A stretch of 64,000 nt of DNA from an uncultured Pseudomonadales bacterium. Lineage in GTDB: Bacteria; Pseudomonadota; Gammaproteobacteria; Pseudomonadales; Azotimanducaceae. Under the pieces are notes generated by a model. That model was not told where the DNA came from, made no database searches, and worked only from the letters and a program-made list of their open reading frames with translations. The stretch spans positions 310,001 through 374,000 of the forward strand of contig CALSMJ010000001.1 of the NCBI GenBank assembly GCA_943787425.1, read 5' to 3'. Each line of letters opens with the position of its first letter. The stretch's first letter is position 1. The position numbers were made by a program, and so were the translations under genes. Shown here in pieces: positions 1 through 64,000 of the stretch.

Positions 1-1606
1 TGCCTTCAAAGTTGTAGTAGCCGGGTGTGCATTCTTCCGACCGGTTGGTCTTACCGCGGTGTTCAATGACCTGCTCGACCCACCACGCTTCAGCTGCGTC
101 CGTTGCATCCAGTGTGTGATGTCCATTGCGGCGCACATAGTCTATGCATTCTGCAATATGGTCGCCCTGGGTCTGCAGCATATCCGTGAGGTTGAACTGG
201 AACGACGCCTGATACCCGCCCATGATAAACAGATTGGGGAAACCCGCAGTATGAATCCCGAGCAGCGTGCGAATGCCATTCTTATACTTATCCTGCAAGT
301 TGACGCCGCCCTGGCCTTTGATATCGTTATAGATACCCGTTTGTTGGACCTCGAAACCGGTGGCATAGATTAATAGATCCAATTCGTACTCGTGGCCATC
401 AAAGACCGGTCCTTTGGCGCTGATCTCCGTAACGCCCTGGCCCTTCGTATCGATTAGATGTACGTTCGGCAAATTAAAAGCGGGTAGATACTCGTTATGA
501 AAGCACGGCCGCTTACACATAAACATATACCAAGGTTTGAGCGCATCAGCGGTTGTCTGATCCTCAACGATTTCATCAATCCGCCGATGAATGCGCATCA
601 TGTAATCGATATTCGCATTTTCCTGCTTTTTCAATTTTTCTTCAGGCGATGTCGCGCCTTTGCTCGCCCGTTTCTCGAGCGAATTTTCAACGGCTGCAAG
701 TACTTTTGATCGCCTTTTTTTCTGCCACCCTGGTTCCAGCTTACGCGCCCAATTTGGATCCGTTGGCCAATCGTCCCGGACATCAATCGATGAGGGTGTC
801 CGCTGAAACACATAGACCGCCTTTGCCGTCTTCGCCAGCTCGGGCACAATCTGCACGGCACTCGCGCCGGTCCCGATAATGCCGACAACCTTGTCTTTCA
901 AGTGTTCCAGATTTTGTCCGGTGTACTGGTAGTCCCATCGAGAAGTGTGGAAGGCGTGACCGCTAAAAGCCGTCATCCCCGAAATAGCCGATAGTTTCGG
1001 TTTCGCCAAGGTGCCGTTTGCGCAAATAACAAATTGTGCGCGCATCACATCACCGCGATCGGTTTTGACGTGCCAAAGCGCCTCGGTCTCGTCCCAACGC
1101 GTCTCGGTCACGGTGGTGTTGAAGACCGCAAGGTCATAGAGATTGTACTTGTGCGCGATCGCCTGACAGTGACCGAAGATTTCAGGGCCCCGTGAATAAT
1201 GATTGACCGGTACGTAGTCGAGCTCATCCAAAAGCGGCAAATAATCATAGCTCACAACATCGCACGCAGCGCCTGGATATCGATTCCAGTACCAGGTGCC
1301 CCCGACATCTGACCCACGCTCCACAATGCGAACCCCTTTTATTCCCCGTTCTCGCAATCGCGCAGAGGTCAACAGCGCCGAGAAGCCCCCGCCAATCAAC
1401 AACACTTCCACCTCATCGGTAATGGGCGCGCGGTCCGGCACGTCTGTCGCATAGGGGTCAACCGCATACTTTGCTAAGTCACCACTCAACTCCGATATAA
1501 ATTGATCCGTGCCGGGCGGACGATATCCCAAGCGCAGATTTCGCGCATCCCGGAACTTGGCTTTAATGTCATCGTAGTATTGCTGCGGTTGTTTTGGTCT
1601 AGGCAT
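1..1606 (-). CDS. Baeyer-Villiger-type flavin monooxygenase (3' end outside window)
   Basis: FAD/NAD(P)H-dependent monooxygenase predicted to oxygenate ketones or related hydrophobic substrates in the cytosol. About 535 codons are visible from ATG at 1606 and no stop is reached, so the C-terminus lies beyond position 1; the family is usually about 550-650 aa. Visible: first dinucleotide fold with GGGFSAL near residue 70, a conserved GGTWYWNRYPGAACD block, the type I BVMO fingerprint as FSGHAFHTSRWD (FxGxxxHxxxW-P/D pattern), a second Rossmann motif GIIGTGASA, then FQRTPSS and YATGFEV. The SDR at 1676-2488 lies 70 bp upstream on the same strand, so the two are probably co-transcribed; an alcohol-to-ketone-to-ester route is an inference. 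No clear Shine-Dalgarno precedes the ATG. The substrate cannot be told. Confidence 0.85.
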   Translation of the reverse strand, partial: MPRPKQPQQYYDDIKAKFRDARNLRLGYRPPGTDQFISELSGDLAKYAVDPYATDVPDRAPITDEVEVLLIGGGFSALLTSARLRERGIKGVRIVERGSDVGGTWYWNRYPGAACDVVSYDYLPLLDELDYVPVNHYSRGPEIFGHCQAIAHKYNLYDLAVFNTTVTETRWDETEALWHVKTDRGDVMRAQFVICANGTLAKPKLSAISGMTAFSGHAFHTSRWDYQYTGQNLEHLKDKVVGIIGTGASAVQIVPELAKTAKAVYVFQRTPSSIDVRDDWPTDPNWARKLEPGWQKKRRSKVLAAVENSLEKRASKGATSPEEKLKKQENANIDYMMRIHRRIDEIVEDQTTADALKPWYMFMCKRPCFHNEYLPAFNLPNVHLIDTKGQGVTEISAKGPVFDGHEYELDLLIYATGFEVQQTGIYNDIKGQGGVNLQDKYKNGIRTLLGIHTAGFPNLFIMGGYQASFQFNLTDMLQTQGDHIAECIDYVRRNGHHTLDATDAAEAWWVEQVIEHRGKTNRSEECTPGYYNFEG

Positions 1607-1675
1607 TGCAAGTCTTTACTGAGAAGTAGAATGATCAAGAAACACCAACTGTCAGAGCATGTCAAACGGTCGGCG

Positions 1676-2488
1676 CTAGGATGGGTTCCGTTTTTGTCGC
1701 AAGCGGTCCCGGAAGCGGCGCATACCGTTTAACCAGCGCTCATAGTCATTGGCTTTGTTGGCGAAATATTTTGCAACAATCTTGTGGGGCAGCACTAAAA
1801 ATTGCTCTGCGATAATTGCGTTGATGCAGTCATCCGCGACGGCTTCAGGCGATAGAATGCCGTCTTGAGCCGCCTGATTTGAGTTTGATTTCTGAGAACT
1901 AAGGCGACCAGACGGCTTGCCCAAAATGTTGGTGCGGACAGCCTGCGGACACAACACTGAAACGCCAATGCCTTGGTCGCCATAGTTAATGGCGAGCCAC
2001 TCCGCAAGCGCAACGGCGGCATGTTTGGACACCGCATAGGGGCCAGAATCCAGCTGAGTTAAGAGACCTGCAGCCGACGCCGTATTGAGCAGGTAGCCGC
2101 CCCCTCGCGCTATCATCCCTGGAATCACCGCGCGTGCCGCGTTCAAGTGGGCCCAAAGATGCACCTCCATCATGTCCCGCCACTGATCTGTATCGAGATT
2201 TAAGCCGCCGCCGCGCGCATAACCCGCATTTGAGACGAATAGATCGATCCGGCCGTAAGCCGATTCCACCCGCTGAACGAGATTTTCTATCGCCGCCTGA
2301 TCGGCAACATCCAAAACCTCGGCAGATGCCTTCGAACCAATCAGGTTAGCCGTTGCTCGCGCGGCGTCTGCATCAATATCCGTACACACCACAACTCTTG
2401 CACCCGCCACCACAAGCCGGCAAGCCAACGCGCGACCAATACCCGAACCTGCGCCCGTGACGACGGCCACTGCCTCATTGATGTCCAT
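1676..2488 (-). CDS. SDR family oxidoreductase
   Basis: Classical short-chain dehydrogenase/reductase, 270 aa, NAD(P)(H)-dependent, cytosolic. The cofactor motif TGAGSGIGRA is near residue 11, SNAG near residue 90, the catalytic Ser in TASAAG and the Tyr/Lys pair in YAVSKHAA. The C-terminus carries a tail rich in Arg and Trp (ERWLNGMRRF). It closely resembles the SDR at 59853-60629: both share YAV(S/T)KHAAVA, AEWLAI, YGDQG and LCPQAVRT, and both end in a RWL(N/T)GMRR tail, so they are paralogues. It sits directly upstream of the monooxygenase and could oxidise an alcohol to that enzyme's ketone substrate (inference). An AAGGCG ribosome-site-like stretch lies before the ATG. Confidence 0.88.
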   Translation of the reverse strand: MDINEAVAVVTGAGSGIGRALACRLVVAGARVVVCTDIDADAARATANLIGSKASAEVLDVADQAAIENLVQRVESAYGRIDLFVSNAGYARGGGLNLDTDQWRDMMEVHLWAHLNAARAVIPGMIARGGGYLLNTASAAGLLTQLDSGPYAVSKHAAVALAEWLAINYGDQGIGVSVLCPQAVRTNILGKPSGRLSSQKSNSNQAAQDGILSPEAVADDCINAIIAEQFLVLPHKIVAKYFANKANDYERWLNGMRRFRDRLRQKRNPS

Positions 2489-2849
2489 GTGAATGCGCCT
2501 TGATTTTTTTTAGTTTTTGTTTCTCCGAATATCGACTGTCTTGCCCTACTATTCAATCTTAATCGTCGGGGGCCTGACGAGGCTAACGGGGCTTTCTCCG
2601 GCCTACAGCGGACCAGCCCGTTTGCGCAGTCGATTAAAGTCTGCTCCGGCAAGCGGGCCTACAAGCCAATCGATGCCCCCTCAAGCGCCGTGGCAACTCA
2701 GACTCCGTCGATTGCGAAAACGCAGGGTCTGTTCAGAGAAACGACTGGTCAGCGCGATGGCGCGTCTCTTATTTGTCGATGACCCATCAGCTTATGCTGA
2801 AAATCGTAGTATCAGCACTTTTTGACTAGACCATTTTAACCAGATCGTT
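2489..2849. other. Intergenic gap, no gene recognised
   Basis: 361 bp between two SDR genes on the same strand. The short open frames that cross it on either strand have no recognisable protein features. It probably holds the promoter for the SDR-monooxygenase pair, but I could not pick a convincing -35/-10. Confidence 0.4.
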
Positions 2850-3602
2850 TTATCTAGACCGTTTCTTCTGGCCTGGGGCTGGGACAATCCAAGCAGGTTT
2901 GCGCTCGCTCACCTTGGCCCAAGTCGCGCCGCTGTCTTGCACGTTAAACAGCATCAGCACTTCGTCCGCCACATTGTCAGCGGTCATAAAGACGGCCTCT
3001 TGGGTCCGTTGGGCCTGCGGAATGATGCCGGTATCAATCCCCGCGGGACACAGCGCATTGATGCGAAGTTGCCGTTCGCCGAGCTCCCGCTTGAGGCTCC
3101 GAACCAAACCGGTCACAGCATGTTTCGTCATAGCGTACAAGGGATCAACATCATAAGGCGTAATACCCGCAAGGGATCCGGTAACCACAATGCTTCCCCC
3201 CGGACGCATCAGGGGTAACAGGTGGTGCAGCCCATAGACCACCCCATCGATGTTAACCCCAGTCATTTTTTTATAACGCGCGAGATCCATTGCGCGGAAT
3301 TGATAATCCGCGAGCGGCGCCTCGGGTGACGCAATCTGAATGCCCGCATTCAGATGCAGGTGATCAATTAACCCAAAGCGGTCAGCCAGCATCCTCGCGG
3401 TTTCTTGCCAGCTCGCAACATCGCTCACATCACAGTGATGGCATTGCCCCCCTTCAGCGTTGACAACAGACCCATCTGTTGCCTTGTTGATATCTAAGCC
3501 AATAACCTGTGCACCCCGTTCGGAGCTGCGCCGAACAACCGCCGCCCCGACGCCAGATGCCGCGCCGGTCACAACGATGTTTTTGCCGCTGAAGTCGCTC
3601 AT
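2850..3602 (-). CDS. SDR family oxidoreductase
   Basis: Second short-chain dehydrogenase of the window, 250 aa. The glycine-rich cofactor motif TGAASGVGAA is near residue 12, an Asp (GLDIN) at the end of the second strand suggests NAD(H) preference, LNAG follows near residue 85, the catalytic Ser is in VTGSLAG and the Tyr/Lys pair in YAMTKHA. The following NALCPAGIDT matches the usual Pro-Gly substrate-loop region with a P-A variant. It differs clearly from the neighbouring SDR, so it is not a recent duplicate. The substrate is unknown; the context suggests lipid, terpenoid or steroid-like alcohols. It ends 360 bp before the next SDR and may be its own unit. Confidence 0.86.
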   Translation of the reverse strand: MSDFSGKNIVVTGAASGVGAAVVRRSSERGAQVIGLDINKATDGSVVNAEGGQCHHCDVSDVASWQETARMLADRFGLIDHLHLNAGIQIASPEAPLADYQFRAMDLARYKKMTGVNIDGVVYGLHHLLPLMRPGGSIVVTGSLAGITPYDVDPLYAMTKHAVTGLVRSLKRELGERQLRINALCPAGIDTGIIPQAQRTQEAVFMTADNVADEVLMLFNVQDSGATWAKVSERKPAWIVPAPGQKKRSR

Positions 3603-4241
3603 GGGCGCACCTAACTGATTGAGAATATTGGCGTATCCTACACAAAACCACAGGACGTCGTATATTCAATCCGTTTTGGGTCCCGTATTTGAACATTGCG
3701 CTCAGGGGGCGCCCCGGAAAACCCAGTCGGCGCGTCCCGAAAGCGATGAACCGCTGCGGCCAGAGAAAGAACCAAATGGCCGAGCGCACGCATCGAGCTG
3801 AAGATGGTTCGCCCCAATCGCTGGGTCATCTTGACGTTACAAAGACAATTGCCGTGGCGTTCCTTGCAAACAAAAAGCTGCCGTCGCCTCTTATATTACC
3901 CTTACAAACTTTCTAAGACGCAACGCCAGCGCGGATTATCTTCAATCGACTTATCGAACCCTTTTGCTGTCCACGCGATCGATCCCGGTCGAGACGTGAT
4001 TCAGTTCGGGACAAACCGGGTCGGCATGGCAGCCGACAACCCGTCTTACAACCGCAGCCTTACAACCGCCGCCTAATCAGCGGCAACCCCCGGACGGCCC
4101 GGTTATTGCGACCTGACTGGATCTGTTCTGCCAAGGCCTGATAACTGGCACGCGTTTTCGTTTCAAAGTGGTCCCAATCATGCTCAGCGGAAGGCGCCAC
4201 GCGCCTCTTTCGCCTTGAAACCGGCTCTGCTGACTACCTCG
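3603..4241. other. Long intergenic gap, no gene recognised
   Basis: 639 bp between the SDR start and the stop of the secreted protein at 4242-5018, both on the minus strand. Short open frames exist on both strands but none has a good ribosome site plus a plausible protein. I see no tRNA, repeat or mobile-element end. It may be decayed coding sequence. Confidence 0.4.
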
Positions 4242-5018
4242 TTACGATCCGAACGATTCCAGCGATGTCTGCTCATCAAACACGAGCACGTTATAAACCA
4301 GCTCACTATTGAGCCAGCTTACCTTGTCGTTGAGCGCCTTCATAAACACCTGAAATTCAGCGCTGGAACGATGCGCATCATTCCAGGCCTCATACTCCGC
4401 CATGGATTGATAACCCACTGCGAACATGTGCGTGGTATACCCGTGGACCATGTCGCCACCAAAGGCCGTGGCATTCAGCCAAACCTGACCTGGGAAAGCT
4501 TGGAACCGATCGCTCTTCATCAATTGATCCATTGCGGCAACCACGCCAGCTGGATCTTTGGTTGAAAAATAGTTTACATCCCAGTAACGATCAGCATTGT
4601 CGATCTTGCCCCAGCTTTTGACCATATCCATATTGGTGCTCGAAACCGGTTGTGAAGACGCCCGCAGCGTCGCCATCCAGTCACTGAAATCCTGACTATT
4701 GGCCAGCGTTTCACTCCATTCAGCCGCCGCTTTACGGCTGTTCTGCAACACCACTAAGGTGTGGGTTGCCGGACTCTTACCATTGGAAGCAATTCGGTTG
4801 AGATGCATCGAGCCCTTAAACTGCTGTCCAGTTTTTGAACTCATGAATTTTCGAGCGCCATCGACAACCGTAGACTGCTTACCCGGCAGAACTGCCAGGT
4901 TGTGAAACGTCACGTTCGGACCCGCCAACACACTGATTGAAACCAGCGTCGCCAACGTTGATACCAGCAGAATTCGTAAAGATTTGAGTGTCATTAATAT
5001 CGTCAATATCGTCCGCAT
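4242..5018 (-). CDS. Secreted protein of unknown function
   Basis: 258 aa, not recognised with confidence. The N-terminus is a signal peptide: a hydrophobic stretch to about residue 32 with probable cleavage after SVLA, so the product should be periplasmic. The mature part has two related-looking halves, each with a strand-helix pattern and a Trp-rich segment (AEWSETLANS; AEYEAWNDAHRSS), which resembles a duplicated dimeric alpha/beta-barrel (ferredoxin-like) fold, but this is a fold guess. AAGGA 8 nt before the ATG supports the start; a second in-frame Met is at codon 9. The next gene on the strand (5285-5584) is also small and possibly of the same fold class. No enzymatic motif is visible. 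Confidence 0.7.
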   Translation of the reverse strand: MRTILTILMTLKSLRILLVSTLATLVSISVLAGPNVTFHNLAVLPGKQSTVVDGARKFMSSKTGQQFKGSMHLNRIASNGKSPATHTLVVLQNSRKAAAEWSETLANSQDFSDWMATLRASSQPVSSTNMDMVKSWGKIDNADRYWDVNYFSTKDPAGVVAAMDQLMKSDRFQAFPGQVWLNATAFGGDMVHGYTTHMFAVGYQSMAEYEAWNDAHRSSAEFQVFMKALNDKVSWLNSELVYNVLVFDEQTSLESFGS

Positions 5019-5238
5019 AGAAAAATTCCTTATTTCATTGAATTTAAACCACTTTTACAGGGTGCCAAATTTGTCATCGCCCCTCGGATTGAAGCCAGCC
5101 CCCCTGCGCGGGCTCGGGGCTGCGGCACGGCTTTTCGTAATCCGATGGCTTTTTCTAGATCAAAACGGGTAAAGGGCTGGGGCGCTACTGGCTGGCCTGA
5201 TCCCCTCATCTGACAGATTCGAACCCCCTTGCTGCTGC

Positions 5239-5275
5239 GAAGGTCAAAGATCGCCTAAAAGGCGAGCTGACCTTC
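5239..5275. terminator. Stem-loop after the 99-aa gene
   Basis: An 8-bp outer stem (GAAGGTCA at 5239 with TGACCTTC ending at 5275) encloses a second stem, CGCCT/AGGCG. It begins 9 nt after the stop of the minus-strand gene at 5285-5584. There is no T-run, so it may be an RNA-stabilising or Rho-assisted end rather than an intrinsic terminator. Confidence 0.5.
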
Positions 5276-5284
5276 AATCTTCCA

Positions 5285-5584
5285 TCAGACCATTAAGGTC
5301 ATCATCTCTTCGGTAGAGATGAAGGGCCCCGAGGATTCAACCTCAAACAACTGGGTCGCCGCCAACCGGGCAATGACCCGCTTGGAGGACTCAATGTCTG
5401 GGTAGGTGTTGATGTTGACAAACTTACCGATGCCGGTTGCCCATCCGCCTGCGAGGGTCTCGGCACCGGCATCCGCCAAGATTTGCATTTGTTTTGCTTG
5501 CAGCGCGGCCCAAGCCTCGGACCCAGGTTCAATACCATCCCAAGCACGCCCAACGCGGCCAATCGAAAAAGAGGTATAGCTCAT
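5285..5584 (-). CDS. Small protein of unknown function (99 aa)
   Basis: The start is well supported by AAGGAG 6 nt before the ATG. The protein is compact, with a helix rich in Ala/Gln (EAWAALQAKQMQILADAG) followed by strand-like GIGKFVNINTYPDIESS and a second helix. The pattern resembles a single-domain dimeric alpha/beta-barrel protein (YCII/EthD-like), but the match is weak and no catalytic residue can be assigned. It has no signal peptide, so it is cytosolic. A strong stem-loop follows its stop. A role in small-molecule oxidation or chaperoning would fit that fold class and the neighbouring oxidoreductases, but this is inference only. Confidence 0.65.
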   Translation of the reverse strand: MSYTSFSIGRVGRAWDGIEPGSEAWAALQAKQMQILADAGAETLAGGWATGIGKFVNINTYPDIESSKRVIARLAATQLFEVESSGPFISTEEMMTLMV

Positions 5585-5845
5585 TAGTGACTCCTTTTGG
5601 TTTGAAAATGACCCTTCAGACTCTAAGGATTAGACTGGCGCTCGGCAACGATGGTTCGATATTGGTTAGCAGGCGCCACGCAGTACGAAAAAATACAACC
5701 CGTCGCCATTGCAATGAGCGCCGACCATTGCTCGACTTCAGATTACAGCCAAGCAATTTGTGCGCTTGCCTGCGTCTGAGACCTATCCCCCTGGCCAACG
5801 CTTGTTGCGCACCTGAAATCACCCGGTGCTGGCTAGCCGGTCTGA

Positions 5846-6775
5846 TCAGGTCGGCCAGAACCAGCGCAAACTATCCGCGAGCAATGCGCCGCCGTGTCGC
5901 AAGGTATGCCCGCCTTCTCCAAACTCGAATCGGACATCATAACCGGCATAAACCAGCGCCTTGAACATCGCTTGATTGGCCGTTGCCCAATCACCGAATA
6001 AGGTCTCAGCATCGTTTGCGCCGCTTTGCAGGAACACTTTTAAGGGTTTTCTGGGCGTCGTGCGAACCAGATAAGGATAATTATGACCACCCCAGATATT
6101 GGTGAAGGAGCCACAATGGGACAGCACATTCTGAAACCGATCTGGCTGGTGCCAAGCCGCTGTAAAGGCCGCAATACCGCCGCTACTGATGCCGCACAAA
6201 ATAATATCCGCCGGTGCCGCTGACCAAGTCACCTTGAGAAGGTTTGCTGCAAAGGGCATCACCTCATCCGTCAAGAAAAAACTGTAGTCGTTCGTTAATC
6301 GATCATATTCCCAACTGCGTTGCGCCTCAGCGATACCATAAGAGGCCAAGGGGGACGCGGACGGCATCACATCACCTTGACCCGCCTGGATAAAGACACC
6401 AAAGGTGTTGGTCAGTTCACCGGTTTGATGCAATGTATCCATCACTTTGGTCGCTCGAGCCGGGCCTTCCCGCGCCAGATAAGCGCCGCCATCATTGAAA
6501 AGGATCAAGCGATTGGGTGCCGCCAACACCCGCATTGCAGGCGTATACAGCCATAATTTTCGGGTGGTGCCGGGGTAGCGCTCTGATGCGAAATCATCAA
6601 CCGACTCAACGCGGCCAGACGGCGCATCAACGCCGCTTTCTCGGCAAGGCACATACTGCTGATCTAATGGATGGCCTAACGCCGTGCGGACGTCACCATT
6701 GCTCCGGCCGTTACAGCTCGCGGGGCCCATGAGGTCGAGGCCTAAAGCAAGATGATCCGGCACACTCAACGGCAT
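5846..6775 (-). CDS. Putative esterase, alpha/beta hydrolase (enterochelin-esterase-like)
   Basis: 309 aa from the ATG at 6775. I chose it over an in-frame ATG at 6814 because GGGGAGG lies 8 nt upstream of it. The fold is the esterase D/enterochelin esterase type: strand RLILFNDGGAYLA (oxyanion region), nucleophile elbow GISSGGIAA with the catalytic Ser, acid candidate in SGANDAE, and catalytic His in GEGGHTLRHGG near the C-terminus. There is no signal peptide on this start, so it is cytosolic. It probably hydrolyses an ester of a small organic acid or a siderophore, but there are no siderophore genes nearby. It lies 61 bp after the M20 amidohydrolase on the same strand and may share its transcript. 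Confidence 0.78.
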   Translation of the reverse strand: MPLSVPDHLALGLDLMGPASCNGRSNGDVRTALGHPLDQQYVPCRESGVDAPSGRVESVDDFASERYPGTTRKLWLYTPAMRVLAAPNRLILFNDGGAYLAREGPARATKVMDTLHQTGELTNTFGVFIQAGQGDVMPSASPLASYGIAEAQRSWEYDRLTNDYSFFLTDEVMPFAANLLKVTWSAAPADIILCGISSGGIAAFTAAWHQPDRFQNVLSHCGSFTNIWGGHNYPYLVRTTPRKPLKVFLQSGANDAETLFGDWATANQAMFKALVYAGYDVRFEFGEGGHTLRHGGALLADSLRWFWPT

Positions 6776-6836
6776 CGATTCACCCTCCCCGGCAACGTCC
6801 TTAGCCATCGCCACAAGCGTAATCCCAGTCCCGGCA

Positions 6837-8141
6837 TCATTCCGGCGCGCGCGCTGATAGCCAGTTTAAGGCCAAGCCTGACAAGGCTCGAATGCCGACG
6901 GGCAACGCTCGATCATTGACATAAAAATACGGTGAGTGATTTACCCCAACAATCCGATCATCTTCCGGTTCAGGCAACACCCCAAGCGCAAAATACAATC
7001 CAGGCACTTCCATCGCCAAATAGGAGAAATCTTCTGCCCCCATAATCGGCGGTACCACGCTCGCGGCCCCGTTAGCGGCCCAGTTCAGCACGCCCGCCAT
7101 TTCTTGGGTCAGATTTGGGTCGTTCACCGTCACGGGATAGCCCACGTCGATCAGGACATCAGCGGTCGCGCCCAAGGTCGCCGCAGCAGCGGTTGCGGTA
7201 TTACGGATGCGCTCATGGATCTCAATTTGCATGTCGGGATCGAGCGTGCGGATGGTTCCGGTCATGCGGACCCCATCTGAGATAATGTTGCCACGATTGC
7301 CCCCAGCAATGGTACCAATGGTGACGACTGCCGGTGCAATACTAATATCCATCTGACGACTGACAACGGTCTGCAGGCTATTGACGACCTGCGCGGCGCT
7401 CGCGATGGGGTCGACCCCATGCCAAGGCATCGAGCCGTGGGTCTGCACCCCTGCAACATTAATTTCCAAGTAATCCGAGGCCGCCATAAAGCCGTTTGGT
7501 CGATACATAATAGAACCCGTCGGTCCTGGAAAAACATGCAGCCCAAAAACGGCGCCCGGTCGATCTGGGCCAGAAAAAATCCCTTCTTTTAACATCAATT
7601 CAGCCCCGCCTTCTTCATCACCTGGCGGGCCCTCTTCTGCTGGTTGAAAGATGAACATCACGGTGCCGGGCATCTCGGCGCGGAGGTCCGACAAGACCCG
7701 CGCCACGCCCAGAAGGATCGCCATGTGCGCATCATGCCCACAGGCATGCATGACCCCGGTCTCGACGCCTTCCCAAAGGGTGGTGACGGTAGAGGCAAAG
7801 GGCACACCCGTTTTTTCTTTAACCGGCAAGGCATCCATATCCGCGCGAAGCGCGACGACCGGGCCGGGCTGACCGCCCCGTAACAGGCCGATGATCCCCG
7901 TGTGTGCAATGCCTTCGCGCACCTCGTCAAAGCCCAAAGCGCGCAACTCGCCCGCAATTCGAGCGGCCGTATTGAACTCTCGATTTCCCAGTTCAGGGTT
8001 TGCATGAAACCAGTGCCTCAGCGCCACAACCTCTTTTGTGTGGACATCAGTGCGGCGCTCAATGTCTGCCTCCCAGCGCTCGGCGGACACCGGCGCAATC
8101 GCGAACAGCATGGTCAACAGACCCCATTTCCAATTTTTCAT
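6837..8141 (-). CDS. M20 family amidohydrolase/peptidase, exported
   Basis: 434 aa metallo-amidohydrolase of the M20D (hippurate hydrolase / IAA-amino acid hydrolase) group. An upstream ATG exists at 8228, but GGGGAG just before the ATG at 8141 and the signal peptide that then begins the protein (MKNWKWGLLTMLFA, cleavage near VSA) favour 8141. Metal-ligand motifs: RADMDALP, MHACGHDAH, and FQPAEEGPPGDEEGG with the catalytic Glu. GAEDFSYLA and a late NHSPYF His complete the site. It should hydrolyse N-acyl amino acids or amide conjugates in the periplasm. Many relatives are cytosolic, so export is a notable feature. It is followed by the esterase gene. Confidence 0.85.
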   Translation of the reverse strand: MKNWKWGLLTMLFAIAPVSAERWEADIERRTDVHTKEVVALRHWFHANPELGNREFNTAARIAGELRALGFDEVREGIAHTGIIGLLRGGQPGPVVALRADMDALPVKEKTGVPFASTVTTLWEGVETGVMHACGHDAHMAILLGVARVLSDLRAEMPGTVMFIFQPAEEGPPGDEEGGAELMLKEGIFSGPDRPGAVFGLHVFPGPTGSIMYRPNGFMAASDYLEINVAGVQTHGSMPWHGVDPIASAAQVVNSLQTVVSRQMDISIAPAVVTIGTIAGGNRGNIISDGVRMTGTIRTLDPDMQIEIHERIRNTATAAAATLGATADVLIDVGYPVTVNDPNLTQEMAGVLNWAANGAASVVPPIMGAEDFSYLAMEVPGLYFALGVLPEPEDDRIVGVNHSPYFYVNDRALPVGIRALSGLALNWLSARAPE

Positions 8142-8342
8142 CTTGTTCTCCCCTGAAGTCTTAGTTCTCGTTACCGTGAATTTTTGAGCCTGCTCTAAAC
8201 GGGTACTTCGAAAGTCGATCGACTCCACCTCAATGCTCGACCTTGCGGCATCAAAACCGAATTAACGGACCCTGACAAGTCACTGCTTTTTAACCAGCGC
8301 AAGGGGCCTCTTAAACCATTGTCGCATTTTAAAGCTGACCCG

Positions 8343-9509
8343 TTACCGATTGGGCCAGCGCCAAGCCGGAATCTCCGCTGGTGAGACATCCAACAGTTGG
8401 GTTTCGCCCAAGCGCTTGGTCAAACGCAGATGGTTACAAGCAGGCTGTTCCTGCAGCAGACTGATTAACACATCCGAATGGGAGGTCACCCACAACTGCG
8501 TTGACGCTGCCGCCCGCAGCATCAATCTCGCCAGCGCTGGCAAGAGTTCTGGGTGCAAACTGGTTTCGGGCTCGTTCAAAATCATCAGCGTTGGCGGGCG
8601 TGGTGTGAGCAGCGCCGCAGCCAAGCACAGGTAACGCAGCGTGCCATCGGATAACTCCCATTGATCTAATGGACGCAGCAGACCGCGCTGATGAAATTTA
8701 AGGGAAAAACGGCCTTGGTCACGCTCAATACGGACCTCGGCGCCCGGGAAAGCGTCCTCCAAAACTCGGTTCAACCCCTCTTGATCCCCTATCTCTGTGA
8801 TGGTTTGCCAAGCAGCAGGCAGATCTCGGCCGTCATGGTGCAAAACCGGGGTTCGAGTGCCAATTTGTGCTTGTCGACTCGGTGCATCTCGGTCAGTCCG
8901 AAACTGATCGTAAAAGCGCCACGACCGAATATGCTCTCGCAATGCCCACGCTTCGGGCGCAAGGATCGGATCGGAAGATCTCGCGAGCATGCTGTCAAAG
9001 ACCGGCAAATGACGGTTCAGCACTTGCCAGGCGCCCGAATCATCTCTTGCTTTGACCACCGGGCCCGTTCGGTCAATCATTAGCCGAGCATGATGATAGG
9101 TCTCGCCGATCCAGATCACCTCGCGTTTAATTTCTGGATCCCCATCAAAAAGCGTCCTCGCAACGGGCGCGGGCAAACCAAAATCAATCGCGTAGCTACT
9201 GTCATCCCCAGCGATGCCCAGCCTCAAGTTCACTCGATGTTTTTTCGGGCCGCCTTGAACCGGCTCGTCGCCCTGAATCATGCCGCGACTGAACTGCTCC
9301 GGACCAGCCCAAAGCACGGACGCCAAACTGCCTTCACCTGCGATACTACCGGCGGCGGAGCCCAGCGCCGTATCCGACAATAAGCGCAAGGCCTTATAGA
9401 GATTGGATTTGCCCGATCCGTTGGCGCCCGTCACCAGATTAAGCGCTCCCAATGGCAGTACCAGCGCCCGGATCGATCGATAGTTTGAAATAGCCAGCGC
9501 TTTGAGCAT
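8343..9509 (-). CDS. AAA-family ATPase (RecF/SMC-like, AAA_21)
   Basis: 388 aa. Walker A is GANGSGKSN at residues 28-36; the ABC-type signature region is LSDGTLRYLCLAAALL; Walker B is LMILNEPETSLHPE with a switch His in VTSHSDVL. This is the head-domain layout of RecF/OLD-like ATPases without a long coiled coil or a TOPRIM nuclease. Such proteins occur in DNA repair, defence and toxin systems, but this one has no recognisable partner. It starts 20 bp after the RND permease at 9530-12580 on the same strand, so it could be the last gene of that operon, which would be unusual. GAAGGCG before the ATG supports the start. Confidence 0.82.
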   Translation of the reverse strand: MLKALAISNYRSIRALVLPLGALNLVTGANGSGKSNLYKALRLLSDTALGSAAGSIAGEGSLASVLWAGPEQFSRGMIQGDEPVQGGPKKHRVNLRLGIAGDDSSYAIDFGLPAPVARTLFDGDPEIKREVIWIGETYHHARLMIDRTGPVVKARDDSGAWQVLNRHLPVFDSMLARSSDPILAPEAWALREHIRSWRFYDQFRTDRDAPSRQAQIGTRTPVLHHDGRDLPAAWQTITEIGDQEGLNRVLEDAFPGAEVRIERDQGRFSLKFHQRGLLRPLDQWELSDGTLRYLCLAAALLTPRPPTLMILNEPETSLHPELLPALARLMLRAAASTQLWVTSHSDVLISLLQEQPACNHLRLTKRLGETQLLDVSPAEIPAWRWPNR

Positions 9510-9529
9510 GGATCGCCTTCAAGACCTTC

Positions 9530-12500
9530 TTAAGCTCGCTGTAGCCCCCGCTTCATGGCGACAAACACGCGATGCGAAAACTGCTTTAAATCATCGAGCA
9601 GCACGTAAATGAGTGGCAACACGACAAGGGTAATCAGGGTTGAGAACACCAAACCGCCAATAATCGTTCTGGCCATCGGAAAATAACTGGGCCCGAGCCC
9701 CCCAACCCGAACATCTCCCAAGGCGAGTGGCAACAATCCTGCAACGGTTGTGCAAACGGTCATCAGAATGGGCCTTAACCGATGCCGACCACTCTCCAAG
9801 ATCGCCTCAAGGCGAGACATACCGGCGTCCCGCAGTTGAATGATCCGGCTGAGCAGCACGATGCCATTGTTCACCACGATACCCGCCAAGAGCAACATAC
9901 CGGTACTCGCCATCGCCGTAAACGTCGTGCCAGTTAGTAATAAAAACCAGAAGACGCCAACCACACTGAATCCGATTGAAACCAATATCGCAATTGGGAA
10001 CAAAACCGACTCAAACAAAGCCGCCATCAACATGTAGATCAAGAGAATCGCGAACAGAATATTAATGAGCATTTCCTGCGCCATTTCAATATCAATTGAG
10101 AACCCTGGTCCTTGCTCGCTACGGTAACCCGGCGGCAATTGATAATCTTCCATCAAGGCTTCGATCAAGGCACTGGCCTGATCTGGGGTTGTGCCCTCAC
10201 TCAAATCAAACTGAATCTGGACTTCGGTTTCCCGGTTTTCTCGTCTGATCGACCGCAAAGAACTTCTAATCTCTAAATCGGCAACCGTTGTGAGGGCCAC
10301 TCGATCGCCGCCTGGCGCGAGGAGCGGGAGGTTTCGAAGATCGGTCAGGGTTGCCTCTCGACCATCTTTTAAACCCATCCAGATTTCATATTCGCGGGTG
10401 GGCTGCTGTAAACCGCGCGACAACTGAATGCCGAAGGCGGTTGAAACAGATTGCGCAATTTGACGGGCGGTAATGTTGTACAGGCCAGCCGCCTCGGGTT
10501 TTACTCGAATAACCACTTCCTGCCGCCGGGATTCAGAGTTGGTTCTAACATTGGTCAGGCCATCAACCGTCTCCATAACTTCGATAAGCCGGTCAGATTC
10601 TTCAATCAAGACATCGGTCGAAGGCCCAATCAAGCGCAATGACAGACCATTATTGCCGCCACCGAACCCGCGATGCCGCCCCCCAAAGCGCACCCGAACA
10701 TCGGGCAGTACCGGCAGTTTTGCTTCGATCATACGCTCGATGACTTTCGGTGACAGCGGCGCATCTTCATATAAAACCAGGCTGATATTGCCCCGATCCA
10801 CATCGTACCGACTGAACATATCTTTAATGTAAAAACGCTCCTTATTGACGATCAAGTAGTCTTCGAGCTCATCAACAAAACTTTCGATGCCGTCGATATC
10901 AACTGAACCCCGCATATAAAATCGAAGGTCGAGCCTAGGGGACTCAGAATCGGGATTCATATTCACATCGAGTTGCCGATAGGCCCAAACGCTACTCAGC
11001 AGCACCAGGCAACTGAGCACGAATGCGATCAAACGATGCCGTAAGGTTAGGCTGATCAGGCGCGTATAGACCGCCGCAATTCGATCGATAATCGGTGTCG
11101 GGGCCGCATCTGCAACGATCAATCGCGCCGCAGCTGTTGGGACCAAGGTCTGTGCAATCAACAAGCTCGCGAGCAGCGATACACATAGGGGAATGGCGAT
11201 ATTCTGCTGAATCACAGCAACCTGCTGAATATCCGTCATAAAGCTGGGAACAAAGACGATCACCGTCGTCAAAGTGCCCGCCGTGATCGCCATATTGATG
11301 TCTTGAACACCCGCGACAGACGCTTGCTTTGGCGATAGCCCCGCACGACGCCGGTAGTCGATCGCTTCACTGGCCACCACACTATTATCGACCAGCAAAC
11401 CGATCGCCAACATTAACCCCACCAGAGACAATATGTTCAGCGTCATCCCCATAAAGAACATGACACCCAGGGTTGCACATAGTGACAGCGGCACCGTTGC
11501 GGCAATCACTAAAGAGCTGCGCCAGCGCCGAATAAACAGCAGTAGCGTCACCAAAGACAAAAACCCACCGAGCATGCCGCTGTCTCGCAAATCCGACAGG
11601 GCTGTCATCACGCCACGCGCTGCACTGTCCACTGGCGTTACGATGATATCGGCTAGGCCTTCTTCTGAAAATGCTGCCGCCAGCTCGTCTTCAACCGCCT
11701 GCGCCACCGCCACCAAGTTGGCTTCCGGCTTTTTAAAGACCGACATCCCCAACGAATCGGCGCCATTAACCCGCCTTCGTTCGGACCGATCCTGGGGCGC
11801 AAATTCGACCGTTGCAAAGTCTCGCAACTTAATCCCGAGCGTGCCGAAACTGAGATTTTCAATATCAGCAAGGCTGTCAAATTGCCCGACGGGTCGGACT
11901 CTAAATTCCGTTGAACCGACTTCGACGCCACCCGCAGAGGTGAAAAAGTTTTCCGATTGCAGGCGGCTGCGAACACTAAACATATCGAGCCCTAAACTCT
12001 CCAGCTTGAACTGATTCAGCGAAATCAAAACATACCGTTCATCTGCGCCAAAAAGTTCTACCGAATTGACCCCTTGGATGCGCTCAATACGCTGTTTGAC
12101 CTCTTGATCTAAACGCTCAAACGCAGTGGCTTTGTCTAAATTTGGCGCGGTAAACATCACGTTTAACATCGGTTCAGCATTCGGATCAGCTTGCCGAAGC
12201 TCAATATATCGAACCGATTCCGGCAATCGGTTGCGGGTATTCTCGATCAGATCTTTGGCTTCAATGCCTTTGCCGGCAATGTCCATCGTAAAGTCCAATA
12301 GCACGCTGACCCAGAGGTAGCCCTGATAGCTACTGGTGTTAATCTGTTGAACGCCGCTCATCAGCGATAGGGCTTCTTCCACCGGTTTAGCCAGATTTTC
12401 TTCAACTTCTTCTGGCGTTGCGTTCGGATAGGGAATCCCCATCCCAACAAACGGAATCTCCATTTCCGGAAACTCCTCCAAAGCCAGCCGACTCCCAGCG

Positions 12501-12580
12501 AAAAGGCCCATCATCGCCAAGCCCAAAAAGAACATGGAGATCGTTACCGGTCGGCTTACAGCAAATGTTGCTAAGTTCAT
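9530..12580 (-). CDS. RND efflux permease, second subunit gene
   Basis: 1016 aa inner-membrane proton-driven pump of the HAE1/AcrB superfamily. Twelve membrane segments flank two large periplasmic loops: TM1 at residues 8-30, a TM2-6 cluster about 330-490, and TM8-12 from about 850. The TM4 motif is GLLVDNSVV, so an Asp-Asn pair replaces the Asp-Asp of AcrB, as in many non-AcrB members. The start ATG overlaps the stop of the upstream RND gene (ATGA), implying translational coupling and probably a mixed trimer as in MdtBC. No outer-membrane factor is encoded here; a TolC encoded elsewhere is expected. The substrate is unknown. Confidence 0.93.
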   Translation of the reverse strand: MNLATFAVSRPVTISMFFLGLAMMGLFAGSRLALEEFPEMEIPFVGMGIPYPNATPEEVEENLAKPVEEALSLMSGVQQINTSSYQGYLWVSVLLDFTMDIAGKGIEAKDLIENTRNRLPESVRYIELRQADPNAEPMLNVMFTAPNLDKATAFERLDQEVKQRIERIQGVNSVELFGADERYVLISLNQFKLESLGLDMFSVRSRLQSENFFTSAGGVEVGSTEFRVRPVGQFDSLADIENLSFGTLGIKLRDFATVEFAPQDRSERRRVNGADSLGMSVFKKPEANLVAVAQAVEDELAAAFSEEGLADIIVTPVDSAARGVMTALSDLRDSGMLGGFLSLVTLLLFIRRWRSSLVIAATVPLSLCATLGVMFFMGMTLNILSLVGLMLAIGLLVDNSVVASEAIDYRRRAGLSPKQASVAGVQDINMAITAGTLTTVIVFVPSFMTDIQQVAVIQQNIAIPLCVSLLASLLIAQTLVPTAAARLIVADAAPTPIIDRIAAVYTRLISLTLRHRLIAFVLSCLVLLSSVWAYRQLDVNMNPDSESPRLDLRFYMRGSVDIDGIESFVDELEDYLIVNKERFYIKDMFSRYDVDRGNISLVLYEDAPLSPKVIERMIEAKLPVLPDVRVRFGGRHRGFGGGNNGLSLRLIGPSTDVLIEESDRLIEVMETVDGLTNVRTNSESRRQEVVIRVKPEAAGLYNITARQIAQSVSTAFGIQLSRGLQQPTREYEIWMGLKDGREATLTDLRNLPLLAPGGDRVALTTVADLEIRSSLRSIRRENRETEVQIQFDLSEGTTPDQASALIEALMEDYQLPPGYRSEQGPGFSIDIEMAQEMLINILFAILLIYMLMAALFESVLFPIAILVSIGFSVVGVFWFLLLTGTTFTAMASTGMLLLAGIVVNNGIVLLSRIIQLRDAGMSRLEAILESGRHRLRPILMTVCTTVAGLLPLALGDVRVGGLGPSYFPMARTIIGGLVFSTLITLVVLPLIYVLLDDLKQFSHRVFVAMKRGLQRA

Positions 12581-15500
12581 TCAGATCGATCCAATACAAG
12601 GTAGACCACAGGAATCACAACCAATGTGAGTAACGTTGACATCATCAAACCACCAATGACGGTGACCGCCATGGGGGTTCTGAGTTCCGCTGCTTCACCA
12701 AAACCCAAGGCCATCGGCAGCAAGCCCAGTACGGTGGTCAACGTTGTCATCATAATCGGCCGAAGCCGCTCATTTGTACCGGCCACCAGCGCGTCGAGCT
12801 TGGCCAAACCAGATTGACGACGAAATTGATTCACCCGATCCACTAGAACAATTGCATTATTCACCACAATACCAACCAGCAGAATTCCGCCAATAAAGAC
12901 CACAACCGACACCGGCGTATTGGTGACCAAGAGTGCGAGCACCGCGCCGATCCCCGCTAAAGGGATCGTAAACATAATCACAAACGGGTGCAGTAAAGAC
13001 TCAAACAAGGAAGCCATAACCAAGTAAACCAAGATCAAAGCCAGCAATAAAGCAAACGCTAAGGAATTAAAGGACGCGGCCATTTCCTCGCTCTGTCCGC
13101 CAACATGGCTTTTGATACCCAAAGGATGTGGGATTTCATCTAGTAGCTGCGCAACGATTGCCGCGCCTTCTGCTAAATCGGCGCCGATCGGATTCGCCCG
13201 AACAATGCCAACGCGCTGCTGCCCTAAGCGCTGAATATCAGCAGGGCCAACCGCTTCAAAGATCTTGGCCACGGTTTTTAACCGGACCTGTTCGGTCGAT
13301 TCAGGGTTCACGATCAGGTTTTCAATATCCGCTTTGGAATCCCTTGAGCGCTCGTCAACGCGCAGCCGAATGTCAATTTTCTTATCTTGAAATGTGAACT
13401 CCGTCGGCACATTGCCCTTAACCTTATCCACCACTCGCGCTGCAACCTGCGGCACGGTCAAGCCCAGGGCCGCAATGCGTTCCTGATCAAACTCGATTTG
13501 CAGCTCCGGATAGCCGGACAAAACCGTGGACTCAATATCGGAGAAGTTCCCCGAGCGGGTCATCAATGACACAAGGGTCTCAGCGACCACGCGAATCCCA
13601 TCGAGATCCGTACCGGTTACCTCAATTTCCAAGGGCGTCGAAAAGGTAAAAAACTGCGGCCGCTCTAAGCTGTATTTAAGGGCAGGCTCATCATCGAGCA
13701 GGCGCCGCACTTGCTGCATCGTGCGCGGCTCTGCCATCCCAGACGCGTCCGGTGCTAAAACGACCGTGATGCTACCCAAATTCTCGCCACCACTGACGGC
13801 AGACGCATCCATACGCCCCCCCGTGCCCGCAACGGAATAGGTCCGCGCAACGCTCACCGTGTCCTGCAGGCCCTGCTGAACCTTTTCGATCAACGCATCC
13901 GTACTTTCGATGCGTGTGCCTGGCGGTAATTCGAGGCTCACCTGAAATTCCCCTTGCGAGATATTGGGAATCAATTCAAGCGCCAAACGATTCAACAACA
14001 GGCCACTACTGACCAGCAGCACAAGGCTGATCAAAATGGTAGCCGCTGGCGAGTGTAGCGCACGCACGAGCAACCGCGCGTACCCTCGTGCGACCGCCGC
14101 ATACAGCAGGTCAAAGCCCAGCATTACCGGACGCGCAATCAAGCGCAGCGCCGATAAAGCCAAACCCACGCCCCCATAAAGCACACGCAGAACGCCCTGA
14201 AATACCCGCCGAACGATCCCACTTTGAACGGGTTTACTGGCTGCCGACGGTGCGTCCGTAGTCTCTGACTGGGTCCCCAATGCGGACAACATCGGGATCA
14301 AGGTAACAGCCAGTAACAAAGACGCAAGCAACGCAAACGTCACGGTTAGCGCTTGATCTTTAAATAATTGACCCGCAATGCCTTCAACAAACGCCAGCGG
14401 CAGAAAGACCGCAATGGTCGTCATCGTCGAGGCCAGGACGGCGCCTGAGACTTCTGCACCACCGGTTTCTGATGCTTGCCGCAGGGATTCACCCTGCTCC
14501 CGCCGCCGCGCAATATTCTCCAGCACAACAATGGCATTATCCATGAGCATGCCAACTGCCAAGGCGATGCCGCCCAGACTCATAACGTTGAGACTGATAT
14601 CAAACAGACGCATCATTGCAAAGGTCATCATGACGGACGCCGGCACCGTTACCGCAATAATCAAAGTGACTCGGATTTGTTTCAGAAACAAAAACAAAAC
14701 CAAGACAGCAAGGCCCGCCCCTTGAAACGCCGCCAACTGCACCTCGGCGATCGCCGATTCAATGAACTCGGATTGATCATAGATGGGCGTCAACACCATC
14801 CCCTCCCCCAAGTTTTTCGATAAGCGTTCTATCTCTGCACGAATATTGGCAGCAACCTCAACCGTATTCCCATCGCCCTCTTTATAAAGCGACACCTCAA
14901 TGGCTTGTAGACCATTGACGCGCATGATGGCATCGCGATCCTTTTGCCCTTCTTTAACCTCAGCAACATCCCCAAGCCGAATAATTTGGCCGCCGCGTTG
15001 AAAAATAATGGTCGATCGAATGTCGTCAACCGTATCGAACTGATTCAGCGTCCGAACCAAGTATTCCTGAGCACCATCTTCAAGGGTACCACCCGATAAG
15101 TTGACGTTCGTTGCCTGCAGCTTCTGCCCCAAATCTGCAACCGTTAGGTCGAGCTGGGCGAGCTTCGACTGATCGACAAACACTGCGACTTCGTCCTCAA
15201 AGCCGCCGGCAACAATCGTTGCGGCAACCCCTGGCACGGCGTCCAGCTTTCGTTTCAAGAACTCATCCGCATATCGCCTGAGAGACTGCAAGGCCTCGAC
15301 TGAGGCGGCATCGGCGGCTTCTAACGTCAGGGAAAACCGATAAATCGGATCCAGGTTTGGATTGAGTCGCAATAAAGCAGGCTTATCCAGTTCTATCGGT
15401 AATCGAACAAGGTCTAGTTTTTCCCGAACCTCGATGGACGCCATATCCATATCGGCGCCCCACCGAAACTCTAAAATGACGTCGCTTTGGCCCGCTGCCG

Positions 15501-15750
15501 AAATCGAGTGCATTTTCCGCACCCCATTGACGACGCCGACCCGCTGCTCGATTCTGCGGGTGACCTGTTCTTCGACTTCAGCCGGTGCCGCACCATCGAA
15601 CTCAGTTCGAATCGTTAGGGTGGGGTAGGTCAACTCTGGTAATAACGTCAGCCCCAAGCGATCCAGGGAAATACTGCCAAACAGCATCGCCGCGATGGTT
15701 ACCATGCAGACTGTTACGGGTCTTGCAATAGCGCGCCCGGCGAGCGTCAT
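12577..15750 (-). CDS. RND efflux permease, first subunit gene
   Basis: 1057 aa, AcrB-superfamily permease encoded 9 bp after the adaptor gene. N-terminal TM1, porter domain with RRIEQRVG near residue 65, and TM4 with GMLMDNAIVVLENI (Asp-Asn in the proton-relay position). A long cytoplasmic/TM6-7 linker near residues 490-560 carries extra hydrophobic segments around a Ser/Ala-rich patch, making the protein slightly longer than AcrB. It shares the overall plan with the next gene but is clearly diverged, so this is a heteromeric pair rather than a fresh duplicate. The divergence resembles MdtB/MdtC. It probably exports amphiphilic compounds. Confidence 0.93.
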   Translation of the reverse strand: MTLAGRAIARPVTVCMVTIAAMLFGSISLDRLGLTLLPELTYPTLTIRTEFDGAAPAEVEEQVTRRIEQRVGVVNGVRKMHSISAAGQSDVILEFRWGADMDMASIEVREKLDLVRLPIELDKPALLRLNPNLDPIYRFSLTLEAADAASVEALQSLRRYADEFLKRKLDAVPGVAATIVAGGFEDEVAVFVDQSKLAQLDLTVADLGQKLQATNVNLSGGTLEDGAQEYLVRTLNQFDTVDDIRSTIIFQRGGQIIRLGDVAEVKEGQKDRDAIMRVNGLQAIEVSLYKEGDGNTVEVAANIRAEIERLSKNLGEGMVLTPIYDQSEFIESAIAEVQLAAFQGAGLAVLVLFLFLKQIRVTLIIAVTVPASVMMTFAMMRLFDISLNVMSLGGIALAVGMLMDNAIVVLENIARRREQGESLRQASETGGAEVSGAVLASTMTTIAVFLPLAFVEGIAGQLFKDQALTVTFALLASLLLAVTLIPMLSALGTQSETTDAPSAASKPVQSGIVRRVFQGVLRVLYGGVGLALSALRLIARPVMLGFDLLYAAVARGYARLLVRALHSPAATILISLVLLVSSGLLLNRLALELIPNISQGEFQVSLELPPGTRIESTDALIEKVQQGLQDTVSVARTYSVAGTGGRMDASAVSGGENLGSITVVLAPDASGMAEPRTMQQVRRLLDDEPALKYSLERPQFFTFSTPLEIEVTGTDLDGIRVVAETLVSLMTRSGNFSDIESTVLSGYPELQIEFDQERIAALGLTVPQVAARVVDKVKGNVPTEFTFQDKKIDIRLRVDERSRDSKADIENLIVNPESTEQVRLKTVAKIFEAVGPADIQRLGQQRVGIVRANPIGADLAEGAAIVAQLLDEIPHPLGIKSHVGGQSEEMAASFNSLAFALLLALILVYLVMASLFESLLHPFVIMFTIPLAGIGAVLALLVTNTPVSVVVFIGGILLVGIVVNNAIVLVDRVNQFRRQSGLAKLDALVAGTNERLRPIMMTTLTTVLGLLPMALGFGEAAELRTPMAVTVIGGLMMSTLLTLVVIPVVYLVLDRSE

Positions 15751-15759
15751 AGCCAGACC

Positions 15760-16866
15760 CTACTGAACAACACGAACAAGGCCGCCATCTTTGAGCGTAC
15801 TGTGCCCACGCACAACAACCTGATCCCCGACGGCTAAGCCCGTTTTAATTTCGATAAGCTCGCCTTGGACGTAGCCCGTTTCAACAATTTTCCGATTCAC
15901 GGTTTCACCGGAGAGCACAAACACCGACTTTTCGTTGCGCTGGGTGATGACGGCCTCACGAGATACCAACAATGCATCGGCATATCGGTCGTACAAAATA
16001 TCGACCCGAGCAAACATCCCAGGCTTTAATTGCCCCTTTGGATTCAGCATGCTCACCGTCACCCGAAAGGTGCCCGTCGCCGGATTCACCTCGGGTGCAA
16101 TCCGCAGCACCGCCCCTTCAACAACAAGTCCCGTTAACGCATCGACACGAACGGATGCAGGTTGGCCGGCCTTGAGCTTCAAAAGCTCTTGCTCAGGCAC
16201 GTTTAGAATTGCTTCAATGATATCCGCGCGCTTCATTTCAAACGCTTCAGAATTCGGTTGCAAGGTATTGCCAAGCTTGATGTGACGCACTGTGATGACG
16301 CCATTAATGGGCGCTCGAATCGTCGCCTCACTGAGATCGTGCGCGAGTAACGCCAGCGCCGCTGCTTCTCGCTCGTAGTTAAACCGGGCTTGATCGAAGG
16401 CATCAGGGCTGATCATCTTACTTTCATAAAGCTGGTCGGCACGATTTAACGCGCGCTTTAAACTTTCTAGGTTGGTTTCGGTTCGTGCCATATCCAGCGC
16501 CAATCGCCGGGTATCAAGTTGCGCAAGAGGCGTGCCTTTTTCGACTTCCATCCCTTCTTCTACGAAAATTGTTTCGACAATCCCTTGGGTCCGAGCAACG
16601 ACCAGCGCTTCTTCCACCGCAGACAAGGTCGCGGTTGTGGCATAGGTCGCATCAATCGAACCCAGAGACACCGCGCCAATACTAACGGGAACCGGACGGC
16701 TCTTGAAGGCGGTTTTAACGGCCTCCCGTGCCTCGGCTTTTTCGGCAGGACTTTTACGCTCACTGCTGGTATCCGTCTTGGTATCAGAATCTGCTGCGGG
16801 TTTTGATGTGTCGTTGCATCCACTTAAGAACATCAAAGCAAGTGCTAAAGAGAACAGGCGTCGCAT
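15760..16866 (-). CDS. RND periplasmic adaptor, lipoprotein (membrane fusion protein)
   Basis: 368 aa HlyD/AcrA-type adaptor linking the RND pump to an outer-membrane channel. The lipobox MFLSGC puts the lipidated Cys at about residue 17, followed by an acidic/Ser linker. The lipoyl/barrel-sandwich halves are seen around VVARTQGIVETIFVEEG and INGVITVRHIKLGN, with an alpha-hairpin between (residues about 125-175) and the beta-barrel and membrane-proximal domains after. It is the first gene of the set adaptor-RND-RND. A perfect palindrome lies about 55 bp upstream and could be the operator. Confidence 0.93.
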   Translation of the reverse strand: MRRLFSLALALMFLSGCNDTSKPAADSDTKTDTSSERKSPAEKAEAREAVKTAFKSRPVPVSIGAVSLGSIDATYATTATLSAVEEALVVARTQGIVETIFVEEGMEVEKGTPLAQLDTRRLALDMARTETNLESLKRALNRADQLYESKMISPDAFDQARFNYEREAAALALLAHDLSEATIRAPINGVITVRHIKLGNTLQPNSEAFEMKRADIIEAILNVPEQELLKLKAGQPASVRVDALTGLVVEGAVLRIAPEVNPATGTFRVTVSMLNPKGQLKPGMFARVDILYDRYADALLVSREAVITQRNEKSVFVLSGETVNRKIVETGYVQGELIEIKTGLAVGDQVVVRGHSTLKDGGLVRVVQ

Positions 16867-16920
16867 AGGCTTTATTTCAAAGGGATTCTTTAAATTATAC
16901 GGCCTATCCGCCGCAAATCG

Positions 16921-16935
16921 TCACCTTAAAGGTGA
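16921..16935. promoter_or_regulatory. Perfect 15-bp palindrome, candidate operator
   Basis: TCACCTT-A-AAGGTGA is a perfect inverted repeat of 7 bp arms with a 1-bp centre. It lies in the 185-bp divergent region between the RND adaptor (start 16866) and ldcA (start 17052), the usual place for a repressor site. No regulator gene is adjacent, so the protein that binds it is unknown. Confidence 0.45.
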
Positions 16936-17051
16936 ACCGACTAAAATTTGGGATAATCGGTTGCGACCTCGATAATCTCCCGCCAACCGTTGGATATTCG
17001 GTATAGTCTTGGCAGCCATGGCTCAAACCGACGCTTTCAAGGAGACGCTCA

Positions 17052-18176
17052 ATGAATCGACCAATGAATCGACGCGATTTCCTGAATCGAACCGTTGCGG
17101 TTGCCGGATTGGCCACAGCCGCTCTTGCGGCTGATGCATCGGGTCCCAATGAGAAGGTCCCGGAGGCAACCCAGCTCGGCGCCCAATCGTACCCTCAGAA
17201 CAAAGGGTCCAAACCCCAAGCACCATCGCCAAAACTGGCGCGTCGGTTACAGCCTAATATGACGATCGGACTCATTGCACCCGCCGGTAACGCCTTCGAA
17301 AATCAAGATATGGAGTTTGCGATCGACATCGTTCGCTCCCTAGGCTTTAAAGTTATACCCGGCGCGCATCTGTTTGACCGACTCGGTTACTTGGCTGGCG
17401 CGGATGCAGACAGGGCGAGCGATCTTAACACCATGTTTGAAGATCCTGAGATTGACGCAATTTTTTGTGCCCGCGGCGGGTTCGGGGCCTCCAAGCTCTT
17501 ACCGCTGATCGACTATAACGCGATTGCTCGCAATCCAAAGATATTACTCGGCTACAGTGATATTACCGCACTGCATCTTGCGATTAATGCGCGAACTGGG
17601 CTGATTACATTCCACGGCCCGATCGCGACCCAGCAATTCAGTCCTTACACGTTGGCCGCCTTTCAAACCCTATTGCAAACCGTTCCCGCCGCACCGATCA
17701 TCGCGGCGCCACCAAGCTTTACGCCAGCCGCCGGACGTGCCGAACGACTGAATCGACTTAAAACGTTAAGACCGGGCCACGCGACTGGCCGGCTAATTGG
17801 GGGTAATTTATCGCTCATAACGCACCTTTTGGGCACGCCTTACGCACCAGACTTCAAGGATGCGATATTATTTTTAGAAGATGTCGACGAGGCACCGTAT
17901 CGAATCGATCGAATGTTAACCGCGCTTTGGCTCGCTGGTGTCTTTGATCAGATCTCGGGGCTTGTCATTGGCAAGTTTACGAATGCTCGAGTCTCTGGCC
18001 CGAGCCTTTCAATCGAGGCGATCCTAACTGATCGCGTTGCACCTCTGAGGATTCCCGTGTTACAAGGCCTTATGATCGGACATATCGATGATCAAGCGAC
18101 GGTGCCAGTTGGTGCGATGGCGCACCTCGATGCCGACCAACAACAACTGACCGTCATAGGGCCTTATTTAACATAG
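17052..18176 (+). CDS. LD-carboxypeptidase (muramoyltetrapeptide carboxypeptidase, S66), Tat signal
   Basis: 374 aa serine peptidase of family S66 that removes the terminal D-Ala from murein tetrapeptides or acts on related LD bonds. The N-terminus is a twin-arginine signal (NRRDFLNRTVAVAGLA), so export of the folded protein to the periplasm is predicted, unlike cytosolic E. coli LdcA. The Ser-Glu-His triad is visible: Ser in LLGYSDITALH, Glu in FLEDVDEAPYR, His in MIGHIDDQATVPVG. ARGGFGASKLL is the conserved strand before the Ser. AAGGAG 7 nt before the ATG at 17052 fixes the start. It is transcribed away from the RND operon. TATAGT at 17002 may be its -10. Confidence 0.88.
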   Translation: MNRPMNRRDFLNRTVAVAGLATAALAADASGPNEKVPEATQLGAQSYPQNKGSKPQAPSPKLARRLQPNMTIGLIAPAGNAFENQDMEFAIDIVRSLGFKVIPGAHLFDRLGYLAGADADRASDLNTMFEDPEIDAIFCARGGFGASKLLPLIDYNAIARNPKILLGYSDITALHLAINARTGLITFHGPIATQQFSPYTLAAFQTLLQTVPAAPIIAAPPSFTPAAGRAERLNRLKTLRPGHATGRLIGGNLSLITHLLGTPYAPDFKDAILFLEDVDEAPYRIDRMLTALWLAGVFDQISGLVIGKFTNARVSGPSLSIEAILTDRVAPLRIPVLQGLMIGHIDDQATVPVGAMAHLDADQQQLTVIGPYLT

Positions 18177-18207
18177 CGCCTTATCTGTCACAGGCCAGTA
18201 GCCGTCA

Positions 18208-18231
18208 TAGGCCGGTAGCTTAGGCCGGTAG
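18208..18231. repeat. Short direct repeats between ldcA-like gene and CNT gene
   Basis: TAGGCCGGTAG occurs at 18208 and 18221, preceded by a diverged copy CAGGCCAGTAG at 18191. The rest of the gap to 18330 is AT-rich and repeats TAGGCC-like and CCTAA-like words. No function is assigned. Confidence 0.55.
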
Positions 18232-18330
18232 TTAAAGTAGCCTAAAATTTGAAGTGACCTAGAATAAGATCATTACCTAAGCCTCATAGGCCATTAAAAT
18301 TCATTAATAACCGTTATTTAAAAGGTTTTT

Positions 18331-19569
18331 ATGCAAGCAATTATTGGAATATTTGCAATCCTCGGCATCGGGTATTTGTTGTGTAAAAATCGGTCAATGA
18401 TCCAATGGCGCTTCATCGCCATCGGTCTTGTCCTGCAGTTTGCTCTGGCCACCCTTTTTCTAAAAGTCGCCTGGATTGCTGAGTCTCTGATGGTGTTTAA
18501 CGCCATCGTGACGGCGATCGAGCAGGCAACTTTCGTCGGGACCAGTTTCATGTTTGGCTTTTTAGGCGGCGCCGATGCCCCATTTGATCTCAAATCAGAC
18601 GCCAACCTGTATATCTTCGCGTTTAGAGTCCTACCCCAAATTCTGGTGTTCAGCGTGGTGGTCGCAATCTTTTGGTACTGGGGCGTTCTGCCGATGCTGG
18701 TTCGCCTATTCGGCGCGTTGCTGAAGCGCGGCCTCAATGTCTCGGGCGTATTGGGAACCGCCGCCGCCGCCAGCCTGTTTTTAGGCATGGTAGAGGCACC
18801 ATTGGTGATTCGCGCCTACCTTAAAGACATGTCGCGTAGTGATTTTTTTGCCGTTATGACCTGCGGCATGTCTACCATTGCCGGCACGATGATGGTTTTG
18901 TATGCCTCGGTTTTACGCGATGTCCTGCCAAATCCTGTGGGGCACCTTTTCACCGCATCGATTATCAACATTATTGGCGCCATTTATCTGGCGCGGCTTC
19001 TGATGCCCGAGTCTGCAACAGAAACCAGGCCAGCCAAGCCCAAGTTGACACTACAGTACACCTCGTTGATGGATGCAATCACCCGCGGCACGTCTGACGG
19101 CCTGACCCTTGCCCTGCACATCGGCGCCATGCTTTTGGTTCTGAGCAGCCTGGTTGCTTTAGCAAACGGCATTGTCGGACAGTTTTCAGTCGCTGGCACA
19201 AGCCTATCGCTTGAGTACTTGACCGGGCTTCTATTTGCGCCAGTCGCCTGGCTCATCGGTATTCCATGGGCCGAGGCCCAACTGGCAGGCAGCATCATGG
19301 GTACCAAAATTATCCTCAATGAGCTCATCGCTTACATCCAAATGGCAGGACAAGCGGACGCGCTGTCGTCCAGTACGCGGTTGATTCTGACGTATGTGCT
19401 GTGCGGCTTTGCCAATATTGGCAGCCTGGGTATTTTAATTGGCGGGCTGACGGTCTTAGTGCCCGAGCGCCGCGCAGAATTCCTAAGCATCGCCCCGTTG
19501 TCCATTTTAAGTGGCACGCTGGTCACCTTGATGAGTGGCGCTATCGTCGCGTTGATTACCCTGTTTTAG
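18331..19569 (+). CDS. Nucleoside transporter, CNT/NupC family
   Basis: 412 aa concentrative nucleoside importer in the inner membrane. About nine to ten hydrophobic segments. The family N-domain (residues 1-75), the gate domain with FMFGFLGGADAPF, and the C-domain with SLFLGMVEAPLVIRAYLKDMSR and MTCGMSTIAGTMM correspond to the two Na+/nucleoside-binding hairpins of CNT proteins (the EAPL and EA-Q-type motifs; a second Glu is in GIPWAEAQLAG). It would bring in ribo- and deoxyribonucleosides using a sodium or proton gradient. It has its own terminator downstream and a 154-bp leader, so it is probably monocistronic. The 5'-nucleotidase at 54.4 kb could handle related intermediates. Confidence 0.9.
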   Translation: MQAIIGIFAILGIGYLLCKNRSMIQWRFIAIGLVLQFALATLFLKVAWIAESLMVFNAIVTAIEQATFVGTSFMFGFLGGADAPFDLKSDANLYIFAFRVLPQILVFSVVVAIFWYWGVLPMLVRLFGALLKRGLNVSGVLGTAAAASLFLGMVEAPLVIRAYLKDMSRSDFFAVMTCGMSTIAGTMMVLYASVLRDVLPNPVGHLFTASIINIIGAIYLARLLMPESATETRPAKPKLTLQYTSLMDAITRGTSDGLTLALHIGAMLLVLSSLVALANGIVGQFSVAGTSLSLEYLTGLLFAPVAWLIGIPWAEAQLAGSIMGTKIILNELIAYIQMAGQADALSSSTRLILTYVLCGFANIGSLGILIGGLTVLVPERRAEFLSIAPLSILSGTLVTLMSGAIVALITLF

Positions 19570-19696
19570 AGCTGACTTGCGCTCGGCGCGCTGCAACCAA
19601 GCTGGCAGGCATTCTTTGACCCACACTGTAAAAACCCTTAGGATTTTCTGATGGGATCACACCAACCTTTAAAAACCCAAGCGTCACCACCGAGAT

Positions 19697-19735
19697 TTTA
19701 AAAACGTAAGGCTTATCCGACGCCTACGTTTTTAG
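19697..19735 (+). terminator. Intrinsic terminator after CNT gene
   Basis: AAAACGTAAGGC pairs with GCCTACGTTTT (one bulged A) around a short loop, followed by TTTTTA. The flanking A- and T-runs make it potentially bidirectional. It sits 128 bp after the nucleoside transporter stop and just before the next gene's ribosome site. Confidence 0.75.
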
Positions 19736-19756
19736 ACAACCCCCAGGAGAGATATC

Positions 19757-20179
19757 ATGACTCAGCAAGCCAGACGATCGACGCACCGAACCTTGATCAA
19801 CACCCTCTTAGCGGTCAGCTTCACGCTGATAGCGAGTCTGGGCCAGGCAGAATCCGCCATAACGCCAGATGATTTGCCGCCTTGGTTTAAGCCCGAACTG
19901 CAGGTTCACCTTGTCGCGATGGCCCTAACGTCAGATCAAAAAGCAGCGTTCCGAGACGGGTTAACAGCCTGCTTAGCCGGCCTGCAAGGGATTGTTCAGA
20001 AAGAGATTCGCCGGGGTGGTGCCGATATCCCCAAGCGCATTGAACGCGCAACCAACCGCCAATATGCCAAGTTTGATAAACGCATGAAAGCAAGCCTGAC
20101 AAAACCGCAAGTGGTGCACTGGACGCAATACCTCGATGGATTGAAAGTTGTAATGGCCGAACAAGCCCGATCGAGATAG
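19757..20179 (+). CDS. Small secreted protein of unknown function
   Basis: 140 aa. The signal peptide runs to about residue 33 (hydrophobic TLINTLLAVSFTLIASL, cleavage after GQA). The mature part is helical and basic, with two LT-x-x-Q-like words (LTSDQKAAF and LTKPQ), as in Spy/CpxP-type periplasmic helical proteins, though I cannot claim family membership. One Cys is present (TACLAG). CCAGGAGAG before the ATG supports the start. It stands alone between two terminator-like regions. Confidence 0.7.
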   Translation: MTQQARRSTHRTLINTLLAVSFTLIASLGQAESAITPDDLPPWFKPELQVHLVAMALTSDQKAAFRDGLTACLAGLQGIVQKEIRRGGADIPKRIERATNRQYAKFDKRMKASLTKPQVVHWTQYLDGLKVVMAEQARSR

Positions 20180-20516
20180 CAGCGGCTCGCGAATGATGAC
20201 CTTAGACTGCTTACGGACACCGCGTCGTTTGGGCGCGGTAAAATGTTTCCCTATTCCAAGGTGATCACACCTTAAAAAGGTCTGGCCAACTTGCTCCAAG
20301 CCCCCGCTTTAGCACCCTACTGCTATCCTCGCCAGTGATTGAGCCAAGCTCAGAACCTTTGCCCGAAGCGGTGGTGCCAAGGGGATCAAACCTTACACAG
20401 ACATCGGAGGATTTTGGATCTTGTGTCTTGAATTAGCGCCGAAAGGCCTTACAATCAGAACACGCAGCTGTTTAAGCCGCGCCGAATTCTGATCAGATCA
20501 TTTTAAAGGAGACATC
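20180..20516. other. Intergenic region before yccA
   Basis: 337 bp without a supportable gene. It contains a plausible sigma-70 promoter for yccA close to its 3' end, and nothing else I recognise. Confidence 0.4.
20428..20455 (+). promoter_or_regulatory. Candidate promoter of yccA
   Basis: TTGAAT (20428) and TACAAT (20450) are spaced by 16 bp, with 61 bp to the yccA start codon. It matches sigma-70 at 4/6 and 5/6 positions; there is no experimental support. Confidence 0.35.
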
Positions 20517-21206
20517 ATGGCAGACGCAGATTTCATTACGCAATCCCAAACTCAAGCCGGAAGCCGCAGCGAGGCAGGTTATAAGGTCTTACGACAAACC
20601 TACCTGCTCTTATCCATGACCGTACTCTTTAGCGCGCTTACCGCTGGCATTTCAATGGCTGTTGCGCCACCACCGATGACTGGGATTGTCTGCTTGCTCG
20701 CCGGGTTCTTTACGTTGTGGCGCTTGCACAAGGTTGCAAATTCCCCAGCGGCATTGGGCTGGGTCTTCGCCTTTACCGGCCTACTCGGGTTCTCGCTTGG
20801 ACCGATGTTAAATGCCTACCTACAAATGTCTCAATCTGGTGGCCTACTCATCGTGTACGCGTTGGCAACCACCGGCGCCATCTTTATGACGCTATCGGGC
20901 TACACGATGATCAGTAAAAAAGATTTTTCCTTCTTGGGCGGCTTTCTCTCCGTCGGGCTCTGGATATTGATTGGCGGCTTGCTGTTTAATTTTGTTGGCA
21001 GCCTCTTTGGTTTCCAGATTTCGGGCCTGCATCTTGCTCTGAGCAGCATGGCGATCGTACTCTTTTCAGGCTTTATCATGTATGACACGCATCGGATCCT
21101 TTCTGGCGGCGAAACCAATTACGTGTTGGCGACCGTCAGTATGTACCTGAGCATCTACAACTTATTTATTCACCTCCTTGCGCTCTTCGGTTGGGCTGAC
21201 GACTAA
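20517..21206 (+). CDS. yccA: Bax inhibitor-1/YccA family membrane protein
   Basis: 229 aa, seven hydrophobic segments after a polar N-terminus of about 25 residues. YccA is a substrate and modulator of the FtsH membrane protease and belongs to the BI-1/TMBIM calcium-leak family. The C-terminal acidic tail (FGWADD) and the GFIMYDTHRILSGGETNYVLA segment with the conserved Asp are family hallmarks. AAGGAG precedes the ATG. In Pseudomonas the same gene precedes tusDCBE, as here, but a strong terminator at 21231 separates them. Confidence 0.92.
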   Translation: MADADFITQSQTQAGSRSEAGYKVLRQTYLLLSMTVLFSALTAGISMAVAPPPMTGIVCLLAGFFTLWRLHKVANSPAALGWVFAFTGLLGFSLGPMLNAYLQMSQSGGLLIVYALATTGAIFMTLSGYTMISKKDFSFLGGFLSVGLWILIGGLLFNFVGSLFGFQISGLHLALSSMAIVLFSGFIMYDTHRILSGGETNYVLATVSMYLSIYNLFIHLLALFGWADD

Positions 21207-21230
21207 CGTTGCTCGCGGTATTGGCGGCGC

Positions 21231-21261
21231 AAAAAAAACCCGGGCAATCGTCCGGGTTTTT
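21231..21261 (+). terminator. Intrinsic terminator after yccA
   Basis: AAAACCCGG pairs with CCGGGTTTT around an 8-nt loop, flanked by an A-run and a T-run. The hairpin lies 24 bp after the yccA stop and would end its transcript before tusD. Confidence 0.85.
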
Positions 21262-21296
21262 GCTATCTGCATTAGGCCTTATCCGATAACACTGTC

Positions 21297-21689
21297 ATGA
21301 ATTTCGCGCTCAACATCCAAGGTTCACCGTATACCAGCAACAGCCTTTGGAGCGCTTTAAACTTTGCAAAGGCCTGCTTAAACGAAGGTCACCGCATTCA
21401 TCGGGTATTTTTCTACCATGATGCTGTGTTGGTGGCGAATGCTTTACACGCCCCACCTCAAGATGAAAGGAACCTCACCACCGCTTGGCAAACACTTGGC
21501 CGCGATTATGAACTAGACCTCTGCCTCTGCGTCGCGTCCTGTTTACGCCGCGGCATCCTCAATGATTCAGAGGCGCAGCGTTTCGAAAAAACTGCGAGCA
21601 ACCTCGCGCCAGGTTTCAATATTTCAGGACTGGGTCAACTGATCGAGGCAAGCCTGGTCAGCGATCGCGTTGTCAGCTTTGGAATTTGA
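21297..21689 (+). CDS. tusD: Sulfurtransferase TusD
   Basis: 130 aa DsrE/TusD-fold protein. In the Tus relay, TusD takes persulfide sulfur from TusA onto its catalytic Cys and passes it to TusE, which hands it to MnmA for 2-thiolation of U34 in tRNA. The conserved Cys region is LCLCVASCLRRGI (residues about 77-90). It is the first gene of tusDCBE; the TusBCD proteins form a heterohexamer. MnmA, the end user, is encoded at 39.2 kb. A DsrE role in sulfur oxidation is unlikely because no dsrAB or other dsr genes are seen. Confidence 0.9.
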   Translation: MNFALNIQGSPYTSNSLWSALNFAKACLNEGHRIHRVFFYHDAVLVANALHAPPQDERNLTTAWQTLGRDYELDLCLCVASCLRRGILNDSEAQRFEKTASNLAPGFNISGLGQLIEASLVSDRVVSFGI

Positions 21690-21693
21690 TTCG

Positions 21694-22050
21694 ATGACCC
21701 AATTACTTTTTATCTTGACGCACCCGCCCGGCAACAGTGTCTACGCCCAAGAGGCCTTTGATGCGGCATTGGCCGGCTCCGCCTTTTCAAGCATCGCGTT
21801 ACTGTTTGTCGGCGCAGGCTGCCTCCAACTAATCGAACCGAAGCTCCCGATCGAGGCGCAACACCGCAAGAATTTTCAGCGAGGATTCAAAGCGCTACCC
21901 GATTATGACGTACATGACGTTTACGCTTGCGAGGATTCCTTCAACCAATTTGGCCTTCACGACCAAGCCTTGGTCATGCAGCCCACCTTGCTCACCCAAC
22001 CCGATACCTCGGCACTCCTGAAAGCGTCCCAGCACGTGCTCTGCTTCTAA
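21694..22050 (+). CDS. tusC: Sulfurtransferase complex subunit TusC
   Basis: 118 aa, DsrF/TusC family. I place the start at 21694 (MTQLLFILTHPPGNSVYAQE), 4 nt after tusD, because this gives the family's N-terminal strand and the P-P-G-S/Y motif; an in-frame ATG at 21670 inside tusD would add eight residues. Structural subunit of the TusBCD heterohexamer with no catalytic Cys of its own. Its stop shares one base with the tusB start (TAATG), implying coupled translation. Confidence 0.88.
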   Translation: MTQLLFILTHPPGNSVYAQEAFDAALAGSAFSSIALLFVGAGCLQLIEPKLPIEAQHRKNFQRGFKALPDYDVHDVYACEDSFNQFGLHDQALVMQPTLLTQPDTSALLKASQHVLCF

Positions 22051-22313
22051 TGATCTTACACACCTTCAATAGTACTGATGCGTATCGCTTGCACGGTCAC
22101 CGGCCAAGCGCTGAGGATTTATTATTATTTATTGAAGACGGCGTCTTGATCACCATCCAGCAAGACCTGACTCAAGACCCAAGAATTCGCGTATTGCGCG
22201 AGGATCTTGCGCAACGAGGCCTGTCGGAGCCCAGCACAATCATTTGCATTTCTTACTCAGACTGGGTCGGCCTAACGCTTCAGAGTCAGCATTGCCTGAG
22301 CTGGACGCGATAG
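22050..22313 (+). CDS. tusB: Sulfurtransferase complex subunit TusB
   Basis: 87 aa, DsrH/TusB family, the smallest subunit of TusBCD. Start ATG at 22050 overlaps the tusC stop by one base. The sequence begins MILHTFNSTDAYRLHG, a typical TusB N-terminus, with the acidic LLLFIEDGV strand. There is no Cys near residue 20, where sulfur-oxidiser DsrH proteins carry a conserved Cys, which supports a tRNA-modification role over sulfur oxidation. Its 3' end overlaps the homology-supported start of tusE. Confidence 0.85.
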   Translation: MILHTFNSTDAYRLHGHRPSAEDLLLFIEDGVLITIQQDLTQDPRIRVLREDLAQRGLSEPSTIICISYSDWVGLTLQSQHCLSWTR

Positions 22314-22618
22314 TGGCCGAGCGTGACAGAGAGGGGTTTTTAATCTCACCCTTGGATTGGACACCCCAAATTGCAGCGGTAATCGCCCAAGACTTAGGCG
22401 TTTCTCTGACGGACCAACATTGGCTCATTATAGATTTGCTGCGACGCTACTATGCCGAATATGGGCTTTCACCCCCGAGCAGAGTGCTTATGACATTGCT
22501 CAAGCGTGAGCACGACCCCGAATTCTCAAGCATCGCCTTGATGCAGCTCTTTGGCGGCCGCGCCAGACGTCAGCTCGCCCAAATCGCCGGCCTGCCGAAA
22601 CCAAGCGATTGTGATTAA
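22292..22618 (+). CDS. tusE: Sulfurtransferase TusE (DsrC family)
   Basis: 108 aa. TusE accepts sulfur from TusD and works with MnmA in s2U34 synthesis. DsrC-family features: EGFL near the N-terminus, a helix-turn-like LTDQHWLIIDLLRRYYAEYG, and the end GLPKPSDCD with the penultimate catalytic Cys; the second DsrC Cys ten residues earlier is absent, as in TusE. The start is ambiguous: TTG at 22292 gives 17 residues to the Leu of EGFL, exactly as in E. coli TusE, and keeps the first beta-hairpin, while GTG at 22313 overlaps the tusB stop (TAGTG) but loses it. I prefer 22292. The stop overlaps the convergent cysG stop by 3-4 bp. Confidence 0.82.
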   Translation: MPELDAIVAERDREGFLISPLDWTPQIAAVIAQDLGVSLTDQHWLIIDLLRRYYAEYGLSPPSRVLMTLLKREHDPEFSSIALMQLFGGRARRQLAQIAGLPKPSDCD

Positions 22619-23982
22619 TCGATCGCTTTGACAAACAAGGGCCGAACGCTGGGTGCTCGAAGCACTTCCCCCACAATGATCAAGGTGGGCGACGCCAACT
22701 GAGCCCGTGCGACGAGCCCAGGCGTGGTTTCAAGATCCCCCATCACGCTCACCGCCTCCGGCGTTGTGCCTTTGGAAATCACAGCCACCGGTGTTTCCAC
22801 CGCCTTGCCATGTCGAATCAATTGCCCGCAAATATCCGACAGCCCGCCCAGCCCCATATAGAACACCAAGGTCTGGCCCGGGGAAATCATCTCCTCCCAA
22901 GGTAAATCGACCGAAGCATTTTTGGGGTGCCCTGTTACAAAGCGCACGGACTGCGCATAGTCTCGATGGGTCAAGGGAATTCCGGCATAGGCCGCACAAC
23001 CCGATGCTGCGGTGATCCCAGGCACGACTTGAAACGCGATACCCGCTTCAATGAGTTCGGCAAGTTCCTCGCCACCACGACCAAAAATAAAGGGATCTCC
23101 CCCCTTCAACCTGACGACCCGAAGGCCTTGACGCGCGAGGGTTACAAGACGCGCATTGATCGAGGTTTGGGGCGTTGAGTTCAGCCCACTTTGTTTACCC
23201 ACATACTCAAAGGTTGCATCCCGCCGGGCGCGATCCAAGACCTTTGCTGACACCAAGTTATCGTACAAAATCACATCAGCACGTTGCAGTAACTGCAAGG
23301 CTTTAAGCGTTAACAAGTCTGGATCCCCGGGACCGGCGCCCACCAAAAACACTTCCCCAGCACCCTCGGTAGCTGAAAAGAGATAACCATCCGCCAAATC
23401 GTCTTCGCCCGCTTCCGCATGGCTAAACCCAGGCCCTGCGAAAAACGCTTCGGTGGTGATGCGGCGAGTTCGAATATCTGGGATCGCAGCCTTCAGCCGC
23501 GGGCGGCGCGACTTTAAATAGGCCGCAACTCGCACCAGGCTCTGAGGCACCAGTGACTCAAGCTGCTCACGAAGGTATCGCGTTAACACCGGTGAGGAAC
23601 CGCCCGTACCAACACTGAGTAAGACTGGCGATCGGTTTACAATCGCCGGAAAGATCACGGTGCTTAAGCTCGGCTGATCCACAACATTGACCGGCAGATT
23701 TTGGGCTTGTGCGGCACGTGAGACGGCTTCATTGACCAACGCCACGTCGGTCGCTGCAACAACCAAGGCCATACCCACCACGTCCGTTTCCTCAAAGCAC
23801 TTCTCGCGCCAGACATGATTAGCTGACAAAGCCATCAGATCAAATTCAAGCTTTGGCGCAACGCACACCAAGACCGCACCCGCTTCACTAATCAGCACGG
23901 CCTTACGACGGGCAATTTCCCCTCCACCGACGAGGAGCACCGGCGCGCCCCGAAGATTAAAGTGCAGCGGTAAAAAATCCAC
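22615..23982 (-). CDS. cysG: Siroheme synthase CysG (trifunctional)
   Basis: 455 aa fusion that makes siroheme from uroporphyrinogen III: methyltransferase, precorrin-2 dehydrogenase and ferrochelatase. The N-terminal CysGB domain (residues 1-110) has VLLVGGGEIARRK for NAD, the dimerisation/chelatase part carries SVGTGGSSPVLTR, and the C-terminal SUMT domain (from about 215) starts VFLVGAGPGDPDLLTLKA and contains KGGDPFIFGRGGEE and VVPGITAASG. Siroheme is needed by sulfite reductase, which fits cysH and cysB at 52-54 kb. The GTG start at 23982 shares one base with the serS stop (TAGTG), so the two are coupled. Confidence 0.95.
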   Translation of the reverse strand: MDFLPLHFNLRGAPVLLVGGGEIARRKAVLISEAGAVLVCVAPKLEFDLMALSANHVWREKCFEETDVVGMALVVAATDVALVNEAVSRAAQAQNLPVNVVDQPSLSTVIFPAIVNRSPVLLSVGTGGSSPVLTRYLREQLESLVPQSLVRVAAYLKSRRPRLKAAIPDIRTRRITTEAFFAGPGFSHAEAGEDDLADGYLFSATEGAGEVFLVGAGPGDPDLLTLKALQLLQRADVILYDNLVSAKVLDRARRDATFEYVGKQSGLNSTPQTSINARLVTLARQGLRVVRLKGGDPFIFGRGGEELAELIEAGIAFQVVPGITAASGCAAYAGIPLTHRDYAQSVRFVTGHPKNASVDLPWEEMISPGQTLVFYMGLGGLSDICGQLIRHGKAVETPVAVISKGTTPEAVSVMGDLETTPGLVARAQLASPTLIIVGEVLRAPSVRPLFVKAID

Positions 23983-25263
23983 TAGTGTGCGAGCAGTCGC
24001 GTCTTGCCGCCAAGATAAGGCCTTAGCGCATCCGGGACGGAAATTTGTCCTTGATCATCCTGAAAATTTTCAAGCACCGCCACGAGCGTGCGACCGACAG
24101 CAAGACCAGATCCATTGAGGGTATGAACCAACTCTGGCTTGGCATTGGTTTCTATTCGATACCGTGCCTGCAGCCGCCTAGCTTGAAAATCCTTGAAGTT
24201 ACTACAAGAAGAAATCTCACGATATTGGTTTTGCCCGGGCAGCCAAACTTCTAAATCATAGGTTTTGCTCGAGGCGGCGCCAAGATCACCGCCACACAAG
24301 TTCATGACGCGATAAGGCAGCTCCAACTTTTGCAGGATTGCCTCGGCATGCCGTGTTAGGGCCTCATGCGCAGCCTCGCTTTCTTCGGGCGGTACCAGCT
24401 GCACAAGCTCGACCTTCTCGAACTGATGCTGACGGATCATGCCACGGGTATCGCGACCATAACTGCCGGCCTCGCTTCTAAAAGATGGGCTATGACAAAC
24501 CATTTTGATGGGAAAATCATGCATTCCCAAAATACGGTCGCGATACAGATTCGTCACAGGCACTTCTGCGGTGGGAATCAAGTATAAAGGCCGCTCAAGA
24601 TCGACACGAAACAAGTCATCACCAAATTTTGGAAGTTGACCCGTGCCTTTCAATGCCTCTTCGTTCACTAAAAACGGTACATAAACTTCTTGATAACCGT
24701 GCTCATTAACATGGGTATCGAGCATGAATTGTGTCAAGGCGCGCTGAAGTTGCGCCAGCTCGCCTTTGAGCGCCACAAACCGCGATTGGGCCATGGTCGC
24801 TGCGACATCAAAGTCCATCAAACCGCCTCGTTCACCGAGACTGACATGATCTTGCGCCGCAATATCAAAATCCCTCGGCGCGCCCCAGCGCCGAACCTCG
24901 ACGTTGCCCGTTTCATCGCGTCCCTCGGGCACGGTGTCATCCGGAATGTTCGGCAAACTCATCAGGACCGCTTGCAAGGCTTGAGCAGCTTCATCGAAGA
25001 CGACCTTCTGATGATCCAGCTGCGTGCCTAAGTCCGAGACCGTCGCCATAATCGGTGCTGTGTCTTCGCCATTTCGCCTTCGCCTGACCAATGGCTTTCG
25101 AAACGCGGTTTCGTTCTGCCTGCAGGGTTTCCATCGCGGTTTGAGCGGATTTTCGCTTGGCCTCGAGTTCCGAAAGCGTCTCGACATCCAGCACAAACTG
25201 ACGACGAGCGAGCTGATCGGCAAGCATCGACAAGTCACCTCGAATCAACTTAGGATCTAACAT
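23982..25263 (-). CDS. serS: Seryl-tRNA synthetase, reading frame broken by a one-base insertion
   Basis: Class II synthetase charging tRNA-Ser and tRNA-Sec. The real start is ATG 25263 (AAGGAGG upstream), and the N-terminal coiled-coil arm reads [18 protein letters not shown] through to SKAIGQAKA. Near 25072-25074 (TTT on the plus strand) the frame shifts: the following [16 protein letters not shown] and everything to the C-terminus are in another frame. Removing one A gives GQAKA-N-GED, aligning exactly with E. coli GQAKA-R-GED, so one base is extra. The catalytic core is intact: motif 2 around [21 protein letters not shown] and motif 3 [16 protein letters not shown]. An ATG at 25238 opens the C-terminal frame but gives a nonsense N-terminus. 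As serS is essential, a sequence error is the likeliest cause. Confidence 0.9.
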
Positions 25264-25427
25264 GGCACTCCCTCCTTATCACACAGCACTGAAAAGCGCA
25301 TAGCAGAGCTCTAAAACGCTTATAGCAAAATACTAAAAAGCCCTTATCAAAACCCTTGAAGGCAATCAAAGGTTCGGCGCCGCTTAGACATGAAAGCCCG
25401 CCATCTTAGAGAAATGACTGTGTGACA

Positions 25428-25817
25428 TCAATGGCCTAAAACCCATCTTGCCGCAGTAACCCCTGCGGCAAGCGCAAGCACGCAGCCGAATAAGGTCGCA
25501 GCCATATAGGCAAGTGCGACCGTCGAGCGGCCTTCAACGAGCAGCTCATAGACCTCGAGACTAAAGGTTGAAAAGGTCGTGAACGCGCCAAGCAAACCCA
25601 CCGTCAGAAAAAACCGGAATTCCTCAGGCAGATCCAGCCGCTCTATCAGGACGTAGACCGCGCCCATTAATGCGCAGCCCAAAACATTGACGGAAAAGAT
25701 GCCTAATGGGAAGCCAACGACGCTGCTCCGGCCCACGCTCGTGGCGATATAAAACCGCAGCACAGCCCCCAACGCGCCCCCGCTCCCGATCCAAAACCAA
25801 ATCATTGACAACCTCAT
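25428..25817 (-). CDS. crcB: Fluoride channel CrcB/Fluc
   Basis: 129 aa, four membrane segments, forms a dual-topology dimeric F- channel that relieves cytosolic fluoride toxicity. Signature GLLGAFTTFSTFSLE in TM3 with the Phe/Thr-Ser ion track, and NVLGCALMG with the conserved Asn in TM2. An alternative start is Met5 (MIWFWIGSGGALG). No fluoride riboswitch is possible in the 49 bp between it and rarA, so it is probably cotranscribed with the upstream genes. In this region of Pseudomonas-type genomes crcB also lies between rarA and serS. Confidence 0.93.
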   Translation of the reverse strand: MRLSMIWFWIGSGGALGAVLRFYIATSVGRSSVVGFPLGIFSVNVLGCALMGAVYVLIERLDLPEEFRFFLTVGLLGAFTTFSTFSLEVYELLVEGRSTVALAYMAATLFGCVLALAAGVTAARWVLGH

Positions 25818-25866
25818 TGCTTTGTTCTACTCCTGCCTTGCTGGACGATCGTTGCGCGCCCAGCCT

Positions 25867-27261
25867 TCAAGACGTTTTCGGCTTATTGGACCCCGAATCC
25901 TCTAGCACCGCGTCGTCCTCATAACGCTGAAAAGCGCTGGCAGCACTGAGTTTACGCAGGTACACCAATTTCTCGCGAATCTTAGCTTCAAGCCCCCGTT
26001 CAGTTGGCTCATAAAACACGTGTTCGCCGACTGCTTCGGGAAAATAACGCTCACCCGGCACAAACCCCTCGTCAAAATCATGCGCGTATTGATAGGTTTC
26101 CCCATAACCCAGAGACTTCATCAAGGTCGTCGCCGCATTTCTCAGATGAATCGGTACCGCCTCTGAACCGCCAGAGGCGACCACTTCGCGCGCGGCTTGC
26201 CAGGCGGCGTACACGGCATTACTTTTTGCGGCGACGGCCAAGTACACAACCGCCTGCGCTAACGCCAGCTCGCCTTCAGGCGGGCCCAACCTTCGCTGCA
26301 CATCCCAGGCATTAAGCGTTAACTGCAACGCTCTGGGGTCGGCATTGCCGATATCTTCCGTTGCCATTCGAATCAGTCTGCGCGCGATATACAGCGGATC
26401 ACAGCCACCATCGATCATCCGCGCTAACCAATACAGCGCCGCATCCGGGGAAGAGCCTCGCACGGCCTTATGCAAAGCTGAAATCTGGTCAAAGAACACA
26501 TCCCCCCGCTTATCAAAGCGGCGGGCATGGTCTCCTAAAATCGACGCGATGTCCTCTGGCGCAAGATACCCGGCAGACCGATGCGTCCAAGCAATTTCAA
26601 GCAGATTAAGCGCCAAACGCGCATCGCCATCGCTGGCTTTGGCAATGGTTTCTAGCACACTTCGCTCTTCTGACCTGGGTAATCGATCAGCGAGCATGCG
26701 CAAGCCACGGACTAAAATCTCATCCAACGCCACGAGATCAAGCGCCTTTAACACATACACACGCGCTCTGGACAATAAGGCCGCATTCAATTCGAACGAG
26801 GGATTTTCAGTCGTCGCGCCAATGAAAATCACCGTGCCGTCTTCGACATGCGGTAAAAAAGCATCCTGCTGAGATTTGTTAAAGCGATGAACTTCGTCAA
26901 CAAACAAAAGTGTCCGTTGGCCTTTTTGAGCGTGATAGTGCGCTTCCTCGATGGCAGCTCGAATATCCTTTACGCCGCTTAACACCGCGGACAGCGCGAT
27001 GAAATGGGCCTGACATTGGCTCGCGATCAATCGCGCAAGCGTGGTTTTACCCGTGCCCGGTGGTCCCCAAAGGATCAAGGAGTGGAGCTCACTTTGCTCA
27101 ATCAGCAGTCGAAGTGGTCGGTCGTGTCCCAACAGATGGTCTTGACCTGAAATTTCTTCGAGTGTTTGGGGCCGCATGCGCGCAGCTAAGGGCTGCCCAC
27201 TTGCGCTCGCAGCCGTGACGCCGCTTAAAAGATCCTGGGGCGGGACGCTGGTATCCGTCAC
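25867..27261 (-). CDS. rarA: Replication-associated recombination ATPase RarA (MgsA)
   Basis: 464 aa AAA+ ATPase related to clamp loaders and RuvB; acts at stalled or gapped replication forks with SSB. N-terminal LAARMRPQTLEEISGQDHLL, Walker A GPPGTGKTTLARL, Walker B LLFVDEVHRFNKSQQDAFLP (DEVH box), sensor 1 FIGATTENPSF, then the helical lid and the tetramerisation domain with GCDPLYIARRLIRMATEDIG. The C-terminal extension is slightly long and Ser-rich. The gene starts 18 bp after lolA, giving the conserved ftsK-lolA-rarA order. Confidence 0.95.
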   Translation of the reverse strand: MTDTSVPPQDLLSGVTAASASGQPLAARMRPQTLEEISGQDHLLGHDRPLRLLIEQSELHSLILWGPPGTGKTTLARLIASQCQAHFIALSAVLSGVKDIRAAIEEAHYHAQKGQRTLLFVDEVHRFNKSQQDAFLPHVEDGTVIFIGATTENPSFELNAALLSRARVYVLKALDLVALDEILVRGLRMLADRLPRSEERSVLETIAKASDGDARLALNLLEIAWTHRSAGYLAPEDIASILGDHARRFDKRGDVFFDQISALHKAVRGSSPDAALYWLARMIDGGCDPLYIARRLIRMATEDIGNADPRALQLTLNAWDVQRRLGPPEGELALAQAVVYLAVAAKSNAVYAAWQAAREVVASGGSEAVPIHLRNAATTLMKSLGYGETYQYAHDFDEGFVPGERYFPEAVGEHVFYEPTERGLEAKIREKLVYLRKLSAASAFQRYEDDAVLEDSGSNKPKTS

Positions 27262-27279
27262 GCCGGATCACCCCATCGA

Positions 27280-27966
27280 TTACCGATCATCGATCACATC
27301 AATTCCCGGAGGAATCTCAAATTGAAATAGCGATGCGGGCAATGTTTCGTTAATCGAGATCAAGGACAGGGCTATTGATACCTGCATTTTAGACTGGGTC
27401 ATTAAGGTGATCTGACTTGGTACACCCTCTGTGAAGGTGATGCGCACCCAAGCTATTAATGACGTCGACTCGGTCGGCACCAACCTAAAATGCTCATCTG
27501 TCCCTGATGCGTCGTCAAGGGTGACGGCGAAGGATGCGCTCAACTCCGCCTCGGTCATTAACAGCACCTTAGCAGGGGACGATGCGTCCAAAGCATCAAA
27601 GCTTTGCAATTTTAGCTGGGCCAGCAGCGCGTCATATTCATAAATCGTCTCGCCATCCGACACAACCAATGGCTGATCTACGGATTCTAAACGGAACTGT
27701 GCGGGTCGCTTTAGATAGAAGTCGCCCTGCTGACGTTCGGCTCCTGGACCCGTCGCGCGCTGCTCATATCCAAGATGCAACTGCCGAAATTGATTCAAAC
27801 GGCTCATTAACGCAGGCAGTGCATCCTCCGAAACTGCGACGCTGGCAGGTGCGGCCCCGGCGAAGGGACCCAGACCCAGCAGCATAACGGCCATGATGTG
27901 CCACAGACCGGGCCGTATTCGCGTGCAGACTGCTGCCACGCCTGAACCTTTAATCTGGGGGTGCAT
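27280..27966 (-). CDS. lolA: Outer-membrane lipoprotein carrier LolA
   Basis: 228 aa periplasmic chaperone that carries lipoproteins from LolCDE to LolB. A signal peptide with a long N-region (about 25 residues) ends in [17 protein letters not shown]; Met25 at 27894 is an alternative start that would give a more usual signal. Mature features: [13 protein letters not shown], the [15 protein letters not shown] strand pair and [18 protein letters not shown], typical of LolA's open barrel. The first 17 bp overlap the end of ftsK if the long start is used, implying coupling. Confidence 0.9.
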
Positions 27967-30286
27967 GCGCTAAGACTTCTCGAGCACCATTACTATTCAT
28001 TGCACTGACAATTCCCGCGGCTTCCATGGCCTCAACCATCCGAGCGGCTCGGTTATAGCCTATCCGAAGTTTTCGCTGGACCGCTGAAATTGACGCGCGA
28101 CCGCTCTCGGTCACAAAGGCGACCGCCTCGTCATACAAGGCGTCAGACTCTGGTGCCTCATCCTCGCTACTCGCGCCCGATCCGGGAAGCAGCTCTGAAT
28201 CGGTTCTTGTGTCTAGAATCTCTTGCAAGTAATTGGGCTCGCCCAAGGCCTTCCAGCTCTCTACGACCCGGTGCACTTCTTCATCATCAACAAAAGCGCC
28301 ATGAACGCGAATCGGAATGGGGGTCCCGCCCGGCATATATAACATATCACCATGCCCCAACAGTTGTTCCGCGCCGCCCTGATCAAGGATCGTTCTAGAA
28401 TCGATCTTGCTTGACACCTGAAACCCGATTCGGGTCGGCACATTCGCCTTAATGAGCCCGGTAATGACATCAACCGAGGGCCGCTGCGTCGCTAAAACCA
28501 GATGGATTCCGGCTGCGCGCGCCTTCTGCGCGATTCGAGCAATGAGCTCTTCGACTTTCTTGCCGACGATCATCATCATGTCGGCGAACTCATCAATAAT
28601 AACGACAATAAACGGCAAGGTTTCGAGGGTTGGTGCAGCTTGGTTTTCGTCCTCACTCAGCGGATCTGGGCGCCAAAGCGGGTCGGCTATCGGTTCACCT
28701 GTTTTGATCGCATCTTTGACTTTGCGATTAAAGCCACCGACGTTGCGCACGCCCATTGCGGCCATCAACCGATACCGCCGTTCCATCTCAGCGACACACC
28801 AGCGTAAGGCATTGGCCGCATCTTTCATATCCGTGACCACCGGGGTCAGCAAATGTGGGATACCTTCATAGACCGCAAGCTCAAGCATTTTCGGATCAAC
28901 CATGATGAGGCGGACTTCCTCTGGCGATGCTTTAAACAAAAGCGAGAGGATCATGGCATTGATGCCAACAGACTTACCTGAACCGGTTGTGCCCGCAACC
29001 AATAGATGGGGCATCTTACCCAGGTCAACGACGACCGGTTCACCCGCAATGTCATGCCCCAAAGCCAGCGATAGCGGCGAGCTGGACTCATCGTAGGCTC
29101 TTGATGACAACACTTGGCTTAACCGAACGATCTCACGATCCTCGTTTGGAATCTCGATACCAACAACGGGTTTGCCTGGCACCACTTCAACAACACGAAC
29201 ACTAATGACCGCGAGGGATCGCGCCAAATCCTTTGCAAGACCAGAGATTCGACTGACTTTGACCCCGGCTGCAGGCTGAATTTCGAATCGCGTCACAACC
29301 GGACCGGGAAAGACCGCAACCACCTCCGCATCAACGCCATAGTCCTTTAACTTCAGCTCGAGCAATCGGGACATCGCCTCTAGATCATCAACTGAAAATC
29401 CTTTTTCGCTATTAACCTCTCGGGCATCGAGCAAGCTCAATGCAGGCAAGCCTTCAATTGCCTCTATTTTGAACAGATTCCCTTGCTTTTCGCGGGCCGC
29501 CCGCTCGCTGATTTGAGGTGGTTTTTCTTCACGTTTTTGGATTTTTACGGGCACGCGGTTTTGCGCTTTTTCGACGTGCTGTTCGCGTTTGAATTGTCGC
29601 GCTTTGTTTGACTCAACTGCGATGACCCGATTTTGACGGGCGAGCCGCAATTTGTGAACCCCTGCTTTCATGCTGGTAACCGCAGTAAGAGTGGCGCGCC
29701 CAGTTTGATCCAAGACCCTGAGCCAAGATATCTCTATCATGAGCGTCAAACCAAGCAGCAGGGTCGCTAACATGAGGACCGTCGTGCCGACAAAGCTCAC
29801 CCTGGGCAATAAAAACCCGCTGAGTACCTGTCCAAGCACCCCGCCACTGCCTTCCCGAAGATCGCCACCCAAACCATAGAAGTGTAAATCCGACAAGACA
29901 GCACAAGCGGCGATCGTTAGCAACAAACCAAACCCTTGAACCAGTAACAGCGCAAAGACCCATGGCTCATCACCGCGGTTCGCAATGCGCTTCATAACGG
30001 GCATCAGTAACAGCAAGGGAAAACTCAATGCCGTCAAACCGAATAGAACAAGCAATACATCAGCAACCCAGGCGCCGGATGATCCAATCAGGTTGGACAC
30101 TTCGGCATCTAAGCCCGTGTAGGTCCAGCCTGGATCGGTTGGATCAAAACTATATAAGGCAGCGGCAAACAGCACCGCGAGGAGCAATTGTCCAATAATC
30201 AAGGATTCTCGTAACCGGGGCGCAAGAATCTCCAAGAAACCAGACGGGGCGTCTGCGTCCTTTTCTTTTAATTTTGCTTGTGTCAA
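27950..30286 (-). CDS. ftsK: DNA translocase FtsK
   Basis: 778 aa septum-located motor that pumps chromosome ends and activates XerCD at dif. Four N-terminal membrane segments (about residues 30-200), a short linker with basic and Gln-rich sequence, alpha/beta RecA-like motor domains with Walker [16 protein letters not shown] and Walker [17 protein letters not shown], and the C-terminal gamma winged-helix domain (from about 715: [25 protein letters not shown]) that reads KOPS. The linker is short compared with the 1329-aa E. coli protein, as in many FtsK/SpoIIIE. No lrp gene lies upstream, unlike E. coli. Confidence 0.95.
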
Positions 30287-30763
30287 AAGTTCACCCTGTT
30301 GCGCTCATTGATCAATCCATACGACCTCAAACCGCCAAACCAAAAAGCCCTTTTTATTGTCGGCCGGACCCCCAATGATGCGATCAAATTCATTCTCATC
30401 GTCTTCTCTTCAAAGCTTGTAAGGTGTTTGGTCGCGCTCACCCTATCTGTCATAACAGCCCGAGTTACATCATAGCCGAGCCCCTAATGTAAATCATCTA
30501 AGCTGCAAGGTGCTCAGCCCCACCAAATTCTAATCGCAAAACTACCCGCCGACAGGGGAATGGTTTACCATTGTGGTCGCTATATTGCCTCTTACACCCG
30601 CGCGCGGAAAAATCATCCCGAAAACGCACTGCGAAGTTCAAAGGCGCGATAAGCAGTTTAAACCGAATTGGGACAACACTGGCCCAATCCATTTGATCGC
30701 ATGGTTTTGGTGGCGTTTGTCATCGGACAGATCATTGATCAAGCAATGTGGAGACTCTTTTAG
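30287..30763. other. Intergenic region upstream of ftsK, no gene recognised
   Basis: 477 bp between ftsK (minus) and the small plus-strand gene at 30764. In enterics this space holds lrp; no Lrp-like sequence is present here. Short open frames have no protein-like features. The divergent promoters of the two sides must lie here. Confidence 0.45.
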
Positions 30764-31060
30764 ATGGCAGGACCTACGCAACCTCAAGTATTCGATGACG
30801 CTTGGGATGACCAACGAATCGATGCGTTTTATCAGGATCAAAAAGCCCGAGGCACACGGTCTGATTTCGATTTGATCGAGGCTGGCTACCGCGGCATGCG
30901 GCCCGATGACTTCTCGCGCTACATTCAAGTTCTAACGTCGGCAGGCCATCATTTAATGGATACCAATGATCTTGGCGAAACCGTTTGGGACCGCATTGCG
31001 CAACATGCATTCGGCGCGGCCTACCTAACCGCCTTGCCCAGCACTTTGCCAACAAAATAA
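30764..31060 (+). CDS. Small PA4642-like protein of unknown function
   Basis: 98 aa, acidic, no signal or membrane segment. The core FDLIEAGYRGMRPDDFSRYIQVLTSAG followed by ETVWDRIAQH resembles the PA4642 family of small pseudomonad proteins as I remember it: an ankyrin-like helical repeat with the R-G-x-x-x-x-D-F turn. This match is from memory and should be tested. The ribosome site is weak (TCTTTTAG before ATG). It precedes trxB by 178 bp on the same strand. Function unknown. Confidence 0.65.
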   Translation: MAGPTQPQVFDDAWDDQRIDAFYQDQKARGTRSDFDLIEAGYRGMRPDDFSRYIQVLTSAGHHLMDTNDLGETVWDRIAQHAFGAAYLTALPSTLPTK

Positions 31061-31235
31061 GCGATCGGTGCTGGCCGGCAAGGCGCACCATCACGCGAAA
31101 AATGCCGATGCCGACGACGATACCGCGCGATCAGTGAAGAAAGCCTCGCGCTATGAGAAAGAAAGACCCTAACATCTTGAGCAAACCACCTGCTCTACCA
31201 AATCGCAGCAGCGATTCATTCAAGAGGAACAATAG

Positions 31236-32180
<945 letters not shown>

Positions 32181-32195
32181 TCCGCGGCGCTCGGC

Positions 32196-32936
32196 ATGGC
32201 AATTGCCTTAACCGAATTAGATCAAGATCTCTGGTTTCCAAACCCCGAGCAGGCGCTCAGTGAGCCAGAAGGCCTACTCGCAATCGGCGGGGATCTTTCA
32301 CCGAATCGATTGCGCCTCGCCTATCGACAGGGCATTTTTCCCTGGTATGACGATGAGCAACCGCTCCTGTGGTGGTCACCGGCAGAGCGCGCTGTGGTAT
32401 TCCCAAAACGATTTAAACCATCACGAAGCCTCGCGCGACTGCTCAAGCAAAACGCCTTTCAAGTCACACTTGATGCGCACTTCGATGCGGTGATTGCCGG
32501 GTGCCAACAGCATCGCCTGCAGCAAGGCCTCGGCACCTGGATCACCCAAGACATGATCACCGCCTACAGCCTGTTATTTGCAACTGGAGACGCGCATTGC
32601 ATTAGTTGTTTTTCCAAAGGTCGTTTGGTTGGCGGTCTCTATGGCGTAAGCATCGGCTCAGTATTTTGTGGCGAGTCTATGTTCTCACTTGAAAGTAATG
32701 CCTCGAAAGTCGCTTTCAGCCACCTCGTTCAGACTTGCCGAACCCTCGGCATAGATCTTATAGACTGCCAAATGCCGAATCCTCACTTGCTATCCCTCGG
32801 CGCCGAAGTATTAAGCCGCGCTCGGTTTTTGCGGCTATTAGCAGACCGCGTGGACGCACAGTCAACTGGTCCCAAATGGCCGGACCTTTACCGGCCTGGT
32901 CCAAAGACGCAAGATCTTCCTCATGACAAAACTTGA
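32196..32936 (+). CDS. aat: Leucyl/phenylalanyl-tRNA--protein transferase
   Basis: 246 aa L/F-transferase: moves Leu or Phe from charged tRNA onto N-terminal Lys/Arg, making N-degrons for ClpS-ClpAP. Family motifs: FPNPEQALSEPEGLLAIGGDLSP, QGIFPWYDDEQPLLWWSPAERAV, and the GNAT-like core with GLYGVSIGSVFCGESMFS. ClpA and ClpS, which recognise and degrade the tagged proteins, are encoded 1-4 kb downstream on the opposite strand. The 3' end overlaps bpt by 14 bp. Confidence 0.95.
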   Translation: MAIALTELDQDLWFPNPEQALSEPEGLLAIGGDLSPNRLRLAYRQGIFPWYDDEQPLLWWSPAERAVVFPKRFKPSRSLARLLKQNAFQVTLDAHFDAVIAGCQQHRLQQGLGTWITQDMITAYSLLFATGDAHCISCFSKGRLVGGLYGVSIGSVFCGESMFSLESNASKVAFSHLVQTCRTLGIDLIDCQMPNPHLLSLGAEVLSRARFLRLLADRVDAQSTGPKWPDLYRPGPKTQDLPHDKT

Positions 32937-33630
32937 AACGCTGAAGTTTTTCCAAACACCGGGTCATCCCTGTAGTTATCTACCAGAACAGCAGGCGACC
33001 ACGGTATTTGCAGACCCGAACGCGATGATCAGCACCGGCGTGTACACTCAACTATCACAAATCGGTTTTCGTCGGAGTGGCGTTCACATTTATCGACCGC
33101 ATTGCAATGCTTGCAGAGCTTGTATCCCGGTTCGGATACCCGTATCCGCCTTCAAATCAAAACGTCGTCATCAGAGGGTCCTGACGCGTAACCGAGTCTT
33201 GACCAAGCAGCAACTCGCCCCTCACAACAGCGATGAGATCTGGCGGTTGTATGAGCGCTATATCAACCATCGACATCCTGATGGCGACATGTTCCCCGCA
33301 GACCGCGAACAATTCGTCAGTTTTTTAGTCACCGGCAGGCCTGAAGCTCGGTTTACTGAATACCGACTCGGTGATCAACTCATTGCGGTGGCGGTCTTCG
33401 ATCAACTCGATGATGGCTTATCGGCTATTTATACTTTTTTTGATCCAGATCATGCCCCGCGTTCGCTCGGGACCTTGGCTATCCTGGATCTCATTCACCA
33501 AACCGACGCGGCCGAGTTGCCCTACCTCTATCTTGGCTACTGGATTGAAGGCAGTGACAAGATGCATTACAAGGCCGAGTTTCGCCCCCAAGAACGTCTT
33601 ACGACCGCGGGTTGGCGACAAATCCCTTAG
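32923..33630 (+). CDS. bpt: Aspartate/glutamate leucyltransferase Bpt (arginyltransferase family)
   Basis: 235 aa bacterial relative of eukaryotic ATE1. Bpt transfers Leu to N-terminal Asp or Glu, extending the N-end rule handled by ClpS. N-terminal PCSYLPEQQATTVFADP and the Cys cluster HCNACRACIPVRI are typical; the C-terminal half has the GNAT-like fold with DQLDDGLSAIYTFFDP and YLYLGYWIEGSDKMHYKAEFRP. It is often annotated as ate, but the bacterial enzymes tested use Leu-tRNA. Coupled to aat by overlap. Confidence 0.93.
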   Translation: MTKLETLKFFQTPGHPCSYLPEQQATTVFADPNAMISTGVYTQLSQIGFRRSGVHIYRPHCNACRACIPVRIPVSAFKSKRRHQRVLTRNRVLTKQQLAPHNSDEIWRLYERYINHRHPDGDMFPADREQFVSFLVTGRPEARFTEYRLGDQLIAVAVFDQLDDGLSAIYTFFDPDHAPRSLGTLAILDLIHQTDAAELPYLYLGYWIEGSDKMHYKAEFRPQERLTTAGWRQIP

Positions 33631-33742
33631 AGACAACCAGCGAAATTACCATTGAAGATTGCTGTCTCGAGAGCGCTTTGCCTTGCCCTAGCAATTAGTG
33701 CAAAATGCGCTCACTTTAAACGAGCTCGACAATAGAGGCGCA

Positions 33743-33958
33743 ATGGCGAAGGAAGAACAAATTCAACTCTCTGGCACGGTAATCGATACCCTGCCCAATA
33801 CCATGTTTCGGGTAGAACTGGAGAATGGTCACGTCGTGATGGCACATATTTCGGGGAAAATGCGCAAGAACTACATCCGCATCCTAACGGGCGACAAGGT
33901 TAAGGTCGAACTCACGCCTTACGATCTTTCTAAAGGCCGCATCACCTTTCGCGAATAA
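33743..33958 (+). CDS. infA: Translation initiation factor IF-1
   Basis: 71 aa single S1/OB-fold protein that binds the 30S A-site with IF-2 and IF-3. I set the start at 33743 ([13 protein letters not shown]), the family N-terminus, with AGAGG upstream; an ATG 45 bp earlier would add a non-conserved tail. The signature [14 protein letters not shown] and [21 protein letters not shown] is complete. Last gene of the trxB-aat-bpt-infA group, convergent with clpA. Confidence 0.97.
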
Positions 33959-33965
33959 CTTTAAG

Positions 33966-33983
33966 GCGGGCTTTTCGGCCCGC
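33966..33983. terminator. Hairpin between infA and clpA
   Basis: GCGGGC pairs with GCCCGC around a 6-nt loop, 7 nt after the infA stop. A T-run is lacking, so efficiency is uncertain. It serves the convergent infA/clpA junction. Confidence 0.5.
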
Positions 33984-34007
33984 ATGACACCGGCAGCGCC
34001 CTGTTCG

Positions 34008-36266
34008 TTACGCTACCACCTCTTCTTCAATATTCAGCACCAAATCGTCATCTTCTATGTCAACCTGCACCACCCCGCCATGCTTAGCGAGGCGTCCAAA
34101 CAAGATATCTTCGGCCAACGGCTTTTTAATCTTGTTCTGGATTAGGCGCTGCATGGGCCTTGCGCCCAGCAATTCGTCGTACCCTTGCTCTCCCAACCAC
34201 GCTCGCGCGGCTTCGCTGACTTCAAGCAGCACCTTCTTGTCGTCCAATTGAACTTGGATCTCAACCAGAAATTTGTCCACAACTGTTTTGATCACCTCTT
34301 TGCTGAGCGGGCCAAAGGGGATAATGCTATCCAATCGATTCCTAAACTCTGGCGTAAACATTTTCTTGACCACCTCCAACCCATCAGTTGAGTGATCTTG
34401 GGTCTGAAAGCCGATCGAGCTCCGAGACATTTCCTGAGCACCGGCGTTGGTCGTCATCACCAAAATGACGTTCTTGAAATCCGCCTTACGGCCATTGTTG
34501 TCTGTCAACGCACCGTGATCCATGACCTGTAGCAGCAGGTTAAACACATCCGGATGGGCTTTTTCGATCTCGTCAAGCAATAAAACACAGTGGGGTTGTT
34601 TCGTGATGGCCTCTGTTAACAGTCCGCCCTGGTCAAACCCAACGTACCCCGGTGGCGCCCCGATCAATCTTGAAACCGTATGTCGTTCCATATATTCAGA
34701 CATATCAAATCGAACTAACTCAACCCCCATGATCCGCGCCAACTGCCGACAGACTTCAGTCTTACCGACGCCCGTTGGGCCGGAGAACAAGAACGAGCCG
34801 ATCGGCTTTTCGCCTTCTCGCAAACCCGCACGAGCAAGTTTAATGGCACTGGACAAAGAGTCGATCGCATCGTCTTGGCCAAAAATAACCATTTTAAGAT
34901 TGGCATCAAGGTCCTTGAGAGATTCTTTTTCATCGGAACTCACGCTGGCCGATGGAATCCGCGCAATCTTGGCAACCATGCGCTCCACATCTCCGACACT
35001 GATTTGCTTTTTGCGACGGCTTGCGGGCTGCAACTGCTGAAAGGCGCCGACTTCGTCAATCACATCGATCGCTTTGTCTGGCATAAAACGATCGTTGATG
35101 AACTTTTGCGCAAGTTCTGCGGCGACCCGCAAACTGCGGTCGGTGTATTTCAGGTTGTGGTGTTCCTCGTATTTCGACTTCAGGCCTTTCAGGATCAAGT
35201 AGGTGTCATCGACGCTGGGCTCTGTTACATCGACTTTTTGAAACCTTCGCGACAAGGCGCGGTCTTTATCGAAGATTCCGCGATATTCTTGGTAGGTCGT
35301 GCTGCCCATACAGCGAATCTCGCCAGATGCCAGCATCGGCTTTAATAAGTTTGAGGCATCCATCACCCCACCGGACGCGGCCCCAGCGCCAATAATCGTG
35401 TGTATTTCATCAATAAAGAGGATCTGGCTTTTAGATTTTTTAAGTTCGTTCAGAAGCCCTTTCAAGCGTTTTTCAAAATCGCCGCGGTATTTTGTTCCTG
35501 CCAGTAACGCCCCCAAATCCAAACTGTACACAACGCTGTCCCGGATAATTTCGGGCACCTTGCCATCTACGATCAACTTCGCAAGACCCTCGGCAATGGC
35601 GGTCTTGCCAACACCCGACTCTCCAACCAACAATGGATTATTTTTTCGACGCCGCGATAGCGTTTGCACCACCCGCTCGACCTCTTCTTCCCGGCCAATC
35701 AGCGGATCAATTTGCCCTGTCCTAGCCAGTTCGTTCAAATTGGTTGCATAAGCCTCAAGCGGACTCTTTGGCCGTTCTTCGCCTTCTTCTGCCTCACTTT
35801 CCTCTGAGCTCGCTTCGGTTTCTTCAACGCCATCTTTGCGTGTGCCATGCGACATATAATTCACAACATCGATTCGGTTAACGTCCTGATCCTTCAGGGA
35901 ATAGACGGCGTGGCTTTCCCCTTCCGCGAACATTGCAACCAGCACGTGCGCACCCGTGACTTCTTTCTTTCCAGAACTCTGGACATGGAATACGGCGCGC
36001 TGCAGCACCCTCTGAAATCCGAGTGTCGGTTGGGTTTCCCGCCCGTCTTGATCTTCGGGAATAATGGGTGTGGTTTCGGAAATGAAGGTCGCAAGGGACT
36101 GCTTCAATTTTTCGACATCAGCATTGCAGGCGTTCAACACGGTCACGGCCGCCGTATTGTCCAACAAGGCCAGCAGAAGATGTTCTACCGTCATCAACTC
36201 ATGGCGTTGGGCCCTGGCATCTTTAAAAGCCAGGTTTAAAGAAACTTCTAATTCACGACTTAGCAT
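34008..36266 (-). CDS. clpA: ATP-dependent Clp protease ATPase subunit ClpA
   Basis: 752 aa HSP100 unfoldase that feeds substrates to ClpP. N-domain (residues 1-140, two Clp_N repeats) binds ClpS; an acidic linker EETEASSEESEAEEGEE follows. NBD1 has Walker A GESGVGKTAIAEG and NBD2 SGPTGVGKTEVCRQLA, with IGAPPGYVGFDQGG as the ClpP-contact neighbourhood in NBD2. There is no ClpB/C middle coiled coil, confirming ClpA. It follows clpS by 24 bp on the same strand. Length is normal (E. coli 758). Confidence 0.96.
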   Translation of the reverse strand: MLSRELEVSLNLAFKDARAQRHELMTVEHLLLALLDNTAAVTVLNACNADVEKLKQSLATFISETTPIIPEDQDGRETQPTLGFQRVLQRAVFHVQSSGKKEVTGAHVLVAMFAEGESHAVYSLKDQDVNRIDVVNYMSHGTRKDGVEETEASSEESEAEEGEERPKSPLEAYATNLNELARTGQIDPLIGREEEVERVVQTLSRRRKNNPLLVGESGVGKTAIAEGLAKLIVDGKVPEIIRDSVVYSLDLGALLAGTKYRGDFEKRLKGLLNELKKSKSQILFIDEIHTIIGAGAASGGVMDASNLLKPMLASGEIRCMGSTTYQEYRGIFDKDRALSRRFQKVDVTEPSVDDTYLILKGLKSKYEEHHNLKYTDRSLRVAAELAQKFINDRFMPDKAIDVIDEVGAFQQLQPASRRKKQISVGDVERMVAKIARIPSASVSSDEKESLKDLDANLKMVIFGQDDAIDSLSSAIKLARAGLREGEKPIGSFLFSGPTGVGKTEVCRQLARIMGVELVRFDMSEYMERHTVSRLIGAPPGYVGFDQGGLLTEAITKQPHCVLLLDEIEKAHPDVFNLLLQVMDHGALTDNNGRKADFKNVILVMTTNAGAQEMSRSSIGFQTQDHSTDGLEVVKKMFTPEFRNRLDSIIPFGPLSKEVIKTVVDKFLVEIQVQLDDKKVLLEVSEAARAWLGEQGYDELLGARPMQRLIQNKIKKPLAEDILFGRLAKHGGVVQVDIEDDDLVLNIEEEVVA

Positions 36267-36290
36267 CTGTTTAACCTTATTTGTAACGGT

Positions 36291-36638
36291 TTACGCCACC
36301 GGTTCAATATCGGACACCAGTGGATGTTGATTTTCTTGCGCGTATTGATTGACTTGAGCGGACTTGGTTTCAGCGACGTCCTTCGTGTAAATGCCGCACG
36401 TCCCTTTGCCGGTTTGGTGGACAGCCAACATGATCTGAGTGGCTTTTTCACCACTCATGCCGAAAAATATCTGCAACACCTCAACCACAAATTCCATCGG
36501 GGTGTAATCGTCATTGAGCAACGTCACCTTCCAAAGCGGCGGTTTCGCCAGTTTCGGCTTTTCTGGCGCAACAATAACACCGATTTCCCGTTCATCCTCA
36601 GGATCCTGACTAGCGGTTGTTATGACCTCTTTATTCAT
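36291..36638 (-). CDS. clpS: ATP-dependent Clp protease adaptor ClpS
   Basis: 115 aa adaptor that delivers N-degron substrates to ClpA. Core: [23 protein letters not shown] with the Asn-Asp that bind the N-terminal residue, and the Met of TPMEF that acts as specificity gate, then [19 protein letters not shown]. The N-terminal tail (about 30 residues) is somewhat long. The start codon abuts a region of TTCATT/GTTCATC repeats, so the leader and ribosome site are inside repeat sequence (see 36671-36719); no normal Shine-Dalgarno is seen. Confidence 0.94.
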
Positions 36639-36670
36639 TGTTCATTGTTCTATTCATCGTTCTTTATTCT

Positions 36671-36719
36671 GTTCATCGTTCATCGTTCATCGTTCATCGT
36701 TCATCGTTCATCGTTCTTC
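36671..36719. repeat. Tandem heptamer repeat upstream of clpS
   Basis: Six perfect copies of GTTCATC (36671-36712) and a seventh, GTTCTTC. Degenerate copies (GTTCATT, GTTCTATTCATC) continue down to the clpS start codon at 36638. On the clpS strand the unit is GATGAAC, which contains an ATG every 7 nt in shifting frames. Units of this size are prone to slippage. Confidence 0.95.
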
Positions 36720-36929
36720 ACGCAACGCTTTTTCTACTTGTATCTTTATGGGGGCGCTGATTCTTTTTTAAAGCCCTAATTAATACGTTCTATACCGCCA
36801 GTCGGCTTTCTGCCGAGAACTCGAATCCCGCTTGGTTCTTGAGTATGCGGGAAGCTCTGTCAGATAACCAATAGACAGTCCTCCCTATTTCCAGGACAAT
36901 CCTTCTCCTAGACCCATCCCTCTGCAACG

Positions 36930-37529
36930 ATGCAGCACGAACTGATCTTGTTTCACAAACCCTTCGGCGTACTCAGTCAATTTACGGGTACCTCGCCGAC
37001 ATTGGCAGATCATATCGATCTTCCTGGATTTTATCCGGCCGGACGTTTGGACAAAGACTCCGAGGGCCTGCTCATCTTAACCAATTCTGGCGTGTTACAA
37101 GCTCGCATTACCGAACCGACTCAGAAAATGGCAAAAACCTATTGGGTTCAAGTGGAAGGCACGTGTTCGCCACCGGTGGTTAAGACCCTACAAGCCGGCG
37201 TACTGCTAAAAGATGGCCTGACACGTCCCGCAAAGGTCCGGATCATTACGCCACCACTCCCGCCGCGTACGCCCCCCGTACGATCGCGGCAAAATCAGCC
37301 AACAAGTTGGCTCGAGATTACCCTAAGAGAAGGCAGAAATCGGCAAGTCAGGCGCATGACGGCCCACGTCGGTCACCCTACCCTACGATTATATCGACGC
37401 AGCATTGGGCCATGGACCCTTGACGGGCTTTCCTGCGGCGAGTGGATTCAAACCAACATCAACCTGCCTGCCCCGACGGTTCCGGTCAGGCATCCCAAGC
37501 GGTCGCCTTCACCTGGTCGGAAGATCTAG
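36930..37529 (+). CDS. rluE: 23S rRNA pseudouridine synthase, RluE-like
   Basis: 199 aa, RsuA/RluB/E/F family; RluE makes pseudouridine 2457 in 23S rRNA. The protein lacks the N-terminal S4 domain, as RluE does. Catalytic motif PAGRLDKDSEGLLILTNSG with the essential Asp, then KTYWVQVEG and the ENRQ-type motif REGRNRQVRRMTAHVGHPTLRL. The C-terminal tail is basic and Pro-rich (RHPKRSPSPGRK). In E. coli rluE is next to nudJ-mnmA-hflD-purB; here moaEDC intervenes. The last 44 bp overlap the convergent moaE 3' end. Confidence 0.9.
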   Translation: MQHELILFHKPFGVLSQFTGTSPTLADHIDLPGFYPAGRLDKDSEGLLILTNSGVLQARITEPTQKMAKTYWVQVEGTCSPPVVKTLQAGVLLKDGLTRPAKVRIITPPLPPRTPPVRSRQNQPTSWLEITLREGRNRQVRRMTAHVGHPTLRLYRRSIGPWTLDGLSCGEWIQTNINLPAPTVPVRHPKRSPSPGRKI

Positions 37530-37944
37530 ACTCTATCCATCGATGGCCATCTGGAATCGATTCTTTTTTCCAAAAAGTGGCATTCGTTTTCAGATAATCC
37601 ATAATCATCTCACAAGCGTCGAACGCTTCACCGCGATGACTGGCCGAGACGGCCACCAAAACGATATTATCCCCGGGCGCCAAGTTGCCAATTCGGTGTA
37701 CGACGATCACGCCATGCAACTGCCAGCGGCGCGCTGCCTCATCCACAATTAGATCCAATTGACGCTCCGTCATACCTGGATAATGCTCCAAATACAGCCC
37801 GCCAACGGTTTCATCGAGATTCGAGTTACGGACCGCGCCGGTAAAGAAGCACAAACCGCCGGCGAGCCCCGATTGCGCCTTCAAGTCAGTCAACGCGCGA
37901 TCAAGACTAAAGTCTTCCGGTTGAATTAAAATAGACCGGTACAT
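37486..37944 (-). CDS. moaE: Molybdopterin synthase catalytic subunit MoaE
   Basis: 152 aa large subunit that, with MoaD-thiocarboxylate, converts cPMP to molybdopterin. The start at 37944 (MYRSILIQPEDFSL) follows the moaD stop by 1 nt; an upstream in-frame ATG inside moaD is unlikely. Motifs: GGLCFFTGAVRN, LEHYPGMTERQLD, VHRIGNLAPGDNIVLVAVSASHR, and the active Lys in TFWKKESIPDGHRWI. Last gene of the moaC-moaD-moaE operon. The C-terminus overlaps the end of rluE on the other strand. Confidence 0.94.
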   Translation of the reverse strand: MYRSILIQPEDFSLDRALTDLKAQSGLAGGLCFFTGAVRNSNLDETVGGLYLEHYPGMTERQLDLIVDEAARRWQLHGVIVVHRIGNLAPGDNIVLVAVSASHRGEAFDACEMIMDYLKTNATFWKKESIPDGHRWIESRSSDQVKATAWDA

Positions 37945-37945
37945 C

Positions 37946-38194
37946 TCAGCCCCCTGTGACCGGCGGAAAGAAGGCGACTTCTGAGGTAACTGAGACCATC
38001 GCTGAATCATCAACCATTTCTTGATCGACCGCCGCCATAATCGTCTGCGTCAGGCTTGCCTCACTAAGCGAGGCGCCATTCGGCAATTTAATCATTGATT
38101 TTAAAGCACCGACCGTTGTGGGCGCCTCTAACATAATCTCGATGTCGCTTTGCCCCATCGTTTCCCTGAGCGCCGCAAAAAATAAAACCTTCAC
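37946..38194 (-). CDS. moaD: Molybdopterin synthase sulfur carrier MoaD
   Basis: 82 aa ubiquitin-like protein whose C-terminal Gly-Gly (FFPPVTGG) is adenylated by MoeB and thiocarboxylated. I set the start at GTG 38194, which overlaps the moaC stop as GTGA and gives the family start [11 protein letters not shown]; an ATG at 38209 lies further inside moa[11 protein letters not shown] at the end is diagnostic. No moaA, moaB or moeB is in the window. Confidence 0.9.
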
Positions 38195-38676
38195 TGATCG
38201 ATGCCCCAATCTCCGGATCGGCCGCCCGATTTCTTCAGCAGTTTCACCTCTCCAATCACCATGCTTTTATCGACCGCTTTACACATGTCGTAAATCGTCA
38301 GCCCAGCAACGCAAACGGCTGTTAACGCTTCCATTTCAACGCCCGTGCTACCGCGTAGTCGGCACTCGGATTGAATGCGGACCGTTGCAGTGGGCTCATC
38401 GATTTGAAAGGTAACCTCAATCCCGGTTAATGCTAAAGGATGACAAAGCGGTATCAGGTCAGAGCAGCGTTTTGCCGCCTGAATGCCCGCGATCTTAGCA
38501 ACTGTTAGCACATCGCCCTTCTTATGGCTTGCTTGAACAATCATCGACAAGGTCTCTTTCGACATCGCCACCTGGCCACTTGCTCGGGCAATGCGGAGGG
38601 TTTCAAGTTTGTCGCTCACATCCACCATGGTCGCATCACCATCAGCGTCAATGTGCGTGAGTATTTTTTCGGGCAT
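38191..38676 (-). CDS. moaC: Cyclic pyranopterin monophosphate synthase MoaC
   Basis: 161 aa enzyme that, after MoaA, forms cPMP in molybdenum-cofactor synthesis. Start ATG 38676 with GAGAAG 6 nt upstream; a TTG two codons earlier is less likely. Motifs: [35 protein letters not shown] with the conserved His, and [19 protein letters not shown] with the catalytic region near KAVDK. First gene of the operon. Its start is only 36 bp from the divergent nudJ start, so the two leaders nearly touch. Confidence 0.95.
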
Positions 38677-38712
38677 AATCAACTTCTCTCATAAGATCGA
38701 TCCGGAGGCAAC

Positions 38713-39153
38713 TTGAGCTGGCCACCCGAAATCACTGTTGCGGCTATTGTAACCCGGAATGATACATTCCTCATGGTAGAAGAGATTGAGCACGGTGAGC
38801 TTGTTATCAATCAACCCGCTGGGCATTTAGAGCCTAACGAAACGCTCGTTGAGGCGATGATGCGGGAAGTGCTCGAGGAAACCAGCTATCTCACCCGACC
38901 TGAGGCAATCGTTGGCTTGTATCAATTTCAGGCGCCTGAAGGCGGCCCTTTATATTTTAGAGTTTGCTACCTTGCCCGCGTTATTGAAAAGACCCATCAA
39001 GCCCTTGACCCAGATATCCAAGCAGTGCTTTGGCTCAGCCAAAAAGAGATCATGGCGCGCAAGCATCGAAGCCCTTTGGTTGCCCGCTGCTTACAAGATT
39101 ATCAAACTGGACAACGTATTCCGCTGGAACACTCCGCGTGGGTCCCGTCATGA
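38713..39153 (+). CDS. nudJ: Nudix hydrolase NudJ
   Basis: 146 aa phosphatase acting on HMP-PP and nucleoside tri-/diphosphates. The Nudix box is [20 protein letters not shown] followed by TSYL, with a Ser where the box usually has Gly; the catalytic Glu residues are kept. The start is TTG at 38713 with GGAGG 4 nt upstream; no usable ATG is near. It opens the nudJ-mnmA-hflD-purB group as in E. coli and is 40 bp from mnmA. Confidence 0.92.
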
Positions 39154-39193
39154 TCCTCGTCTGCAACCTAGAGTCTGTCGTCCGGGAGCAAGC

Positions 39194-40297
39194 ATGAACG
39201 CAGCCAAGCGCGTCATCGTCGGACTCTCGGGTGGCGTCGACTCATCCGTCAGCGCGTTATTACTCAAGGAGGCAGGCTATGAAGTCGAAGGCCTGTTCAT
39301 GAAAAACTGGGAAGAAGATGACGGCAACGAATACTGCACCGCCAAACAGGACCTACGGGATGCGCAAGCCGTCGCCGACCGTCTCAATATTCCGTTGCAT
39401 CAAGCGAATTTTGCAGCCGAGTATTGGGATAATGTCTTTGGTCATTTCCTAACAGAATATCAAGCGGGTAGAACCCCAAATCCGGATGTGCTCTGTAATC
39501 GAGAAATCAAATTCAAAGTCTTTTTAGATTATGCCCTGCTATTGGGCGCAGATTTCATTGCAACCGGTCATTATGCTCGATTGAAAAGTACCCCGGAGGG
39601 CCAAATCACGCTGTTAAAAGGCTTAGATGCCAATAAAGATCAATCTTATTTTTTACAATCGGTTTCAGCTGCGCAATTTGAACGCTGTTTGTTTCCAGTT
39701 GGTGAACTCGAAAAAAAAGCAGTTCGCGCTCGCGCGACAGCCGCCGGGCTCATTACTCATGATAAAAAGGATTCAACCGGCATCTGCTTTATCGGTGAAC
39801 GTCGGTTTGCTGACTTCCTCAAGACCTACCTGCCGAGCCAGCCAGGAGAAATCCGCTCGACCGAGGGCGCGTATCTTGGCCAGCACCAAGGCTTGATGTA
39901 CCACACGCTTGGACAGCGGCAAGGCCTGGGCATCGGCGGTGTCCGCGGCACACCGGATGCGCCTTGGTACGTAGCGGGCAAAAACCTCCGTGACAACACG
40001 CTACTCGTTTGCCAAGGCCACGATCATCCGGCCTTGTTGTCACAAACGGTGACCATTGCCCAGCTACACTGGGTCAATGCCCCTCCAAAGGGTCCTCGCG
40101 TCGCGGTTAAACTACGATATCGTCAAGCGGATCAATTTGGCGAATTGATCTGTGGTGATCCCGATCCTGAGCGCATAACCGTTCGTTTTGAGACACCCCA
40201 ACGCGCGGCAACACCCGGACAGTGGGCCTGCTTTTACGACGGTGATATTTGTCTTGGCGGTGGCGTCATTGAATCCAGCGCAGGCGTTGCCTCGTGA
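39194..40297 (+). CDS. mnmA: tRNA 2-thiouridylase MnmA
   Basis: 367 aa PP-loop enzyme that adenylates U34 of tRNA-Lys, -Glu and -Gln and installs sulfur from TusE. The start at 39194 has CGGGAG upstream and gives [20 protein letters not shown]; a longer in-frame reading through nudJ is not meaningful. PP-loop GLSGGVDSS, catalytic Cys in [12 protein letters not shown] and the second in [20 protein letters not shown] and TGHYAR motifs are all present. TusDCBE, its sulfur donors, are encoded at 21-22 kb. The stop overlaps the hflD GTG start (GTGA). Confidence 0.95.
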
Positions 40298-40908
40298 ACC
40301 CTATTCAAGGTCGAACAGTTGCTTTATCCGCTTTGGTGCAGGCAGGATCACTCTGCCTAAGCGTTGCCAAATCAGGATTATTAGCGAGCGACGCGGTGGA
40401 AACCTGCCGAGAGAGTCTTTTTCGATTTGATGCGGTCACCCCTTTTGATATTTACAACACAGGCGACCTGCTCGCCCACGGTAAACACCGGCTCGGTCAG
40501 ATGCTCAGCCAACCGGCTGAATCCGATCGCGAACTGCTCGCTTTAGGCGGACAAATCCTAGGCTTAGCCCGGCGATTTAAAACCAACGATCAAGCCCAAC
40601 GCGCGGTCAGAGCTGATCTGTTTTCGGCGCTTGAACGGGTTCAAGGGCTACAAGAAAAAGCCGAGCGCCTGTCCGCCCTCGATCACAGTTGCGCCGCGCT
40701 CTATCAAACGCACATCAGTCCCCTTGCGCGCCGTATTATCATTCATGGCGATCCAGCCCTACTCAAAAGACAAGAGAATGCCGATCGCATACGAATGCTA
40801 CTCCTGGCGGGTCTGCGCGCTGGCGTTTTGTTTTATCAGCTAAAAGGATCTCGCTGGCAACTGCTCATGCAGCGACAGCAAATTCGTCATCAATTAAACT
40901 TCATTTAA
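40294..40908 (+). CDS. hflD: Lysogenization regulator homologue HflD
   Basis: 204 aa all-helical membrane-associated protein known from E. coli for binding lambda CII; its cellular role in free-living bacteria is unclear. The order mnmA-hflD-purB is conserved in gammaproteobacteria. GTG start at 40294 overlaps the mnmA stop. The protein begins [21 protein letters not shown] and has GRRF-like [12 protein letters not shown] and [17 protein letters not shown] helices characteristic of the family. No signal peptide or membrane segment. Confidence 0.92.
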
Positions 40909-40930
40909 AGTCCCCACCCACAACCTTTGA

Positions 40931-43742
<2,812 letters not shown>

Positions 43743-43955
43743 TCAAACGCAACGACCCTTAAAATTTCGGCCTCATCGCTTTTTCAAGCGTCTAAGCGCG
43801 CTCAACGAAAGCCTTCAAGAAACCTTGCCGCCTCGCACCACAAACCAAACCGCTTTGGCGGATGCCATCGAAGACGTCCTGGGACGCCAGAGTTACGCAA
43901 AAAGAACCGTCGGGCTGGCCGCCCCTCCCCGCACGATACTTTGATATAGTGTTCT

Positions 43956-44825
43956 ATGACACAAAAAGAGCCTCCTTTGAAAGCTGATCTGCACTGCCAT
44001 ACCCATCTGTCCGATGGCCAACACACCCCGGCTTTTGTCGTTGAACGAGCACGCGCAAACCTTGTCACGCATCTTGCGATTACCGATCACGATGTCAGTC
44101 AAGCGCTACCGCAGGCCCTAAACGAACCAGGCCTTAAATTGATCAATGGCGTTGAAATCTCTTGCCTGTGGGAGGCCTTTGAAATCCACATCGTTGGCCT
44201 GTTCGTCGACCCAACCAATTCACACCTTCAAACGCTACTCAGCAATCAGCAGATGAAGCGTCGCGAGCGAGTGGCTCAAATGGCTGGCAAGCTCACCGCG
44301 CTCGGCACCACGGGTCTACTGGCAGACTTATTGGCCAAACCTGCCCTGGCTTTGACCCGAAGCCATGTCGCTGATTTCCTAGTGGCCAACAATGTTTGTA
44401 AGAACCGACAAAAAGCGTTTAAAACCCATCTCAACCGATCCGGCAAATTGTTTGTCGCCGCGCAATGGTGCGACCACACTGAGGCTGTGCGCGCCATTAA
44501 AGCAGCTGGCGGCATTCCGGTTCTGGCCCATCCGGGTCGGTATGCTATGAACAGGGCAAAGTTACGCCGGTTGGTAGAATGCTTTACCGCCGCTGGCGGC
44601 GAGGGCCTTGAAGCGTCCTATCCGAATATCGCGCACGATGTAAGCCAGCACCTGATTCAGCTCGCTGTTGAACATGGGTTATACCTCTCAACCGGATCAG
44701 ATTTTCACGATGCCACAGCGCATTGGACCGATGTGGGAAAATTTCCAACCCTTGACCGGGCGGCGGCAAAACAGGGAATTTGGCATCATCCTGTTTGGCA
44801 ACAACAGGGCATCGCCACCGAGTAG
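43956..44825 (+). CDS. rnm: PHP-domain nucleoside bisphosphatase / RNase AM
   Basis: 289 aa PHP phosphoesterase of the TrpH/YciV family. In E. coli the enzyme dephosphorylates 3',5'-nucleoside bisphosphates and trims 5' ends of 23S, 16S and 5S rRNA. Metal ligands: DLHCHTHLSDG, LAITDHDV, NGVEIS, IPVLAHPGRY and STGSDFHDA. Length matches the family. The stop codon lies inside the first copy of a perfect 33-bp tandem duplication, so the second copy adds 3' UTR with a second in-frame stop context. It stands alone, 213 bp after the GNAT fusion. Confidence 0.9.
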   Translation: MTQKEPPLKADLHCHTHLSDGQHTPAFVVERARANLVTHLAITDHDVSQALPQALNEPGLKLINGVEISCLWEAFEIHIVGLFVDPTNSHLQTLLSNQQMKRRERVAQMAGKLTALGTTGLLADLLAKPALALTRSHVADFLVANNVCKNRQKAFKTHLNRSGKLFVAAQWCDHTEAVRAIKAAGGIPVLAHPGRYAMNRAKLRRLVECFTAAGGEGLEASYPNIAHDVSQHLIQLAVEHGLYLSTGSDFHDATAHWTDVGKFPTLDRAAAKQGIWHHPVWQQQGIATE

Positions 44826-44884
44826 CGCTTAAAAATCCCGACAGGCGTGTTCGAGTAGCGCTTAAAAATCCCGACAGGCGTGTT
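44819..44884. repeat. Perfect 33-bp tandem duplication at the rnm stop codon
   Basis: Two identical adjacent copies (44819-44851 and 44852-44884), each starting CGAGTAGCGCTTAAAAATCC and ending ACAGGCGTGTT. The first copy carries the last codon and stop of rnm. No transposon signature surrounds it, so it looks like a slippage or unequal-crossover duplication. Confidence 0.97.
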
Positions 44885-44976
44885 TTGCAATGCCCAGTTT
44901 AAGGATGCGTTTTTTTTTATCTCAAAGTTAGTACACGTTCCCTGCTACACTGCCTAACCAAAAGGAGCCTTAGAGT

Positions 44977-45186
44977 ATGAACCGATTTATTTTAGCCCTT
45001 GGTCTATCGCTGTTCCTCAGCGGCTGCGTCACGGCGACCTTGGCGACTGCGGTCGTGAAAACAACCGCCGCCGTTGTAAGCTTGCCCATTAAAGCCGTCG
45101 GCGCTGCCGCAAAGGCGGTCACGCCAGATGGTGAGGGTGATGGTGATGGTGAGCAATCTGATGAAAAAGCCGCCGAATCTGACTAA
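44977..45186 (+). CDS. Small lipoprotein (69 aa)
   Basis: Lipoprotein signal with lipobox LFLSGC, lipidated Cys at residue 17. The mature part is Val/Ala/Thr-rich (TLATAVVKTTAAVVSLP, IKAVGAAAKAV), likely a membrane-lying helix, followed by a Gly-Asp-rich acidic tail GEGDGDGEQSDEKAAES. Small lipoproteins of this pattern are common in pseudomonads and Acinetobacter, function unknown. AAGGAG about 11 nt before the ATG. No Asp at +2, so outer-membrane sorting by Lol (see lolA) is expected. Confidence 0.78.
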   Translation: MNRFILALGLSLFLSGCVTATLATAVVKTTAAVVSLPIKAVGAAAKAVTPDGEGDGDGEQSDEKAAESD

Positions 45187-45412
45187 GTGTCATGCGTGAC
45201 GTGATTCGTCGCTTATCTCGGAAATAGGCTCTTGCCAGCGGCATGCAGCTTCTTCGCGTGCGACGGCATCACGCACCCATTGCGACCACCCCGCAGACCC
45301 GTTATCTCGAAGTAATACTTTGAGGAACTTGACCCGACTTGGCAGCTTGAGATTCATGACAGCCTACGGCTGACAGCAGTTGATTCAGGGTTAGCGCATA
45401 GCGCAACACCGA

Positions 45413-46474
45413 TTACCGACACTTTAAAAACCGTTCCACCAAAGGCTGATAAATTGCCGTCGCCACCGGCCCAATTGCCACCCATTCGAGAACCATGGCG
45501 TCGAGCGCCGCCTGTTTATCAACCGCGCTTTGACCAAGGCCTTGCTGCAGTCGCGACATTTGGAATTGCATCCGCAATGCCTTGTCTGTCTCCGGAGTCG
45601 GACGATCGGATAGAATTTCAGCTCGAATGCATAGGCTTTTCAACGCCAATTCGTTCTCGTCGGGTGTCGTCTCGCCAGCGCCGCGCAGCAGTTTCTCTTC
45701 TAAGGTTTTTAGAACGTTTTTTGGCCAATGCTCAATGCTCGAAATAAAACGCCGGGCCGCTTCCTCAAGACTTGCGGCAGAACCCAGATGCTCTGGGAGT
45801 TGACTCAGCCGAATCTTATCGGCGGCTGTTAGACAATCCAACCATACTTGTTCTTTTGCAGCTTGCAATTGTTGCGCAACCAGCCGATCAAACTGTGCAA
45901 CCGACTGCCTAAACTCCTGTTCTAGGCGCACGCCTTGACCTCTCGGCAGCGCACCGAGTTCTTGAAAGGTTTTCTGACAAGTGGACACTTGGGCCTTTGC
46001 ATCCAATAAGGCCTTGCCTGAGAGCGCTAAACACCCTTTTACTTCATCCAGCAATGCCAGGGCTGCTACTTTATTGACCTCAAGATCCGCTTTCAAGGCT
46101 TCAGCCTGCTGCTGCCGCTTTTCAAATAGCGCATCACACCCCGCCCGAAAAGCCCGCCATAACCGCGGCTCCTCTTTTCGCAAAGCCGGTCCCGTTGCCT
46201 TCCAGAGCGCTTGTAGACGCTTTACCGCCTCGATGGCTTTTTGATTATCCTCATGATCGGCCAACTTGAGCGCTTGGTCGATCAACCCGCGCTTAATCTC
46301 GGCATTTTTTTGATAATTCGTATTGAGCTGACGCCGGATTAAATCCAACAAGCGATCAAAGTCTTTCTGCACAGACTGATTCTGGCTTCGTTCCACCGGT
46401 GACACACTCGCGCCACTCGCGAACCGCCGCCGCGAACACAGCCTCGACAGCTCGCGCTTCAAACGGCCGAGCAT
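45413..46474 (-). pseudogene. DUF349 protein, C-terminal part after a frameshift
   Basis: Reads as 353 aa from ATG 46474, but the first about 24 residues (MLGRLKRELSRLCSRRRF...) are out-of-frame translation of the upstream gene. Real homology starts at SPVERSQNQSVQKDFDRLLDLI, which continues the DUF349 repeat begun in 46356-48239. DUF349 units are three-helix bundles with conserved Trp (RLQALWKATGPALRKEE). Removing one base around 46401-46407 (GACACAC on the plus strand) fuses the frames as REWREC-SPVERS, matching the usual REWRxY-TPVDR junction of intact relatives. So this is either a frameshift error or a split gene. Function of DUF349 proteins is unknown. Confidence 0.8.
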
Positions 46475-48239
46475 CTTCCGTGTCCCAATCTTGGGATGAC
46501 ACGTATTGCTGCAGTTGCGCGACCATCGCGACTCGGCGATCTAAGTTTTCGCGACGAACCTGCGCTTGTTGCTCAAAGAACAGCTTGCAGGGCTGGTAGG
46601 CCGTTTGGGACAAATGATGAAAGGTATCCCATTGTGCTTGATCCTGCGCCCCTTTACTCAGACTTTTCCACTCATCCTGCAAACGAATAATCTTTATCGC
46701 CAAAGCCTCTGGATTTTCTGAGCTGTCGACCAAGGCTCGCATTTGCTCAATTAATTGCTGTTTCTTAGGTTCAACCGCATAGTCTTTCCAATCGAGCAGT
46801 TTTTCTAACGCCGCGTCCAACTGCATGAGTTGTTTAGACACATGGCTTGGAAGCGCTTTCAGTTCAGATTGCTTTTGCCCGATGCTTCGTCGAATGCCTA
46901 AGGCTTCGCGGCTTTGCCCAGCGGCCGTCGCGGACTGCGCCCGTCGTATCAAACCCGTTATTTGATGTACTTGATGCTTCTGCGCATCCTTGCGCGCTGT
47001 CAACTGTTGCTGCCACGTCGAGACGAACGCCAATGCGGCTGAGACTGGCTCGGAAATCAAAGTATCCGGTAGCAGATCCGCCGTTTTAATCCGAATCCGC
47101 AAAAGCTCAAACCTTTCTGCTCGCGCAGCTTCCCCGTCCTTCTGCAATGGATCCGTCTCAATGTCATCCGTTGCCGCTGCCAATTGATCTTGAAGACTGC
47201 CATGTCGCTGCAATTGGTCAAGCTGGAACGTGATGCCATCGTCTAACCCTATGAAGGTTTTCTCATCCGCCTTTTGTGCTGTTTTGATCGCCACAGCTTG
47301 CTGCCACTGGTCACGGCAGGTCTTTAGATGCTCTTGCGCTGAATGGATTTCTGCCAGCGTCGCGGCGCAGTCAAACAAGTGTGCAAGGCGTTGGCGGAGC
47401 TGCTGAATTAGCGCGCCTTGGGTTTCAACAGCTTTAGCCGCTGCGGCTTGCTGCGCTGCAAGATCAGCCTGCTGCTGCAATACAGCATCGAGTTTTTGCT
47501 GGCATACCAGCATTGCTTGCCCCACGCGCGTGGTTACGTCCGTATCTGCCGCAGGTGCCAAGAGTGACCATCTAGCTTGCAACTGCGCTCGTTGCGTTGC
47601 AAAAAACCGATCAACGGGCCGCTTACTGAGCGCTTCTATGCGCTGACACAATTGCACAATCTCGACCTGCGTTGCTGCTGCACGCTGATCGCGTTCGCGA
47701 ATGCCGTCACATTTTGCTTTCACAAACTTGTAGACCCGCTTGTCCTTACCTTTGGTCGCTTTGAGCAACTGATTGAGCAAGGCCTCGTCCTGAATTCGCT
47801 CAACCGCTGATTGTCGCGCCTGAGCCGACACGGCCTCTAGGGCGATTTGATAAAATAAGGTTTCATCAAAATTTGCATTCAGCAGTCGCTCAAACCACCC
47901 ATCCTGCTCGCAAAACCCGACCACTGCGAGCTGAGCCATCGGCTCGACGCCATCCTGTAAAAGCTGCTCTAGGGTAATCGAACCATTATCCAAGAGCATC
48001 GCGAGACGCTGACGGGATGCTTGCTGAATATCCGTCATCCTTCCCTCAAACGCGAGTGCAATGAGCGCTGAGCCGTAATCCAACCGGGCAACGGCCGCCA
48101 AGCGCCGAGCCACAGACGCATCCGCCAGCGCAATCTCAGTGAGCGATGGCATCGGCAATTGTGCGAGATCAGCGAGTTGTTCTTCTTGGTTTTTGGGCCT
48201 GGTTTTAAAACTGCCGAGAAATCGAGATAGAACGGTCAT
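46356..48239 (-). pseudogene. DUF349 protein, N-terminal part before a frameshift
   Basis: 627 aa as read. N-terminal segment LSRFLGSFKTRPKNQEEQL, a HEAT-like region (about residues 50-180, VERIQDEALLNQLLKATKGKDKR), then long helices rich in Gln/Ala with DUF349 cores (DEWKSLSKGAQDQAQWDTFHHL). After REWREC the frame runs into about 15 unrelated residues (VTGGTKPESVCAERL) and stops at 46356; the true continuation is in 45413-46474. The joined protein would be about 940 aa, the usual size of pseudomonad DUF349 proteins. AGGAAC 6 nt before the ATG supports the start. A TACCAA repeat array lies 35 bp upstream. Confidence 0.82.
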
Positions 48240-48273
48240 ATTAAGTTCCTGCTACCGATCAAACTGTAAAGAC

Positions 48274-48309
48274 TACCAATACCAATACCAATACCAATAC
48301 CAATACCGA
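48274..48309. repeat. Tandem hexamer (TACCAA) upstream of the DUF349 gene
   Basis: Five perfect TACCAA copies (48274-48303) and a sixth, TACCGA, 35 bp upstream of the minus-strand start at 48239. On that strand the unit reads TTGGTA. The position suits the promoter or leader, where copy-number change could alter expression. Confidence 0.95.
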
Positions 48310-48505
48310 TAGCCGAGATAAAACCGCTGTCGCTGAATCGCCCAAACGCATGTCAACCACCGCCGGCACTCGACAAGATTTAGGGCGGCTCAATTTTTTA
48401 CGTTCCGCATTTTGGCAAAAGGGCAGCCACTTTAGGTTCTCAATCAGCACTTACGAATCAGGCTGACGTTGCGCGCCCCAACGCATCGGGCCCTCGCGCA
48501 TCCGA

Positions 48506-48994
48506 TTAGCCTGGCAACGTCAAAGCCTTTGCGCTCACCAAGACCCCATTGTTGTCCGCGTAGACGAACTGACCTGGCACCCACTGTACCCCGGCAAAGG
48601 ACACGGTTTCATCAACGCGGCCAATATTGCGCTTGACGCTTTTCAAAGGATGGGTCGCAAGTGCTGCGACACCAATTGGCAGCGTCTCAATAATATCAAC
48701 ATCCCGAATACAGCCATAAATAATCAATCCAGACCAGCCATTGTCGAGCGCCTTTTGAGCCAGGTTATCGCCCAATACACCGCACCGCAGGGAACCACCC
48801 GCATCGACGACCATGACCCGCCCTCGACCCGCTTCCTCGACCCGCTCGGCGATCACTGAATTGTCTTCAAAGCAGGTCACCGTTGTAATTTCGCCTGAAA
48901 AACAGTCCCTACCCCCATAATTATTGAACATGGGTTCGGCGACATGAACGGCATCGGGGTAGGCATCGCACAAATCTGGCAGGGACAATCTCAT
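48506..48994 (-). CDS. rraA: RraA family protein, regulator of RNase E
   Basis: 162 aa from ATG 48994 ([18 protein letters not shown]), the usual start; an ATG at 49048 would add 18 non-conserved residues. RraA binds RNase E and lowers its activity; related proteins are HMG aldolases. The motif [19 protein letters not shown] and [15 protein letters not shown] (aldolase-type Arg-Asp) is present, and its short form matches RraA. It lies after prpC on the same strand at 233 bp, so it is probably independent. Confidence 0.9.
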
Positions 48995-49227
48995 CGTTGA
49001 TTTCACTCTTAAGTCGGTTTTTATGGTGCGCCACGCAGCACCCAGCACGCTCGTTTACCGCATGGCCTAGGACTTGTCTTAATATCGGCCGCGCGCGTTA
49101 CTTTAGCTTCGTCCGCATCGCCGCGACACAGATCACGGTTAGGGCTTTGCTGTCACGTATTGTTTGTAACAGGATCCTTGAGGCCGACCCTTCTGAAACG
49201 ACCGTATTTGCGCAACGCTGGCTTGTC

Positions 49228-50355
49228 TTATCGCGCCGCAATCGGCTGGTAGGGCCGAATATCAGGTCCAATGTAATCCGCGCTAGGTCGAATCAACCGG
49301 TTATTCGATCGCTGTTCCATGACGTGCGCCGCCCACCCCGTGAGTCGAGACATAACGAAAATCGGCGTGAAGATCTTGGTTGGGATCCCCATGTAGTTGT
49401 ATGCCGAGGCATGGAAGAAGTCGGCATTCGGAAACAGGGCTTTGCGATCCCATAAAATATCAGCAATTTTGCAGGAGATGTCATACAAGGCGGTATCGCC
49501 ATTTTCGGCCGCAAGCTTGCTCGACCAGTCCTTGATGACAGCATTTCTGGGATCCGAGGTGCGATAGATCGCATGACCGAATCCCATAATGAGATCCTTG
49601 CGTTCCAGCATGGCATCCAATTCGCCTTCCACCTCATCGACACTGCCAAACTTTTCAATCAATTCCATGGCCGCCTCATTGGCGCCGCCATGCAAGGGGC
49701 CTCGTAACGAGCCTATCGCCCCAGTGATGCACGAATACATGTCCGACAGTGTAGCTGCACAAACCCGTGCGGTGAAGGTGCTCGCATTGAACTCATGTTC
49801 AGCATAGAGAATCAAGGAGGCATTCATTACGGCTCGATGCAAGTCACTCGGAGACTCATCCGACAGCATCTTTAAGAAGTGACCGCCAATTGAATCCTCG
49901 CCCGTATCGGTGCTGATGCGAACCCCATCATGACTAAACCGATACCAGTAGCAGATGATTGCTGGCAGTGCGGCCAGCAACCGATCGGCGGCCTGATGCT
50001 GTTCGTCAAAACTGGTCTCAGGCTCTAAATTTCCAAGCATCGAGCACCCCGTACGCATCACATCCATGGGATGGGTTGCTTTCGGAATCGCTTCGAGGAC
50101 TTTTTTCAAGGCTTCGGGTAAATCTCGCATGCCGATCAATTTCGTTTCATATGCGTTCAAAGCGTCTTGGGTTGGCAGTTCCCCATAAAGCAGCATATAG
50201 GCAACTTCTTCAAACTTCGCATTGGCCGCAAGATCTTCAATGGTATATCCCCGATAGGTTAACCCAGCACCCTCTTTCCCTACCGTGCACAGGGCCGTTT
50301 CACCCGCAGATTGCCCTCGTAGTCCAGCACCACCTAACTTTTTGTCCACCATCAT
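49228..50355 (-). CDS. prpC: 2-methylcitrate synthase
   Basis: 375 aa citrate-synthase-family enzyme that condenses propionyl-CoA with oxaloacetate in the methylcitrate cycle. Catalytic His/Asp motifs: GPLHGGANEAAM, MGFGHAIYRTSDPRN, and FTPIFVMSRLTGWAAHVMEQR. Length and YRGYTIEDL N-terminus fit PrpC/short citrate synthases. AGGAG precedes the ATG. It follows prpB by 138 bp. prpD or acnD/prpF are not in the window, so the dehydratase step must be encoded elsewhere. The cycle detoxifies propionyl-CoA from odd- or branched-chain substrates. Confidence 0.94.
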   Translation of the reverse strand: MMVDKKLGGAGLRGQSAGETALCTVGKEGAGLTYRGYTIEDLAANAKFEEVAYMLLYGELPTQDALNAYETKLIGMRDLPEALKKVLEAIPKATHPMDVMRTGCSMLGNLEPETSFDEQHQAADRLLAALPAIICYWYRFSHDGVRISTDTGEDSIGGHFLKMLSDESPSDLHRAVMNASLILYAEHEFNASTFTARVCAATLSDMYSCITGAIGSLRGPLHGGANEAAMELIEKFGSVDEVEGELDAMLERKDLIMGFGHAIYRTSDPRNAVIKDWSSKLAAENGDTALYDISCKIADILWDRKALFPNADFFHASAYNYMGIPTKIFTPIFVMSRLTGWAAHVMEQRSNNRLIRPSADYIGPDIRPYQPIAAR

Positions 50356-50493
50356 CTTCTCCTAATTCTGAAATTGCTCACACCGGTTTGCTTTATAACG
50401 CGCGGTTACCGAATCTTGTCCATCTAACCCAATCGATTCAAGTTGTTGCAAAGCACACTTGTCAATCAGGATCCGCTCGCGCATCACGCCCCA

Positions 50494-51378
50494 TTATTCT
50501 TTTGTTTTCTCATCAAGAAACAGCTCATCGAGTTTCGCCTCGTACTGATGGTAACCCAGAAACTCATACAGCTCCGCGCGCGTTTGCATCTGGTCCACCA
50601 TATGGCTCTGCGTGCCTTTTTCTCTTAAACCTTGATACATCTTTAACGCCGCGAGGTTCATCGCCCTAAATGCCGACAAGGGATACAGCGCCATATCGAT
50701 CCCGGCCGAAGCTAATTCCTCGGTGGTGAACAACGGGGTTGCCCCAAACTCGGTAATATTTGCCAGCACCGGGATTGTCACCGAATCCGTCACCGCACGG
50801 TACATGTCTAGATCGGTCATGGCTTCTGCAAAGATCGCATCGGCCCCCGCTGCTTCACAAAGCTGCGCTCTGGCAATCACCTCATCGAGTCCTACCACCG
50901 CTAGAGCGTCTGTGCGTGCCATAACCAAAAAATCCGGATCCGATTTGGCATCGACCGAAGCTTTTATCCGGTCCGCCATCTCGGCTCTGGAGACAATTTC
51001 TTTATTGGGTCGATGCCCACACCGTTTCTGAGAAACCTGATCTTCAATATGCATGCCCGCCGCACCGGCTTTAATCATTTCTTTAACCGTTCTCGCAATA
51101 TTAAAAGCACCACCCCAACCTGTATCGACGTCAACCAGCAACGGCAGGGCACTGGCATTGGTGATTCTTCGCACATCTTCCAGTACATCATTCAAGGAGG
51201 TCATACCCAAATCTGGCAGCCCGAAGGAGGCATTGGCAACGCCTGCGCCCGATAAGTAGATGGCTTGATAACCAACCGATTCGGCCATGATCGCAGTATA
51301 GGCGTTAATGGTGCCAACCACTTGTAGAGGCGACTCCGCCTTGATGGCTTGTCTTAATCGTCGACCAGCACTGTCCAT
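50494..51378 (-). CDS. prpB: 2-methylisocitrate lyase
   Basis: 294 aa lyase that splits 2-methylisocitrate into pyruvate and succinate. Isocitrate-lyase-superfamily motif [12 protein letters not shown] with the catalytic Cys, [13 protein letters not shown] for metal/substrate, [10 protein letters not shown], and MARTDA. AAGGAG before the ATG supports the start. First gene of the prpB-prpC pair; a PrpR regulator is not adjacent, and 265 bp upstream region precedes thrH. Confidence 0.95.
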
Positions 51379-51643
51379 CTGTTTTCTCCTTTTTAAGTCG
51401 TGTTGCGCGGCTTGCGATGCACCCGCTTCAGAATCCCTCGCTGACCCTCACTCGCAGGCTCTCGTTCTGAGATCGCCGCGCCTTTTATGCCTTTTGAGCG
51501 GCACGTCTCCCCTCAAAGCGAACCCATGTTCGGCCAGCCTGTGTTGCTTTAGTCCGTCTCAAGGTCAGGATCGAACGCCGTGATGGCTGCGAGTCTCGAG
51601 GCGCAACAGAATACCACAGATGATTGCGTGACACCGGCTCGGT

Positions 51644-52261
51644 TCAGGCCGTCGAGTCCTCGCGGGCAGCCTCGTCAATCATTGCCCGCAACACATCATA
51701 ATCGTCTGTCGATTTAAACTGGGGAAACGCCGCTTTGACGTTATCTGGCGCTTTAAACAAGAACCCCTGGTGGGCGGACCCAAGCATGCTGATATCGTTA
51801 TACGAGTCACCGGCAGCAAAAATGCGATAATGCAACCCTTTAAACGCCTCGACAGCGCACCGCTTCGGGTCCTGCTGCCGCAACACATAGTCTAAAATTT
51901 GCCCCTCTTTTGAGACCGTTAACCGATGACACAATAAAGTGGGCCATCCCAGCTGCCGCATTAATGGCTGCGCGAACTCATAAAACGTGTCCGACAGTAT
52001 CACCACTTGGTAGGCCGCCCTGAGATCTTGCAGGAAGGCGGCGGCGCCGCTTAAGGGCATCAGCCCTGCGATTACCCGCTGAATCTCAGGCAACCTGAGC
52101 CCGTTCTCATCGAGTATTCGCAAACGTTGCTGCATCAGCTCGTTATAGTCTGGAATATCTCGCGTAGTCGCTCGTAGCGCCGCAATCCCAGTCTCTTCGG
52201 CGAAAGCGATCCATATTTCCGGGATTAAAACACCTTCCAAATCCAAGCAAACTAAATCCAT
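51644..52261 (-). CDS. thrH: Phosphoserine/homoserine phosphotransferase ThrH
   Basis: 205 aa HAD hydrolase; in Pseudomonas ThrH is a phosphoserine phosphatase that can transfer the phosphate to homoserine. The nucleophile motif is the ThrH-type CLDLEGVLIPEIW (DLE in place of DxD), motif II VILSDTFYEF, motif III/IV FAAGDSYNDISML. Normal length. It is divergent from cysH, the same neighbour as in Pseudomonas. Confidence 0.92.
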   Translation of the reverse strand: MDLVCLDLEGVLIPEIWIAFAEETGIAALRATTRDIPDYNELMQQRLRILDENGLRLPEIQRVIAGLMPLSGAAAFLQDLRAAYQVVILSDTFYEFAQPLMRQLGWPTLLCHRLTVSKEGQILDYVLRQQDPKRCAVEAFKGLHYRIFAAGDSYNDISMLGSAHQGFLFKAPDNVKAAFPQFKSTDDYDVLRAMIDEAAREDSTA

Positions 52262-52429
52262 TGGTCATCCTAAACGGCTTATCACCGACATTGTTTCACG
52301 GCACCTGCCTGGCTTCAACGCATGAACCATTTGTTTTCCGTAAGGTTATAAGCCTAGAGCAAAAGATCATTACACAATGACGCGCAACCAACCTAAATTC
52401 TCCGCTCCCGCTACTTCCGATCTTTGATT

Positions 52430-53137
52430 ATGACGCTTGACGCCTTAACAGAACATTCAATTGCCCTGATTCAAAAATTTTGCGCCGATGATCAATCGAT
52501 CACCTGCGCCTTTAGCGGCGCTGAGGATGTTGTTGTGCTCGATCTATTACGGCGCGCGAACCGTTCAATGCCCGTTTTCGCTGTCGATACGGCGCGCCTG
52601 CATCTGGAAACAGTCACGTATATTCAACGCGTGCAACAGCACTTTAATCTCGATCTCACCTGGATCAAGCCAGACCCAAAGGCCGTCGCAAGCTTTGAAC
52701 ATCAAAATGGGCGATTCAGCTTTTATGAAGACGGACATCTTGCGTGCTGCAATCTCCGAAAAACCGAGCCGCTTCGAGCCTATCTCACACAGTTTGACGG
52801 TTGGTTAACCGGCTTGCGGCGTGACCAGAACCCAAACCGAGGGACCTTACCTGAGCTACAGCTGGACCCTGTCTTTAAAGGGTTGCGTGGGCCTTTGAAG
52901 AAAGCCAACCCGATCGCAAGCTGGTCTCGCGAAGACGTTGACACTTATATTCAGCGCTATAATCTGCCGCAGAACCCACTTGTGCAACAGGGTTATAAAA
53001 GCATTGGGTGCGCGCCCTGTACCCGAGCGCTCAAACCGCAAGAGCACGAGCGCGCCGGCCGCTGGTGGTGGGAGACCGCATCGAACAAAGAATGCGGCTT
53101 ACATCAGACGCCCTTGCCTGCATCCAAAGTGGTTTAG
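52430..53137 (+). CDS. cysH: Phosphoadenosine/adenosine phosphosulfate reductase CysH
   Basis: 235 aa reductase making sulfite in assimilation. The presence of ACCNLRK and IGCAPCTRAL (Cys-Cys plus CxxC) indicates a [4Fe-4S] cluster, so it likely reduces APS with thioredoxin, as in Pseudomonas. FSGAEDVVVLDLL is the PP-loop-like nucleotide site, TGLRRDQNP the sulfonucleotide site, and the C-terminal KECGLH carries the catalytic Cys. Start at ATG 52430; a TTG two codons earlier is weaker. CysB next door (convergent) is the expected activator; CysG at 22.6 kb supplies siroheme for the next step. Confidence 0.94.
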   Translation: MTLDALTEHSIALIQKFCADDQSITCAFSGAEDVVVLDLLRRANRSMPVFAVDTARLHLETVTYIQRVQQHFNLDLTWIKPDPKAVASFEHQNGRFSFYEDGHLACCNLRKTEPLRAYLTQFDGWLTGLRRDQNPNRGTLPELQLDPVFKGLRGPLKKANPIASWSREDVDTYIQRYNLPQNPLVQQGYKSIGCAPCTRALKPQEHERAGRWWWETASNKECGLHQTPLPASKVV

Positions 53138-53146
53138 GGCGCGTTT

Positions 53147-54127
<981 letters not shown>

Positions 54128-54372
54128 CTACTTAGCATTTTCATCCTAATTAACGCTGAATTATATAACCAAATGACCTGCCCAGCGCAATTTTAATTTC
54201 TAATAAGCATATGTTTCGACGCTATTTCTATTCGTTCATGGCAGATTAAGCGGGACGTTTTAGATCGACAAGACCCGATAAGAGGCGCTTGATGCGTCTT
54301 GACGGCTAAACCCGCCATCGCAACGCAGGATGAAGCCGCACCTAAGGCTTATCGGATTCTATTACAGCGACC

Positions 54373-55263
54373 TCACCGCGGGTTTTTCACCCCGTGCGGC
54401 ACATGGCCTGACACAACGACCCGACTGGCAAGATGACAATGCTCTGCTTGATCATCAAAGAATATGTCCGCACCGTAGGCCGCTAAAAACTCCGTTTTGT
54501 CCAAACCGCCTAGGAACAAAGATTCATCCAGGCGAATTCCCCAGCTACGAAGTGTTTTGATCACTCGCTCATGGGCTGGTGCCGACCGCGCCGTGACCAG
54601 CGCCGTTTCGATCGGGCAGGTGTCTTCTGAGTAGACCGATTGGACTTTGTGCAATTGGGTTAGAAACGCAGCGAACGGCCCTCTTGGCAGCGGTTCATCG
54701 GCAGCGGCTTGCTCTTGAGCCGTAAACGCGGCAAGGCCATCACTTTGGTAAACCCGTTCCGCAACATCGGAAAATAAAACCGCATCACCATCAAAGGCAA
54801 ACCGAATCCGGGGCCCGTCTTGATGCCGCACCGAACCGGGTAACACTGATGCTGCCGCAAAGCCGTTATCCAAAGCATCGACAACGTCGATCGGATTGGC
54901 CGAGAGAAACAAGTGGCATCCAAAGGGCCGCATATACCGGTAAGGAGCCGCGCCGCCCGTGAAGGCCGCCCGACGAATATCCAGTCCATGAGCCTGAATC
55001 GAATTAAACACTCGCAAACCCGTATCCGCTGAGTTTCGAGACAGAAGAATGACCTCAACTTCAAAACGTCCCTCAGCACCCAGCGCCAAAAGCTTGCTCA
55101 CGAGCGAGAAAGCAGTGCCGGGTTCTAAAACCTGCTTTTCCTGTGCAACCTGATAGGCGCGATACGCCTGCAGCCCCTCGCGCCGAAAAACGGCGTCGCT
55201 TTGCCTTAAGTCGAACAAGGCACTGCTGGCAATTGCGAGCACAAGTCGAGTTCTTGAAGACAT
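54373..55263 (-). CDS. 5'-nucleotidase (cytosolic type I family)
   Basis: 296 aa, HAD-fold 5'-nucleotidase like mammalian NT5C1 and its bacterial homologues, hydrolysing nucleoside monophosphates to nucleosides. Motifs: LVLAIASSALFDLRQSD at the start, VEVILLSRNSADTGLRVFNS, HGLDIRRAAFTGGAAPYRYM, LFLSANPIDVVDALDNGFAA, IRFAFDGDAVLFSD, and LGGLDKTEFLAAYGADIFFDD near the C-terminus. It is divergent from the VWA gene, with about 70 bp between the starts. Confidence 0.9.
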   Translation of the reverse strand: MSSRTRLVLAIASSALFDLRQSDAVFRREGLQAYRAYQVAQEKQVLEPGTAFSLVSKLLALGAEGRFEVEVILLSRNSADTGLRVFNSIQAHGLDIRRAAFTGGAAPYRYMRPFGCHLFLSANPIDVVDALDNGFAAASVLPGSVRHQDGPRIRFAFDGDAVLFSDVAERVYQSDGLAAFTAQEQAAADEPLPRGPFAAFLTQLHKVQSVYSEDTCPIETALVTARSAPAHERVIKTLRSWGIRLDESLFLGGLDKTEFLAAYGADIFFDDQAEHCHLASRVVVSGHVPHGVKNPR

Positions 55264-55335
55264 TTTCTAACCCTTGGCTAAAGTCTGCAGGCAAATACTT
55301 GCAGAGAACCGTAAAGCCTATATCCTTACCCTAAG

Positions 55336-56049
55336 ATGAGCAAGAATCCCACAACCCAAAACGAATCGGCACAACCCTCTAGAGCGGTGGCAACCTTTAT
55401 CGCCCAAGCAAAATCGCCCACAAACCTGCCAGGAACACCGATTGAAAGCAGGATCATTTTTGGCCTGGACGCGACCGCATCCCGAGAACCAACCTGGGAT
55501 CAGGCAAGTCAAATCCAGCATGAAATGTTCTCGGTGGTGCAAAGCAATCAACGCCTTGCTGTGCAATTGTGTTTCTATCGCGGCTTCCGAGAGCTTAAGG
55601 CATCCCGTTTTTGTCATTCTGCAACCGAACTGCACAATCTAATGAGCCAAGTACGATGCCAGGGCGGACACACCCAAATCGGCCGACTCTTGAAGCACGC
55701 CTTAAAGGTCTCACGCACCGACACGCTCAAAGCCGTGTTGTTTGTGGGCGATGCTATCGAGGAGTCGGTCGATGACCTATGCAATCAGGCTGGCCTGCTT
55801 GGCCTTAAAAAAATACCACTGTTCATTTTTCATGAGGGGCAGGACACCGCGGTTGAGCGTACCTTTCGAGCCATGACGAAACTGTCCGGTGGCGCCTATG
55901 CGCCTTTTGATCTCGCTAGCCCAAATCAATTAAAGCGATTACTCGCCGGCGCTGCAGCTTATGCGACTGGCGGACGCGCAGCACTCGGCAGCCTTGCCTA
56001 TCAGCAACCGGGGCTGAAGCAATTGACCCAGCAGCTGCCAAAAACATAA
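55336..56049 (+). CDS. VWA-domain-like protein
   Basis: 237 aa cytosolic protein of von Willebrand factor A fold. A MIDAS-like metal site is suggested by RIIFGLDATASREPTWD near residue 40 (D-x-T/S-x-S layout), followed by LCFYRG, GGHTQIGRLLKHAL (the T of the MIDAS loop) and VLFVGDAIEESVDDL. No signal or membrane segment. Its stop shares one base with the start of the J-domain gene (TAATG), so it is translationally coupled to that membrane protein. Such genes occur next to J-proteins in other proteobacteria as far as I recall, without known function. Confidence 0.8.
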   Translation: MSKNPTTQNESAQPSRAVATFIAQAKSPTNLPGTPIESRIIFGLDATASREPTWDQASQIQHEMFSVVQSNQRLAVQLCFYRGFRELKASRFCHSATELHNLMSQVRCQGGHTQIGRLLKHALKVSRTDTLKAVLFVGDAIEESVDDLCNQAGLLGLKKIPLFIFHEGQDTAVERTFRAMTKLSGGAYAPFDLASPNQLKRLLAGAAAYATGGRAALGSLAYQQPGLKQLTQQLPKT

Positions 56050-56786
56050 TGGGCCGCCTACTTTTAGCCGCGGTTGCCGCCATTGCCATTTTTTTCCTGC
56101 TTCGAACCCTGCTTGCAAAGCGTAAATTGAGCGTTGCCCAATTTTTCGCGCTGTATGCCGCAGCCCTTGCGATTGTTGTACTGATTGGCCTTGGGCTGAC
56201 CGGTCGATTACACCCCGTGACCGCCAGCATTGGGGTTGTCTTGGCGATGCTGGTCCGGGCTCTACCGATCATGATGCGCTTGTTTCAGGCGGTCAATCTT
56301 TGGAAAACCATCAAGGCTGCGCTGGGGATGGCCAGCGTTCAGAAGGGCCCCAAAACAGGCGGAAAGAGTCAAATCGAAAGCACCTTCTTCACCATGACTC
56401 TTGACCATGACTCCGGTGAACTTGATGGCACGGTAAAAAAAGGGGCCTTCCAAGGCCAGCGGCTTTCTCAACTTTCTCGGGACGAACTTTTAGCGCTGCA
56501 GACTGAAGTTGCCTCCGATATCGACTCCAGCGAATTACTCAACACTTATTTTGAACGCTACCACGCGGATCCGGCATCGAGTGCTCATGCTAACGGCCCG
56601 CCTTCAGGGAACCTCAACCGCGCTGATGCCATAGCGCTGTTAGAGCTTGGTCCGGATCCAACCCATGATGAAATCGTTAAGGCACACCGTCGACTGATGC
56701 AAATTCATCATCCTGATCGCGGTGGATCGAATGACATGGCCGCAAGGTTAAACGCTGCCAAGGACCGATTACTTGAAGGTCACTGA
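56049..56786 (+). CDS. Membrane-anchored J-domain protein
   Basis: 245 aa. N-terminal hydrophobic segments at about residues 2-20, 30-52 and 58-78 anchor it in the inner membrane. A middle region with MTLDHDSGELDGTVKKGAFQG, SQLSRDELL and DIDSSELLNTYFERY is a conserved signature of a class of membrane J-proteins. The C-terminal J domain (about 180-245) has the HPD motif in QIHHPDRGG. The plan resembles TIM14/Pam18, and it should recruit DnaK to the membrane. Overlaps VWA upstream and the ACAD-like gene downstream (14 bp), so it is the centre of the set. Confidence 0.88.
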   Translation: MGRLLLAAVAAIAIFFLLRTLLAKRKLSVAQFFALYAAALAIVVLIGLGLTGRLHPVTASIGVVLAMLVRALPIMMRLFQAVNLWKTIKAALGMASVQKGPKTGGKSQIESTFFTMTLDHDSGELDGTVKKGAFQGQRLSQLSRDELLALQTEVASDIDSSELLNTYFERYHADPASSAHANGPPSGNLNRADAIALLELGPDPTHDEIVKAHRRLMQIHHPDRGGSNDMAARLNAAKDRLLEGH

Positions 56787-57744
56787 ATCCAGCGCACGCG
56801 CCTTTGCGAACGATTTCGTCGACGCGTATTGGCGTTCCTGCTCCGACGAAGACGATGAACGTCGCGTGGCATCATGGGACGCCGCGTTGACTGAGCATCA
56901 CCTGCGCGTCCCTGGATACCCTTGGGCGTATGGTGGTCGAAACTGGTCCGATGCCGCTTTGGTGCACTTCTGGTCATTATGCGCCGAATACGATTGCCCC
57001 ATGCCGGACCCGGTTGCAACGGAGTTGGTCGGACCGCTGCTCTTGCTCTCAGCCGACCCATCGCAACACCGCGGACATTTGCAAGCCATCGCAGCGGGAC
57101 AAGCCTCGTGGGAGCTTGTCTGCTTGGACTTACCAAGCAGTCCAGTCAGACGCCTAAAAAGCGATGCGCCAGTGGATTGGGTCCTGCTCATTGAAAACCA
57201 TGCAGACAAGCCCTCAAGGATTGGGATCTTAAAACCCTGGCCTGGTTTGCAACGAAACCTGCCCCCCACCCCTGCTGACTTTGAAAATGGCCTAATACTC
57301 AGTTTAAATGCGCACGAAATGCTTTTAAAACTGCTGCGCGACCATCAACCCATTGCAGCTGTTTGGCGCAATCGTGCACTGCTTAAAACGCTACGAAAGC
57401 TTTCCAGCGACGACCCAATGGCTCGAGCAAACCAAAAGCTTTGCGAACTTGAAATCTTACAAAATGCTCAAGAAACATTGTGTCGCCGGCTCATCCAAAG
57501 TGGCGATCGAGAGAAACAACTGGTCGTTACAAAGGTTGCAAGAGAAATTCGGACAAAGAGCCTGCAGCTCAGACACGAACAACTGGGGTATTATTCGTTA
57601 ACCGAGGCAACCCCTCCGGGACAAAACGAGCCCACTGAACCCAGCCACGCTGTGATTGATGCTCATTTTATGATCGAGCCTATAACGCTGATCAGCGACT
57701 TTTTTGTTAACCATCTTGAGACCCATGCCAAACAAGGCTCATGA
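56773..57744 (+). CDS. Degenerate acyl-CoA-dehydrogenase-like protein
   Basis: 323 aa from a TTG start (AAGGA upstream) inside the J-protein gene. Residues 1-110 resemble the N-terminal helices of ACADs: YPWAYGGRNWS, then CPMPDPVATELVGPLLL and HLQAIAAGQASWELV, the last being the segment that in enzymes leads into the FAD-binding loop. The flavin motif (the usual SEPxAGSD) is replaced by LDLPSSPVRRLKSD, the beta domain is short (about 80 instead of about 120 residues), and the C-terminal helices (DDPMARANQKLCELEILQNA) keep only general similarity; TIYGGTNEIQ is absent. Probably not a working dehydrogenase; a structural or substrate-sensing role is possible. The ACAD relation is my reading and needs a profile search. 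Confidence 0.65.
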   Translation: MKVTESSARAFANDFVDAYWRSCSDEDDERRVASWDAALTEHHLRVPGYPWAYGGRNWSDAALVHFWSLCAEYDCPMPDPVATELVGPLLLLSADPSQHRGHLQAIAAGQASWELVCLDLPSSPVRRLKSDAPVDWVLLIENHADKPSRIGILKPWPGLQRNLPPTPADFENGLILSLNAHEMLLKLLRDHQPIAAVWRNRALLKTLRKLSSDDPMARANQKLCELEILQNAQETLCRRLIQSGDREKQLVVTKVAREIRTKSLQLRHEQLGYYSLTEATPPGQNEPTEPSHAVIDAHFMIEPITLISDFFVNHLETHAKQGS

Positions 57745-57791
57745 GACACCTGCTAACGAGCCCTTAAACCCACCGACAACCAAAGCAAAAT

Positions 57792-58469
57792 ATGATCGAA
57801 TCTGAGCAAGACCAAACCGCCCGCTTCCAAGGTGTTATTTTTGACTTGGATGGCACATTACTCGACACCTTAGCCTGCATTGGCACCGCCTTTAATCAAG
57901 CGCTCAAGGAAACCGGATACCCCACGCACCCGATTCAAGACTTCAAGGACTTCATCGGGGACGGCGTCTTCAAATGCGCCGAACGCGCGCTACCAGTCAA
58001 TGCCCGACAACCTACAACGATCGATGCCCTCGTTGCGCTCGAGCGCCGGCTCTATGAAATGTTTTGGCGCCGTGAGATCGCCATTTATGATGGCATCCCA
58101 GAATTACTCGCAGCGCTGCGAGCGCAAAACGTGCCAACAGCTGTCCTCACCAACAAAGACCAAGATGCCGCCAACGATTGCCTTATCGAGTGCTTTCCAC
58201 AACACAGCTTTGACTGCGTGCTGGGCTACACCGGCACTTATCCCCATAAACCCGATCCAGCCTGCGGCGCGGCGGTGATCAAGGCGCTCGATTTACGCCC
58301 CGACCAGCTTATGATGGTTGGCGACACGCCAGTCGACCTTGCGACCGCCCGGGCTTGCGGTCTGTTTGCCGTTGGTGTGTCATGGGGCTTTCGGACGCGG
58401 GAAACCCTCATCGCTGCTGGCCTTGACGTGCTCATTGAGCATCCCTCCGAAATCTTACAGTACGTTTAA
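57792..58469 (+). CDS. gph: Phosphoglycolate phosphatase-like HAD hydrolase
   Basis: 225 aa HAD phosphatase with FDLDGTLLDTLACIG, cap domain, motif II TAVLTNKDQDA, motif III YPHKPDP and motif IV MMVGDTPVDLATARA. It fits Gph/PGP, which removes 2-phosphoglycolate formed in DNA repair; related HADs act on other sugar phosphates, so the symbol is tentative. It starts 47 bp after the ACAD-like gene and 18 bp before the aminotransferase, probably one transcription unit. Confidence 0.85.
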   Translation: MIESEQDQTARFQGVIFDLDGTLLDTLACIGTAFNQALKETGYPTHPIQDFKDFIGDGVFKCAERALPVNARQPTTIDALVALERRLYEMFWRREIAIYDGIPELLAALRAQNVPTAVLTNKDQDAANDCLIECFPQHSFDCVLGYTGTYPHKPDPACGAAVIKALDLRPDQLMMVGDTPVDLATARACGLFAVGVSWGFRTRETLIAAGLDVLIEHPSEILQYV

Positions 58470-58486
58470 TACGAGGTGCGTCGATT

Positions 58487-59818
58487 ATGAACCTGAAACA
58501 TCACAACCTAGTACCCGATAACCTCGACGCCTTCTGGATGCCGTTTTCAGGGCAAAGGCAATTCAAAGAAGACCCGCGTTTTATTGTGTCGGCGAAAGGC
58601 ATGTATTACACCGACAGCCAAGGTCATGAGACGCTGGACGGCAGTGCGGGTCTTTGGTGCGTGAACGCCGGCCACCACCGAGAGCACATCAACGCGGCCA
58701 TTGCGCATCAGCTGGAAAGTCTAGATTTTGCGCACAGCTTTAACTCAGGTCATCCGCTTGCATTTCAGTATGCCAGCCGCCTGGTTAAACATGTGCCGGA
58801 CCCCTTGAACCACGTTTTTTTTACCAATTCCGGATCAGAATCCGTCGATACCGCCTTAAAGATCGCACTGGCTTACCATCGACGCAATGGTGAAGCGGGC
58901 CGTCAACGTCTTATCGGTCGAGAAAAAGGTTATCACGGCATGGGCTTTGGTGGACTCTCCGTCGGAGGCCTTGTCAAAAACCGAAATCCGTTCGGTCTGT
59001 TGTTACCCGGCACCGACCACATGCGTCAAACCCATGGTCTGGCGGGCAATCGGTTTGCAAGAGGCCTGCCGCCAGAAGGCGCAGAACTGGCGATGGACTT
59101 GCAGCGCTTGGTCGAGTTGCATGGCGCCGACGCCATTGCCGCCGTGATCGTTGAGCCGATCGGCGGCGCCGGCGGCGTTCACCTGCCGCCCGTGGGTTAT
59201 CTCCAACGCCTACGTGAGCTCTGTGATGAGCACGGTATTTTGTTGATTTTTGATGAGGTCATAACTGGCTTTGGTCGCACCGGGGCCTGCACGGCAGCCG
59301 AGCGATTTGGTGTCGTGCCGGATATTATGACGACGGCAAAAGGCATTACCAATGCGACCATTCCCATGGGCGGCGTCTTTGTATCCGATGCCATTTTCGA
59401 GCGCTTTATGGACACCGACGTACCCGGCGTCGAGTTGAGTCACGGTTATACTTATTCAGGCCACCCTGTTGCCTGTGCCGCCGGCATGGCAACGCTTGAT
59501 ATCTATGAGCAAGAAGGTCTCTTTGAACGCCCCAAAGCGCTCCAAGACACCTGGCAAGACGCCGCACTGCGCCTCAGCGACCTTCCAAATGTTATCGATG
59601 TCCGGTGCTTTGCCTTGCTCGGCGCGATCGAACTGGCCCCGCTCGACGGCGCACCCATGCAACGTGGCGCAGCGGTTGCGAAACGCTGCTATGAAAAAGG
59701 CGCCTGGGTTCGTCCAATTGGCGACTCATTGGTCTTATCACCACCGCTGATTATTTCGGAAGCCGAAATCGAGCGCATTTTTGAAATTATAGGCGAGGCC
59801 ATCTGCGAGATTGGCTAG
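58487..59818 (+). CDS. Class III omega-aminotransferase (beta-alanine--pyruvate type)
   Basis: 443 aa PLP enzyme. PLP-contact GSESVDTALKIALAYHR, LLIFDEVITGFGRTG with the conserved Asp, and Schiff-base Lys in TTAKGITNATIPMGG. The sequence LDGSAGLWCVNAGHHR near the N-terminus and the YTYSGHPVACAAGMA block are typical of beta-alanine/omega-amino acid:pyruvate transaminases. It moves amino groups from terminal amines to pyruvate. Followed 35 bp later by an SDR that could reduce or oxidise the product (inference). Confidence 0.9.
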   Translation: MNLKHHNLVPDNLDAFWMPFSGQRQFKEDPRFIVSAKGMYYTDSQGHETLDGSAGLWCVNAGHHREHINAAIAHQLESLDFAHSFNSGHPLAFQYASRLVKHVPDPLNHVFFTNSGSESVDTALKIALAYHRRNGEAGRQRLIGREKGYHGMGFGGLSVGGLVKNRNPFGLLLPGTDHMRQTHGLAGNRFARGLPPEGAELAMDLQRLVELHGADAIAAVIVEPIGGAGGVHLPPVGYLQRLRELCDEHGILLIFDEVITGFGRTGACTAAERFGVVPDIMTTAKGITNATIPMGGVFVSDAIFERFMDTDVPGVELSHGYTYSGHPVACAAGMATLDIYEQEGLFERPKALQDTWQDAALRLSDLPNVIDVRCFALLGAIELAPLDGAPMQRGAAVAKRCYEKGAWVRPIGDSLVLSPPLIISEAEIERIFEIIGEAICEIG

Positions 59819-59852
59819 ACCTTTTTTCAACCTTAACCTACAGGACACTGTT

Positions 59853-60629
59853 ATGAACCTTGCTGGAAAAAACATCGTGATCACTGGCGCAGCCAGCGGC
59901 ATCGGTCGCGCTATGACGCGTCGCTTTGTCGCAGAGGGCGCTCGGAAAATCGTCATTACAGATGTCAATGCCGAGGGCCTTGCCGCCGTCGCTGAGGAGA
60001 CTGGCGCCATTCCCCGAGCCGCCGATCTTGGTGAAGAACAGGCGGTCCTTGATTTCATTGGCTTTGCCGAAACGGAACTCGACCAGATTGATTTGCTTTG
60101 TAACAACGCTGGGATATCCGTCTCCGGTGGACCAGAGGTTGAGACGAGCGACTGGCAAGCGATTTGGAACATTAATGTCATGGCCCATGTCTGGGCAACC
60201 CGCGCCGCCCTGCCTGCCATGCTCGCGCGAGGCGCCGGTTATTTATTGCACACTGCATCCGCCGCGGGCCTGCTCAGCCAAATTGGCTCTGCGCCCTATG
60301 CCGTCACCAAGCATGCCGCCGTTGCCTATGCTGAGTGGCTTGCGATCACTTATGGCGATCAAGGATTAAAGGTTTCTGCACTCTGCCCACAAGCCGTTAG
60401 AACAGCCATGACAGCCGGGCATGAAGATGGTGTTGCATCCGTTGACGGCATGATGGAGCCTGAAACTTTGTGTGATGCGGTGATTGAGACCTTGGCTGCT
60501 GAGTCCTTTTTAGTACTCCCTCATCCGGAGGTCGCGACCTATATTCGGCGCAAAACTGCAGACTACGATCGCTGGCTCACGGGCATGCGACGCCTGCAAA
60601 GTCATTACGGCGAGCCAAGCTGGCCCTAG
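59853..60629 (+). CDS. SDR family oxidoreductase
   Basis: 258 aa from ATG 59853 (MNLAGKNIVITGAASGIGRA). Cofactor motif TGAASGIGRA, CNNAG near residue 85, catalytic Ser in TASAAGLLSQ, YAVTKHAA. It is the paralogue of the SDR at 1676-2488 (shared AEWLAI-YGDQG-LCPQAVRT and a C-terminal RWLTGMRR tail). The upstream aminotransferase suggests it may work on an amino alcohol, aldehyde or ketone. It ends about 150 bp before the metA promoter. Confidence 0.88.
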   Translation: MNLAGKNIVITGAASGIGRAMTRRFVAEGARKIVITDVNAEGLAAVAEETGAIPRAADLGEEQAVLDFIGFAETELDQIDLLCNNAGISVSGGPEVETSDWQAIWNINVMAHVWATRAALPAMLARGAGYLLHTASAAGLLSQIGSAPYAVTKHAAVAYAEWLAITYGDQGLKVSALCPQAVRTAMTAGHEDGVASVDGMMEPETLCDAVIETLAAESFLVLPHPEVATYIRRKTADYDRWLTGMRRLQSHYGEPSWP

Positions 60630-60782
60630 TGAGCGCTATTGGACGAAGGCGGTCTGAGCCGCAGCGGCCGACCGCATGAACCGACGCGTTCTTGCGCGAA
60701 AATTTCGCGACACCATTATCGTACTGATTGTCCAGTTGTCACGACGCGCACGATGCAGGCGTGTTCACTTGTTTACGCTGGC

Positions 60783-60811
60783 TATACACCGCTTCCGAGT
60801 TTGTCTATAAT
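60783..60811 (+). promoter_or_regulatory. Promoter of the metA riboswitch transcript
   Basis: TATACA (60783) and the consensus TATAAT (60806) are 17 bp apart. The predicted start of transcription, about 60818, coincides with the first base of the SAM-II-like stem, which supports both calls. Confidence 0.65.
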
Positions 60812-60817
60812 TTTCCC

Positions 60818-60868
60818 AGCGCCGATTTGAAATCAGCTTGCGGGCGCTTAAAAAATACCGCTAAAGCG
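60818..60868 (+). ncRNA. SAM-II-type riboswitch aptamer upstream of metA
   Basis: Stem AGCGCC (60818-60823)/GGCGCT (60843-60848) encloses GATTTGAAATCAGCTTGC, followed by an A-rich linker and GCTAAAGC at 60860-60867. This matches the known SAM-II layout as I recall it from the marine metX example (GAUUUAA, UUGCAA next to the stem, then a linker and GCUAAA as the pseudoknot strand). SAM binding would stabilise the pseudoknot. The gene controlled, metA, starts methionine synthesis, the usual SAM-II target. Identification is by pattern, not by a covariance search. Confidence 0.75.
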
Positions 60869-60906
60869 TAGAACCTGCTTTAGCGACATGCTACGTGGGT
60901 TTTTTT
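60867..60906 (+). terminator. Attenuator terminator of the metA leader
   Basis: CGTAG (60867-60871) pairs with CTACG (60891-60895), followed by TGGG and seven Ts. A competing 9-bp hairpin, CGCTAAAGC (60859-60867) with GCTTTAGCG (60877-60885), takes the aptamer's GCTAAAGC strand. So SAM-bound RNA would leave the terminator free to form, and free RNA would form the competing hairpin. Switching logic is inferred. Confidence 0.55.
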
Positions 60907-60919
60907 ATGCGAGTACACT

Positions 60920-61870
60920 ATGCCAATTAAGATACCGGATGCGCTGCCCGCATCGGCCGTCCTTCTCCAGGAAAACATTGCCTGCATTGAATCAACTCAG
61001 GCTGAGGTTCAGGATATTCGCGCGCTACGAATATTGATTCTTAACCTGATGCCGCTCAAGATCGAAACCGAAATCCATTTGTTGCGCATGCTCTCGAATT
61101 CACCCTTACAGGTTCAAATCGAATTACTTCGCATTGACGACCGGGCCAGTAAGAACACCCCAAACGATCATATGGTGTCTTTTTATCAACCCTTCGAGGC
61201 CATTAAAAACAACAAGTATGACGGCATGATCATTACCGGTGCGCCCCTCGGGCAAATGGCATTTGAAGACGTCATCTTTTGGCCAAAACTCCAAGAAATA
61301 CTCGACTGGACCGAGACCAACGTCACCTCAACCATGTTTTTATGTTGGGCGGTACAAGCCGCCATGTTCCATTTTTATGGCGTCGATAAACGATTACTTC
61401 CGCAAAAACTCACTGGGGTGTATCCGCACGAAGTCATTCGTCCCCAATCGCCGATTGCCCGCGGCTTTGACGATTACTTTGAAGCGCCTCACTCACGCTA
61501 CGCCGAAGTACCGATCGCCGACATCGAGGCCCAACCCGAGCTCCATATCATTGCGCAGTCAGAGCGTGCTGGCGCTTACTTGTTCGCTCATGAAACCGGC
61601 AAGCACCTGTTCGTCACGGGGCACTCCGAATATGAACCCGACTCGCTTAAGAACGAGTATTTACGCGACCACGCCGCCGGACTCGCCCCTTCTATTCCTG
61701 AGCACTATTTTGTCAATGATGATCCTAACCAGTCCGTCAAAGTAACCTGGAAGAGCCACGGCTCTTTGTTATTTGCTAACTGGCTCAACTATTACGTTTA
61801 TCAGTTATCGCCCTTCGACCTGTCGCAAATTGGTGCTCAACGCATGGTTCCACCAGTCGCATTGGTCTGA
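60920..61870 (+). CDS. metA: Homoserine O-succinyltransferase
   Basis: 316 aa. First committed step of methionine synthesis: homoserine to O-succinylhomoserine. Close to E. coli MetA: RILILNLMPLKIETE, catalytic Cys in MFLCWAVQAAM, His in VTGHSEYEPDSL, and the Glu of that segment. GAPLGQMAF carries Gly at the position that selects succinyl-CoA rather than acetyl-CoA (Glu in acetyl-type enzymes). Under control of the SAM-II-like leader upstream. The next gene follows within 4 bp if its TTG start is used. Confidence 0.93.
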   Translation: MPIKIPDALPASAVLLQENIACIESTQAEVQDIRALRILILNLMPLKIETEIHLLRMLSNSPLQVQIELLRIDDRASKNTPNDHMVSFYQPFEAIKNNKYDGMIITGAPLGQMAFEDVIFWPKLQEILDWTETNVTSTMFLCWAVQAAMFHFYGVDKRLLPQKLTGVYPHEVIRPQSPIARGFDDYFEAPHSRYAEVPIADIEAQPELHIIAQSERAGAYLFAHETGKHLFVTGHSEYEPDSLKNEYLRDHAAGLAPSIPEHYFVNDDPNQSVKVTWKSHGSLLFANWLNYYVYQLSPFDLSQIGAQRMVPPVALV

Positions 61871-61874
61871 TGCA

Positions 61875-63260
61875 TTGACGGCAAAGCAACCCACCGCCCG
61901 ACTCACAACAGGTCCCATCGGTCCCGGCTTATTTCGGATGACAGTGCCCATGATCCTCGGGATCTCCTCGAGCCTTATAGCCGGGCTCGCCGAAGCCTAT
62001 TACCTCGGTTTACTGGGCTCAGAGCAGCTTGCGGCATTAGGGTTTACCTTTCCTGTGACCGCCGCTTTGATGTCGATTACCCTCGGGGTTTCGATCGGCC
62101 TGTCCTCTGTCCTGGCACGGGAAGTTGGCGGCGGGCACAAAGACCTGATCCAGCGCACGACAACAGGTGGACTCATTCTCGCCACGGGCATTATGATCCT
62201 CGTCACTGTGTTGGGTCTTGCGACCCTTGAGCCCTTATTCATTGCATTGGGCGCTGACGCTCGCACCCTACCGCTGGTTACGAGCTACATGCAGCTTTGG
62301 TACTGCTCGCTTGTGTTCATGGCCATTCCATCGGTGGGCGCCAATGCGTTGCGTGCTACGGGCGATGCACGTATTTCCGGCGCGCTCATGGTTTCCGGCA
62401 GCGTGCTTCAAATCGGTTTCGCCCCGGTCTTCATCTTCGGCTGGCTCGGTTTACCTGAGCTGGGCATGACCGGGGCGGCGCTTGGCAACCTAATTGCCCG
62501 TTTCATCATCTGTATTTTGACCTTTTACATCCTCAGCGTGCAGTACACCTTGATCAACTTTAAGGCGCTCACAACAACTTACCTGCTCCAAGCCTGGCGC
62601 CGCATTCTGGTCGTTAGCATTCCAGCGACGGCCACAAACCTAATCGGCCCCATTTCGAGCGGTTTAATTATTTCGTTATTGGCGAATTACAGCCAAGAGG
62701 CCGTTGCTGGCTTTGCGATCGCCAGTCGAATCGAGGCCCTTTTTGTCATCCCACTGTTTGCCCTGTCGGCCAGCATCGGACCCTATGTCGGGCAGAACTG
62801 GGGCGCAGGCGCAACCGGCCGCGCCGATACCGCCATGCGCCTGTCTTTCAAATGGTCTTTGTTTTGGGGCCTATTCGTTGCAGTGATGCTGGCCGTTGCC
62901 GCACCAACATTAATCGGATTGTTTGACTCAAATGCAGAAGTCACCAAAACCGCCGAAATTTACCTGATGGTTTTGCCGATTACCTATGGCACTTGGGGCA
63001 TCATTATGATGACGTCTGCAATATTCAATGCCCTAGGCTATCCCTTACGATCGACATTGATGTCCTTCATCAGAATGCTGGGCATCTATGTGCCATTAGC
63101 CCTGATGTTCGATCATTTTTTCGGAATGGTGGGTATTTTTGTTGCCGCGGCGGTCGCCAATGTGCTGGTTGCAATTATCGGATACCTTTGGAATCGAAAA
63201 ACGTTTAAACCCCATGTAACGGCGGTAGCGTTTGAGCCACCAAATCGAACTGCTGCATGA
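61875..63260 (+). CDS. MATE family efflux transporter
   Basis: 461 aa inner-membrane exporter driven by Na+ or H+. Twelve hydrophobic segments; TM1 begins LFRMTVPMILGISSSLIAGLAE-like residues with the conserved Pro, and the second half repeats the plan (RRILVVSIPATATNLIGPI). NALRATGDAR is the typical loop after TM5. I chose TTG 61875, 4 nt after metA, because the only ATG upstream (61773) lies inside metA; no clear ribosome site is visible, so the start is uncertain. It may be cotranscribed with metA. The 3' end overlaps the SDR gene on the other strand by 56 bp. Confidence 0.88.
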   Translation: MTAKQPTARLTTGPIGPGLFRMTVPMILGISSSLIAGLAEAYYLGLLGSEQLAALGFTFPVTAALMSITLGVSIGLSSVLAREVGGGHKDLIQRTTTGGLILATGIMILVTVLGLATLEPLFIALGADARTLPLVTSYMQLWYCSLVFMAIPSVGANALRATGDARISGALMVSGSVLQIGFAPVFIFGWLGLPELGMTGAALGNLIARFIICILTFYILSVQYTLINFKALTTTYLLQAWRRILVVSIPATATNLIGPISSGLIISLLANYSQEAVAGFAIASRIEALFVIPLFALSASIGPYVGQNWGAGATGRADTAMRLSFKWSLFWGLFVAVMLAVAAPTLIGLFDSNAEVTKTAEIYLMVLPITYGTWGIIMMTSAIFNALGYPLRSTLMSFIRMLGIYVPLALMFDHFFGMVGIFVAAAVANVLVAIIGYLWNRKTFKPHVTAVAFEPPNRTAA

Positions 63261-64000
63261 CCTCATCAGCATAGGTAATCAGGCCTGTCAGTTTTTTTGG
63301 ATCACCCTGCACGAGTCGTAAGCACGCCTCGGCCATGTGCTCAATCGGCGTAACACGACCGGCGGGCGTATCCTCGTTAATCAAATTGTGGTGTAGCACG
63401 CCAGGGGTCGCAACAAGGCCCGGTGAGATGACATTAACAGCAATTCCTTGATCATAGACTTCCGAAGCTAAGCCCGTCGTAAACCGCTCAAGCGCCGCTT
63501 TACACATCCCATAAACTGTACCCCCCCGACCGCCGACATCGATAGCAGGGTGCAGCGCCGCGTGAGAACTAACATTTAAAATCGCACCTTGGCCGCGCGC
63601 AATCATTCCGGGCAACACCCTTTGCGCCAAGGCAAACGGCGCCTCAACTTGGACCCGAAACATTAAATCAAAGCGCTTTTGATGGAAATTTTGGACTCGC
63701 TCAAAGTAGGTCACCGCGGCATTATTAACCAAGATATCAACCGGCCCAAACCGACTTTCTGCTTGCTCAATCAGCCGCTTGCGGTGTTCTGCAAGACCGA
63801 TATCCGCACGAACGGCTAAGGCTTGCCCACCCAATCGCTCAATTGTCGCGACAACATTTGTAATCCCGCCTGCTAAAACATGATCCCCATCAGACAGCGT
63901 TCTTGCAGATACGACGACCTTGGCCCCAGCCTGCGCAAACCGGTAGGCGATGGCTTCGCCAATACCTCGGCTGGCGCCAGTAATCACGACAACCCGACCG
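63205..64000 (-). CDS. SDR family oxidoreductase (5' end outside window)
   Basis: About 265 codons are visible; the frame remains open at the edge (GRVVVITGASRGIGEA), so the start lies beyond 64000. Cofactor motif TGASRGIGEA, NNAAVTYF near residue 90, Ser in LNVSSHAA, YGMCKAA with Tyr/Lys. It resembles fabG-like or steroid/terpene SDRs, without the tail of the paralogue pair. Its end overlaps the MATE gene by 56 bp. Confidence 0.87.
   Translation of the reverse strand, partial: GRVVVITGASRGIGEAIAYRFAQAGAKVVVSARTLSDGDHVLAGGITNVVATIERLGGQALAVRADIGLAEHRKRLIEQAESRFGPVDILVNNAAVTYFERVQNFHQKRFDLMFRVQVEAPFALAQRVLPGMIARGQGAILNVSSHAALHPAIDVGGRGGTVYGMCKAALERFTTGLASEVYDQGIAVNVISPGLVATPGVLHHNLINEDTPAGRVTPIEHMAEACLRLVQGDPKKLTGLITYADEVMQQFDLVAQTLPPLHGV

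Follow-up and report, generated by a model that had tools for sequence, protein, structure and literature searches.

The window, as we call the whole 64-kb stretch of DNA analysed here, comes from a marine bacterium and contains metA preceded by a leader with a promoter, an aptamer and two alternative hairpins. The elements of the locus are as follows:

60783-60811, + strand: promoter, with -35 TATACA (60783-60788), a 17-nt spacer and -10 TATAAT (60806-60811); 10/12 consensus
60809-60881, + strand: SAM-II (SAM_alpha) aptamer, Rfam RF00521, 39.0 bits, cut-off 36
60818-60848, + strand: P1 stem, arms 60818-60823 and 60843-60848, whose loop holds the GAUUUGA strand (60824-60830)
60836-60864, + strand: P2 triplex helix (P2b), UUGC (60838-60841) with GC (60860-60861) and AA (60863-60864); U60862 bulged
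60859-60885, + strand: antiterminator (60859-60868/60876-60885), its 5' arm being the putative SAM-binding strand
60870-60906, + strand: predicted intrinsic terminator (60870-60878/60895-60903, inner helix 60881-60884/60890-60893), with seven U at 60900-60906
60920-61870, + strand: metA, homoserine O-acyltransferase, the regulated gene

The metA product was assigned from profile matches and from PDB 7cbe (E 4.3e-110). It scored below the cut-offs of both the succinyl model TIGR01001 (459.8 bits, cut-off 495) and MetA_acetyl (426.5 bits, cut-off 460.5). Records with a MetA 94-96% identical to that of the window are assigned to Pseudomonadales or Gammaproteobacteria, and all are metagenome-assembled. 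Upstream of metA lie a short-chain dehydrogenase gene and, before it, an omega-aminotransferase AptA-like gene (58487-59818; 638 bits, cut-off 500). A small upstream reading frame from an ATG at 60907, overlapping the metA start, was considered and rejected: by eye, the related leader L002 has a stop after one codon and L003 has no ATG. The sequence-only reading had placed the transcription start at 60783, which is in fact the first base of the -35 hexamer. From the positions of the -35 and -10 boxes, the start would be expected near 60818 instead, where P1 begins. A TATAAT/TATACT-like box was likewise seen by eye immediately 5' of P1 in related metA leaders.

The aptamer was identified by a search of all 4227 Rfam families against the whole window, in which RF00521 was the sole family above its gathering score (60809-60881, + strand, E 2.9e-5), with a margin of 3 bits. 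The match ends 38 nt before the metA start at 60920 and thus lies in the leader of a methionine-synthesis gene. A lax search of 60600-61100 (E ≤5) gave four matches, namely RF00521, RF01726, RF02424 and one microRNA. SAM-II long loop (RF01726) reached 17.9 bits against a gathering score of 44 and SAM-V was absent from these four matches, and both identities were rejected. The earlier reading, which had called a SAM-II aptamer before metA and proposed Infernal runs with the SAM-II and SAM-V models, is borne out here. A family-specific model scored the window at 77.4 bits, with the window's own sequence part of its training set. The SAM-II core letters are present as GATTTGA (60824-60830), GCTTGC (60836-60841) and GCTAAA (from 60860); further features are CGCTAAAGC at 60859-60867, GCTTTAGCG at 60877-60885 and seven T at 60900-60906. 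Assignment of P2b in the window was made by analogy with the structure described for SAM-V (PMC6061858).

Folding of the leader yielded two mutually exclusive structures. For the free RNA (60817-60905) the optimum, at -24.7 kcal/mol, consisted of P1 and the antiterminator 60859-60868/60876-60885. Holding CGCUAAAG unpaired, which is only a proxy for the state with SAM bound in the pseudoknot, changed the optimum (-22.1) to P1 and the terminator 60870-60878/60895-60903 with its inner helix 60881-60884/60890-60893, followed by seven U. The two hairpins have GCUUUAGC in common. Blocking the P2 (SAM-binding) strand raised the mean pair probability of the seven outer terminator pairs from 0.17 in the free RNA to 0.99. 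These strand-blocking folds suggest an OFF switch. Free folds of transcripts of increasing length retained the antiterminator when the 3' end lay at 60884-60912 or at 60924. For ends at 60916 and 60920 the optimum contained the terminator hairpin, so the switch depends on timing. A simple terminator scan with a loop limit of 8 did not list the window terminator. The folds, with the strand free and blocked, and the conserved terminator pairing in relatives described below support the transcription-attenuation platform that had been proposed from the sequence. Its two hairpins are longer than stated: the one sequestering the pseudoknot strand has 10 bp including a terminal G-U instead of 9, and the rival stem before the T-run is a 9+4 bp hairpin instead of 5 bp.

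In the mechanism that we propose, RNA polymerase would begin at about 60818. At low SAM, CGCUAAAGC (60859-60867), the pseudoknot strand, would pair with GCUUUAGCG (60877-60885); the antiterminator so formed would take up the 5' arm of the terminator, and metA would be transcribed. When SAM is plentiful, it would tie up CGCUAAAG with UUGC (60838-60841) in the P2 triplex and block the antiterminator. The freed AACCUGC..UAGC could then pair with GCUA..GUGGGUU before the seven U, and polymerase would stop ahead of metA. Termination of the leader transcript in the cell, and SAM as the ligand, are what we infer from this arrangement.

Conservation was examined in relatives of the leader. An alignment of the window with six related metA leaders shows a common core, at 90% mean column identity; it was built without L004, which has no T-run, and L006, which contains an N. 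For a broader comparison 100 gammaproteobacterial loci were used, 80 plus 20 below the cut-off, of which 97 were parsed; 66 distinct loci had the terminator pattern and 29 were without it. Alignment A2 comprises 50 of these 66 loci with the terminator pattern; the other 16, whose platform differs, were omitted, including the host's second copy (L037). Because the rows were preselected by the terminator pattern, the pairing percentages for A2 are valid for the selected type only: 98.0% of cells were paired in P1, 93.2% in the terminator and 87.3% in the antiterminator. Double-sided changes occurred in two pairs of P1, three of the terminator and one of the antiterminator. The outer pair of P1 appeared as AU, CG, GC, UG and UA and was unpaired in 6/50 rows; that of the antiterminator was unpaired in 22/49 sequences. 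Terminator columns 75-108 were paired in 50/50 rows as GC, AU or GU, and column 108 was not fixed by the selection. When partners were slid by 1-3 columns, pairing fell to 26-55% for P1/P2, antiterminator and terminator.

Covariation was counted against shuffled alignments, and the counts are inflated by kinship among the A2 rows. P1 and P2 together had 22 double-changed cells compared to 7.2 in shuffles, and the terminator 21 compared to 2.4. For the antiterminator covariation is weak (12 against 7.2; 23 of 500 shuffles were as high). The letters and pairing of P2 were invariant, with 100% paired in 50/50 rows. Such invariance gives no covariation test, and the pseudoknot therefore rests on the family match. 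The conserved pairing that the sequence-only reading had named as a test in metA leaders of relatives is thus present, with covariation in P1 and the terminator and a weak signal in the antiterminator.

Between the end of the T-run and the metA start codon there are 13 nt, which would also fit a SAM-II aptamer that acts mainly on translation by masking of the ribosome-binding site, with the T-run hairpin incidental. Some relatives' metA leaders (e.g. L039, L047 and L061) keep the aptamer and lack the terminator T-run pattern, the metA SAM-II riboswitch of Sinorhizobium meliloti regulates translation (PMC9373788), and terminators are said to be rare among riboswitches of Pseudomonadota, where only 10% are stated to have them (PMC12452182). 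However, the T-run in the window follows a conserved, covarying hairpin, and a run of at least five T was found within 90 nt of the aptamer in 81 of 98 parsed gammaproteobacterial loci. Moreover, a swap of the terminator for a masking platform found no backing in folds of L061 (0.24 to 0.15 unpaired), L039 and L047, in which no state-dependent masking of the ribosome site was seen. We consider mainly translational control unlikely. The S. meliloti system resembles the present one in having two leaders per genome, before metA and a metZ-type gene, and in the termination model, which was predicted there for metZ. It differs in the translational mode of its metA riboswitch and in the metA terminator, which lies farther downstream between two AUGs and is not predicted to be SAM-responsive (PMC9373788), whereas that of the window directly follows the aptamer.

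The ligand was considered in the light of the distal helix P2a. In the window the best candidate for a distal P2a has 2 pairs. Among the 97 parsed gammaproteobacterial loci, 5 had at least 4 Watson-Crick pairs, compared to about 6 expected from shuffles, so that P2a is not above chance there. In the 30 top-scoring loci from other classes, 19 of 29 parsed had at least 4 pairs (about 11 expected); in a spread of 20 other-class loci it was 5 of 14 parsed, with 29% in shuffles. P2a loss as a sharp contrast with other classes holds in the top-scoring set but fails in the spread set, and the claim is therefore limited to the absence of P2a in Gammaproteobacteria. In SAM-II P2a is described as frequent and not defining, with 5 bp in 60% of cases and 2 bp in the metX RNA that was crystallised (PMC6061858). 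Absence of this usual helix would agree with a riboswitch that has this fold and binds a different ligand or a wider set (SAM-V-like, or SAM/SAH), since SAM-V likewise has a short P2a along with a similar triplex SAM pocket (PMC6061858). SAM-V, on the other hand, acts on translation and possesses a P3, which is absent from SAM-II (PMC6061858); the window gave no match to its model up to E 5, keeps the SAM-II core GAUUUG, UUGC and GCUAA, and the targets in relatives are mostly methionine/SAM synthesis genes. A different ligand thus seems very unlikely. That the leader is no riboswitch at all, and either attenuates constitutively or resembles one by chance, is hardly credible: the RF00521 score is barely over the cut-off, but the E-value, matches in 14/37 genera of the host family and 129/272 sampled genera of the class, the target genes and the covariation all speak against it.

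Taken together, the metA leader is very probably a SAM-II riboswitch that acts as a transcriptional OFF switch. It shares with described SAM-II (RF00521; Corbino 2005, PMC1273637) P1, the GAUUUG strand, the UUGC/GCUAA pseudoknot letters, a methionine target, a near-consensus promoter directly 5' of P1 and an intrinsic terminator. Unlike RF00521, the window has no distal P2a and its antiterminator pairs with the putative SAM-binding strand itself. The earlier reading had recorded a gammaproteobacterial SAM-II as unusual, but such elements have been in print since 2005 (Corbino 2005; Barrick and Breaker 2007; Meyer 2009). A figure legend of Corbino 2005 (PMC1273637) lists Coxiella burnetii, and Meyer 2009 refers to SAM-II in 'Alpha-, Beta- and Gammaproteobacteria'. 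Barrick and Breaker 2007 describe gammaproteobacterial SAM-II as sporadic and perhaps horizontally acquired, and terminator control by SAM-II was already known to them; the text of Leyn 2014 (PMC4239095) gives SAM_alpha as found only in Rhizobiales and Rhodobacterales. The locus adds one further SAM-II case, and both SAM-II in Gammaproteobacteria and terminator control by SAM-II are already in print.

The host genome contains a second RF00521 match (38.7 bits), before a Cys/Met-metabolism PLP enzyme gene (NCBIfam PRK05939, 659.1 bits, cut-off 555). Within the host family Azotimanducaceae, RF00521 was found in 64/206 genomes at E ≤0.001 and above the cut-off in 39/206. For target assignment the longest frame was taken as the downstream gene, a rule that picked the wrong gene in some of the GC-rich loci (by eye for L067 and L082, and in several of family f130), so that counts without a target are upper limits. 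Of 78 parsed loci among 80, 27 preceded metA, 41 metZ/metY-type genes and 3 metK (71/78), and 7 had no assignment. All 27 metA targets come from the host family, which suggests that control of metA expanded locally there; Leyn 2014 (PMC4239095) describes such an expansion for Rhizobiaceae.

Several arrangements were observed beside these. The metK (SAM synthetase) genes preceded by a SAM-II leader are in L075, L088 and L094, assigned by Pfam for L075 and by similarity to L075 for the other two. In L147 the gene after a SAM-II core (1508-1559), at a distance of 286 nt, encodes a LysR-type regulator (1787-2905). Tandem cores occur in L077, L086, L164 and L165, the second core having a diverged P1, and the next long frame in L086 encodes a MoxR-like AAA ATPase. 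Tandem SAM-II is a known arrangement with 44 examples (PMC9481103). One genome, G303, has 5 RF00521 matches and 7 to the model R1 described below. A SAH riboswitch (RF01057, 69.2 bits; L246:156-235, - strand) lies about 1.3 kb from the SAM-II leader in the same stretch.

Across the class, RF00521 at E ≤0.001 matched 118 of 369 sampled Gammaproteobacteria genomes, and only 31/369 above the cut-off; scores in other classes of the phylum reached 88.2 bits. R1, a model of 52 positions trained on 30 host-family sequences only, matched 177/369 of these genomes, its E-values being rough. Twenty RF00521 matches below the cut-off were taken at roughly even steps; 15 stood before metZ, and of the other five, one preceded a LysR-type gene, two were tandem arrangements and two had no assignment. 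Similarly, 17/20 of the strongest matches to R1 in genomes without an RF00521 match (one match at a contig start was omitted) stood before metZ. The short form of SAM-II to which the window leader belongs thus seems to be common in the class, mostly under the Rfam cut-off and frequently overlooked when the standard threshold is used for annotation.

The antiterminator gave a clearer contrast with other classes than P2a. At least 6 pairs of GCUAAAG with the downstream 69-nt stretch were found in 38/49 host-family and 29/48 other gammaproteobacterial loci (together 67/97 parsed), compared to 3/19 parsed of 20 loci from other classes; shuffle rates were 19%, 15% and 8%, respectively, and the loci are related, not independent. 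In Gammaproteobacteria the antiterminator usually pairs with the putative SAM-binding strand.

Two orphan elements were compared with these leaders. R1 also recognises six leaders in family f130 (of the same class, presumably Burkholderiaceae), with scores of 57.5-65.8 bits; for two of the six a metX gene downstream was confirmed. The six are:

L236:501-576: SAM-II-type leader, R1 match
L240:2001-2051: SAM-II-type leader, R1 match
four further loci: SAM-II-type leaders, R1 match

From beta-proteobacteria Leyn 2014 (PMC4239095) describes a metXZ element before metX and metZ, with a pseudoknot and a terminator/antiterminator, and gives its consensus in a figure and supplement only. Judged from target genes and architecture, the f130 leaders are probably this element, and the window leader resembles it in its pseudoknot and terminator/antiterminator and in belonging to the type found before metX and metZ. 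The second element, RF02424 (Bp2_Cand287, Bp2_287, 'Burkholderia sRNA'), is reported upstream of methionine genes (metZ, metX) in most genomes. It matched the window at 60823-60892 on the - strand with 19.1 bits (cut-off 70). In 14 genomes chosen for SAM-II matches, RF02424 matched in 4, none above the cut-off, and three of the four places are antisense to a SAM-II match:

L237:474-623: RF02424 match opposite a SAM-II match, below cut-off
L245:1501-1568: RF02424 match opposite a SAM-II match, below cut-off
L246:1501-1629: RF02424 match opposite a SAM-II match, below cut-off

Part of the RF02424 consensus is the reverse complement of the SAM-II core, and the family may have been built from the antisense strand of a SAM-II leader.

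On balance we think it probable that SAM-II in Gammaproteobacteria, a class taken here as in GTDB with the beta lineages in it, forms a subtype of its own, which may be ancestral. P2a would be lost in it, and the antiterminator would capture the putative SAM-binding strand, pocket and switch being the same seven to nine nucleotides. About half of the genomes would have this subtype, in front of metZ, metX, metA or metK and mostly under the Rfam threshold, and it would be identical with the betaproteobacterial metXZ element and, on the opposite strand, with RF02424. Literature searches found no earlier report of the subtype, of its prevalence or of the metXZ and RF02424 identifications. The window locus provides a clean, testable SAM-II attenuator of metA, with close relatives known from metagenome-assembled genomes. 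The counts (177/369) point to an element that controls methionine synthesis in many members of the class, against the earlier picture of a sporadic or restricted one. If the proposed subtype is real, two orphan elements would be named and a small riboswitch would be at hand in which the ligand-binding strand is itself the switch.
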